Source of the DNA: a virus
Virus record (IMG/VR): IMGVR_UViG_3300033148_003452
Location: 1-36,854 of that record
Strand: one strand, 5' to 3'
DNA length: 36,854 bases
Below, in pieces: positions 1 to 36,854 of the stretch (within the stretch, counting starts at the first letter, position 1; the number at the start of each line of letters is the position of its first letter). Under the pieces are notes generated by a model. That model worked only from the letters and a program-made list of their open reading frames with translations. It was not told where the DNA came from and did no database searches. The position numbers were made by a program, and so were the translations under genes.

Positions 1-165
1 CTGCCGAATTTCCCTGGCAATATCCCTGGCAGTATCCTGAATCTGATCACGCAAAAAAATCGCCCTCGAACACGTTGGCCCCCAAAGGTCCTCAGTGCGG
101 TGCAGCTCCTTGAGCAAGAACGTAAGTTTAAACATGTTGAATGTTTGATCTTTCTCCGCCGTCAT
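1..165 (-). CDS. Partial unknown protein running off the left edge
   Basis: The frame opens with ATG at 165, behind a GGAAGGAT Shine-Dalgarno about 8 nt upstream, and leaves the window after 55 codons without a stop. It overlaps the end of the tandem-HTH gene by 38 nt in another frame, as closely packed phage genes often do. The visible part is charged and probably helical (FKLTFLLKEL around residues 12-21, and QDTARDIAREIR at the edge). I recognise no family. The last codon (positions 3-1) joins in phase with the open frame at 36854-36627. If the window is a closed circle, the product would be about 130 aa and would end on a TAATG overlap with terS. An internal ATG at 135 is a less likely start because it lacks a comparable Shine-Dalgarno. 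Confidence 0.6.
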   Translation of the reverse strand, partial: MTAEKDQTFNMFKLTFLLKELHRTEDLWGPTCSRAIFLRDQIQDTARDIAREIRQ

Positions 166-553
166 TATTCGTATCCTTCCCATTCTTTACGGTTAATTCC
201 TCGATCAGCTTTTGAAGTGCTTGGGCATCGAATCGCAGCGAACCATCTGGCAGCACCACGTGAGGGAGTTTGCCTTGCCGCGCCAAGCGCGCACTCCTAC
301 CATTGGGATAACAAAAAATGGTGTCCACCTCGCCTGGCGTAAGCAGCCTTTTCGGCTCATTAGCAGTTCTCGCCTGCTCAAGCAGGGCTTGCTCAACTGC
401 CCACCGACTGAACAACCGCCGCCGCCCCACGCGAAGGCAGGGCAGCTTGCCTATGTCGGCCTGCTTTTGCACCCATTCGGCGGGCAGACGGAATGCCATC
501 GCCACACCGTGCGTGTTCAGTAGTTCGTCATTGGATTCACGCTGTGTCGCCAT
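128..553 (-). CDS. Tandem excisionase/MerR-like helix-turn-helix protein
   Basis: The product is 141 aa, starting at ATG 553 behind AAAGGAG about 8 nt upstream; the longer reading to 643 has no such site. Two similar DNA-binding units are visible, roughly residues 10-60 and 69-112. Each has a helix, a turn, then GKLP followed by basic or polar residues and R-x-F (GKLPCLRVGRRRLF and GKLPHVVLPDGSLRFD). This is the layout of the HTH_17/excisionase type of MerR-like winged helix, and the similarity suggests an internal duplication. The C-terminal 25 residues are polar and probably disordered. It lies at the distal end of the early operon after the HNH gene. A role as DNA-binding regulator or as an accessory to DNA processing is inference. 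Confidence 0.7.
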   Translation of the reverse strand: MATQRESNDELLNTHGVAMAFRLPAEWVQKQADIGKLPCLRVGRRRLFSRWAVEQALLEQARTANEPKRLLTPGEVDTIFCYPNGRSARLARQGKLPHVVLPDGSLRFDAQALQKLIEELTVKNGKDTNNDGGERSNIQHV

Positions 554-573
554 GATACATTCTCCTTTATGAT

Positions 574-882
574 TCAACCTTTCCCGTCTCTCCAACGCGC
601 GGCCCTTGCCCCGCCACTGATTGCGTTGTGGCAAATGGCACACAGTGTGATGAGATTCGATGGATCATTGCTGCCCCCATCAGCGAGGGCTGTTCGATGA
701 TGCACGTGTAAGTCCTTGCTACTGCCACACTTAGTACAACGGTAGCCGTCACGGGCGAGGATGTATCGGCGGATGCGTTCCCACCTGCGTGTATATCCGC
801 GACGGCGGGCATTAGGCCTGGTCCGGTCGGTCCTAGATGATGGAGTATAACGTTGGCGATATGTTAGGGGCTTATGTGGCAT
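574..882 (-). CDS. HNH endonuclease
   Basis: This 102-aa protein is a small HNH nuclease of the free-standing phage type. Residues 38-90 carry the domain: C49-x2-C52, then HVHH at 59-62 with the catalytic His, N76 in the SNL segment, and C81-x2-C84-H85, giving the beta-beta-alpha metal fold with two structural CxxC pairs. The N-terminus is very basic (R/K-rich to residue 40), suited to DNA binding. The start ATG at 882 lies inside the end of the VRR-NUC gene (stop at 872), so the two are probably translated together. In many phages an HNH protein sits beside the terminase and assists packaging. If this window is circular, this gene lies about 1 kb upstream of terS, which fits that role; otherwise it could act in DNA processing. 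Confidence 0.85.
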   Translation of the reverse strand: MPHKPLTYRQRYTPSSRTDRTRPNARRRGYTRRWERIRRYILARDGYRCTKCGSSKDLHVHHRTALADGGSNDPSNLITLCAICHNAISGGARAARWRDGKG

Positions 883-1165
883 GTTTATCTCTCAATCTAT
901 CCACAGTAGCCAATGCCTCATCTGTTGATGTGATCACAATCGCTACGCCGCCCGCTGCCTGTATCTGGTCGTGCTCATATTGCTGGCGCTTGGTCGGTTG
1001 GCAGCCAGGCAGCTTGATCTCCATGCCGACGAACCAGCCGTCAACACACAGCAGCAGGTCGGGCACGCCCGCCCTGGTGTAAGCGCCGCCATGCGTCTTG
1101 TACACCCATACGCCACGCTCACGCAGGGCTTTGACAATTTTGTCCACCAAACGCTTTTCCGTCAT
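872..1165 (-). CDS. VRR-NUC domain nuclease
   Basis: The product is 97 aa when started at ATG 1165, which has a GGGAG site 9 nt upstream; the longer frame to 1216 adds only an Arg-rich stretch. The PD-(D/E)xK core is visible: AGVPD at 32-36, a 12-residue spacer, then E49-I-K51, followed by Q61 on the next helix and a C-terminal helix. This is the minimal stand-alone VRR-NUC fold, common in phages and linked by family knowledge to structure-specific cleavage during replication or recombination. The next gene, HNH, overlaps it by 11 nt. Two nucleases of different folds side by side suggest a DNA-processing or packaging-related pair. Confidence 0.85.
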   Translation of the reverse strand: MTEKRLVDKIVKALRERGVWVYKTHGGAYTRAGVPDLLLCVDGWFVGMEIKLPGCQPTKRQQYEHDQIQAAGGVAIVITSTDEALATVDRLRDKHAT

Positions 1166-1231
1166 GTCTGAACTCCCTGACCGGCGGCGCAGCCTTGGGC
1201 CACGCCGCCGGTACATGCAGCGCGAGAGAAA

Positions 1232-1348
1232 CTACCGACCCACGCAGTCCGCTTGTTTGCATTGCGTCGCGGACCTGTCTGCCGGGCAGGCAGGCAAGCC
1301 GCCGTCAATGCTCGGCGGACACAAGTTGTCTCAATCCGTCATAGGCAT
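1232..1348 (-). pseudogene. Possible small Cys-rich ORF with an in-frame TGA
   Basis: A strong Shine-Dalgarno (GGGAGGTG) lies just before ATG 1348, with a second in-frame ATG at 1342. Five codons later comes TGA (1333-1331), after which the same frame stays open for 32 codons to TAG at 1232. The downstream part has four cysteines, C-x10-C-x8-C-x4-C, as in small zinc-binding phage proteins. The 21-bp palindromic repeat at 1274-1294 lies inside the frame and would encode LPACPADR. Other genes here use TGA as a stop, so reassignment is unlikely. It may be a nonsense mutant, a readthrough gene, or chance. Confidence 0.3.
1274..1294. repeat. 21-bp GC-rich palindrome, copy 1
   Basis: The arms CCTGTCTGCC and GGCAGGCAGG are inverted with one central base and one mismatch. 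It belongs to the same family as the copies at 14996-15016 and 36717-36737. Here it lies in the gap between the DNA methyltransferase and VRR-NUC genes, inside a possible broken small ORF. No T-run follows on either strand, so it is unlikely to be a terminator at this site. Confidence 0.75.
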
Positions 1349-1367
1349 CACCTCCCTTTTGTTTCAG

Positions 1368-2138
1368 TCAAACGAAATATTGTTGCACTTTTTCTAGCCT
1401 TCTCACGGCGATATCAACCCAACGTTTCTCGATTTCTACGCCAATGGATTTTCTGCCAATCTGTTTCGCCGCGATCAGAGTTGAGCCGGTTCCCGCGAAT
1501 GGGTCCAACACAAGCTCGCCAGGTCTGGTGTGCAATTCCATAAAGAATCTAGCCAAGGATGTCGGCTTCTCCGTCGGATGCTGCCATTTTTGCGGAATTA
1601 TCTTTCGTATTCCTTGATCCGGCCTGATGATATTTTCCACCCTTCGCGTTCTATCATACCATTTGCATGTGGCGCCGGATTTTTGCGCAACCAAAACGGC
1701 CTCGTAGCTTCTACGATAATGCCACCCCATGCCCATCGGCCCTTTGTCCCACACCACCATCTGTTTGAAGCCCAAAACTTCGTCCAACCACAAAGACCAT
1801 CGCGCGAATTGAGGATCGGGGCCGCCGCCGCCACAACAACAACAACAACAGCCGCCGGGTGCAAGCAACCTGGCATATTCGGAAGCAGTCCAACGGAACA
1901 ATTCATTCGCAGTCTCAAAATCATCGTTCGCGATGGGGCGAGTCTCAGGTTCGTCCGTGGTAAGTCCAAGAGCATTTTCCCGTTGTGAAATTAAATCGCC
2001 ATTATTATTATTATGCCCATACGGCGGATCGGTGAAAACCATGTCGATTGATTCTGATCCCAGCATAGGCAGTACGTCCCGACAGTCCGCGTGATAAATA
2101 ACAACCTGTCCGTCGTCGTAGTAAGGTTCAATCGTCAT
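1368..2138 (-). CDS. DNA adenine/N4-cytosine methyltransferase (beta-class order)
   Basis: Started at ATG 2138 (GAGG upstream, 4 bp after the previous stop), the product is 256 aa. The longer frame to 2447 overlaps the Zn-ribbon gene and is rejected. The catalytic DPPY is at residues 37-40 and the SAM-binding DPFAGTGST at 212-220. Motif IV before motif I is the beta-class order, which methylates the amino group of adenine or N4 of cytosine. Two odd homopolymers stand out: N4 after DPPYGH, encoded by an AAT run, and six cysteines at 97-102 followed by GGGG, encoded by a TGT run. From memory, very similar runs occur in related phage methylases, so they are probably a family trait. It likely protects phage DNA together with the cytosine enzyme next door; no cognate restriction enzyme is seen. 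Confidence 0.9.
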   Translation of the reverse strand: MTIEPYYDDGQVVIYHADCRDVLPMLGSESIDMVFTDPPYGHNNNNGDLISQRENALGLTTDEPETRPIANDDFETANELFRWTASEYARLLAPGGCCCCCCGGGGPDPQFARWSLWLDEVLGFKQMVVWDKGPMGMGWHYRRSYEAVLVAQKSGATCKWYDRTRRVENIIRPDQGIRKIIPQKWQHPTEKPTSLARFFMELHTRPGELVLDPFAGTGSTLIAAKQIGRKSIGVEIEKRWVDIAVRRLEKVQQYFV

Positions 2139-2142
2139 GGAC

Positions 2143-2406
2143 TTAACCCTCTTCAAGGCAACGTATGGCATTTTCCTGCCACGGCCCAGCCTCTTCGCCC
2201 GATTTCGGCATCGGACCGCTAAAATGCCCTGGCGGTTGATGGTCACAACGTGAGCACAAGACCTTTTGCGGTTTTTTGGCCAATTCCTCCAGCAACTCAC
2301 CGCCGATGCGGATTGGCTCTCCGCATTCGCTGCAATACCAGCGGTATAGCGACGAGCCGCGCAGTTTTGTGCCAGGCTTACCGTAACGTAAAAATCGATC
2401 GCCCAT
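2143..2406 (-). CDS. Small zinc-ribbon protein
   Basis: This 87-aa protein has two CxxC knuckles, C25-SE-C28 and C51-SR-C54, separated by about 22 residues, which is the spacing of a zinc ribbon. The N-terminus is basic and the tail is Gly/Pro/Glu-rich. It sits between the cytosine and amino methyltransferases, 4 bp before the latter, so the three are probably one translational unit. It could be a DNA-binding accessory to either enzyme or an independent small regulator; nothing in the sequence decides. Confidence 0.65.
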   Translation of the reverse strand: MGDRFLRYGKPGTKLRGSSLYRWYCSECGEPIRIGGELLEELAKKPQKVLCSRCDHQPPGHFSGPMPKSGEEAGPWQENAIRCLEEG

Positions 2407-2424
2407 ATTGCCCCTTTTGATATT

Positions 2425-3198
2425 TCATACTGGTCTTCCAGCATCATAAGCCTCGATGATCCGCCTGCCTATCCACTCGGCCACAGGCGTGGTCACCCCA
2501 TTTCCCGTCAATCGTTGACGAGCCGATTCAGGTATTCCACTAGTCCATCCGCCAGGCCATCCTTGAAGAGACTCCCGCTCAGCGGATGAGAGAACACGTA
2601 TTCCCCGTTGGGGGCCTTCATACACGTAATCCTGATCCGCATCCAGCCTTGCTGGTCTCGCACTAAGACATGCAAGGGCTTCTTGCGTCTGGACGCCCGC
2701 CGCGCTATGCCTTTCCATGCTCTCGGCGATATTGCACGCATGGACGAACCGATCAAGGGTCTGCTGCTGATCGAATCCTGCCACGAATTCACGACGCCGG
2801 CTTTGACCCGTAAATGCTGCGGAGTTGATCTCGATAACAACGCAATGGTATCCGAGCACTTCCAGCGCCGCCGTGAAGTCCACAACGTCAGGTGCAGGAA
2901 CATTCTCGCGGAGAACCCACCGGGGTTGGCATCTCGCCACCATCGCCAGAAAATATCCCGACATGTCGGGCTGGCTTGTACCATGAATGTTTCCAGCCAG
3001 GCTTCGTATTGGGCAAGGGTCTCCACCCACAACTCCCAGGCAGGATCGGATTTCGTTCTTCGGTACATCAGACCAGTGCCGTTCGAGGATCGCGAAGCAA
3101 CGTTTGTCATTCTCCACCTGGAATACGCATTTCATTCCTGCCCGCTCAAGGCCGAGGTCCAATCCGCCCGCGCCGGAAAACAGGCTACCAAAAATCAC
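2425..3198 (-). CDS. DNA cytosine-5 methyltransferase
   Basis: The 257-aa protein has the C5-methyltransferase motifs in order: FSGAGG at 7-12 (motif I, SAM), GGDPCP at 58-63 with catalytic Cys62 (motif IV), ENV at 98-100 (motif VI), QSRRR at 132-136 (motif VIII) and GNGVT near the C-terminus (motif X). It is shorter than typical bacterial enzymes (300-400 aa) and has a short target-recognition stretch, as in many phage stand-alone enzymes. The start is GTG at 3198 with GAGGGGGG upstream. It is likely an anti-restriction or self-marking enzyme. The target sequence cannot be read from the motifs. Confidence 0.92.
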   Translation of the reverse strand: MIFGSLFSGAGGLDLGLERAGMKCVFQVENDKRCFAILERHWSDVPKNEIRSCLGVVGGDPCPIRSLAGNIHGTSQPDMSGYFLAMVARCQPRWVLRENVPAPDVVDFTAALEVLGYHCVVIEINSAAFTGQSRRREFVAGFDQQQTLDRFVHACNIAESMERHSAAGVQTQEALACLSARPARLDADQDYVYEGPQRGIRVLSSAERESLQGWPGGWTSGIPESARQRLTGNGVTTPVAEWIGRRIIEAYDAGRPV

Positions 3199-3213
3199 TT
3201 CTATTTGCCCCCC

Positions 3214-3567
3214 TCATCGCGCGTTCCTCGCATGTCGCCTCTGATGTTCCACCCACTGCCTTACAGTCCCCACCTTCACCGTCCAGCGCGCCGCCGTCTC
3301 GCCTTCCAATCGCTGCCGCTTGTAATCGTGATACCAGGCGTTAGCGGGTACCTTTCCGCAACACGCTGCAAGGATCGAGTGCGCCAGCACCGCCGGGCCG
3401 GAACCGCCATAGTCATAAAAGAATCCCGTCGGCGAAATTCGCAGCGCCGCGTCCGTTGGGGGCAGTGGCTCCATCGACGCCTCCTGATCGCCGCCTCGCA
3501 CGATCCAGGCGTTCACTGCCCCATTGATTCGTTCGACCATGATGATGTCGTTGTCGTCCAAATTCAT
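3214..3567 (-). CDS. DUF6166-like phage protein
   Basis: The product is 117 aa, starting at ATG 3567 behind AAGGAG. The core YGGSGPAVLAHSIL at residues 53-66, followed by a D-Y-K segment near 81, matches what I recall of DUF6166, a small family of phage and plasmid proteins of unknown function whose signature is a GYGGSGPAQLALAIL-like helix. The final 20 residues are basic. It ends 15 bp before the cytosine methyltransferase start. The family name is from memory of the motif and was not searched. Confidence 0.6.
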   Translation of the reverse strand: MNLDDNDIIMVERINGAVNAWIVRGGDQEASMEPLPPTDAALRISPTGFFYDYGGSGPAVLAHSILAACCGKVPANAWYHDYKRQRLEGETAARWTVKVGTVRQWVEHQRRHARNAR

Positions 3568-3611
3568 TGCTCTGCTCCTTACGCAAGCAACTCACCTTGA
3601 CCTTGCATGAT

Positions 3612-3833
3612 TTACCGCGTGTCCGCGGCGATGGAGGTATTCGGATCTCGCGCCACCACCTGCCATCGGTCGGACAGCATGTCGAAATGCTCAAGCAGGT
3701 CGTCAACGCTGATCGACCAGTCCCATTCGCGTGCCGTTCGGACGCATTTCTCCATCTCTTCACGCAAATCCCCCCAGAACTGCGGCGGCCACGACTGGCC
3801 CACAAACGGTTTTGTTTTAAGTTTTGTGGCCAT
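3612..3833 (-). CDS. Small unknown early protein
   Basis: The 73-aa product starts at ATG 3833 behind GGGAG. It has a basic N-terminus, then an acidic Trp-rich stretch (W at about 15, 20, 38, 40 and 57). No family recognised. It sits in a run of small early-operon genes between the 195-aa unknown and the DUF6166-like gene. Confidence 0.55.
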   Translation of the reverse strand: MATKLKTKPFVGQSWPPQFWGDLREEMEKCVRTAREWDWSISVDDLLEHFDMLSDRWQVVARDPNTSIAADTR

Positions 3834-3844
3834 TTTGCTTCTCC

Positions 3845-4432
3845 CTATGCGTAGAACATCGGCGGATCGATTCGATTCGGAATCTCCACTAAATCCTCGG
3901 TGTCTTCTAATTGGGCGATTGCGCCTGAGACTTCGGCTTTGATTTCGCGCAGCTTGGCAAGCCGACTATTGCGCCAGGTGCGCCACGCCACTTTGAGCAG
4001 ATACGGCATCTCGTCCAGTTCTTTACCCCAGCGGGCGAGCAGGAACAGCCTCTCATAGTAGCCGTCGCGCATGACGCCAACCAAGACGGGATCGTCGACC
4101 GTGCCGCGAGTACGATCCCAAATCTCGATGCGCTCAAACCACTGCTTCTCATTGCATAGGGCAACGATTTGTAACACGCGCAAGGGGATGGGCCCGGCGT
4201 CGTATTCGTTGACGGCAATCCGTTCGGGGCAAAGCACGCGAAAGACGAATTGCTCCTCGCGCGTCATTTCCTGATAGGGAATTCGTGTGGATTTGCCTCC
4301 GTCGTCGCGTTTCAATAATTTCCTTTGGCCGTTCAAATCCAAGGTCTCGATCAAATCGACGACCTCCTCGGCCACTTCCGGCTGAACGTTCTCCGCCTGG
4401 CATTCCGTGATTTCGTAGGTTTCGATCTGCAT
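3845..4432 (-). CDS. Unknown early-operon protein, 195 aa
   Basis: The start ATG at 4432 follows AAAGGAG. The protein is acidic at its N-terminus. It has a central part rich in aromatic and hydrophobic residues (around FVFRVLCPERIAV and PLRVLQIVALC) and an Arg/Lys-rich helical segment near 150-165, possibly a coiled coil. There are no metal-binding cysteine clusters, membrane segments or nucleotide-binding motifs. No function is assigned. Confidence 0.65.
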   Translation of the reverse strand: MQIETYEITECQAENVQPEVAEEVVDLIETLDLNGQRKLLKRDDGGKSTRIPYQEMTREEQFVFRVLCPERIAVNEYDAGPIPLRVLQIVALCNEKQWFERIEIWDRTRGTVDDPVLVGVMRDGYYERLFLLARWGKELDEMPYLLKVAWRTWRNSRLAKLREIKAEVSGAIAQLEDTEDLVEIPNRIDPPMFYA

Positions 4433-4455
4433 GGTTCTGCTCCTTTCGTTATGGT

Positions 4456-4851
4456 TTACGTTCCGATTCCCAACATAGAAAAGTCGCCTTCTTCAAAAAG
4501 TTTTTTTCTGTGAATGATCATGGGCTGCACGTTCGACTTGTCGTCGATGTCATAATGGATTTCGAGATATTCCCATCCTTTCTTCAGCGGCACGACAGCG
4601 TTCCCAATCCGCATGTTTATTTGGTTTGGACTGACGGCGAAATGAAACGTTATTTCGCAGGCGTCGTCATGGCGCCTGACGGTCGACACGCCGAGAAACA
4701 AACACTCGCCGACGGCGCAACCCTTGAAGGGCGCGTCGTTGACTTTATTGACCAGCGCGACATAAGCCTTGTGATTGATCCGCGCGTTTGGGATGCGGCG
4801 CTTTATAGAAAATTTGTAAATCCCTAACAACTGCGGCTTTTCGGCAATCAT
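4456..4851 (-). CDS. Unknown beta-rich protein, 131 aa
   Basis: The ATG at 4851 is preceded by GGGAGGG. The sequence alternates short beta-like segments, notably CAVGECLFLGVS, EITFHFAVSPNQINM and KKGWEYLEIHYD. I have a weak impression of similar segments in uncharacterised proteins from planctomycete genomes and phages, but cannot check it. It lies between the membrane-linked Ig-like gene and the 195-aa unknown. Confidence 0.6.
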   Translation of the reverse strand: MIAEKPQLLGIYKFSIKRRIPNARINHKAYVALVNKVNDAPFKGCAVGECLFLGVSTVRRHDDACEITFHFAVSPNQINMRIGNAVVPLKKGWEYLEIHYDIDDKSNVQPMIIHRKKLFEEGDFSMLGIGT

Positions 4852-4867
4852 TTTTTTGCCCTCCCAC

Positions 4868-5380
4868 TCATTGCGTCGGCTTGACTACCGCTTCGGTCCC
4901 ATCGTCGAAAATCTTCACGATGTAAAGTTGTACTGTTTCGCCTTCTTTCAAAATGATCGGGTCGCGCTCCGATCCGTCCGGGTTGAATGCCGCGATGCGG
5001 ATCGCGACCCATTTCCGCAGGCTGTTCAAGAGCTTCGACGTGTACCGCGCCGTCTTCGTCTCGCCGCCCTCCACGTAGCTTGCCTCGAACGTGACGGTCG
5101 TGTCTTCCAGCACGTCGGTCGGCGCGTGATACACGCCATCGTCGTCGATAGTGCCCGGCCCGTCGACGATCCGCCAGGTCAACTCCGCGCCGCCGGGCAG
5201 GACTTTCGCCAAGGGCAGTTCGGCCCCTGCGGCTATAATCTGCGGCGGTCCGGGAACGCGCCGCCTGGCGCAGGATTCAATTCCACAAAGCGCGATCGTC
5301 GCCGCTGTCACGCACGCCGTGCAGATGGCGTAGCGCCTCCAGCGCGCCTTCGATTTTCGCAAGTTCTCTCGCGTGTTCAT
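4868..5380 (-). CDS. Membrane-anchored or exported Ig-like protein
   Basis: The product is 170 aa with a basic N-terminus (K/R to residue 16), a hydrophobic segment at about 17-34, two cysteines (32 and 37), then a soluble region. Residues 45-115 resemble a bacterial Ig-like strand pattern (ELTWRIVDGPGTI, DGVYHAP). The lipobox is not canonical, so a signal anchor is as likely as a lipoprotein. The start ATG at 5380 has GGAGG 9 nt upstream and lies inside the preceding coiled-coil gene in a different frame, with about 100 nt of overlap. This nesting of a TM coiled-coil gene with a second exported protein recalls Rz/Rz1 spanins, but the position inside the replication operon is unusual. Confidence 0.6.
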   Translation of the reverse strand: MNTRENLRKSKARWRRYAICTACVTAATIALCGIESCARRRVPGPPQIIAAGAELPLAKVLPGGAELTWRIVDGPGTIDDDGVYHAPTDVLEDTTVTFEASYVEGGETKTARYTSKLLNSLRKWVAIRIAAFNPDGSERDPIILKEGETVQLYIVKIFDDGTEAVVKPTQ

Positions 5381-5537
5381 GGATTTGGACCTCCAGTTGA
5401 GTAGTTCGCAATTCTAATTCCTCATACTGTTTTCGCAGGTCATCAAACAAATCCCCCATGTGCTTCAGTTCGCTCCACGCCGCTCTCACTCCCGTGAAGG
5501 CGATTGCAATAGCCACGATAGCTAGAAACGTCAACAT
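5277..5537 (-). CDS. Single-TM coiled-coil membrane protein
   Basis: The 86-aa product starts at ATG 5537, overlapping the TGA of the UvrD-like helicase. Residues 2-20 form one hydrophobic segment (TFLAIVAIAIAFTG). Residues 22-70 have a charged heptad-like pattern (DLFDDLRKQYEELELRTTQL and beyond) typical of a coiled coil. The layout matches an inner-membrane spanin subunit or a small membrane tether. Because it sits between helicase and modification genes, a role in attaching replication to the membrane or in superinfection exclusion is also possible. All roles are inference. Confidence 0.6.
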   Translation of the reverse strand: MLTFLAIVAIAIAFTGVRAAWSELKHMGDLFDDLRKQYEELELRTTQLEVQIHEHARELAKIEGALEALRHLHGVRDSGDDRALWN

Positions 5538-7138
5538 GTCATGCTCTCCGACAATGGCGCGGCCATGCTTGGCCGCCCGAATCTGCTCCGCACGCCGCAT
5601 ATCGTGACCGATTTGCGCGCTCGCGTGATGGCGACGTAGAATAGCCGCGCCACCGCGTCGCGGTCCCTGCCCGGGCGCATCCACTGACGGAAACCTGCGG
5701 GCGACAAATCGGGGAAGATGAATACGTGGTCGGCCTCGACCCCTTTGGAGCTGTGGATCGTTCCGACATATAACTTCGGCTCGTCCTTCACGTCGCGCAA
5801 GCCGTGCATGCAGTTCACCAGCAGCGTGGTCAACTCCGACAGCGCCTCCGGCTTGAACCATTTGTTTAAGTCCTCGAAGCTAACGGGCGAATCCTCGTTC
5901 ACGACCGCCCGCAACTCGATGCTCTTCTTCGCGCCGCGCAGGAACGGATTCAATTCTCCCCGCGTGTCCATGACCGTGGCCCAGTCACGCACGTCGCGGA
6001 AGCTCCAATCCCGCGCGTCGTCGCCGTGCGTGTGCAGGTCGGGCCTCAGCAACGCCAGCGCCCGTTTGCGCATCGTCACGCCCCGCCCGCTCAGCGGGTT
6101 CCAATCACCGCGCGTCACGCGGCGCGGATTGCCGAACGGCAGACCTTGCGCCCGCAACATCGCCAGCGTCGGCTCCAGCTGGTAAGAACACGAAGCGCAC
6201 ACCATCACGCTGTCTCCGGCGTCGAGATGCTCAATGATCTGCGGCAGCAACCCTTCCGGGTGGCGCGAGTCGCATTCGGATGCCCGCACCTGGCCGCCCT
6301 CGCAGCGAGGGGTGAATTGTAACTCGACGTAGCCGCTCAGCCATTGCCGCATCCAGCGCAGCGCGTAATCGCGCACGGTGACGGGCAATCGGTGGGATTT
6401 GCCGAGAACTTTCACGCGATCTTTGGCCAGGTCCGCCGGTGTCAAGCCATCCGGGTCAGCCCCCCGCCACGTGTAGATCGCCTGCCACGGATCGCCCGCG
6501 AGGATCACCGCCTCGGCGCTTCTAGCCCAGCGGTCCAGCAGATGATGCTCCAAAGCGCTGTAGTCCTGCGCCTCGTCCGCTATGAGCACTGCCGGTTCGC
6601 CGGGCGCTTTCTCCACATCACGCGCGGCCAGGTCGATCAGGTCCGTAAAGTCCAGGTAGCCCATATCGCGCTTCCACGCCTCCCACCGTTCGGCGAACGC
6701 CGTCACCTGTGGGCGCCACGCCTCGCGCGGCGTCATTCTGGCCCGGCATAGCTGATAGGCCGTGTAATCGGCGTCGTCCTGCGTTCCCTCGCTGCTCGGC
6801 TCCCAATCCGGTTCGTCGATCTTGGCGCTCACGCTCGACACCGAGGACAACTGCGACCTTGTAGCCTCATTGAACTCGGCGATTTTGCTTTCGGCGATGA
6901 CCGGTCGATCAAGGGCATGATAAGCGTGACTATGAAGCGTGCCGACACGCCAGGGCGGGATCGGCAGATTGCGTGCCGCCAACTCCTGCGCCGCTGTCCT
7001 GGTCAGGCTGCACAACAGCACGTCGGGCATGTTCCGGTCCACGACGAGGCTCTCCACCTGGCGGGCCAGGGTGGTCGTCTTGCCCGTACCTGGTGGTCCC
7101 CATATTACATATTTACCAAACAGTTGCCTTGATGTCAT
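5531..7138 (-). CDS. UvrD/Rep-like superfamily 1 DNA helicase
   Basis: This is a 535-aa ATP-dependent helicase. Walker A GPPGTGKT is at 14-21, motif II DEAQ at 188-191, motif III AGDPWQAIYTWRGA at 214-227, a GTIHSSKGVEAD segment (motif V region) in the C-terminal third, and FYVAITRARK (motif VI) near the end. It is shorter than UvrD (about 720 aa), lacking much of the 1B/2B insertions, and is closer to UvrD-like phage helicases. It follows the primase gene after a 183-bp AT-rich gap and overlaps the next small membrane gene. It probably unwinds DNA in phage replication or recombination. The ATG at 7138 has only a weak AGAG site, so this start is less certain. Confidence 0.92.
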   Translation of the reverse strand: MTSRQLFGKYVIWGPPGTGKTTTLARQVESLVVDRNMPDVLLCSLTRTAAQELAARNLPIPPWRVGTLHSHAYHALDRPVIAESKIAEFNEATRSQLSSVSSVSAKIDEPDWEPSSEGTQDDADYTAYQLCRARMTPREAWRPQVTAFAERWEAWKRDMGYLDFTDLIDLAARDVEKAPGEPAVLIADEAQDYSALEHHLLDRWARSAEAVILAGDPWQAIYTWRGADPDGLTPADLAKDRVKVLGKSHRLPVTVRDYALRWMRQWLSGYVELQFTPRCEGGQVRASECDSRHPEGLLPQIIEHLDAGDSVMVCASCSYQLEPTLAMLRAQGLPFGNPRRVTRGDWNPLSGRGVTMRKRALALLRPDLHTHGDDARDWSFRDVRDWATVMDTRGELNPFLRGAKKSIELRAVVNEDSPVSFEDLNKWFKPEALSELTTLLVNCMHGLRDVKDEPKLYVGTIHSSKGVEADHVFIFPDLSPAGFRQWMRPGRDRDAVARLFYVAITRARKSVTICGVRSRFGRPSMAAPLSESMTC

Positions 7139-7197
7139 TTTCTGCTCTTTTTTATGGACTTTCCTACACCGCGATTTTTGCGCTTCCTAAAACATTT

Positions 7198-7207
7198 GAC
7201 TTAAGTC
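7198..7207. other. AT-rich intercistronic gap with a 10-bp palindrome
   Basis: The gap 7139-7321 is visibly AT-rich compared with its neighbours and holds the perfect palindrome GACTTAAGTC. It separates the primase and helicase genes, which are otherwise part of a tightly packed operon. It could hold an internal promoter, a replication-initiation region or a regulator site. I found no convincing -35/-10 pair on the minus strand. Confidence 0.3.
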
Positions 7208-7321
7208 CTTTGTTCACGTTCCTAGTTAAAACTGCCTAACACAAATAAAAGTACATTTAACTTCGTTTCGTATATGCACTTATGAAAAAATGTTTTATTG
7301 TTTTACGTTTTATCCTGATTT

Positions 7322-8995
7322 TCATTGCGTCCTCTCGAAAAATTTTTCCCCCATAAGGGGGACGTGTAAATCGTCCGTCCGGCAGCCCCAAACCGCCCTA
7401 GTCGTGGTCGTTTCCTTGATTCTGATACCCACTACCTGCCGCTCGAATCCCAAGCGTTTTAAATGCCACACCATGTCGGTAGATGAATAGTTCTCGTCGT
7501 ACTGAGCGTAGATGTACCGGCGCAGCGATGGGATGCTGATGCATAGTTTGCCGTCTCGCCGAAACGGCTGGCCGTGCAGGGCGGCGTCCTGCCACCTGTC
7601 GTCATCTGCCGGCGGATGTGCGGTGGCATAATCGGCTATATAACAAGCGAACTGGTCCAGCAGGCGATTTTCGTCCTCGTCGATCTCCGCCACGCGACCG
7701 AGCAGCCGAGCCACGTTCAGCCAAGTCTGCTGCTTCATTATCCGGACCGTTTCGTTCGTCTCCTCATAGATGCGGGCGCGGAACCGCGACTGATTCAATA
7801 CCGCGTCCACGTTGCCGATCGGGACGGTCTTCCCGTTCGACAGCACGGCGGTGTAACGCGCATTCTCTCGCCCATGTTGAATCCAACGGATTATGTGAAC
7901 GTTCAATTGCAGCGCCTGATTGATCAGCCCCAACCACTGCCGCCGCTGCGCGTCGTCCTTCGGCGGCTGCGGCTCTCCCCCCGCCGTGATGTTGATGTGC
8001 TCGATCTCGTCTTCCGCCTGCTGCGCCGCGTGCTCCACACGGCTACGGTGCAGCGTCAGCCTGTAATACTGCTCATGTTTCGGCCCTTCTCCGCATTGTT
8101 GGCGGCGGAACGCGATCAGCGTATCAACGATCTCCTGATCGGACCAGTTCGCCTCCTGCATCGCGTGAGCCAAGGCCATTTCATAGCCGCTTGTCGATTT
8201 GTCCTTCAGGTCGCTCCGTTTGCGATTCCAAGTGTCGTGGAATCGCGGGTCGTTCTCGCACAAACGAAAGAACTTGTCGCCCGGCGGCTGAGCATCGCGC
8301 TTGATCGTGAAAGTCGGTTCGCCCGCCTCCTTCGGCTGTTGTTGCGACGATGGCGCTTCGACCATCACGTCGAGCATATCATCCAGCGGATAGTACAACG
8401 CCTCGCATTGGAGCAGCTTGACCGCTGCTGGTTGCCCGTCTTTCTGATTAAACGTGCCCGGCACTCGCATGACCCGCGTCACGTCGTGGACGTGGTCCAG
8501 ATCGAAACCGAACTTCGCCGCCACCGCGTCCAACGTGGCCTGCCAACGCGCGAGGATCGCTTCCGTTTTCTGCAAACCCTCCGCCGTCTTGCACGTCAGG
8601 TGCTCGGCCAGGCACCAATAGGCGTGCAAGCCATGGCCGCTATTGACAAGGATCGTAGGCTTGCGACCAATTTCGTTTAGAAATTTTTCAGCGACCGCGC
8701 GATTTGGACATGGCCGCTTGCCTGGCTTGGCCGTCAGGTCGATGTCCGCCCAGAGGCATGTGACGCGCGATATATCGCCCTTCCGCCCCCGCCCTGTTGC
8801 TGGTGCAGCTTTCAATAACCCGACGCCAAAGTAAATGTCGTGTCGCCTGCCTCGCTCTGCTGCGTTTCTCGCCGCCTCTTTCGGTCCCGTGTGAAACGTC
8901 GCTCGCGGAGCCGTCGAAGGAGACCACACTACGATTTTTTCTGCATTGTCTTTTCCGTCGAACAGCGTTTCAAAGAACGTTGTCGCCTCGTCCAT
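7322..8995 (-). CDS. Archaeo-eukaryotic-type primase (RepB-like prim-pol)
   Basis: The 557-aa protein has the hallmarks of the AEP primase superfamily as found in phage and plasmid replication proteins. ADIDL at 83-87 gives the metal-binding D-x-D. SGHGLHAYW at 119-127 is the conserved nucleotide-binding loop, and TRVMRVPGTFN at about 173-183 the third conserved element. The C-terminal half has no Walker A, so it is not a primase-helicase fusion. Residues after about 450 look like a winged-helix region (IPSLRRYIYAQYDENYSS). It probably makes primers, with the SF1 and SF2 helicases of the operon supplying unwinding. No DNA polymerase is encoded, so the host enzyme is presumably recruited. Confidence 0.85.
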   Translation of the reverse strand: MDEATTFFETLFDGKDNAEKIVVWSPSTAPRATFHTGPKEAARNAAERGRRHDIYFGVGLLKAAPATGRGRKGDISRVTCLWADIDLTAKPGKRPCPNRAVAEKFLNEIGRKPTILVNSGHGLHAYWCLAEHLTCKTAEGLQKTEAILARWQATLDAVAAKFGFDLDHVHDVTRVMRVPGTFNQKDGQPAAVKLLQCEALYYPLDDMLDVMVEAPSSQQQPKEAGEPTFTIKRDAQPPGDKFFRLCENDPRFHDTWNRKRSDLKDKSTSGYEMALAHAMQEANWSDQEIVDTLIAFRRQQCGEGPKHEQYYRLTLHRSRVEHAAQQAEDEIEHINITAGGEPQPPKDDAQRRQWLGLINQALQLNVHIIRWIQHGRENARYTAVLSNGKTVPIGNVDAVLNQSRFRARIYEETNETVRIMKQQTWLNVARLLGRVAEIDEDENRLLDQFACYIADYATAHPPADDDRWQDAALHGQPFRRDGKLCISIPSLRRYIYAQYDENYSSTDMVWHLKRLGFERQVVGIRIKETTTTRAVWGCRTDDLHVPLMGEKFFERTQ

Positions 8996-9073
8996 GATCT
9001 ATGCCCTTTCGTAATTCGCGCGGGCCGAGGCCGGACCGCCGAACCCCGGCCCGCCACTAAGGAGGCAGCGTCG

Positions 9074-9808
9074 TCACTCGTCGGCCGGATAATCGTCTCC
9101 GGTGATCTGCACGCGCGTCAACATCGGCTGCACGGCGGCACGCAACTCACGGATGGCCTGGACCTCCTCATCAGGCAGCCTTGCTGCGACGGACAGAACG
9201 ATCTTGCTGTATTTCTGACCGTCTTTGTTTGTTTCTTGCGTCAATCCGATCGAGGTGAGCACCGCGTAATAAAGCAGCCCGGCGTTGGTCAGCCGGTACG
9301 TGTACTGCCGCCAGGGCCTCAACGACGTGGGCGGCAAGGTCAACAAGCTGGGTAGCCGGTCTTCAGGTCGCAGAAGGAATAATTGACATAGTTCCTTACA
9401 TGCCTTTCCGCGCTCGCCTCTCGGATCGCTGCCCCATTGATTGTAAGGGCAGGCCGCGCAGTCGCCGCCCGGATCGCCCATGCCTGTACGTGCATCCATC
9501 GAGGTACAATCAGGCGGGCTGTTATCCGGCGAGGCGTTGCGCCAAAAGGCGCGACCCGGACGCTGAATGAGGACGACTGCTTCAAGCTGCTGCGTGATCT
9601 GCGGTCCGTCCAATCCCTGCACCTCCCAGGCTTGGCCGCCGCCGGCGGGGATGCGGATGCGTTGCAAGTCCCAGGGCGACATTGAAGCGCCGGGACCGAA
9701 ATTCTCCACGAGCAGATCGACGGTTTCAGTTCGATTCGCCAATGCGACGAACTCACCCCCTCTCCGTTGCAATGCTGCCTCGCCTTTGTCTTTTTTAGCC
9801 TCGGACAT
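9074..9808 (-). CDS. Cys-motif early protein, possible ssDNA-binding or replication accessory
   Basis: Starting at ATG 9808 (AAGGAG upstream) gives 244 aa. The N-terminal part is beta-rich (VLIQRPGRAFWRN). A central block carries cysteines in the pattern DC, DCAACPYNQWG, GRGKACKELCQ, which could bind zinc or an iron-sulfur cluster. The C-terminus is helical, ending in an acidic tail (DDYPADE) like those of many ssDNA-binding proteins. From memory, the CPYN...GRGKAC signature recurs in uncharacterised phage replication-module proteins. The gene lies just upstream of the primase. The function is a guess from position and tail. Confidence 0.6.
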   Translation of the reverse strand: MSEAKKDKGEAALQRRGGEFVALANRTETVDLLVENFGPGASMSPWDLQRIRIPAGGGQAWEVQGLDGPQITQQLEAVVLIQRPGRAFWRNASPDNSPPDCTSMDARTGMGDPGGDCAACPYNQWGSDPRGERGKACKELCQLFLLRPEDRLPSLLTLPPTSLRPWRQYTYRLTNAGLLYYAVLTSIGLTQETNKDGQKYSKIVLSVAARLPDEEVQAIRELRAAVQPMLTRVQITGDDYPADE

Positions 9809-9889
9809 GATCGCTCTCCTTATTTTAGTCTTTCCCGGCCCGCCCCGCAACCGGCGACGCACCGGCGACGGAGACGGTCCAACGCTGAT

Positions 9890-10297
9890 TCACTTCCGCA
9901 CTCGGACGACGGGCGTGTAAGTTATTTGCAGTGCGTCCTTTAGCTCGTCCGGCAGGATGGGGCGGCCGTCTTCGCTCTTCGGCAAATCCTTGACCGCCGC
10001 CTGCAACTGCCGCCAGTTGTAGTCCTCGCGTGTGCGTACAAGCCAATTGAACTCAGGCGATTCTTTCAACGCATTGACCAGCATGTCTTTGCCCTGCGCC
10101 GGGTCGGCACGCACGTCGATCGTGAGGAATAGCGTGCGGCCGTCGACGGTGAGGCGATTCACGCCGCTTTCAATGAATTCGCCAGCCAGCGCCGATTGAA
10201 GCTCGTCGATCTGCTGTTTGACCGCCTTCAGCCGCTCTTCAAGCTCGTCACGTTCCGTTACCAATGCAACCATCTGTTTCGCTCGTTCAAGGTCCAT
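9890..10297 (-). CDS. Unknown early protein with N-terminal coiled coil
   Basis: The product is 135 aa with ATG 10297 behind AAGGAGG. Residues 1-40 form a strong coiled-coil pattern (RDELEERLKAVKQQIDELQ), then a short beta/alpha domain (RLTVDGRTLFLTIDV), ending in a basic tail. This layout is common in phage proteins encoded beside recombination and ssDNA-binding genes. No firm family. Confidence 0.6.
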   Translation of the reverse strand: MDLERAKQMVALVTERDELEERLKAVKQQIDELQSALAGEFIESGVNRLTVDGRTLFLTIDVRADPAQGKDMLVNALKESPEFNWLVRTREDYNWRQLQAAVKDLPKSEDGRPILPDELKDALQITYTPVVRVRK

Positions 10298-10318
10298 GAT
10301 CTGCCTCCTTTGGTTTGT

Positions 10319-11026
10319 TCAAAACGGCCACTCAACTTTTTCAAAATACCCCCCACGTATCCTGGCTTTTTCCCCGTCGCAATCCAGAAGGTCCGTTTTT
10401 TTGAATCGCACGCGCCAGAGTTGCAATTGCTGCGGTTTTTCGTCGGCATATGCCAAAACGTGCGTGGCGCCGGTCACTTGGATGCCTCGCGCGCATGTGC
10501 CTGCACCTGCTGGGGCCGCGCTCTCCTCATAATAACGTCCCTCCGGTTGCTTGAATTTGCGGTCATATAAATCGCTTCCGTCCCTGTACGTTGTTCGATA
10601 GCCGACGTAAGTATTCTTATCAACCAATGACAAGCCGGCCAGGAAAGCCATAAAATGAGCTCGATCGATGTTTGAGTCACGCCAATTGCCGCTATGCCAT
10701 CTGCCGTGATGCCATTTGCCGCCATACCATAGACCATCCATCCAATCGCCATTGAACCAGTCACCGTCATGCCATATGCCATTACACCATAAACCATCGC
10801 GCCATAGGCCATTGCGCCATTCTCCGTTATGCCACTCACCATCGACCCACAGACCGTCGCGCCATTCGCCATCATACCATTTACCATTCAACCATATGCC
10901 ATCGTGCCATTTACCATCGAACCATGCGCCGTCGTGCCAGCGAACGACCCCATTTTTGATCTCCACTTTCGGATTTACAGTATCTGCTTTTCGTAACCAT
11001 TCTGGCCATTTTTTGCGCGGGGTCAT
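10319..11026 (-). CDS. W-pentad repeat protein (W-x-[DN]-G-x), beta-solenoid-like
   Basis: The 235-aa product has a short basic N-terminus, then from about residue 30 to 115 at least 17 near-perfect pentads of the form W-x-[D/N]-G-x ([20 protein letters not shown] and so on). The last few decay ([15 protein letters not shown]). Period-5 repeats with an aromatic at one position and Gly at another suggest a quadrilateral beta-helix, by analogy with pentapeptide-repeat and MORN-like proteins. The last 110 residues form a separate domain with a [14 protein letters not shown] segment and an LWRVRF segment. From memory this resembles C-terminal domains attached to other short-repeat phage proteins. 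It sits between the SNF2-like helicase and a coiled-coil protein. Partner unknown; DNA mimicry is one possibility. Confidence 0.75.
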
Positions 11027-11080
11027 GATTTTATCTCTTTGTATCAGTGATCATTTTTTTGTATGGCCGGAGACGGCGGC

Positions 11081-12796
11081 TTATCCGAATGCCTCCGTCG
11101 CGCCGTCCCCGACCCGCGCGTCCGCTCCGCCGAGATAGCTGAGTACCGCTTCCACCACATCTTTGCGCGCCTGCAACGTTCGATAGACCACGCCGTCCAC
11201 CGTGTCACGGGCCAGCAGATGGATGTACGTTACGTTGCGCCGCTGTCCTGGGCGATGCAGCCGCTTCAATGACTGTTCGTAATCGCCGAGATTGAATCCC
11301 AGCGAATAATACACACAATAGCGGGCGGCGGACATGTCGACGCCCAAACCGCCCGCTTGAATCTGGGTCGCCAATATCGGACCAACACCATTCTCGGCGT
11401 CGCGTTTCCATTCCGGCAATTGCTTGATCCTGCCCGACAATTCCCAGCACCGCCGCTCCGTCTCGACAGCGGCCTCGATCACGGCGTCAAGATCCGCCTG
11501 GAACCGGCAGAACACGACAAGCGGTTCCCTCCGCGACAGGTCGCCGATCAAGTCAATCAACGCGTCGCGTTTGGCATAGTCGATCCGTCGCAATTCCGTT
11601 ATGCGGGGCGACGTTCGGACGCTCGCACACCCCCCTGTAATCTGTTGCAGCCGCAGAAGCTTGGCCAGGGCGTTTGCCGCTGTGACTACGCCGCCCTTAA
11701 TCTGGGCGATCATATCCCGCTCCAGATCGTCATAGATTCGGCGCGCCGCCGGAGAGAGGTCGACGATTCGCCGTTCATGTATCTGCTCCGGCAGATGCAG
11801 CACGTCCTCGGAGCGGACGTAATCGGTGATGGAATGGAACAAACGATTGAATTCGTCCATGTTTTTCCACCCCTTGATCTCCACGCCGCCAGTCGCGCCC
11901 GGTGGACGGTAGCCGCCCATCACGGCGTATCTATCGCGGAAGCGCGAGAATGACGAACCGAAGATTCCCACGTCGAGAAAGCGGAAAATCGCCCAGGCGT
12001 CCAGCGGAGAGTGCGGCAACGGCGTGCCGGACAGCCCGACCCGCCACGTGCGCCAGTTGGCCAGCTTTGCGATAAATGGACTCGCCTTGGCTTTCCGGTC
12101 GTGCGATTTGATGCGGTGGACCTCGTCACAGACGATCATGTCCCATTTCTGGCGTCGCACCCACTCCCCCAACTCGCCGCGCCAGACTGCCTCGTAGTTG
12201 ATCACCAGCACGAAAACGGCGCGGTTCAATTCCGCGATTGTTTTTTTGGCTGCAGCGGATTTCGTGCGTGCCTTCATCGTGCCACGATCAGCCATTGTAA
12301 GACTGAACGGGACACTTGCGTCCCAATATATATCGAATTGTTCACGCCACACGTGGAGTGCTGATTTGGGTCCAACGATCAGGACGCGCCGGAATTGCGA
12401 ATCGGATTCGGCCAGATGCTGGATCGCCGCGATGGTTGTGCGTGTCTTGCCCGTGCCCATGTCGTGGGCGACCAGGACCGACCCGCGACGAACTATCATC
12501 GCGGCGGCGCGTTGCTGGTGTGGCCAAAGCCCCGGCTGCTCGATGTGCGGGCCATCGCCGCTCTGTGACGAACGGGCCAGCAGCGTTTGAACCTGCTCTG
12601 GCATATCGTCCAGCTTGGGCGTCAACGTTTCGGCGATCCGCCTTGCGATCGTCGGCGTGGCTGGAAACGTCCACACCCGTCGATTTTTATCCCATCTCGC
12701 TCCCGGAATGGCCTTGCATCGATCGAGGAAGCTGAACGGTGTGCGGGCCATTACCCTGTTGTTTTCCGCGTCAAATACAATGATCAGCATCGTCAT
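11081..12796 (-). CDS. SNF2-family (SMARCAL1/HARP-like) superfamily 2 helicase
   Basis: The 571-aa protein starts at ATG 12796 with AGGAGG 6 nt upstream. Residues 1-60 look like a HARP-type N-terminal domain ([20 protein letters not shown]). The helicase core has MGTGKT at 113-118 (motif I), DEVH at 224-227 (motif II), a [15 protein letters not shown] segment (motif III), LVVFCRF (motif IV region), an [13 protein letters not shown] segment (motif V) and RLHRPGQRR (motif VI). Such phage enzymes remodel or anneal DNA at forks. Together with the AEP primase and UvrD-like helicase it forms the replication module. A 31-bp repeat lies 82 bp upstream. Confidence 0.93.
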
Positions 12797-12877
12797 CGTC
12801 TGCCTCCTGCGCCCGGGCCCGGCCCGTCGACGCGACAGACCGGGCGGGATGCGTTGATGGTCAACTCATTTACCTCG

Positions 12878-12908
12878 CACGCCCCTATCCGGGCCTTGGG
12901 GCTAATAC
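12878..12908. repeat. 31-bp direct repeat, copy A
   Basis: Exact match to 13273-13303. The core CCCCTATCCGGGCCTTGGGG can fold as a CCCC/GGGG stem. This copy lies upstream of the SNF2-like helicase gene, the other upstream of the 91-aa gene, both in the same orientation. A hairpin (TTGGCAG, 9-nt loop, CTGCCAA, at 12917-12939) lies beside it. Confidence 0.85.
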
Positions 12909-12916
12909 TTTGCCTC

Positions 12917-12939
12917 TTGGCAGCAAAATCATCTGCCAA
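12917..12939. other. Short hairpin after the 91-aa gene
   Basis: Arms TTGGCAG and CTGCCAA with a 9-nt AT-rich loop, extending to 8 bp with the flanking bases. It follows the stop of the 91-aa gene on the minus strand but has no T-run, so it is more likely an RNA stability or processing element than a terminator. Confidence 0.4.
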
Positions 12940-12964
12940 GGCCTATTCGCTCTCCGGTGTCGGG

Positions 12965-13240
12965 TCACAAAAGCGCCGTACTTCCATAGACGACACTAAC
13001 CGCTCGGCGGTGGCCAACAAACTTCTCCAACCGCCTGACCGCGTCTTCGTCATCACGTGCGGCCGCAAGGCCGGCGGACAGCTGATTGCGAAGCTCCGCA
13101 GCCCTTTCCTGTAATTCCTCGTAGGTCGAGTCGTGTTGACTCCGCAAGCTATACATGCCGGGGTTCCAGTGAACCCTGGTCACCACTTTGTTGGCTCCCT
13201 CTGGCCGCCAAATCAGAATACCGCAACCAAAAAAAGTCAT
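12965..13240 (-). CDS. Small unknown early protein, 91 aa
   Basis: The start is ATG 13240 with GGTAGGAG upstream; the GTG at 13273 lies in the repeat and has no ribosome site. The product begins MTFFGCGILIWRPEG. The middle is a helical charged segment (TYEELQERAAELRNQL) and the end is basic then hydrophobic. The gene is flanked on both sides by the 31-bp repeat, so gene plus one repeat could move or duplicate as a unit. No family recognised. Confidence 0.6.
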   Translation of the reverse strand: MTFFGCGILIWRPEGANKVVTRVHWNPGMYSLRSQHDSTYEELQERAAELRNQLSAGLAAARDDEDAVRRLEKFVGHRRAVSVVYGSTALL

Positions 13241-13272
13241 TTCATTTCTCCTACCCGAAAATTCGTATCTCA

Positions 13273-13303
13273 CACGCCCCTATCCGGGCCTTGGGGCTAA
13301 TAC
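13273..13303. repeat. 31-bp direct repeat, copy B
   Basis: Identical to 12878-12908. Here it sits directly before the 91-aa gene (33 bp from ATG to repeat edge) and abuts the 10-bp-stem hairpin at 13302-13334. Confidence 0.85.
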
Positions 13304-13334
13304 CCGGCGGGACGATATTTCAGCCCCGCCGGGT
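13302..13334. other. Strong GC hairpin in a gene-free gap
   Basis: A perfect 10-bp stem (ACCCGGCGGG / CCCGCCGGGT) with a 13-nt loop. It lies in the gap 13241-13454 between a 167-aa and a 91-aa gene. No T-run follows on either strand. It may be part of an interspersed repeat together with the adjacent 31-bp copy, because the two abut exactly. Confidence 0.65.
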
Positions 13335-13365
13335 GCTACAGGAAGCCTCGCCATGGCCTTGATTC

Positions 13366-13410
13366 GCAAAATAGGACGGGCGGCCGTGATGGAGGACGTT
13401 CCGCCCGTCC
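13366..13410 (-). terminator. Possible weak terminator
   Basis: A perfect 10-bp stem (GGACGGGCGG / CCGCCCGTCC, 17-nt loop) is followed on the minus strand by TATTTTG. It comes 45 bp after the stop of the 167-aa gene, so it could attenuate early transcription before the replication genes. The T-run is short and interrupted. Confidence 0.4.
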
Positions 13411-13454
13411 AGGAGCAATGAAACACCTAGTATCGCTCCTTATCATTTTACAAC

Positions 13455-13958
13455 TTAGCAGGTCGTGGGCACCCAGCCGTGACCAGGCACCCACCACCAG
13501 GTTTCCTCCCAACGTCGCCCGCCGTCGTCGCCACCACAAGCGGCGATCTTCGCCGGTCGGTTTGGATCGGCGGGGACCCAAGCCAGCGGCGTCTCCGTAT
13601 CTTTGTCGGTTCCTACCGACACAGCATCTTCCATTGCGACGGCCGCCCAGTCTCCAGCGCAGCATCCGGCGTAGCTGCGTCGCAAAAGCAACAGCCGCCG
13701 GCGGCGGATTCGTTCCGCCAGCCTCAACGCCCGACGTCGGATGGCAAGAGGTGGAACCGATACCTTGGTGCCGGGTTTGTCTGCGCATAAGGCAGCGTTG
13801 ATGGCGTCCCGAACCTCGCAGATCGCCATCAACGCGCGGTCCTCAGGAAAACGAGGCCTCACCCGATCGTTGAGAGGGCGGGTTTGCAATACGTCTTCCA
13901 GGCGGTCCAGCACCGCCTGAAGTTCCCTGATTTGCGAACGAGTCATCTTCGTTTTCAT
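13455..13958 (-). CDS. Unknown basic protein, 167 aa
   Basis: The start ATG 13958 is part of the repeated AAGGAGCAATGAGATG initiation cassette. Residues 1-65 are helical (TRSQIRELQAVLDRLEDVLQ). The middle is Arg-rich (RRRALRLAERIRRRRLLLL). The end is Trp-rich (WWWVPGHGWVP). The three parts differ in composition, so the C-terminal half could be a frameshifted or poorly conserved extension. No family recognised. Confidence 0.5.
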   Translation of the reverse strand: MKTKMTRSQIRELQAVLDRLEDVLQTRPLNDRVRPRFPEDRALMAICEVRDAINAALCADKPGTKVSVPPLAIRRRALRLAERIRRRRLLLLRRSYAGCCAGDWAAVAMEDAVSVGTDKDTETPLAWVPADPNRPAKIAACGGDDGGRRWEETWWWVPGHGWVPTTC

Positions 13959-13983
13959 CTCATTGCTCCTTTCGAAATCGTTA

Positions 13984-14292
13984 TTAAAGGACCGAATTGC
14001 TCGTCTTTTCAAAATGGAATCGCCGTCGCGGCGCTTGGAACTCGCTGACCGCAAAATCCACGTGGTGCGTGCCGTTCAAGGCCTGGACAAGCAGACAGAT
14101 GCGAACAACGTCCGCATTGAGTGGATGGTTCAGGAATGTAGCCAGATCCGTCGCACTGAACCGGCGGGCGCGATCCTCGGTCCGTACCCACGACATACCG
14201 GAAAACTGAATTTCGGTGAGTCCGATCACATACCCCTCAGGATAGTAGCGATTGATCGCCCAATTGATTTGTTCTGCGCTTACCCTTGCCAT
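13984..14292 (-). CDS. Unknown early protein, 102 aa
   Basis: Second gene of the early operon, starting at ATG 14292, 2 bp after the previous stop, with AAGGAG in the shared initiation cassette. It is a mixed alpha/beta sequence (EQINWAINRYYPEGYVIGLT at the start). No cysteines in pairs and no membrane segment. Not recognised. Confidence 0.6.
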   Translation of the reverse strand: MARVSAEQINWAINRYYPEGYVIGLTEIQFSGMSWVRTEDRARRFSATDLATFLNHPLNADVVRICLLVQALNGTHHVDFAVSEFQAPRRRFHFEKTSNSVL

Positions 14293-14293
14293 C

Positions 14294-14506
14294 TCATTGC
14301 TCCTTATTCTGACGGGCCTGAATCAACCAGGTCGGAACCAGAACGGCATCGACGTTCCCGACCTCTCGCTCCCTCACACGCACCTGCGACAGAGGCAGCC
14401 AGTGATCGCCCACCAACGCCTGCTGCACGCCATTCCACATGTCCACTGCGTGGAACAGGACGGCCTTGGCCGTCCGCCTCTTGATTCTGCCGTAAATGTC
14501 ATTCAT
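14294..14506 (-). CDS. First gene of the early operon, unknown, 70 aa
   Basis: The start ATG 14506 has AAGGAG in the initiation cassette and lies about 38 bp downstream of the candidate early promoter -10. The upstream in-frame codon at 14530 has no ribosome site. It is a small basic, Val-rich protein. Being first in the operon beside the repressor, it could be an early regulator, but no HTH is visible. Confidence 0.6.
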   Translation of the reverse strand: MNDIYGRIKRRTAKAVLFHAVDMWNGVQQALVGDHWLPLSQVRVREREVGNVDAVLVPTWLIQARQNKEQ

Positions 14507-14519
14507 CTCATTGCTCCTT
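14504..14519 (-). repeat. 16-bp repeated translation-initiation cassette
   Basis: On the minus strand AAGGAGCAATGAGATG, ending with the start codon. The same 16 bp occur at 14290-14305 and 13956-13971, so the first three early genes share identical ribosome-binding regions. A decoy ATG (CAATGAG) lies out of frame between Shine-Dalgarno and start. Confidence 0.8.
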
Positions 14520-14543
14520 GTTTGAATCATTCATTCTACATAT

Positions 14544-14572
14544 ATAATACACCGGATTTATCGGAACGTCAA
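14544..14572 (-). promoter_or_regulatory. Early promoter (sigma70-like)
   Basis: On the minus strand TTGACG (14572-14567), a 17-nt spacer, then TATTAT (14549-14544). It points into the early operon, whose first start codon is at 14506. It lies immediately downstream of the XRE regulator gene, where a repressor-controlled promoter is expected. Confidence 0.75.
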
Positions 14573-14605
14573 ATAAAATCCAGAAAATTTATCGAAAAAA
14601 GATAA
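14556..14605. promoter_or_regulatory. Candidate repressor operators at the early promoter
   Basis: ATTTATCG occurs at 14556-14563, inside the promoter spacer, and again at 14587-14594, 31 bp away (about three helical turns) and just upstream of the -35. The second copy also belongs to an inverted repeat, TTATC-N7-GATAA (14589-14605). The placement fits binding by the neighbouring XRE protein; there is no direct proof. Confidence 0.4.
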
Positions 14606-14624
14606 AATTCTCTAACTGTTTGCA

Positions 14625-14915
14625 TCACAATGGCTTAGGTCGCTTTTTGCCGCGAGATCGCGGCCATCGCTGGAAGAATGTCAGAAAGTTCAGCATGTCC
14701 ATCCCGTAGACGTTCGCCAGCGAGGCCAGATGGCCCAGGTCCGGCACGTGCCTGCCCAGTTCCCAGTTGGACACCATTGCCTGACTGGCCCCGATAGCCT
14801 CCGCGAGGTCCTCTTGTGACCATCCCCGCGCTACACGCTGGCGACGTAATTCACGCCCCAGCGCCGTCCGTGCCGGCCGAGCTGGCCTGCCCCGTTTCTG
14901 TCGAGTGCTCATCAT
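14625..14915 (-). CDS. XRE-family regulator, probable phage repressor
   Basis: The 96-aa product starts at ATG 14915 or 14912. It has a basic N-terminal arm (RQKRGRPARPAR) and then a complete five-helix XRE/Cro domain at about 19-75, with recognition segment ASQAMVSNWELGRHVP and the usual LGRELRRQR first helix. There is no C-terminal peptidase or dimerisation domain, so it is not a LexA-like CI and would not be RecA-cleaved. The C-terminus is basic. No Shine-Dalgarno precedes the start, and the promoter -10 ends 6 nt before the ATG, so the mRNA is probably leaderless, as for lambda CI from PRM. It lies between the late terminator and early promoter and likely controls the latter. Confidence 0.85.
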   Translation of the reverse strand: MMSTRQKRGRPARPARTALGRELRRQRVARGWSQEDLAEAIGASQAMVSNWELGRHVPDLGHLASLANVYGMDMLNFLTFFQRWPRSRGKKRPKPL

Positions 14916-14921
14916 ATCTGA

Positions 14922-14950
14922 ATTGTAACACATTGGCGATATCATGTCAA
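14922..14950 (-). promoter_or_regulatory. Repressor promoter, leaderless
   Basis: On the minus strand a perfect TTGACA (14950-14945), exactly 17 nt, then TACAAT (14927-14922). The start codon A is 7 nt after the -10, at the expected +1. The -35 begins only 4 bp after the T-rich tail of the late terminator. Confidence 0.85.
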
Positions 14951-14953
14951 CTG

Positions 14954-14994
14954 AAAATATAAACGGGGCGAACGCTGGCAAGACGCTCGCCCCG
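14954..14994 (-). terminator. Rho-independent terminator of the late operon
   Basis: On the minus strand CGGGGCGA pairs with TCGCCCCG, extended inward by a mismatch and two CG pairs, and is followed by TTTATATTTT. It follows the last lysis gene (stop at 15045) and precedes the repressor promoter. Confidence 0.85.
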
Positions 14995-14995
14995 C

Positions 14996-15016
14996 CCTGC
15001 CTACCGGACAGGCAGG
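14996..15016. repeat. 21-bp GC-rich palindrome, copy 2
   Basis: CCTGCCTACCGG followed by ACAGGCAGG. It is the exact reverse complement of 36717-36737 and related to 1274-1294. It abuts the late terminator hairpin. Confidence 0.85.
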
Positions 15017-15044
15017 CACGTAGGTGGGAGGAGCTGGACTTCGT

Positions 15045-15230
15045 TCACCGGCCCCGGCGCTTGGCCAGGCCACGACTGACCGCGTAGGCGGCGGCGGACA
15101 ACGCCGCAGCGACAATCGCCCATCGACTATCGACGTTCTCCGCCAAGCCTGCCAACAGCGCGCCCAGGCCCGCCAGTACCGTCACCCAGAATTCGGTTGT
15201 TTTGTATCCGCTCTTGATCTCACCAGCCAT
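15045..15230 (-). CDS. Small holin-like membrane protein
   Basis: The 61-aa product starts at ATG 15230 behind GGAGG. After a short polar N-terminus (MAGEIKSGYKTTE) come two hydrophobic segments, about 14-30 and 36-52, separated by a short polar turn, then a basic tail (RGLAKRRGR). This is the pattern of two-TM class II holins, and the gene is last in the late operon beside spanin-like genes. No sequence family is certain. Confidence 0.6.
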   Translation of the reverse strand: MAGEIKSGYKTTEFWVTVLAGLGALLAGLAENVDSRWAIVAAALSAAAYAVSRGLAKRRGR

Positions 15231-15478
15231 TTTTCAATCCTCCAGCACAGCAAGTAACCTATCACACAACCCAACAATGTGGCAAGCGCCAGATTCCACA
15301 CGCCGCCAAGGTCCAATTCGATCCGGCCCGGGCGCTCGATCTGCACCAGCGCGGGCTTCGATGCCGAGATCACCGGCTGACTGGTCGGCGCGCCGATCAG
15401 CGACGCCCGTTCCGCCACACGACAACCGTCAATCGCCAGTATCAACAGTATCAGTGCCAAGCGCCTGGCGGTAATCAT
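15182..15478 (-). CDS. Lipoprotein with C-terminal TM, unimolecular-spanin candidate
   Basis: The 98-aa product begins with a signal sequence (RRLALILLILAIDGC) whose lipobox I-D-G-C places the lipidated Cys near residue 19. A periplasmic stretch of about 40 residues follows, then one strong TM segment (about 61-80, LALATLLGCVIGYLLCW) and a basic C-tail. An N-terminal lipid anchor plus a C-terminal inner-membrane anchor is the diagnostic layout of u-spanins such as T1 gp11, which fuse inner and outer membranes at lysis. It is short for that class. It overlaps the lipoprotein gene before it and the holin-like gene after it by about 50 nt each. Confidence 0.65.
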   Translation of the reverse strand: MITARRLALILLILAIDGCRVAERASLIGAPTSQPVISASKPALVQIERPGRIELDLGGVWNLALATLLGCVIGYLLCWRIEKWLVRSRADTKQPNSG

Positions 15479-15707
15479 ACAGCACTGTTCCCGTTGCCTT
15501 CACGGGCGGGCGCAAGCCGAACCCCGCCATTTGATAACCGACGGCATCCTGCGTTTCGATTACCACAGCGCCCCGCGCGTGAGCACGCTCCGCCGCCTGC
15601 GCCGTCGCATCCAGTACGTCACGCACCGCCTGGATGTTCTGCGCCTGGCAACCGGCCAGGCTCACAGCCAACATCGCAACCATGATCGACTTGATAACCC
15701 TCATCAT
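15429..15707 (-). CDS. Lipoprotein of the lysis region
   Basis: Starting at ATG 15707, which overlaps the previous stop, gives 92 aa. The signal peptide MMRVIKSIMVAMLAVSLAGC has a canonical L-A-G-C lipobox with the lipid Cys at residue 20. The mature part begins with a helix rich in Ala, Glu and Arg (AVRDVLDATAQAAERAHARG) and ends acidic. It could be an outer-membrane spanin or a lysis accessory. It lies between the Cys-rich small gene and the u-spanin candidate. Confidence 0.7.
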   Translation of the reverse strand: MMRVIKSIMVAMLAVSLAGCQAQNIQAVRDVLDATAQAAERAHARGAVVIETQDAVGYQMAGFGLRPPVKATGTVLYDYRQALGTDTVDTGD

Positions 15708-15970
15708 CGCTTCACTTCCTTTCTGCGGCACGTCCGCCGCCCTAACAGGAATTCCTGATACCATGTGTATGCGTGACATAAGCAATGCACTGCATCATAT
15801 CCCTCGTGCGATAATGCGTAATGTAGCGATGCCTCGTCCGTCGTTCCAGTATTATTGAACGCATAGGGTAACATTTCTTCAAGGGGCGAAAACGTAAAAT
15901 GCTTGCAATCGCGGCAGAATCTCAATTGCTCGCGGATCGTTATTATCTGTTTGTAGTCGATATTTGCCAT
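15704..15970 (-). CDS. Small Cys-rich protein
   Basis: From ATG 15970 the product is 88 aa. It contains FCRDCKHF near residue 19 and HCLCHAYTWY in the middle, so CxxC and CxC clusters with several histidines suggest metal binding. The C-terminus is basic. It sits between the holin-like and lipoprotein genes; the role is unknown. Confidence 0.55.
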   Translation of the reverse strand: MANIDYKQIITIREQLRFCRDCKHFTFSPLEEMLPYAFNNTGTTDEASLHYALSHEGYDAVHCLCHAYTWYQEFLLGRRTCRRKEVKR

Positions 15971-15975
15971 GATTC

Positions 15976-16230
15976 TCACTCGACAAACAGGCGGCGAACA
16001 ACCGCGATGATCGCCGCACCCGTGCCTCCGCCGATCATGCCCGCGCCGACAGCCATGCCGGCAATGAAACGCTTGGCGCCACGCAGCGCCTCACCGTGCG
16101 GGCAAGTTTTCTCGTGAACGCTGATCTGCTCTTTTATCCGGTCGTGATAATTGTCCAGTATCTCCCTCGCCGCTTCGCGCGCGACGATCTTCACGAACTC
16201 CATTTCCTGTTCACTCAAGCTGTCGGCCAT
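15976..16230 (-). CDS. Holin-like membrane protein with N-terminal helix
   Basis: The start ATG 16230 follows GGAGTG. The 84-aa product has a long amphipathic helix (about 5-35), an HEKTCPHGE segment, then one Gly/Ala-rich TM segment near 57-76 (AGMAVGAGMIGGGTGAAII) and a basic end. The order (soluble helix, linker, C-terminal TM) resembles XhlA/haemolysin-type lysis proteins. Position after the tail genes fits a lysis role. Confidence 0.6.
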   Translation of the reverse strand: MADSLSEQEMEFVKIVAREAAREILDNYHDRIKEQISVHEKTCPHGEALRGAKRFIAGMAVGAGMIGGGTGAAIIAVVRRLFVE

Positions 16231-16232
16231 GT

Positions 16233-17570
16233 TCAACACTCCGTAACGTTTAATCCGCTGATCAGCGCCGGGGCCTGATCGTCCGCCGTCGCGCTGATCG
16301 TGACGTTGTTGCCATCCGTAAATGTGTAATCCCCCGGCGTGAAATTCGCCGTCCAGGCCGCGCGTCCCTTTACAATGCGGAACTCGTCCAGCCAGCCCCC
16401 GTTCGTGCTCGCCGTAATTATCACAGGCGCTGCGATGTCCGGCACGCCGGTCGTGTCGGGACCGCTATCGATCAATATGCCGTCGAAAAACAGGTAGGCC
16501 GTGTTGCCCTCGCGCGTAACGGCTATGTGATGCCAGCTATTGGCAGTCATGATAACAACTCCGGATAGCGACGTACCGCCACTATGTAACCATTTCAATT
16601 TGTCGCCATCACTTTTATCCCACATCAATACAGCATAATTGCCAAAACCATCATTTTGATTATAGAACGTCTCGTTTGCGGTGGTGCTCGATAATCGAAC
16701 CCAGAAATCAATCGTATAATCGCCCGACAGATTCCAATCGGCGCTATCCGGAATTTGCAGTTCCGCATTGCCTCCAAAAGGAAAATGGACACTGGTCGCC
16801 CCGAATTTCAATTGGGCCGAGTCCAGCTGGGCTGCACCACTGAATGTGATCGAATGCCCGGAAGGGCTGTTATCCGTGGTGCTCGTCGCCGCGTCCTGTC
16901 CCTCGAAGTGCAGCAGTAACACCTGGTCCGATTCCTGCGGATAGTAACTATTCACTGTTTTATAGGCGCGAACCAGAAATGTAACCTCCGTCCCATCCGC
17001 ATAAGCATCGCTGGTCCAGTTGTAACGAACCCGACCGGGAACGTAATTGACCGAACCCAGCAGCGTCAGTGCCCCTGCCTGTGAACGATAGATATGAAAA
17101 CCGGTCGGCGTCGCGTCCTCATTGTCCGGCAGGTACGACCAGGCCAGACGGAACCGACCACCGGAGAGTACATCAATGCTCAGCCCTGTCGGCCCGTTGC
17201 CCACAGGCGACGTAACGTAACCCGCGCCATCGAACGTGACCCATGTGACGTCAGATAGATCGGAAACGCGAATGCATTGACTGACATTCGCGTAGGCGAA
17301 TTGCCATTTTTTGAAGCCCCCCGCCGTATCGGCGGAAAAATCGAACGTGGCAGGAATCGTCGCACTGTCGTCACTCTCCGAAAGATAAGCGCTGGGCGAC
17401 AACTCATCAAGATTGCCGTCCTCCTCGGCCCAGTAAACCATCGTCCACGGTTCCGTCAGTTGCGCGATCAGGCCCGCGTATGCCGGATGCTGGATCGAAT
17501 ACAGTTTCGCCGCATGACTGCATACGTAATCGACCATCGAATAAACATGTAGATCATATTGCGTAGCCAT
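16233..17570 (-). CDS. Virion adhesion protein with LamG/concanavalin-like domain
   Basis: The 445-aa product starts at 17570 on a TAATG overlap with the preceding gene. Residues about 115-215 look like a fibronectin-III segment (RLAWSYLPDNEDATPTGFHI). From about 218 to 425 there is a complete LamG fold: LLHFEG, SVHFPFGGNAELQIP, DYTIDFWVRL, WHHIAVTREGNTAYLFFDG, and GGWLDEFRIVKGRAAW at the end. The last residues form a short strand region. LamG domains in phage tail proteins bind host glycans, so this is a probable receptor-binding or accessory fibre protein. Confidence 0.85.
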   Translation of the reverse strand: MATQYDLHVYSMVDYVCSHAAKLYSIQHPAYAGLIAQLTEPWTMVYWAEEDGNLDELSPSAYLSESDDSATIPATFDFSADTAGGFKKWQFAYANVSQCIRVSDLSDVTWVTFDGAGYVTSPVGNGPTGLSIDVLSGGRFRLAWSYLPDNEDATPTGFHIYRSQAGALTLLGSVNYVPGRVRYNWTSDAYADGTEVTFLVRAYKTVNSYYPQESDQVLLLHFEGQDAATSTTDNSPSGHSITFSGAAQLDSAQLKFGATSVHFPFGGNAELQIPDSADWNLSGDYTIDFWVRLSSTTANETFYNQNDGFGNYAVLMWDKSDGDKLKWLHSGGTSLSGVVIMTANSWHHIAVTREGNTAYLFFDGILIDSGPDTTGVPDIAAPVIITASTNGGWLDEFRIVKGRAAWTANFTPGDYTFTDGNNVTISATADDQAPALISGLNVTEC

Positions 17571-18094
17571 TACGTCGGCGCGCTCCTGGTCAGCGTGGTC
17601 CCATCGTCGCTCCAGGTGATAGTGTAAAGATCAGTGTTGTCGCCGCGATCACGTATCGCGGTGGATTTCGTGCTCTTGGTCACGTTCGCCTTGTTGGCGA
17701 TGATCGCCGCCGCTTCCTCCAGGCTGTCCGCCGCATCGCTGCTGTCCGAAACCTGCTTGATATTCGCATCCACGACGCCGCCCGCCACGCTCATTTGCGG
17801 CATCGTATATATCATCACCGGTTCGATCTTCACGTTGGATGTGCTGCTCTTTGCGAACAGAATGAACAGGTCACAGTTGGTTTCCGCCTGCGTGAGATCG
17901 AATATATAGACACCGGGCGCGTTCGTCGCATCCAGTTCCGTAGGGTTCACGTCGTTAGTTTGCGCCATGGCGGCCCCGTCCTTGCTGATGTAAGCCGTGA
18001 TATTGGCCGCATCGCCGGTCTTCTCGGTCCCGTTCGCCGTGTCCCACGCAAAGATCGCGAGCTTCTGAGACGCTACGTTCTTGTATAAAGCCAT
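17570..18094 (-). CDS. Virion accessory protein, 174 aa
   Basis: The N-terminal 95 residues are a beta-sandwich-like sequence (KLAIFAWDTANGTEKTGDAA, GVYIFDLTQAETNCDLFIL). A low-complexity connector follows (VVDANIKQVSDSSDAADSLE), then a short end domain. The connector type, with VDANI-K-V, is one I recall from phage virion proteins carrying repeated tail or head appendage domains. It lies between the fibre and the LamG protein. Confidence 0.65.
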   Translation of the reverse strand: MALYKNVASQKLAIFAWDTANGTEKTGDAANITAYISKDGAAMAQTNDVNPTELDATNAPGVYIFDLTQAETNCDLFILFAKSSTSNVKIEPVMIYTMPQMSVAGGVVDANIKQVSDSSDAADSLEEAAAIIANKANVTKSTKSTAIRDRGDNTDLYTITWSDDGTTLTRSAPT

Positions 18095-18097
18095 CTG

Positions 18098-19807
18098 TTA
18101 GTATCTCCTCGGCTTCGAGCGCCAATCCTCGGCGTGCAATTCAAGCCTCCAATCGATCGCCTCCGTCGGCGTCACGTTCGAGATTATCAAGGTCTTGTAC
18201 CCGTCCTTGCTGATTTCAAAACTATGCGGGCTGTAGGTCGTAACCGTCGTATCGCTACCGTTATAGGAATAATTCTTATACGTAATCGTCTGCTGTGTAA
18301 TCTTGCCGTCCCCGCCGGTGGAAACGCTGAACACAGTATTGTTGTTCTTATCTTTACACGTCACTGTAGCCGATTCCACGTTCGCCCCTGCCTCGTCCGT
18401 GACTTGGATGTCCACAGTGAATTGCGTGTTCGCCGTCTGAACATTCGCACCGGCGAACGATATCTCGGCATCGCTGGGCACCGGAGATGGATTGATCAGG
18501 TCTACATTGGAATTCGCCGTACCATTATTCAAAAGTATATCATTGCCATAGCCCGTGAACGTGCAGTTTGAAACATCTACATCCGTACTACCTGATTTGC
18601 TGATGGCATTATAGACATTGTTGAAAAATAGACTATTTACGGCAAAATCACCGCTCGATGCGGGCATGAATGCATAAGCGTTCTGGAAATTGACACGATC
18701 AAACGTATAATCCGCCGTCCCAGTAAAGAACCAGCCGGACCGGTAATCGCTACCGCCGTCCAGTTCAGAGGACAACGTGCTGTCGACGAACTTGATTGTC
18801 CCCGATCCCTGGAAATACGCCCTGCCGTTCGTCGTTACGCGATTATGCAGGATGGAGCCGTAACAGTACAAATCCCCATCATCGACGTTGTAATAATAGC
18901 TGGCGCTCTGCGGATTCTGGAAGCTCCAGCTTGAACCTTTGCTCCCACGTCCCGTCGAATTATAATCCTCGCCGAGAGTCAAGGTCGCATTGGCGTTGAG
19001 GTTCCAACCGATATCGTCATCGAACCACACATTCTCCCATTGAGACAGGAACGCCGTGGAGTTGGAACCATCGCCAATCAGAAATTCGTCCAGATTGCTG
19101 ATTCGATACTGGCCGTCCTCTACCGTTTCATGAATCACGCCATAGCGCCGCTGGTAAACCTTGATTACGTCGCCCACGGTGAAGCCGTTGAAGTCCAGGC
19201 TGGTGATCGTCCTCCACTTTTTCGTTGAAAGAACCGTAGTGACACTATTCATCGCCAGCGCCGTTTCGGTCTGGCTGTCGCCCGCCGCGTCGGTTCCGAC
19301 GATATCCACGCTCGCCCCGGCCCTGGCATTGTCTACGGTGATTACTATGTTCGTACAGGCGCTGTCCGCCAGTTGAATCTGATTGTCCAGCGAAATGCCA
19401 TTGTCGGGATCGCCGGCAATCGTGTGCGATAACAACTCAACGGCAGACGTGATCGTAATATCGTCGCCCGCACCGACGTCCGCCGACGGCGCCGGGCTGA
19501 CGGTCAGTTCACCGCCGCCATCGTCCATCGCGGTGATAGTATAGAATCCATTGCAACCATCGGTACTGCTGCCGGTGACGATGATCCGGTGATTGATCTT
19601 GAAGCCGGCGTTCACGAACCCGTTGCCGCTGTCCAGTATCTTGCCATTCGTATTACTGAAGCTGATCGTGTTCGCCGTGATCGAGGCGTTGTCGGCATCG
19701 TGCACCTCGCCGAACGTCCATTCGGTTCCCGTCCCGCCACCGTACAGCGTCAGGTCATTCGTACCCGCCGGACCAGGGTAATCACATGATTTGGTATACG
19801 CAGCCAT
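18098..19807 (-). CDS. Tail fibre or tailspike-like protein (beta-helix)
   Basis: The 569-aa protein starts 1 nt inside the previous stop. It is rich in Ser, Thr, Asn, Asp and Gly. The middle (about 290-440) has the short strand-turn pattern of a right-handed beta-helix, with successive segments such as GRAYFQGSGTIKFVDSTL, YTFDRVNFQN, and VDVSNCTFTGYGNDILLNNG. The last 110 residues resemble a carboxypeptidase-regulatory Ig-like domain (FTVDIQVTDEAGANVESATV, FEISKDGYKTLIISN). I see no obvious hydrolase motif, so it may only bind its receptor. Confidence 0.75.
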   Translation of the reverse strand: MAAYTKSCDYPGPAGTNDLTLYGGGTGTEWTFGEVHDADNASITANTISFSNTNGKILDSGNGFVNAGFKINHRIIVTGSSTDGCNGFYTITAMDDGGGELTVSPAPSADVGAGDDITITSAVELLSHTIAGDPDNGISLDNQIQLADSACTNIVITVDNARAGASVDIVGTDAAGDSQTETALAMNSVTTVLSTKKWRTITSLDFNGFTVGDVIKVYQRRYGVIHETVEDGQYRISNLDEFLIGDGSNSTAFLSQWENVWFDDDIGWNLNANATLTLGEDYNSTGRGSKGSSWSFQNPQSASYYYNVDDGDLYCYGSILHNRVTTNGRAYFQGSGTIKFVDSTLSSELDGGSDYRSGWFFTGTADYTFDRVNFQNAYAFMPASSGDFAVNSLFFNNVYNAISKSGSTDVDVSNCTFTGYGNDILLNNGTANSNVDLINPSPVPSDAEISFAGANVQTANTQFTVDIQVTDEAGANVESATVTCKDKNNNTVFSVSTGGDGKITQQTITYKNYSYNGSDTTVTTYSPHSFEISKDGYKTLIISNVTPTEAIDWRLELHAEDWRSKPRRY

Positions 19808-20073
19808 CAGCTAGTCCAATCCAATACATCAGCGGTATCGCCGGTCGTCAATGCATCATGCGCGGCCTTCACGGCGTTCCATCCCGCAGCCAGCGCTGCC
19901 TTCACGTCAGCAGGGATCGTATCGAATTGGCCCGAATCGACGACCGCCTGAATCCTGGCGTTCGTATTCGCCAGGTCGTCCCTCATCGCCTGCAACAATG
20001 CACGCACCTGGAAGGCTGCGTCGCGCTGCTTCTTCTCGTCCCAGAGCGTAGTCAACGTATCCGTGACAGCCAT
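19807..20073 (-). CDS. Small helical virion-region protein
   Basis: The 88-aa product starts at ATG 20073 with AGGAGA. It is almost fully helical by composition (ALLQAMRDDLANTNARIQAV). Its place before the fibre gene suggests a fibre-attachment or chaperone role; no family recognised. Confidence 0.55.
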   Translation of the reverse strand: MAVTDTLTTLWDEKKQRDAAFQVRALLQAMRDDLANTNARIQAVVDSGQFDTIPADVKAALAAGWNAVKAAHDALTTGDTADVLDWTS

Positions 20074-20082
20074 AGCAATCTC

Positions 20083-20427
20083 CTACCTGTTAAGTATGGT
20101 CGATCCACCTTGCGTAACAATGCCCGATGGGCGATCCGGTGTGCTGGGGTAACAGCATACGTAAACCTCTATCGTCTCCGCGCCGTCCGTTTCGTAATTC
20201 CCATACTCGTCGAACGTAATCAGTGCAAACTTCCACGGGCCTGGATCGTTCACCATGCAGGACAGTTCGTAAGTCCCATCCGCGTCAATCGACACGCGCC
20301 GTGGAGTGATCGGTGCGGTGTAATCCATCGTACCCGTCATGTTGTCCGAATACAATTTCATATAATCGCCGCTGGCGTAACCGCTGACCGCAGCGCTGAT
20401 TGTCACACGCTTGTGATCGTAATTCAT
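20083..20427 (-). CDS. Ig-like virion protein
   Basis: The ATG at 20427 overlaps the TGA of the zinc-binding gene. The 114-aa product is beta-rich (VTISAAVSGYASGDYMKLY, DADGTYELSCMV, WKFALITFDEYGNYET) and reads like one Ig/fibronectin-like domain, typical of virion adhesion modules. Confidence 0.6.
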   Translation of the reverse strand: MNYDHKRVTISAAVSGYASGDYMKLYSDNMTGTMDYTAPITPRRVSIDADGTYELSCMVNDPGPWKFALITFDEYGNYETDGAETIEVYVCCYPSTPDRPSGIVTQGGSTILNR

Positions 20428-20606
20428 CCGCATCCCGCTCCGCAATCAAGGCAACGATAGCAGCCTTCCTGGAAAACCAGGCAACCGCCGCAAAGTTTGC
20501 AGGTTTCATATCTGGATTCAATATCATTATGCTGTTCCAATTGTCGCGCCGACGGAACCACACGATCCAAACCGTTTGTTCTTCGTTTCTTGCAATTACA
20601 CGTCAT
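20424..20606 (-). CDS. Small zinc-binding protein
   Basis: The 60-aa product has three Cys clusters: TCNCKK at the N-terminus, CKLCGGC near 36-41, and CYRCLDCGAGC at the end, consistent with a zinc ribbon. It lies inside the tail-adhesion region, unusual for a DNA-binding finger. The ribosome site is weak. Confidence 0.5.
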   Translation of the reverse strand: MTCNCKKRRTNGLDRVVPSARQLEQHNDIESRYETCKLCGGCLVFQEGCYRCLDCGAGCG

Positions 20607-20615
20607 GGCTTTTTC

Positions 20616-21594
20616 TCAAGCGTATACTCGGTTTCCAGCCACCAGTATGTTATTGTTGCTATCAACCGCAATCCCTCTGGTAATGCTACCCGTATCATAT
20701 CGCCACTGCAATTCGCCGGAGGAATTTAGTTTCCAAACACTGTAACCGCCTGAACGATATCCGGCTACCAAGACGTTATCTGAACCGTCTGCGGCGATTC
20801 CACGTATCATATCGCCATTGTAGTGTGCCGGAGGAACTCAATTTCCAAACGCTATAACCGCCGGAACGAGCACCAGCCACTAAGACGTTATCTGCGGCGA
20901 TTCCATAAGCTGCGTCGCCCGTATCATATCGCCACTGCAATTCGCCGGAGGAATTTAGTTTCCAAACACTGTAACCGCCTGAACGATATCCGGCTACCAA
21001 GACGTTATCTGAACCGTCTGCGGCGATTCCACTGTAACCGCCTGAACGATATCCGGCTACCAAGACGTTATCTGAACCGTCTGCGGCGATTCCATAAGCT
21101 GCGTCGCCCGCATCATATCGCCACTGCAATTCGCCGGAGGAATTTAGTTTCCAAACATTGTAACCGCCTGAATGCCATCCGGCCACCAAGACGTTATCTG
21201 AACCGTCTACGGCAACGTCATAAGCCAAATCGCCCGTATGGTATTCCCACTGCAACGCGCCGGAGGCGTTAAGTTTCCAAACATTGTAAACGCCTGAAAG
21301 ATATCCGGCTACCAAGACGTTATCTGAACCGTCTACGGCGATTCCATAAGTATGGTTACCCGTATCATATCGCCACTGCAATTCGCCGGAGGAATTTAAT
21401 TTCCAAACACTGTAACCGCCTGAACGCTCTCCGGTCACCAAGACGTTATCTGAACCGTCTGCGGCGATTCCATGAGTGTGATCACCCGTATCATATCGCC
21501 ACTGCAATTCACCATCCGAATTTAATTTCCAAACGCTACTATACTGGGGTATTAAGGCGCAGCAACACCCTGCCTGATGCCATATTCCCGCCAT
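20616..21594 (-). pseudogene. Seven-unit propeller-like repeat protein, split by a frameshift
   Basis: The start ATG at 21594 overlaps the previous TGA. The product is built of repeats of about 42 residues, consensus VWKLNSSGELQWRYDTGD, a variable part, then GIAADGSDNVLVAGYRSGGY. Seven units are visible, which suits a seven-bladed beta-propeller of the SBBP/delta-60 sort. Unit 4 carries an extra 21-residue piece and unit 5 lacks G-S-D. The frame breaks in unit 6: translation runs WRYDT then into WNRRRR and stops at 20776, while the rest continues in another frame from about 20810 to 20616. A single copy of GGCGATATGATACG sits at 20816-20803; two tandem copies would restore WRYDTGDMIRGIAADG exactly. 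It is either a slipped-strand off state or an assembly collapse. Confidence 0.8.
20968..21094. repeat. 63-bp in-frame tandem duplication
   Basis: A block of 64 bp at 20968-21031 recurs at 21031-21094 with a 63-bp period, and the same 64 bp occur again at 20739-20802. It adds 21 residues without a full repeat unit, a sign of recent slippage or recombination between repeats. Confidence 0.85.
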
Positions 21595-22127
21595 CAGTCA
21601 CAGCCTCCGTCCACGCCATTCGCGTACTGGAACCAATACGTCATTGCGCCGTCCGCAGCGCGAACCGGACGTATCCAGACGATTGCACCGTTCGGGCACG
21701 GCTGAATCGTGAATGTGTAATCCGCAGTATCGAGGTTCGCTGCGTCCACGCCATTGCCTTGCGTGCCCGTTCCGCTGTTCATGTTCTCCAGCGTGTTTCG
21801 CGCAGGATTCGTGCCTGTCGTCCCGCTCCTGCCGTTCGTCTTGGCCTGCCAGTTGCCGTAACCGTCCTCCGTCAACTGGGCTTCCTGCCAGGCGTATTTC
21901 CAGCGATTAGTCCCATCGCTGGCGTTTGCGCCGATCAGCGCCCAGAAACCATATTCGGATAGCGATAAAAACTCCGGCAACCAGATATTGACGGACTCCT
22001 GCGACTGCTTCACAGACGCGCCGTTGATACGTATCTGGCGCGGGCGATTAATCCTGTCGATGATATCATTGATCGCCCTTATTATGGCGTACTTGTCGGC
22101 CCATCTGCCAAGCTTGCGCAGCCTCAC
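21594..22127 (-). CDS. Tail-region protein, 177 aa
   Basis: The best start is GTG 22127, overlapping the previous TGA by GTGA and preceded by GGAG. The N-terminus is a basic helix (RKLGRWADKYAIIRAINDII). The rest is a beta-rich domain (YGFWALIGANASDGTN, GAIVWIRPVRAADGAMTYWF). It precedes the propeller gene and follows a probable distal-tail gene, so it could join the tail tip to the adhesin. No family certain. Confidence 0.65.
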   Translation of the reverse strand: MRLRKLGRWADKYAIIRAINDIIDRINRPRQIRINGASVKQSQESVNIWLPEFLSLSEYGFWALIGANASDGTNRWKYAWQEAQLTEDGYGNWQAKTNGRSGTTGTNPARNTLENMNSGTGTQGNGVDAANLDTADYTFTIQPCPNGAIVWIRPVRAADGAMTYWFQYANGVDGGCD

Positions 22128-22972
22128 GATCTCACTCCGCCGTAATTGTCGTCCGTTGCTTTCGCCATGTCCTTCACCAGCTGATACAGATCGCTCTTGC
22201 GATACATGTTCGTCGTAATGCCATAGGCGACGTTCCACCCGTCGGGGTTATACTCGAATCGCATGTCGTAACGATACGTATTCCGCGCAGCGCGCGTTAT
22301 AGTACATCCCGTGAATCGCCATTTCCCCTGATCGGTTAAGGTTGACGTATCATCCTCGTAGCGAGGATCGACTTTGCTTTTTTCCTCGCCGATACGATAA
22401 ACGAATTGTGAATTATTCACCGTGTTTAACGCGCCTATGACTCGCGCCGCCCAGAGTTTTGAACCGTAGGTGGTAAGGTAGTAGGTCTGGCGCGGAGCGT
22501 AAAGCATTAATTGCGGGCGATTATCATCAGTCGGATCAGCGCCGCTGACCGTCGGGCCGTTCGTGCGCCATTCATGCGCCCAATCCTTATAAGTTTCCTC
22601 CTCCCAATCATACCACACAAGGACTGGGTTGGATTCATATTCGATCTCCAGCCGCTCTTCCCAACTGGAAACCTGATCAGCCCTGACCTCTCTCGCCACG
22701 TCGGATTGCGTACTATACGTTATCGTTACCTTGCAGTTCGTGTTGTCGACCGCCTCAACGTCACGGCTTGTGACGGCCAACTGCGGGCGACCAACCCACT
22801 CGTCACCGATGATCGGAAAACTCCAGCCAGGCTGCGGCGTGCCGTTCTCGTCATAGTATGTCCCGCCTTGGTTGTACCAGTCTGCCCACGTGCAAAGGAA
22901 CTTCCGTTGCACGCTCCAACCTTCTGCGGTATCGTGTTCCTCCTGCGTGTCGAATAACTCGTATATCGCCAT
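22124..22972 (-). CDS. Probable distal tail / baseplate-region protein
   Basis: The 282-aa product is beta-rich with many Trp and Tyr (WSVQRKFLCTWADWYNQGG, KVTITYSTQSDVAREV, YRYDMRFEYNPDGWNVAYG). It directly follows the tape measure gene, where siphoviruses encode the distal tail protein. Identity is inferred from position; I see no clear Dit motif. Confidence 0.6.
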   Translation of the reverse strand: MAIYELFDTQEEHDTAEGWSVQRKFLCTWADWYNQGGTYYDENGTPQPGWSFPIIGDEWVGRPQLAVTSRDVEAVDNTNCKVTITYSTQSDVAREVRADQVSSWEERLEIEYESNPVLVWYDWEEETYKDWAHEWRTNGPTVSGADPTDDNRPQLMLYAPRQTYYLTTYGSKLWAARVIGALNTVNNSQFVYRIGEEKSKVDPRYEDDTSTLTDQGKWRFTGCTITRAARNTYRYDMRFEYNPDGWNVAYGITTNMYRKSDLYQLVKDMAKATDDNYGGVRS

Positions 22973-22973
22973 A

Positions 22974-24404
22974 TTAAAATGCTCCGACCGGTTTAGTCTG
23001 CTTCTCCACCGCCTGACGAATGCGTATCAATTCCGTTTTTTGTTCGCGCACCTCTTTTAGTAGATTATCCGTCGTCTTCGCTCCCATCTTGGCCAACATG
23101 GTACGGTTCCAACCTACCGCCATCATGCGGGCCTGGTAGTCGAATTCGCTGGCGAACATCGGCTTCTGCATCGGCCTCGGTTCCGGCTCCACTTTCGGTG
23201 GCTTGATGGGAGGTCGAGGCGGCGGAGGAAGAGCCGGTTTCAGACCTTCGTATTTTTTTCGTGAAGCAGCAATGTTTTTGGCTGTTTTCTCCGCTCGTGT
23301 TTCTATGTCATCGAAAAAGTCATCTACTTTTTCTCTATAACTTGGCCCGACAAGCTGATCGAATATTGATTTCTTCTGCTTGCTGATACTCTTTCGCAAT
23401 GCATCTATCGTATTATCAAGATTGCCGAATTCGACGTTAACGCCGGGCAAAAGATTTATTAGCTTCGTAACTCCTTTAATGACAAAATTGATTCCCTTCA
23501 AAATGCCTAATAATGCATAGGTCGCACCAAGGCGCAGCGCCTTGAATGCGATCACAAACGCTTCGACAACATCCGCAGCGAAAGCAATGCCCTTGGCTAC
23601 AGCACGAATACCTCGAATTATTTTCTTTGCCACCGCCGTGCCATCGCCGCCGAGCGAGGCGAATTTGTCCGCCGCCGCCTTTATATAGGGGGCCAAGCCG
23701 ACGGCTAGCGCATCACGCACAGTGCCTATTCGCTCTTTCGCGCGCGTGATCGCGTCATTGGCCGCTTCCACTTTCGCCGCGTCAACGTCATTTATCGAGC
23801 CGCGCAATTTCACAAAGCCATCTATCATCTCCTGGATACCAGCCGAACCATTCCGGAGCATGGGCAGCAATTCCATACCCTTGCGACCGAACAAGTAGTT
23901 CGCAGCCGCCGCCCTCTCCGAGGCGGTCTGGAGACCGGCCATCTTGTCCGCAATGATTTTCAACGCTTCGGCAGGGCTTACCTGTATCAACTGATTCGCC
24001 GATAATCCTAGCATCTCCAGGGCGTTCTTCGCCTCTCCCGTGCCCTGTGATGCCTCGCCCAATCGGCGCGTCAGCATCTTGATCGCGTTGTCCATCTCGC
24101 CAGCTTCCATGCCGGACAATTTCGCCGCGTGACGCAGGCCACGCAATTCGTCAATAGTGATCCCTAGCTCCCGCGACAATTTCGCCGTCGCATCGATGGC
24201 TTGCATCGACTTGCCGATGAAGCCCGTCAAGGCACGCGCCGACAGGTAAGCCGCGCCGGCAACAGCCAGCCCCTTAAGCGCCGACGCCGCAGTTTGCACC
24301 GTCGAACGGAGTGTTTTCACTCGCCGCGTGGAGCGACCGATCTTGCGGTCGAACGCCGCCGTCTTGGCGATCAGATTAACCAGCAGGTTTCCGACTGTTG
24401 CCAC
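22974..24404 (-). CDS. Tape measure protein
   Basis: The 476-aa protein is long, helical and Ala/Lys-rich, with hydrophobic segments near residues 255-315 (FAADVVEAFVIAFKALRLGA, YALLGILKGINFVIKGVTKL) as in tape measure proteins. It starts LLVNLIAKTAAFDRKIGRST, a beginning common in this class, and ends in a Lys/Glu-rich helix after a Pro-rich stretch (KPALPPPPRPPIKPP). It is short; at about 0.15 nm per residue the tail would be near 70 nm. It follows the G/GT chaperone and overlaps it by 29 nt. Confidence 0.85.
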   Translation of the reverse strand: MATVGNLLVNLIAKTAAFDRKIGRSTRRVKTLRSTVQTAASALKGLAVAGAAYLSARALTGFIGKSMQAIDATAKLSRELGITIDELRGLRHAAKLSGMEAGEMDNAIKMLTRRLGEASQGTGEAKNALEMLGLSANQLIQVSPAEALKIIADKMAGLQTASERAAAANYLFGRKGMELLPMLRNGSAGIQEMIDGFVKLRGSINDVDAAKVEAANDAITRAKERIGTVRDALAVGLAPYIKAAADKFASLGGDGTAVAKKIIRGIRAVAKGIAFAADVVEAFVIAFKALRLGATYALLGILKGINFVIKGVTKLINLLPGVNVEFGNLDNTIDALRKSISKQKKSIFDQLVGPSYREKVDDFFDDIETRAEKTAKNIAASRKKYEGLKPALPPPPRPPIKPPKVEPEPRPMQKPMFASEFDYQARMMAVGWNRTMLAKMGAKTTDNLLKEVREQKTELIRIRQAVEKQTKPVGAF

Positions 24405-25049
24405 GATTCAATATTCCTCTTAAAAACGTCGCCGCCTTCTCACCCGTGATCGGTTCGCTACCTTGCTCGAATGGCATAAAGTCCTCCACGCGAAACGGCG
24501 GACGATTCGGCGAACGCCATGCATTGGCTATCACACAGGCGATAATCGCCGAACGCAAGTCCGCCCGCCTTTCTCCAAACGGTTCGATCTGCTCATAAGC
24601 CATCCACTCCGAAAGCTCCCTGCTATCCATTCGCAGCAGCAGTTCCCGCACCGTCGCGCCCAGGGCGAGTGCTAATCGGAAATAGAAGCATCGTCCTGGA
24701 CGCTCCCGGAGTTTTTTGCCATTTCCTCTATGTCATCAGCGCGAAGACAATTCAATCTCATCGCGACGGAAAAAACACGATCGAGCGCAACGGAGGACTT
24801 CTCGGCCAGCTTATTGATCTCCTGATCGCTGAACATGCGCTTGCCGTCGGCATCGACGATCACCCTTGCACACAGCTTGGCACGAATATTGTGCATATCC
24901 GTTTTCTGCCCGCGCAATATGGAAGCTTCGAACGCATCACGTTCTCCGGCAGTCATAACTTTGATTCGCACCTCGTCACCCCATTCGGGCACAGGCACCA
25001 TCTCGTAAGTGATATCTTCAGCGGCAAGTATCTGCTCCTTGGTGAGCAT
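24376..25049 (-). CDS. Tail assembly chaperone GT fusion by programmed -1 frameshift
   Basis: The upstream frame makes a 125-aa G-like protein (25049-24672). At 24717-24711 the minus strand reads A AAA AAC in the zero frame, a classic -1 slippery heptamer. Slipping there enters the frame CTC CGG GAG and continues to the stop at 24376, giving about 224 aa: 113 from the first frame and 111 from the second. The second part contains FRLALALGATVRELLLRMDS and a following SRELSEWMAYEQIEPFG, the signature of the T part of phage tail assembly proteins. That part has no credible start of its own. The position between tail tube and tape measure is exactly that of lambda G/GT. Confidence 0.85.
24672..25049 (-). 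CDS. Tail assembly chaperone G, unshifted product
   Basis: The 125-aa product is helical and charged (YEMVPVPEWGDEVRIKVMT, AKLCARVIVDADGKRMFSD). The VPEWG...V..MT beginning is typical of lambda G-like chaperones, and the protein ends 12 residues after the slip site. It coats the tape measure during tail assembly, by analogy with lambda. Confidence 0.85.
   Translation of the reverse strand: MLTKEQILAAEDITYEMVPVPEWGDEVRIKVMTAGERDAFEASILRGQKTDMHNIRAKLCARVIVDADGKRMFSDQEINKLAEKSSVALDRVFSVAMRLNCLRADDIEEMAKNSGSVQDDASISD
24711..24717 (-). other. Slippery heptamer A AAA AAC
   Basis: In the G frame the codons are gcA AAA AAC. Short self-complementary stretches follow on the minus strand (CTCCGGGAG and CGTC-CAG-GACG), which may form a stimulatory hairpin. 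All in-frame stops of the -1 frame are absent until 24376. Confidence 0.85.
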
Positions 25050-25063
25050 AAAACATCCTCCTA

Positions 25064-25456
25064 TTACGAACCGGTAGCATTATACGACAATTCACCAGAA
25101 CCTTTGAAATTGTACGTGATCTTAATCACGTCCTCTTTATCAGCGCTGATTGATTGATTCGTGCAAATGGCGGTTCCTTCTATGGTTGCGCCGCCGTCCA
25201 CCAATTGTAATTCAAGCGTCGCCGTCGCACCGATCAGGGAAATGAAATCGGTGTCGTCACTGGTCCACTTGGTCTCGACGGTTGCAGTCCAATCATAAAA
25301 GCCGGCCAACGCTGTCCGCCATGTATCACCCATAGAAGTACTGTCGATCGTGTCCACCGTGATATCGAGCGACCAGCTATCTATCTCGCCGCCGAAATCC
25401 TCGGCAGTGCCATTCCACATGACCGAGCCACCTTTACCTGCTACTCCAGTACTCAT
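25064..25456 (-). CDS. Major tail tube protein
   Basis: The 130-aa product has the tail-tube pattern: an N-terminal arm, GGEIDSWSLDITVDTIDSTS with the characteristic IDST-S, then GFYDWTATVETKW, TLELQLVDGG and a C-terminal FKGSGEL. This matches small tail-tube proteins in which the DST motif precedes the loop. It lies between the tail completion and chaperone genes. Confidence 0.85.
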   Translation of the reverse strand: MSTGVAGKGGSVMWNGTAEDFGGEIDSWSLDITVDTIDSTSMGDTWRTALAGFYDWTATVETKWTSDDTDFISLIGATATLELQLVDGGATIEGTAICTNQSISADKEDVIKITYNFKGSGELSYNATGS

Positions 25457-25475
25457 TATCTATTCTCCTTTCGAT

Positions 25476-25889
25476 TCAACTTGTTGGTTCAAGATACCAG
25501 ATTACCACGTCCACTCGTACTCCATATTTCCTGTTCGTCTCCACGGTCGGGCGAATATCTATCACGTCCGACATATCATCTACTATCATCATCAGCGCAT
25601 CATCCGAACCGACCGTTCCGATGATCGAATCGCAGCGCAGTCGTACCTTTTCAGCCAGGTTCTTGACCTCTGAATAGGTATCGCACCAACACGTTAACTG
25701 AATGCGCGGATGTGCGATTCCCGATTTGTGATTCATTACCTGCTCGCGTGTGTTGCTGATCGTCTGATAGACAATCGCTGGCAATTCACTATTTGCAGGC
25801 AGTGTCATCGGGTAGATGCGATCGCCGACCAGCGCGCTGATATCGCTGTCAGCTAACAGATAACTTCGTAATGACGATTCGATGCTCAT
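25476..25889 (-). CDS. Tail completion/terminator protein (DUF3168-like)
   Basis: Started at ATG 25889, overlapping the previous TGA, the product is 137 aa. It begins SIESSLRSYLLADSDISALV and has GDRIYPMTLP, then PAIVYQTIS and RIQLTCWCDTYSEVKNLAEKVR. These are the conserved elements of the DUF3168/tail completion family, which caps the tail end and joins it to the head. Confidence 0.85.
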   Translation of the reverse strand: MSIESSLRSYLLADSDISALVGDRIYPMTLPANSELPAIVYQTISNTREQVMNHKSGIAHPRIQLTCWCDTYSEVKNLAEKVRLRCDSIIGTVGSDDALMMIVDDMSDVIDIRPTVETNRKYGVRVDVVIWYLEPTS

Positions 25890-26359
25890 TTCACAGCCTC
25901 GTCGATACCGGAAGCGATCATGCTCTTGATCGTCGTAAGTACTCGGCCTTTGGTTTCGTCCCACGCCGGACGCATAAAAGGCATGGCCGGTACCACCTTC
26001 GGCCCACCCGCCTGACCAGGCGCCGCGTGACCATATTCAATGGCCGCAGGAATGTAATAATGGTTCCCGTCAGCCGTGACGCCGGAAAATATCTCGTTGC
26101 CCTTCGCGCTGATCTCCGCCGCCACGCCGTAACTAAATCGGCGCATTCGGCGCATGCTTCTCGGTTTTATATAACTGGCGATCGTGCTGCCCATCTCGCC
26201 GCCTACTACGGTTTGCGCTTTCGATTTCGCCGCAGCGCACACTTGCTTAGCTCCTGCACGCAGGGCACGGCGCAATACCTTGCGGGCAAGCTTCGGCTCA
26301 AGCTTTTCCAGTCTGTGCATGGTTTGCCGAAAATCCTTCGTGTCGATCCGGAACATCAT
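25886..26359 (-). CDS. HK97 gp10-like tail/neck protein
   Basis: The ATG at 26359 overlaps the previous TGA, giving 157 aa. The N-terminal helices (FRQTMHRLEKLEPKLARKVL, RRALRAGAKQVCAAAKSKAQ) and the closing EYGHAAP...AMPFMRPAWDE are the signature of the HK97 gp10 family, minor proteins at the head-tail interface. Confidence 0.88.
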   Translation of the reverse strand: MMFRIDTKDFRQTMHRLEKLEPKLARKVLRRALRAGAKQVCAAAKSKAQTVVGGEMGSTIASYIKPRSMRRMRRFSYGVAAEISAKGNEIFSGVTADGNHYYIPAAIEYGHAAPGQAGGPKVVPAMPFMRPAWDETKGRVLTTIKSMIASGIDEAVK

Positions 26360-26679
26360 CAGTCGATCACCTCGCTGCAAATCAACGTCAGTTGCTGATT
26401 GCGTTCATCGGGATTCAGCACCTGGTTGATCTCCAACGCCCGTGAACCGTACAGAATTCGATCTTCAGCCCTCACGCCCTTCAGGTAACGAATAATCACT
26501 CTATGGCTCGTCGTCGCCTTCACCTGCTGAGCACCGAATCGCTCCTGGCCCTGTAATGGTTCAATTATCGCCCACACAGTCGCATATGTCGTCCATTCGA
26601 TGGCCTCCTCGCCGTATGCGTCGCGGGTGATGCGTTTGCGTTGTAGATTCACCCGATGTCTCAAACGGCCTGGATTCAT
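26359..26679 (-). CDS. Head-tail adaptor (SPP1 gp16 type)
   Basis: The ATG at 26679 overlaps the previous stop by ATGA; 106 aa. GRLRHRVNLQRKRITRDAYG, then WTTYATVWAIIEPLQGQERF and HRVIIRYLKGVRAEDRILYG, match the head-tail joining (stopper) family in order and length. Confidence 0.88.
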   Translation of the reverse strand: MNPGRLRHRVNLQRKRITRDAYGEEAIEWTTYATVWAIIEPLQGQERFGAQQVKATTSHRVIIRYLKGVRAEDRILYGSRALEINQVLNPDERNQQLTLICSEVID

Positions 26680-27605
26680 ACCGGTTCGTGCTCCAATCGC
26701 TTGTCCAATACACGATAAGGCCACAACATGCGTTCAACGTTCAGCGGGACTGGTTTCAGGTTCGCCGCAGCTACGACCTCCCGCCGCTCGAACCAATGTG
26801 ATACCAGTAATTTCAATGCGGCTTTGATTGTGTCCGGGACCGCCGAGGCGTCACCGTAACCGGCAACGTAAGTCACTGTCACCGCCTCCGGCACGCTTCG
26901 CGTGCTAGGCCAGCTTTCGCCGTATGCGGTTACGATCCGGGCTGGTTCCTCGTAAGCGACAGCCTGGTAAGCGCTACTATCTAGTGTTTGCGAATCGCCG
27001 TTCACGTCCACGTAGGCAATCGACGTGACGCTGCTGAGAGGCGGACGCGGGAGTACTATTTCCGCCGGGAACCGATCCAGCCGTAATGTACACGTGCGCG
27101 TCGTGAACGCGCGTCGCGTGAACTCCTCGGCCCACTGTCGCGCCGAAACGATCAGCGAATCCAGCAGATCGTTTTCGTCCGTCGTCAAAGCCTGTCTTGC
27201 GATGCTGACGGCGAAATCACACGTCGCGTTAGCTACCGTCGCAACGGCACGCAGATAAGTCGCTCCGCCAGTATACGCCAGTTCGTAGGCCGTATCGTCG
27301 TTCGACTCATCAACCTGGCTGAACGTGCCGCCGCTTACGTCCGTCCATTCCAGGCCATCGCTCGAATCCTGCAGCTTGACATCCACCGTGCCGCCGCTGC
27401 CGCACGTCCCGGCGTTCAGATAAACCGTCACGTCGTAACCGCTGACATTGACGGACGATCCGGTCACAGTGCCGGCCGCATGATCGCCGGGCGCTATCGT
27501 CTGGACCAGCGACAAATCATCGTCCGTCATATCGAGACGAAGGTAAGCTTTCGCTTCGGCCCGCGTTATCGGCTCGCTACTTGGCGATCCTATCACCAGG
27601 CTCAT
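26676..27605 (-). CDS. Head-tail connector (HK97 gp6 type) with an inserted beta domain
   Basis: The 309-aa product opens with EPITRAEAKAYLRLDMTDDD and, much later, has NDLLDSLIVSARQWAEEFTR followed by the usual beta region (LPRPPLSSVTSIAYVD) and a final IKAALKLLVSHWFERRE helix. In most gp6-like proteins the first two blocks are contiguous. Here about 105 residues (33-140) are inserted, beta-rich and containing VKLQDSSDGLEWTDVSGGTF. That insert resembles the protein encoded after the capsid gene. With it removed, the length is near the normal 190-200 aa. See the findings. Confidence 0.85.
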   Translation of the reverse strand: MSLVIGSPSSEPITRAEAKAYLRLDMTDDDLSLVQTIAPGDHAAGTVTGSSVNVSGYDVTVYLNAGTCGSGGTVDVKLQDSSDGLEWTDVSGGTFSQVDESNDDTAYELAYTGGATYLRAVATVANATCDFAVSIARQALTTDENDLLDSLIVSARQWAEEFTRRAFTTRTCTLRLDRFPAEIVLPRPPLSSVTSIAYVDVNGDSQTLDSSAYQAVAYEEPARIVTAYGESWPSTRSVPEAVTVTYVAGYGDASAVPDTIKAALKLLVSHWFERREVVAAANLKPVPLNVERMLWPYRVLDKRLEHEPV

Positions 27606-27994
27606 GGTCCGGTCGCTCCGTGTACAACGATTGCCACTGCCCCCGCAGCATCCGCGTCAATCGTCAACGCCTTGTTCGCCGGCAGCTTGATCGGTCGTTC
27701 GAAATGTATCTGCGTCGAATTGCCAATCGTGGTACATTTCAATGGACCAATAATCGGCGCCTCGACTGCGTTACCATTCTTGCCGTAGCCTATGGTAACG
27801 CCAAGCGTCCCGCTATCAGCCAACGGCTGTATCAGGATGTCGCGTATATATAACGACAGATTAGCCCCAGGCGCGGCCTTGATCGTCTCACATGCAGTGG
27901 CATCATCCGTGTAAGCGCTGACGGTCCACGGTGCAACGCGATCAGGATACGCCTCGACGGTAGTGAAATTCCCGGAATTGTCCGTTATCGCCAT
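27602..27994 (-). CDS. Beta-rich virion protein before the connector
   Basis: The 130-aa product overlaps the connector start by ATGA. It is beta-rich (APGANLSLYIRDILIQPLAD, IHFERPIKLPANKALTIDAD, AVAIVVHGA), similar in style to head decoration or fibre-base proteins seen in this position in other phages. Probably on the head or neck surface; no cysteine cluster or enzyme motif. Confidence 0.65.
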   Translation of the reverse strand: MAITDNSGNFTTVEAYPDRVAPWTVSAYTDDATACETIKAAPGANLSLYIRDILIQPLADSGTLGVTIGYGKNGNAVEAPIIGPLKCTTIGNSTQIHFERPIKLPANKALTIDADAAGAVAIVVHGATGP

Positions 27995-28002
27995 TACTCA
28001 CC

Positions 28003-28215
28003 TCACATTTCACGCATCCGAGCGGGTTTGCCCGGATCAGCCTGTTTGTCCATGACCGTGAAAGGCTTTGGCGGCCTGCCCTTGCGATCTATCAGGTCAG
28101 CGTGTTCATTTTTCACGCTGACGTATTCGCCTCGTAGAAACAGTTCACCTCCGTTGGACGATACCGATCCGTCAGGATTCAGTCTTACATCACGCTTCAA
28201 TCTTCCGCTAATCAT
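28003..28215 (-). CDS. Small basic protein, 70 aa
   Basis: ATG 28215 has GAGGTGAG upstream. The sequence is basic and Gly/Pro-rich (GRLKRDVRLNPDGSVSSNGG) with a probable beta hairpin. It lies between the glycosyltransferases and connector genes; function unknown. Confidence 0.55.
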   Translation of the reverse strand: MISGRLKRDVRLNPDGSVSSNGGELFLRGEYVSVKNEHADLIDRKGRPPKPFTVMDKQADPGKPARMREM

Positions 28216-28271
28216 GTCTCACCTCAATTCCACCAAGCGATATCATCTATTCCCAGCGCTCACGGGAGAAG

Positions 28272-28973
28272 TCATCCCGCAGCGCGAACCGTTTCTTCTG
28301 CCTTGCGTTGTGATATATTACCTGTAAGCTGTTTTTGCATTTCGATCAGTTGTCGATTGAAGCCTACTACGATCTCCAGCAGATCAACCGTCTTGTAATG
28401 GCTGCATATCGCGCGAGGATGGGCGACGTAGCGGAACCCGTAGCGCTTCGCCTTCTTGGAAAAGAAAATGTCCTCGCCGGTACGCTTGCCATCCGGGTAG
28501 GTTTCACGATAGCGGAACCACGGCCAGGGAATCGTCTCGAACACGTGACGATGAATCAGTATGCAGCCCGCCCCTGCCGCCTCCACCTCGAATGGTTCCC
28601 GGTGCTGGCCCCAATGCTCCATGAAACCGTAATCATCCTCGCCCTCACCGACCTTTACTACTATATTGCTGATGATTTTCTGCTGCATGAAAATCGGCAC
28701 AATGGCCGTCGCCAATGGGCTGTTACATTCCAGAAGCAGATCAACGATCCTCTCCGGAGGCCGAACGTCGCTGTCCATCATCATCAGATGCGTGTATTGA
28801 GGATTCTGTAAACATACCCTGGCCAGGCCATTGCGCACCTGGTCCGTCGGCGATCCCATGATCGCGATATAATCAACCCGTGGGTCCTGGCTGATCTTGG
28901 CAATCGCCAGGGTAGTATGCGGATTGATTGTTGAATTAGTCGGTACTGCGAACAGGATTCTCGGCTGCTTCAT
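28272..28973 (-). CDS. GT-A fold glycosyltransferase (Anp1/GT2-like)
   Basis: The 233-aa product starts RILFAVPTNSTINPHTTLAI. D67-S-D69 in HLMMMDSDV is the metal/nucleotide-sugar D-x-D, preceded by a conserved R-N segment (DQVRNGLARVCL). A GAGCILIHRHVFE segment and TGEDIFFSKKAKRYG near the C-terminus supply the acceptor and ED-like motifs. Proteins of this sort in phages transfer sugars to DNA, virion or host targets. The head-module location argues for a virion protein target, which is inference. It overlaps the previous glycosyltransferase by 38 nt. Confidence 0.82.
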   Translation of the reverse strand: MKQPRILFAVPTNSTINPHTTLAIAKISQDPRVDYIAIMGSPTDQVRNGLARVCLQNPQYTHLMMMDSDVRPPERIVDLLLECNSPLATAIVPIFMQQKIISNIVVKVGEGEDDYGFMEHWGQHREPFEVEAAGAGCILIHRHVFETIPWPWFRYRETYPDGKRTGEDIFFSKKAKRYGFRYVAHPRAICSHYKTVDLLEIVVGFNRQLIEMQKQLTGNISQRKAEETVRAAG

Positions 28974-29649
28974 TGCGATATATCGTCCCTCTTTTACGAA
29001 GCCATATCTCCTCGTTTCTCGGTACGCTTAAATGACCACCCATATCGGGATCGTGCCATAGGTGTAAACAGCGAACGGGCAATGTCATATACTCCAACCC
29101 GTAGCCGACCAGCCGTTCGCTCATATCCACGTCATCTTTGCCTCTTCCCGTGAAATCCTCGTCGAATCCACCAATCGCCGTGTAATGCTCACGACGCATC
29201 GCTGTCAGAAAACCTATCAGCGTCGTCTTGAGCGGACGTTTCAGGTCGTCATAATTCGTGCCGTCAAAGCGATTCGACACGTCACGCTTGCCCCATTGTG
29301 GAACGGCGATCGCCTTGGCGTTCATCTCGACGCAACTGATCAACGGTTCGAGGCAGTCATCGATCTGCAGGATTTCAGCCTCGGTCAGAACGATGATCGG
29401 CGCCGAGGCTCGCTTGACTCCGAAATTGAAAGCGAACCCCGGCATCCGCCACCCATTACCACAACGCCCTGTGTGCAGATATCGGAACCCGAAATTCTCA
29501 GCGATGCGCGCCGTCTCGGCGGTGTCCTCGCCGTCATTGACCAGAAGCCTTTCGCATTCCGACAAGACGGGTTGTTCAACCAGTCGTGGAAGCGTTCTGG
29601 TCAACAACTCGTCGCGATTGAATGTGATTACGATCACACTGGCTCTCAT
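28936..29649 (-). CDS. GT2/GT7C-like glycosyltransferase
   Basis: The 237-aa product opens SVIVITFNRDELLTRTLPRL, the standard GT2 start, with VNDGED at 38-43 and TEAEI at 89-93 where D-x-D would be. GGFDEDFTGRGKDDVDMSERL-like residues at about 150-170 and a final HLWHD are the C-terminal galactosyltransferase-type motifs (GGxDExFxGWGxED). The usual second Asp of D-x-D is not conserved, so metal use may differ. It starts on an ATGA overlap with the methyltransferase-fold gene. Confidence 0.82.
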   Translation of the reverse strand: MRASVIVITFNRDELLTRTLPRLVEQPVLSECERLLVNDGEDTAETARIAENFGFRYLHTGRCGNGWRMPGFAFNFGVKRASAPIIVLTEAEILQIDDCLEPLISCVEMNAKAIAVPQWGKRDVSNRFDGTNYDDLKRPLKTTLIGFLTAMRREHYTAIGGFDEDFTGRGKDDVDMSERLVGYGLEYMTLPVRCLHLWHDPDMGGHLSVPRNEEIWLRKRGTIYRNEAAENPVRSTD

Positions 29650-30206
29650 ACTCGTATCCAGAACATCTGATAAGTGGCCAGATCGCTCATCTGCTCAGCC
29701 GAAACGAACGGCTCGAAGCGTGTCATCAATCTGTCCGCCACGGTAATCGCGACCTCCGTTCCGTAATCGTGACAGCCGATTACCGATCCGGCATTCAATA
29801 GCCTACTATAAATCGCCAACTCCTTCGGCTTCCGCCCGCCATCACAGTAGATCAACGCCTTGCCGGCGTCTCGGAGAAATTCCCTGGCGATCTTGATCGT
29901 CCGTTCATCGAACGCATCGGCGACGCGCAGCGAAACTGGCAACTGGGCCAACAAGGATTCGGTCATTGAATCCATCAATCTCTTGTTGTCGATGCTGAGC
30001 ACCTGGGCGCAGTTATGAAACGCCCAGGCGCCCAGATATAACGTCAACGCGCCTCGCCCCGAACCGATCTCTATGATCCGGGTCGGTTGCAAGGCGTTCA
30101 TCACGTTCTCCAGAACCCAAACGGCTAGCGGCGAATGCATGACCTCCATGCCATACATCCGCGTCACTAACCGTTTATGTTCCGGTAAGATCAACATGGC
30201 ATTCAC
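29646..30206 (-). CDS. SAM-dependent methyltransferase fold (Methyltransf_24/CmcI-like)
   Basis: The 186-aa product has EIGSGRG at 45-51 (SAM loop), SIDN at 71-74, YCDGGRKPKE at 120-129, and GCHDYGTE at 144-151. This set, particularly the second acidic cluster and the HDY, is that of Methyltransf_24 and cephalosporin-hydroxylase-like enzymes that act on sugars or secondary metabolites. The start is GTG 30206, overlapping the previous TGA (ATG 30197 is the alternative). With the two glycosyltransferases it forms a three-gene unit. Confidence 0.75.
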   Translation of the reverse strand: MNAMLILPEHKRLVTRMYGMEVMHSPLAVWVLENVMNALQPTRIIEIGSGRGALTLYLGAWAFHNCAQVLSIDNKRLMDSMTESLLAQLPVSLRVADAFDERTIKIAREFLRDAGKALIYCDGGRKPKELAIYSRLLNAGSVIGCHDYGTEVAITVADRLMTRFEPFVSAEQMSDLATYQMFWIRV

Positions 30207-30640
30207 GCACTGACCAGTTCCTCTAGGCCTGCATCCGTCGCCAGCCCGTCGTGATCGTCGCTGGACTTGCGACTCAGGATGCCTATCACAGCCAGGTTGG
30301 TTCCGGTCGTCCCATCACCCGCCGTAACCAGGCACTTGATATAGCGTTTGCGGCCTGCACGCAGATCAACGTCGATAGCGAATATGCTATCGTCCTCGTC
30401 CGCCGCAATTGCGTCAGCCAGCGTCGCGCCGCTGATGTCAGCGTAAGTGCCGTTCGTAGTATCACATTCCTGTAATTTCGGCGCGGCGGTCGTCGCCACA
30501 TCGGTAGTACCCGTGATGATCAGTACCCGCAGATGCTCATAGCCTTGCGTGTCGGCATACGTTAATCCGCTCGGCGCGCCGTTATCCTTCAGCTGCGGCG
30601 GCACAAGAAGTACCATTTTAGTCTGTTCAATTCCGATCAT
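30203..30640 (-). CDS. Head decoration-like beta protein after the capsid gene
   Basis: The ATG at 30640 has GGAGG 7 nt upstream, better placed than the ATG at 30646; 145 aa. The protein is beta-rich: GYEHLRVLIITGTTDV, APKLQECDTTNGTYADISGA, then IFAIDVDLRAGRKRYIKCLV. The KLQE...YADISGAT stretch closely parallels the connector insert. Position directly after the major capsid gene and length fit a head decoration or head-fibre protein. Confidence 0.7.
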   Translation of the reverse strand: MIGIEQTKMVLLVPPQLKDNGAPSGLTYADTQGYEHLRVLIITGTTDVATTAAPKLQECDTTNGTYADISGATLADAIAADEDDSIFAIDVDLRAGRKRYIKCLVTAGDGTTGTNLAVIGILSRKSSDDHDGLATDAGLEELVSA

Positions 30641-30668
30641 TTTCATACCTCCGTTCGTTTACACGTTA

Positions 30669-31922
30669 TTAGCTGCTGTGAGTTACCAGGGCACAGATAG
30701 GACCGGCAGTGGTCGCCGAACCCCAACCGAAGACGTTGATGGCGAATCGTTCAGTCGCACGGAAGCCGATCTGGTCCGAGGCGAAATACACGCTCGCATC
30801 GCTGTTCAACTCGAATGCCCGCCGGTCGCCGAAATAGGCGCCCTGCTTCAGGTCGCCGAGGAACAGGCAAATTTGATCGTTCGCCTCCGTCTTGGGCATC
30901 ACGTCCACGAAGACAACCGGATAGCCCATGAACTGTTTGCCGGGCGATTGCTGGTATTCAGCCTGCAATGCACCACCTGCGGCCTGGGCCAAACGAACCA
31001 GCACTTCAAAATAGAACCGTTTGGAGCAGTAGAACTTCGCGCCGGGTTCGGCGTAAACCGGCAGAACGCCCACAAGAGTACGAATGTTGCCAATCGTAAT
31101 CTCGTCATAGCCATTGCCGGCAGCATCCACCAAGCCGCCATTCGCCGCACTGGCAGTCTGACTGCCATAGCTTGAGTGATTATTTTTGAACGCGCCGGTC
31201 AGGCCGACGAAACCCCAGTAGGTCGAAGTGCCGTCGCCAAGGAAGCCAGCCTGGTCCTCGGCCTTCGCCAATGCACGGGCCATCGAGCGACCGACGATCT
31301 GGCCCACGCCGAGTGCCGCATCTTCGGTCAACTCGCTGGACACGGCAGTCAGACAGGCAAGCTTTTCAGCAACCAAACGCACGTTGCTGAACGCCGGATT
31401 CGACGCCGTGATCGTGCCGCCCTCGCCGACCTTGTAAACCGTCACGTCAGTATTGAGTTTCGGCCACAGATCGGTGTCGGAACTCATCGGCACAACCTGC
31501 GCCTCGCGCCTGAATACGCCGTAGGTTTCCATCAGTTCGATCAACTGGGAATGAAAGACCTCCGGCACGAGCGCACCGCCGCCGGACGTAGTTCCGCCAG
31601 CCAGCTTGATGCCCATCTCGTCAAGGCGCTTTTTGCTCGGCTCGGAACCGCACATCGAGGCAAGAACGAAATGACCGAACGCCTTGAACCATTGCTTCTG
31701 GTCATTCTCGATGGTATGCTGGTTATATGCACGGACCAGACGCTTCAAGTCGTCCATGTCCTTCTGCTGCCCTTCCAGCGCCTTTTTCAACGCATCACGG
31801 CTGTCTTTCAATTCGGTAATCGTCTGTTCCCTGTCATTGACCGCCTTTTCAAGCGGTTCAAGCCGCTTGGCAAGGCGCTCATCGACTTTCTTCACCTGTT
31901 CAATCAATTCATTCAATTCCAT
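30669..31922 (-). CDS. Major capsid protein (HK97 fold)
   Basis: The 417-aa product begins with a helical coiled-coil scaffold-like delta domain (about 1-75, ELIEQVKKVDERLAKRLEPL), then GGALVPEVFHSQLIELMETY, the N-arm of HK97 capsids. Further segments are KLACLTAVSSELTEDAALGV, GDGTSTYWGFVG, KQFMGYPVVFVDVMP, LGDLKQGAYFGDRRAFEL and IGFRATERFAINV at the end. These are the standard HK97-family blocks. The delta domain is presumably removed by the protease encoded before it. Confidence 0.95.
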   Translation of the reverse strand: MELNELIEQVKKVDERLAKRLEPLEKAVNDREQTITELKDSRDALKKALEGQQKDMDDLKRLVRAYNQHTIENDQKQWFKAFGHFVLASMCGSEPSKKRLDEMGIKLAGGTTSGGGALVPEVFHSQLIELMETYGVFRREAQVVPMSSDTDLWPKLNTDVTVYKVGEGGTITASNPAFSNVRLVAEKLACLTAVSSELTEDAALGVGQIVGRSMARALAKAEDQAGFLGDGTSTYWGFVGLTGAFKNNHSSYGSQTASAANGGLVDAAGNGYDEITIGNIRTLVGVLPVYAEPGAKFYCSKRFYFEVLVRLAQAAGGALQAEYQQSPGKQFMGYPVVFVDVMPKTEANDQICLFLGDLKQGAYFGDRRAFELNSDASVYFASDQIGFRATERFAINVFGWGSATTAGPICALVTHSS

Positions 31923-31934
31923 TTGCTTAATCTC

Positions 31935-32921
31935 CTATAATCTATTCATTAGACTAGCCCAGACTTTATCGAACGTGGCATTCAACGCTATCGACTCGCC
32001 GCTGGCAGCCTCGAACGTTCCGTCGTGGCTCTTGCAATGTGACCTCGCGGAACTTGCCGACCATACCGACTTGTCGTAGCGATATGCCTGTTCAGCCCAT
32101 TTGCCAGTATTTTTATCTCTGCCGTAGATGACATGATAACGCTTCCCGTCGTGTTCACGCTCGTTGTTTACTCGTCGCACGCGATCAAATCTGCTGGGAT
32201 CAGCCAGACGGCAGGAGTGTTCGTTCGGATACGGTTTCTCGCCCTCTAGATTTTCATCCAGCAATCGCGATAAATATTCCTCCTGGTCCGGTGTCAAAAT
32301 CTCGTGCATCAGCGCGCGGAAACGGCGGATCAACTCATCGTGCCCCGCAGCTACCCGCGAATCGAAATCCTCGACCCGTTTTTCGAGCTTCTGTAAGCGA
32401 TCATAAAAATCGTCTGGTATCAGCCCGCGCAGAAGCGCATCACGATTACTACCGACCGGCACGCCGGACAGTTCTATCAATTCCGCCTTCACGTGATGCA
32501 ATCGCCGTTTCTTGACGCCGTTGCTGTCAGCGCGGCCATACTCGCGCCACTCCGTTTCGTGCGGTATGAAACCCACCGACACGGCACGCCACGTGCCATC
32601 GGCCCGCGCCTTGCGCCATTTCTGCGCAAGCTCCGTTTCGCCGAGACGAAAAGATACCTTCAGTTTGCGACCTATGTATTTCGCGTCCACCGGCACACCG
32701 ATCATCGGCGGCGAACCATCAGGCAACCGATGCTGATGACACGCCAGGATTACTCCGTTCTGCACAAACGATTCCAGCGAATCCTTGAACGCTCCTACCT
32801 CGATAACCTCATTATCACGATCCACGGCATCGCTGGATGCGATAGCGTGTATCACGTCACCATCCTCGGCGCTCTTCGGCTGGAGAAGAGCGAAACTATC
32901 ACAGTATCTCAACTCAGACAT
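31935..32921 (-). CDS. Prohead protease (HK97/U35) with extra C-terminal domain
   Basis: The ATG at 32921, overlapping the portal stop, gives 328 aa. The protease core is at about 25-170, with the catalytic His in VILACHQHRLPDG and Ser in WRAVSVGFIPHETEW, followed by ELIELSGVPVGSN. A coiled linker is followed by a separate domain from about 235 (NEHSCRLADPSRFDRVRRVN, WSASSARSHCKSHDGTFEAA) that I recall from other phage proheads or portal-associated proteins. Such C-terminal parts may act as scaffold. It cleaves the capsid precursor. Confidence 0.92.
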   Translation of the reverse strand: MSELRYCDSFALLQPKSAEDGDVIHAIASSDAVDRDNEVIEVGAFKDSLESFVQNGVILACHQHRLPDGSPPMIGVPVDAKYIGRKLKVSFRLGETELAQKWRKARADGTWRAVSVGFIPHETEWREYGRADSNGVKKRRLHHVKAELIELSGVPVGSNRDALLRGLIPDDFYDRLQKLEKRVEDFDSRVAAGHDELIRRFRALMHEILTPDQEEYLSRLLDENLEGEKPYPNEHSCRLADPSRFDRVRRVNNEREHDGKRYHVIYGRDKNTGKWAEQAYRYDKSVWSASSARSHCKSHDGTFEAASGESIALNATFDKVWASLMNRL

Positions 32922-34593
32922 TGGCGTTTGCTCCCGTGATTTCTTCAATGAATGCCCAGGTATCGTGTTGCGCTACGTCGGGCAGCTCCGTATATATCTC
33001 ATTGATAGCCGCCTCGATGTCGGCAGGGTCAGCCAGCCCTTTAAGACGCTCGATACATTGATCCAAGTATCCCTGCATCAACAGAGCGTGACGAATCATC
33101 ACGCGACGCGCATGTTCATCATCGGGATCGCGATCAAGTTCTCGAATCACCAGCTGATAGTGCCTCGCACAGATACGCTTCATCTGGCGCTTCCATGCCG
33201 AAATATTGGCGTCGAACACGTGACCATTGTTGCCGATCTTGATCGAGCGGATCACCTTATTGCGAACGCCCGCGAAAAACTTTCGCAGGGCTTGATGATA
33301 GTCCCTTTCATTCAGATCGAGTTCCGTTCTACGCACCGCAGTTGCACTGCTCTCAGCTTCGTCCTCGACTTCCAACGCGCGGAACGGCGGAGGGCTGGCA
33401 GGTTTAGGTGGTAGATCAATGCGCTGCAAATTCACGGGGACATAATGATATTGGCCCAACCCATCAGGCAACGGATTGCGATTTTCGAGCGCCCGCCACT
33501 CGTCGATGCTTAATGCACCGTGCATAAACTGTATCTGCATCGCCCGCGCACGCGACACGGCATCCCCGCGCAACAGCCCGTCGACCAGGAATTCAATGAA
33601 ATACCGTCGTGGATCGAGGCCCAGCGCCCGCATAAGCGCTTGTTCCCAGCGCCGGAACCACGGCAGCATCGTGTATTTGATGAACTCAAGACTTTGATGC
33701 TCGATATTGCTGAAGGTTGCACGCTCCAGATCGGCCAGCATGTGAGGTGGTATGCGGTAGAGCCTGGCGATTTCCGTGATCTGAAACTTTCTGGTTTCCA
33801 GATATTGAGCATCTTCCGCCGACATGCCAATGGTAACGGCGTCCATGCCTTCTTCGAGAACGGCTGTCGCGGCGGTTCGCCCATATTTCTGCGCCCAGGT
33901 CTCTCGTAATCTCTTGGCGGCTTCCTCGCCTAACTGGCCGGGATGTTTCAATACCAATCGCTTGGCTCCGCCGCTGGCGAACACACTTTCACCGTAGCTT
34001 TCAGCTTTGCGCGCCAGCCCGATAGTTTTGGCGGCATAACTGATCGGCGATAACCCCATGCGCCCATCACAGCACAGGCCGCGAATGTGACAGATCCGAT
34101 TGATGGTCTCTTCGCCGTCGGCGTAGCGGTATATATATTTCGGTTCGCTGCCCGTGAAATCGATCCGCAAACGGTCCGGGTGCAATGGGACGAGTTGCAA
34201 GTCCTCCGTACCGACGATCTGGAAATAGGCATTGCCGCGTAATGCCAGATGGGCCTGCAGCATTTCACGCCACTCGAACGACGTCTGTTGATCGTTCGGC
34301 ATGTCATGTAAACGCCAATAGAGAGGATGGTGCTCGGCCCGACGCTTGCCGCCACCTGGCAGACGTTCATACATAACCAGTGGCACGCTGGCCAGCGTTT
34401 CAGACAATATCCGCACGCAGGCCATTACAGCGGCTACCCGCATCGCTATATCCGGATCCGCTCCGACCCGCCGCGCCTCGCGGATTTCTTCCAACGAATA
34501 TCCGCCGGTATACAGGTCGTGGTAGGTTAGCCCGCTAGGCGCAGCCTTGTCCTGCGTGGAAAAGATTCTGCTTATACGCTCTATCAAACCCAC
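32914..34593 (-). CDS. Portal protein (HK97 family) with C-terminal extension
   Basis: The 559-aa product starts with GTG at 34593, inside the terminase stop. It has VAAVMACVRILSETLASVPL, EWREMLQAHLALRGNAYFQI, GLSPISYAAKTIGLARKAES, LEEGMDAVTIGMSAEDAQYL, and EIARLYRIPPHMLADLERAT, the standard blocks of HK97-type portals. After about residue 400 there is a helical, charged extension of around 160 residues not found in the core family; it has no clear MuF or protease motif. It forms the DNA entry ring at one vertex. Confidence 0.95.
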   Translation of the reverse strand: MGLIERISRIFSTQDKAAPSGLTYHDLYTGGYSLEEIREARRVGADPDIAMRVAAVMACVRILSETLASVPLVMYERLPGGGKRRAEHHPLYWRLHDMPNDQQTSFEWREMLQAHLALRGNAYFQIVGTEDLQLVPLHPDRLRIDFTGSEPKYIYRYADGEETINRICHIRGLCCDGRMGLSPISYAAKTIGLARKAESYGESVFASGGAKRLVLKHPGQLGEEAAKRLRETWAQKYGRTAATAVLEEGMDAVTIGMSAEDAQYLETRKFQITEIARLYRIPPHMLADLERATFSNIEHQSLEFIKYTMLPWFRRWEQALMRALGLDPRRYFIEFLVDGLLRGDAVSRARAMQIQFMHGALSIDEWRALENRNPLPDGLGQYHYVPVNLQRIDLPPKPASPPPFRALEVEDEAESSATAVRRTELDLNERDYHQALRKFFAGVRNKVIRSIKIGNNGHVFDANISAWKRQMKRICARHYQLVIRELDRDPDDEHARRVMIRHALLMQGYLDQCIERLKGLADPADIEAAINEIYTELPDVAQHDTWAFIEEITGANANV

Positions 34594-36227
34594 AGCACGC
34601 CTCGCTTCTTGTACACGCTATCAACCTTCTGATCCTGCATCGCCAGCGCCAGAGCCATGATCGTAGCCACAACGCCGTCGATGCGATCCGCCGACCGCGC
34701 CTTGTTCGGCTTGATGTTGCCGGCAGCATCCGTATCGGCTGCCACATTGGAAACGTTCCATCGCAGAACCGGATGGCCATTGTGAATCAGCCGTTTGCCG
34801 ATAATCAAGCGCTCGAACTCCTTGCTCGGTGCGGACATCGACGCAAAGCCCTGGCCGAATGGCACTACGTCAAAGCCATCAGCCTGGAGCTTGGCGATCA
34901 GATCAGCCGCCGCCCATCGATCCACAGCTATTTGCTGGACACGGTAACGGGATTTCAACTGGTTGATCGAATTCCTCACCCAGTCATAATCCATTACATC
35001 GCCCGGTGTGAGGGTGATATAGCCCTGCTTTGCCCATGTGATATAGGGAACCTTGTCCCGCTTTTCGCGTCGTCGCGCATTCTCGCCGGGAACCCAGAAG
35101 AATGGCAGAACCAAATATGAACCATCACGCTTGAAGATCAGCGATAGCGCCGTGAGGTCCTGGCTGCTCGATAAGTCCAGACCGGCCCAACACGGCTCGC
35201 CGATCAACTCGTCGACCAGGAACTTTTCACAGCATGCATCCCAACTCTCGATCGCCAGCCAGCGCTGTGCCTGCTCCGTGCGGATATTCAAATGCAAGCG
35301 CTTGAACGTATTCTCATACGCCGGAATCTCCTGCGCTCGTTGACATTCCTGACGCAGATATTCTTCTGAGATGCTCACGCCGAGGTTGGGATTGGCTTTC
35401 CGCCACGTTTCCGGCGAGGTCCAATCATCATCACGTGACGCCTCATAGATCACCGGCAGAAATGCCGGATCATCGATCACGCCATCGCGAACCTTGCAGC
35501 CATAATCGTATTTTTCGTTGCAAATGCTCTCGCGGTCGTAATCGCTGGTTGTGATATGAACGATCAGCGGTTGTCGTCGCGCGCCCGTCGCGGTCATCAG
35601 CACATCGACCAATTCACGGTCGGGCTGGGCATGTAATTCATCAATAACCGCACAATGAACGTTCAGGCCGTATTTCGTCCCCGCCTCACGGCTGATCGCC
35701 TTATATCGACTCATTGTGCTTTCGACGACGATTGTTTTGGAAGTCTCATACGTCTTGCAACGGCTCTGCAATGCCGGTTCCTGGTAGATCATCCCCTTGG
35801 CTTGATCATAGATAAGCGCCGCCTGCTCGCGGTCAGCAGCGGCGGAGTAGACTTCCGCGCCCGGCTCGTTATCACATAATAGCACATAAAGCACCAGGCC
35901 GGCGGCCAGCGTGGTCTTGCCATTCTTGCGACCGACCATGATGAACGCCTCGCGATAACGCCGCGTGCCGTCCGGACGTTTCCACCCGAAGATGTTCTGA
36001 ACGATGGATTCCTCCCAGGGATGCAATCGGAAAGGCTGTCCCGCCAGCTTCCCTTTCACGTGATGTAAACATTCAGCGAAAAAGTCCACGGCGCGATCAG
36101 CCGCGTCCTGATCGAAGACGCAATCGCCCGCTGATACCCACGGATCGTAACCGGGGATCAATTTGAGAACGTCAACCGGCGAAGAATCGCTCTTTGCCGG
36201 TCTTCGTTTCCGTCCTCGTTTCGCCAA
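34584..36227 (-). CDS. Terminase large subunit
   Basis: The 547-aa product has the ATPase motor and nuclease of HK97-like terminases. GRKNGKTT at 99-106 is the Walker A variant, VIDELH at 194-199 the Walker B with catalytic Glu, and LDLSSSQDLTAL at 350-361 the first nuclease Asp. A VDRW (435-438) and SADRIDG (512-518, final Asp) complete the RNase H-like metal site. The start at 36227 is TTG with GAGGGCGAG upstream; it overlaps the small subunit gene by 56 nt. Confidence 0.96.
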   Translation of the reverse strand: MAKRGRKRRPAKSDSSPVDVLKLIPGYDPWVSAGDCVFDQDAADRAVDFFAECLHHVKGKLAGQPFRLHPWEESIVQNIFGWKRPDGTRRYREAFIMVGRKNGKTTLAAGLVLYVLLCDNEPGAEVYSAAADREQAALIYDQAKGMIYQEPALQSRCKTYETSKTIVVESTMSRYKAISREAGTKYGLNVHCAVIDELHAQPDRELVDVLMTATGARRQPLIVHITTSDYDRESICNEKYDYGCKVRDGVIDDPAFLPVIYEASRDDDWTSPETWRKANPNLGVSISEEYLRQECQRAQEIPAYENTFKRLHLNIRTEQAQRWLAIESWDACCEKFLVDELIGEPCWAGLDLSSSQDLTALSLIFKRDGSYLVLPFFWVPGENARRREKRDKVPYITWAKQGYITLTPGDVMDYDWVRNSINQLKSRYRVQQIAVDRWAAADLIAKLQADGFDVVPFGQGFASMSAPSKEFERLIIGKRLIHNGHPVLRWNVSNVAADTDAAGNIKPNKARSADRIDGVVATIMALALAMQDQKVDSVYKKRGVLWV

Positions 36228-36627
36228 TGCTCGCCCTCGCCGATGGAGTCAGCCCGAATTCACGGGCCGCACGCAACGCACGCATCCACGCATCGGAGCG
36301 GATACGCACCAGAGGATTGCTGTTGATCTTGTCATCCTGGCGAACCAGCAGTCCCGTACGCCGCACCTGGCGGTCCGCCTCAAGGAATTCCTCGTAGGCC
36401 TTGCAGTAAAGTCCCAGCATTGACTGATCCAATTCAGTCAACATGCCCAGGCTTTCCAATATCCCCGTCACCCGTGCCCATTCGCGCCGACCGTCATCAC
36501 CGAGGTATTCCGGACAATCCGGCCTGCCGAGTGGCGGTTCGGGTTCGCTGCCCCGCATCTTGGCCCGCCAGGAGCCACGAAGCTTCAGTATCTTCGTTGG
36601 CGTCTTGGGTGTTCCACGTGCGCCCAT
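36172..36627 (-). CDS. Terminase small subunit (P27 family)
   Basis: From ATG 36627 the product is 151 aa. It begins with the P27 start GARGTPKTPTKILKLRGSWR, then PPLGRPDCPEYLGDDGRREW and a helical middle with TELDQSMLGLYCKAYEEFLE. The end has SNPLVRIRSDAWMRALRAAREFG-type sequence and FGLTPSARASIG, both typical. The TTG at 36636 is a less likely start. No strong ribosome site is seen, and its ATG overlaps a TAA of the edge frame (TAATG), suggesting either translational coupling or a leaderless-like short leader. Confidence 0.92.
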   Translation of the reverse strand: MGARGTPKTPTKILKLRGSWRAKMRGSEPEPPLGRPDCPEYLGDDGRREWARVTGILESLGMLTELDQSMLGLYCKAYEEFLEADRQVRRTGLLVRQDDKINSNPLVRIRSDAWMRALRAAREFGLTPSARASIGETRTETKTGKERFFAG

Positions 36628-36854
36628 TATTCGCAATCCAGCATTATGCGCTTGTCTCTATTATAATTCTGGCACGATAATTTCACTTTGTCAACTATTA
36701 TCCCAAAAAAAATTCGCCTGCCTGTCCGGTAGGCAGGTGAGATGGGCCAGGCTGGACGATACGGGGAAATGTGACGTGTGGCTTGGCCCACATCGAGATC
36801 GTTCAATACAGGACGTTCTGGTGCATCTGAGAGTGATTCGGGGGCCTGTAAACC
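36627..36854 (-). CDS. Open frame entering from the right edge (possible 3' part of an edge-spanning gene)
   Basis: A frame with no stop runs from the right edge to TAA at 36629-36627, 75 codons, beginning GLQAPESLSDAPERPVLNDL. The first 40 residues look protein-like. The rest crosses the palindrome, the T8 run and the promoter and reads like translated non-coding DNA (RRIFFGIIVDKV). It is in phase with the left-edge frame. If real, only the upstream half may be conserved coding. Confidence 0.35.
   Translation of the reverse strand, partial: GLQAPESLSDAPERPVLNDLDVGQATRHISPYRPAWPISPAYRTGRRIFFGIIVDKVKLSCQNYNRDKRIMLDCE
36660..36694 (-). promoter_or_regulatory. Candidate late promoter upstream of terS
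   Basis: On the minus strand a perfect TTGACA (36694-36689). A 17-nt spacer leads to CAGAAT (36671-36666), immediately followed by TATAAT (36665-36660), which would give a 23-nt spacing. Either could serve as the -10; the site lies about 33-40 bp before terS. Confidence 0.55.
36705..36737 (-). terminator. Terminator formed by the 21-bp palindrome plus T8
   Basis: On the minus strand the palindrome CCTGCCTACCGG / ACAGGCAGG (36737-36717) is followed by CGAA and eight Ts (36712-36705). It would end transcripts entering from the right edge just before the late promoter. This copy equals the reverse complement of 14996-15016. Confidence 0.75.

Follow-up and report, generated by a model that had tools for sequence, protein, structure and literature searches.

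A putative virion-protein glycosylation and O-methylation cassette in the head operon of a phage with a probable Planctomycetota host

We analyzed the IMG/VR virus record IMGVR_UViG_3300033148_003452, a stretch of 36,854 bases referred to here as the window. It carries an HK97-type head operon on the minus strand, with genes in the order terminase (assigned by reading the sequence), portal, protease, major capsid protein (MCP), a capsid-adjacent protein called deco, a methyltransferase-like protein (MT), two glycosyltransferases (GT1 and GT2), a 70-aa protein, a 130-aa protein, and a connector (Table 1). The initial annotation described MT-GT1-GT2 as an overlapping three-gene unit at 28272-30206, and the open reading frame (ORF) coordinates proved exact. 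The deco stop overlaps the MT start by 4 nt, MT overlaps GT1 by 4 nt, and GT1 overlaps GT2 by 38 nt, making translational coupling likely. The unit had also been placed between deco and the connectors; its location in the head operon stands, with the refinement that the 70-aa and 130-aa genes separate it from the first connector. A promoter and terminator scan gave hits at chance level only.

Table 1. Genes of the cassette and its neighborhood in the window
Feature	Coordinates	Strand	Basis
HK97-type major capsid protein (MCP), candidate acceptor	30669..31922	-	Phage_capsid 2.3e-37, phrog_10
deco, 147-aa capsid-adjacent protein of the phrog_5707 family, candidate acceptor	30203..30646	-	phrog_5707 1.4e-12
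MT, class I SAM-dependent O-methyltransferase-like, 186 aa, GTG start	29646..30206	-	Pfam, fold, homologues
GT1, GT-A glycosyltransferase, 237 aa, Glycos_transf_2 and Glyco_transf_7C	28936..29649	-	Pfam, PDB, profile
GT2, phrog_1574 GT-A glycosyltransferase, 233 aa	28272..28973	-	phrog profile, sequence profile, fold
70-aa protein	28003..28215	-	phmmer/tblastn matches
130-aa protein, candidate acceptor	27602..27994	-	phmmer homologues and alignment
Head-tail connector, first one 3' of the cassette	26676..27605	-	TIGR02215 9.5e-27, phrog_442 1.7e-25

MT-GT1-GT2 is a real, conserved, and selected unit. When checked for synteny, it was found intact in two related loci, L002 and L010, at 95 to 97% amino acid identity, and dN/dS values of 0.03 to 0.09 for MT, GT1, and GT2 are in line with those of the head genes, indicating purifying selection. 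Synteny at this identity together with these dN/dS values argues against a chance arrangement. When 50,697 phage records were searched by tblastn with the cassette proteins, five records matched GT2, GT1 had one weak match, and MT had none.

Several other features of the window stand apart from the head operon. Two consecutive DNA methyltransferases, N6/N4 and then C5, occupy 1368-3198, and in the ORF of the first, Cys and Gly codons form a run (APGGCCCCCCGGGG) that may come from simple-repeat expansion or from an assembly error. A beta-propeller-like gene at 20616-21594 is built from 126-bp repeats that are almost identical (reaching 100% identity over 63 bp), and its frame is split into overlapping ORFs at 20616-20810 and 20776-21594, a possible recent repeat change or frame break. 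At 10319-11026, 15-bp repeats encode a 235-aa protein made up of WHDGxWxNGxW units, which had no match in Pfam.

GT1 scores above the Pfam gathering cutoffs for Glycos_transf_2 (2.4e-13; 50.8 bits versus a cutoff of 23.3) and Glyco_transf_7C (1.5e-8; 34.6 bits versus 23.0), and it matches a bacterial chondroitin synthase in the PDB (1.1e-8). Its profile matches Wildflower gp35 (1.6e-11) and Che8 gp109, two phage proteins considered further below. GT1 lacks the canonical DxD metal motif and has TEAE at that position. Relatives carry SSAE or TEPE there and Che8 gp109 has TESD; E-x-D/E variants recur in GT1 relatives and in Che8 gp109/Wildflower gp35.

GT2 matches phrog_1574 (3.3e-14), a family annotated as function unknown. 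Compared with PDB sequences, a profile built from 39 GT2 relatives matched STIV A197 (9.1e-8) and Mnn9 (7.5e-5), both of the GT-A type. The best PDB fold match of the AlphaFold (AF2) model (pLDDT 89.3) was again STIV A197 (2.9e-10), followed by LH3, Mnn9, COLGALT1, ppGalNAcT2, and mimivirus R699; LH3/COLGALT1 and ppGalNAcT2 are enzymes that glycosylate proteins. GT2 has DSD at residues 67 to 69, ED at 167 and 168, and a C-terminal helix. Residues D67, D69, E167, and D168 are invariant across the 39 sequences, and the DxD motif and catalytic Asp151 of A197 align with D67/D69 and D168, respectively. As modeled, GT2 has a GT-A fold with the DxD motif and the catalytic carboxylate. The two genes had been called as different GT-A glycosyltransferases, which holds for GT1 by its Pfam scores and for GT2 by the A197 sequence profile and fold matches.

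The Pfam matches of MT, to RMNT_CmcI (3.4e-4; 20.8 bits versus a gathering cutoff of 23.2) and Methyltransf_24 (0.0014), are weaker. MT has homologues at 43% identity in loci L012 and L187, and the one in L012 passes the RMNT_CmcI cutoff with 23.9 bits. A single-sequence PDB search with MT gave nothing useful, and a fold search with its AF2 model (pLDDT 87.4) matched CmcI (1.6e-6) and MeT1 (1.5e-6), in agreement with the methyltransferase fold first assigned to this gene. The MT model shares the fold of the sugar and small-molecule O-methyltransferases CmcI, rhamnosyl O-methyltransferase, and MeT1, at only about 16% identity. MeT1 methylates a mannose polysaccharide.

To place the cassette among relatives, we used a deco profile; it hit 6 genome loci and 205 viral stretches, and the 80 best of these stretches were retained. 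Five of these 6 loci bear names of Planctomycetota groups and one that of FCB, which makes a member of the Planctomycetota the probable host of the virus. Among 392 genomes of one phylum, 6 had a member of the deco family, and no cassette was recognized in the short stretches covered there. Nearly all of the relatives examined have deco next after the MCP gene, and what varies is the slot 3' of deco. This slot holds MT-GT1-GT2 in the window, L002, and L010; MT-GT1-radical SAM-GT2 in L012; GT1-GT2 in L172; GT2 alone in L166, L013, and L014; and MT followed by the contig end in L187. L191, L193, and L194 have an MT-GT2 fusion (Methyltransf_9, 2e-8; GT2 profile, 1e-8 to 1e-10), then a homologue of the 130-aa protein and a giant glycosyltransferase (GT). 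No enzyme occupies the slot elsewhere: in L003 the 70-aa gene lies directly behind deco, in about 30 more distant loci (best 80 of 205) the connector does, and many other relatives have a coiled-coil gene there. The 70-aa protein is kept beside the cassette or slot and is also present in L003, L166, and L192. Where GT1 occurs in the slot it is accompanied by GT2, and GT2 also occurs alone behind deco or MCP. The slot is therefore a mosaic that gains and swaps GT and MT genes, exchanging glycosyltransferases, methyltransferases, and a radical SAM enzyme. A radical SAM gene lies beside a GT1-type gene in three different contigs (L012:5864-6814, L176:5123-6094, and L179:4789-5895) and may act in sugar or peptide modification.

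GT2 relatives outside this slot also adjoin capsid genes. Among the 45 genes that immediately precede GT2 relatives, 11 encode phrog_10 major head proteins, which places MCP next to the GT in at least 11 of the 45 loci; others among the 45 match phrog_909 and phrog_544. Individual checks confirmed nine of the upstream genes as encoding major head proteins, and a further three match the MCP of the window. With the GT2 relatives clustered at 60% identity, MCP is directly upstream in 3 of 21 clusters and deco in 4 of 21, so the link to MCP or deco recurs, partly within related lineages. In several other lineages of soil phages, the gene immediately after the major capsid gene encodes a phrog_1574 GT.

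The deco protein, the 130-aa protein, and MCP are candidate acceptors. The initial annotation considered Ser/Thr-rich, decoration-like products plausible acceptors, an argument that is weak for the window. Ser plus Thr makes up 16.3% of deco and 14.6% of the 130-aa protein versus a median of 12.4%, and deco proteins are no richer beside cassettes (15.9%) than without one (17.1%); we therefore rejected Ser/Thr enrichment of deco as acceptor evidence. The head proteins of the window are not strikingly Ser/Thr-rich and have no Ser-rich tail, and the argument is stronger for relatives. Compared with the PDB, the deco profile gave no convincing match. The N-terminal region of the connector matches phrog_5707 (2.8e-14), the same family as deco, which suggests domain sharing between decoration and connector proteins.

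In the relatives, Ser-rich mucin-like tails point to natural acceptors. The homologues of the 130-aa protein in L191, L193, and L194 (phmmer, 5e-18 to 7e-17) lie between GT genes and carry a C-terminal SSSPSASISSSPSAS tail with a mucin-like SSSPSAS repeat. The tailed protein is followed by a protein of 1,061 to 1,258 aa with GT2-type domains (in L193, where the contig ends, 570 aa). In L003 and L192, a 307- to 308-aa protein with 36 to 42% Ser plus Thr precedes a related GT. For this second GT type, a protein of 27 to 45% Ser plus Thr lies directly upstream in 12 of 22 loci, some of which are near-duplicates, so a binomial test makes the excess look more significant than it is; in a comparison set from other loci, 27% is reached by 0.6% of 2,072 genes (at least 100 aa). 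These observations may reflect a general pairing of a mucin-like protein and a GT in environmental phages. In L198, L200, L203 to L206, and L208, the gene directly before the GT2-type protein encodes diverse structural-looking proteins with SPSASPSVSPSES-type repeats, at the end or internal, and 30 to 45% Ser plus Thr. The GT family behind the Ser-rich proteins has zinc-ribbon-like matches in L003 and L191.

Taken together, the unit is best read as a putative cassette for virion-protein glycosylation and O-methylation, to which we assign a probability of roughly 0.7. This reading draws on the slot behind deco, which evolves as a GT/MT site, on phrog_1574 GTs behind capsid genes elsewhere, on the similar gene mix of mycobacteriophages of the glycosylated kind, and on the lack of any base-hypermodification gene recognized by Pfam among the genes scanned. 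Glycosylation of virion proteins rather than DNA, with possible O-methylation, had been suggested initially, and synteny and homology support that inference well. Expression of the cassette would presumably be late, and its genes would be translated along with those for the capsid and deco. GT2, as a small, soluble, A197-like GT-A enzyme, would take a sugar from a host nucleotide-sugar and place it, as the first unit of the glycan, on side chains (probably Ser or Thr) of an exposed head protein, which could be deco, the 130-aa protein, or MCP; GT1 would add a second sugar, and MT would cap the glycan by O-methylation. We infer the substrate, the sugar, the order of action, and the benefit to the phage, which is probably shielding or altered adhesion. 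The order is suggested by nested gene content (GT2 alone; GT1 and GT2; MT, GT1, and GT2), a pattern drawn from few contigs, several of which end in the slot. GT2 is placed first because it resembles protein-modifying enzymes and its fold neighbors include polypeptide-acting ones. The locus thereby gives phrog_1574 a concrete role to test, that of a capsid-linked GT-A protein glycosyltransferase.

The cassette might instead modify other virion proteins, such as the downstream tail tube, tail fibers, or adhesins, and not the capsid shell, which we consider rather unlikely. A GT need not lie next to its acceptor (the Che8 GTs are at the genome end), some phrog_1574 relatives come after tail-fiber or other GT genes, and tail glycosylation is reported for mycobacteriophages (PMC12363180). 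However, several lineages have the slot where deco meets MCP, and the homologue of the 130-aa protein that carries the Ser-rich tail adjoins GTs. Remodeling of host surface glycans, as serotype conversion or receptor masking during infection, is improbable: while GT1 is of a broad family with exopolysaccharide GTs (EpsD-like) among its members, MT, GT1, and GT2 have no membrane segment (maximum 19-residue hydropathy, ≤1.5), no flippase or GtrA was found, and the genes sit among head genes and stay at the deco junction. We rejected Gtr-type conversion of the host O-antigen, as no membrane flippase or membrane-bound GT was found and the cassette proteins have no hydrophobic segment. Glycosylation of phage DNA on a hypermodified base is very improbable. 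DNA protection evidently matters to this phage, given its two DNA methyltransferases (1368-2447 and 2425-3198), but among the window genes scanned Pfam recognized none for hydroxymethyl-pyrimidine or any other base hypermodification, GT2 looks like GT-A enzymes that act on proteins and not like GT-B DNA glucosyltransferases, and the cassette lies in the head operon; T4-type DNA glucosylation was rejected on the same Pfam result. A passenger (moron) insertion without a virion role, which the empty slot of many relatives would allow, is just as hard to credit in view of the strong purifying selection, the overlapping starts, and the recurrence of GT genes in the same slot.

Extending virion-protein glycosylation to the relatives, we tentatively suggest that Planctomycetota phages may have a fast-swapped, capsid-adjacent slot for writing methyl-capped, mucin-like O-glycans onto proteins of the head surface; in some of the phages, these proteins would have dedicated tails of SSSPSAS repeats and be produced along with GTs of their own. 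If true, this would be a phage counterpart of mucins or serine-rich-repeat glycoproteins. Searches of the literature gave no relevant report on glycosylated, Ser-rich decoration proteins of phages or on glycosylation of planctomycete phage capsids, and we know of no earlier description of virion glycosylation by such a cassette for phages of a Planctomycetota-type host.

Few prokaryotic viruses are documented to have glycosylated virions. According to one paper, virion proteins of Che8, Corndog, and Myrna are glycosylated, Che8 gp110 and Corndog gp38 are essential for capsid glycosylation, and the Myrna GT falls in a different structural cluster (PMC12363180); glycan on mycobacteriophage virions shields them from antibodies, as stated in two others (PMC11256854, PMC11652166). 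Because the Myrna GT is structurally distinct, we did not take a gp110/gp38 homologue as defining for virion-glycosylation cassettes, and the GT1, GT2, and MT profiles had no significant match to Che8 gp110 or Wildflower gp36. Wildflower, which we take to be a cluster O/Corndog-type phage, was located through its relative of Che8 gp110 and has the gene order portal, O-methyltransferase, GT, GT, GT, protease, MCP. Che8 gp108, read by eye, is a GT with a methyltransferase-like C-terminal half. Like Che8 and cluster O (Wildflower gp33-36), the window combines several GTs with an O-methyltransferase, in Wildflower also within the head module. By the criterion of phage GTs in or near structural genes, the window, with two in its head operon, resembles the Che8/Corndog kind, and GT1 groups with Wildflower gp35 and Che8 gp109. 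Unlike in Che8 and Wildflower, the slot lies behind deco, the probable host is of the Planctomycetota, and relatives have a radical SAM enzyme, an MT-GT fusion, and Ser-rich tails; by profile comparison GT2 and MT, which are of other families, have no detectable homology to the Che8/Wildflower enzymes. The coat protein of STIV is glycosylated, and A197 is essential, with its donor and acceptor unproven (PMC10551542). STIV differs in being an archaeal icosahedral virus with a single GT, 17% identical to GT2; A197 is the best match of GT2 by both sequence profile and fold, with the catalytic residues aligned.
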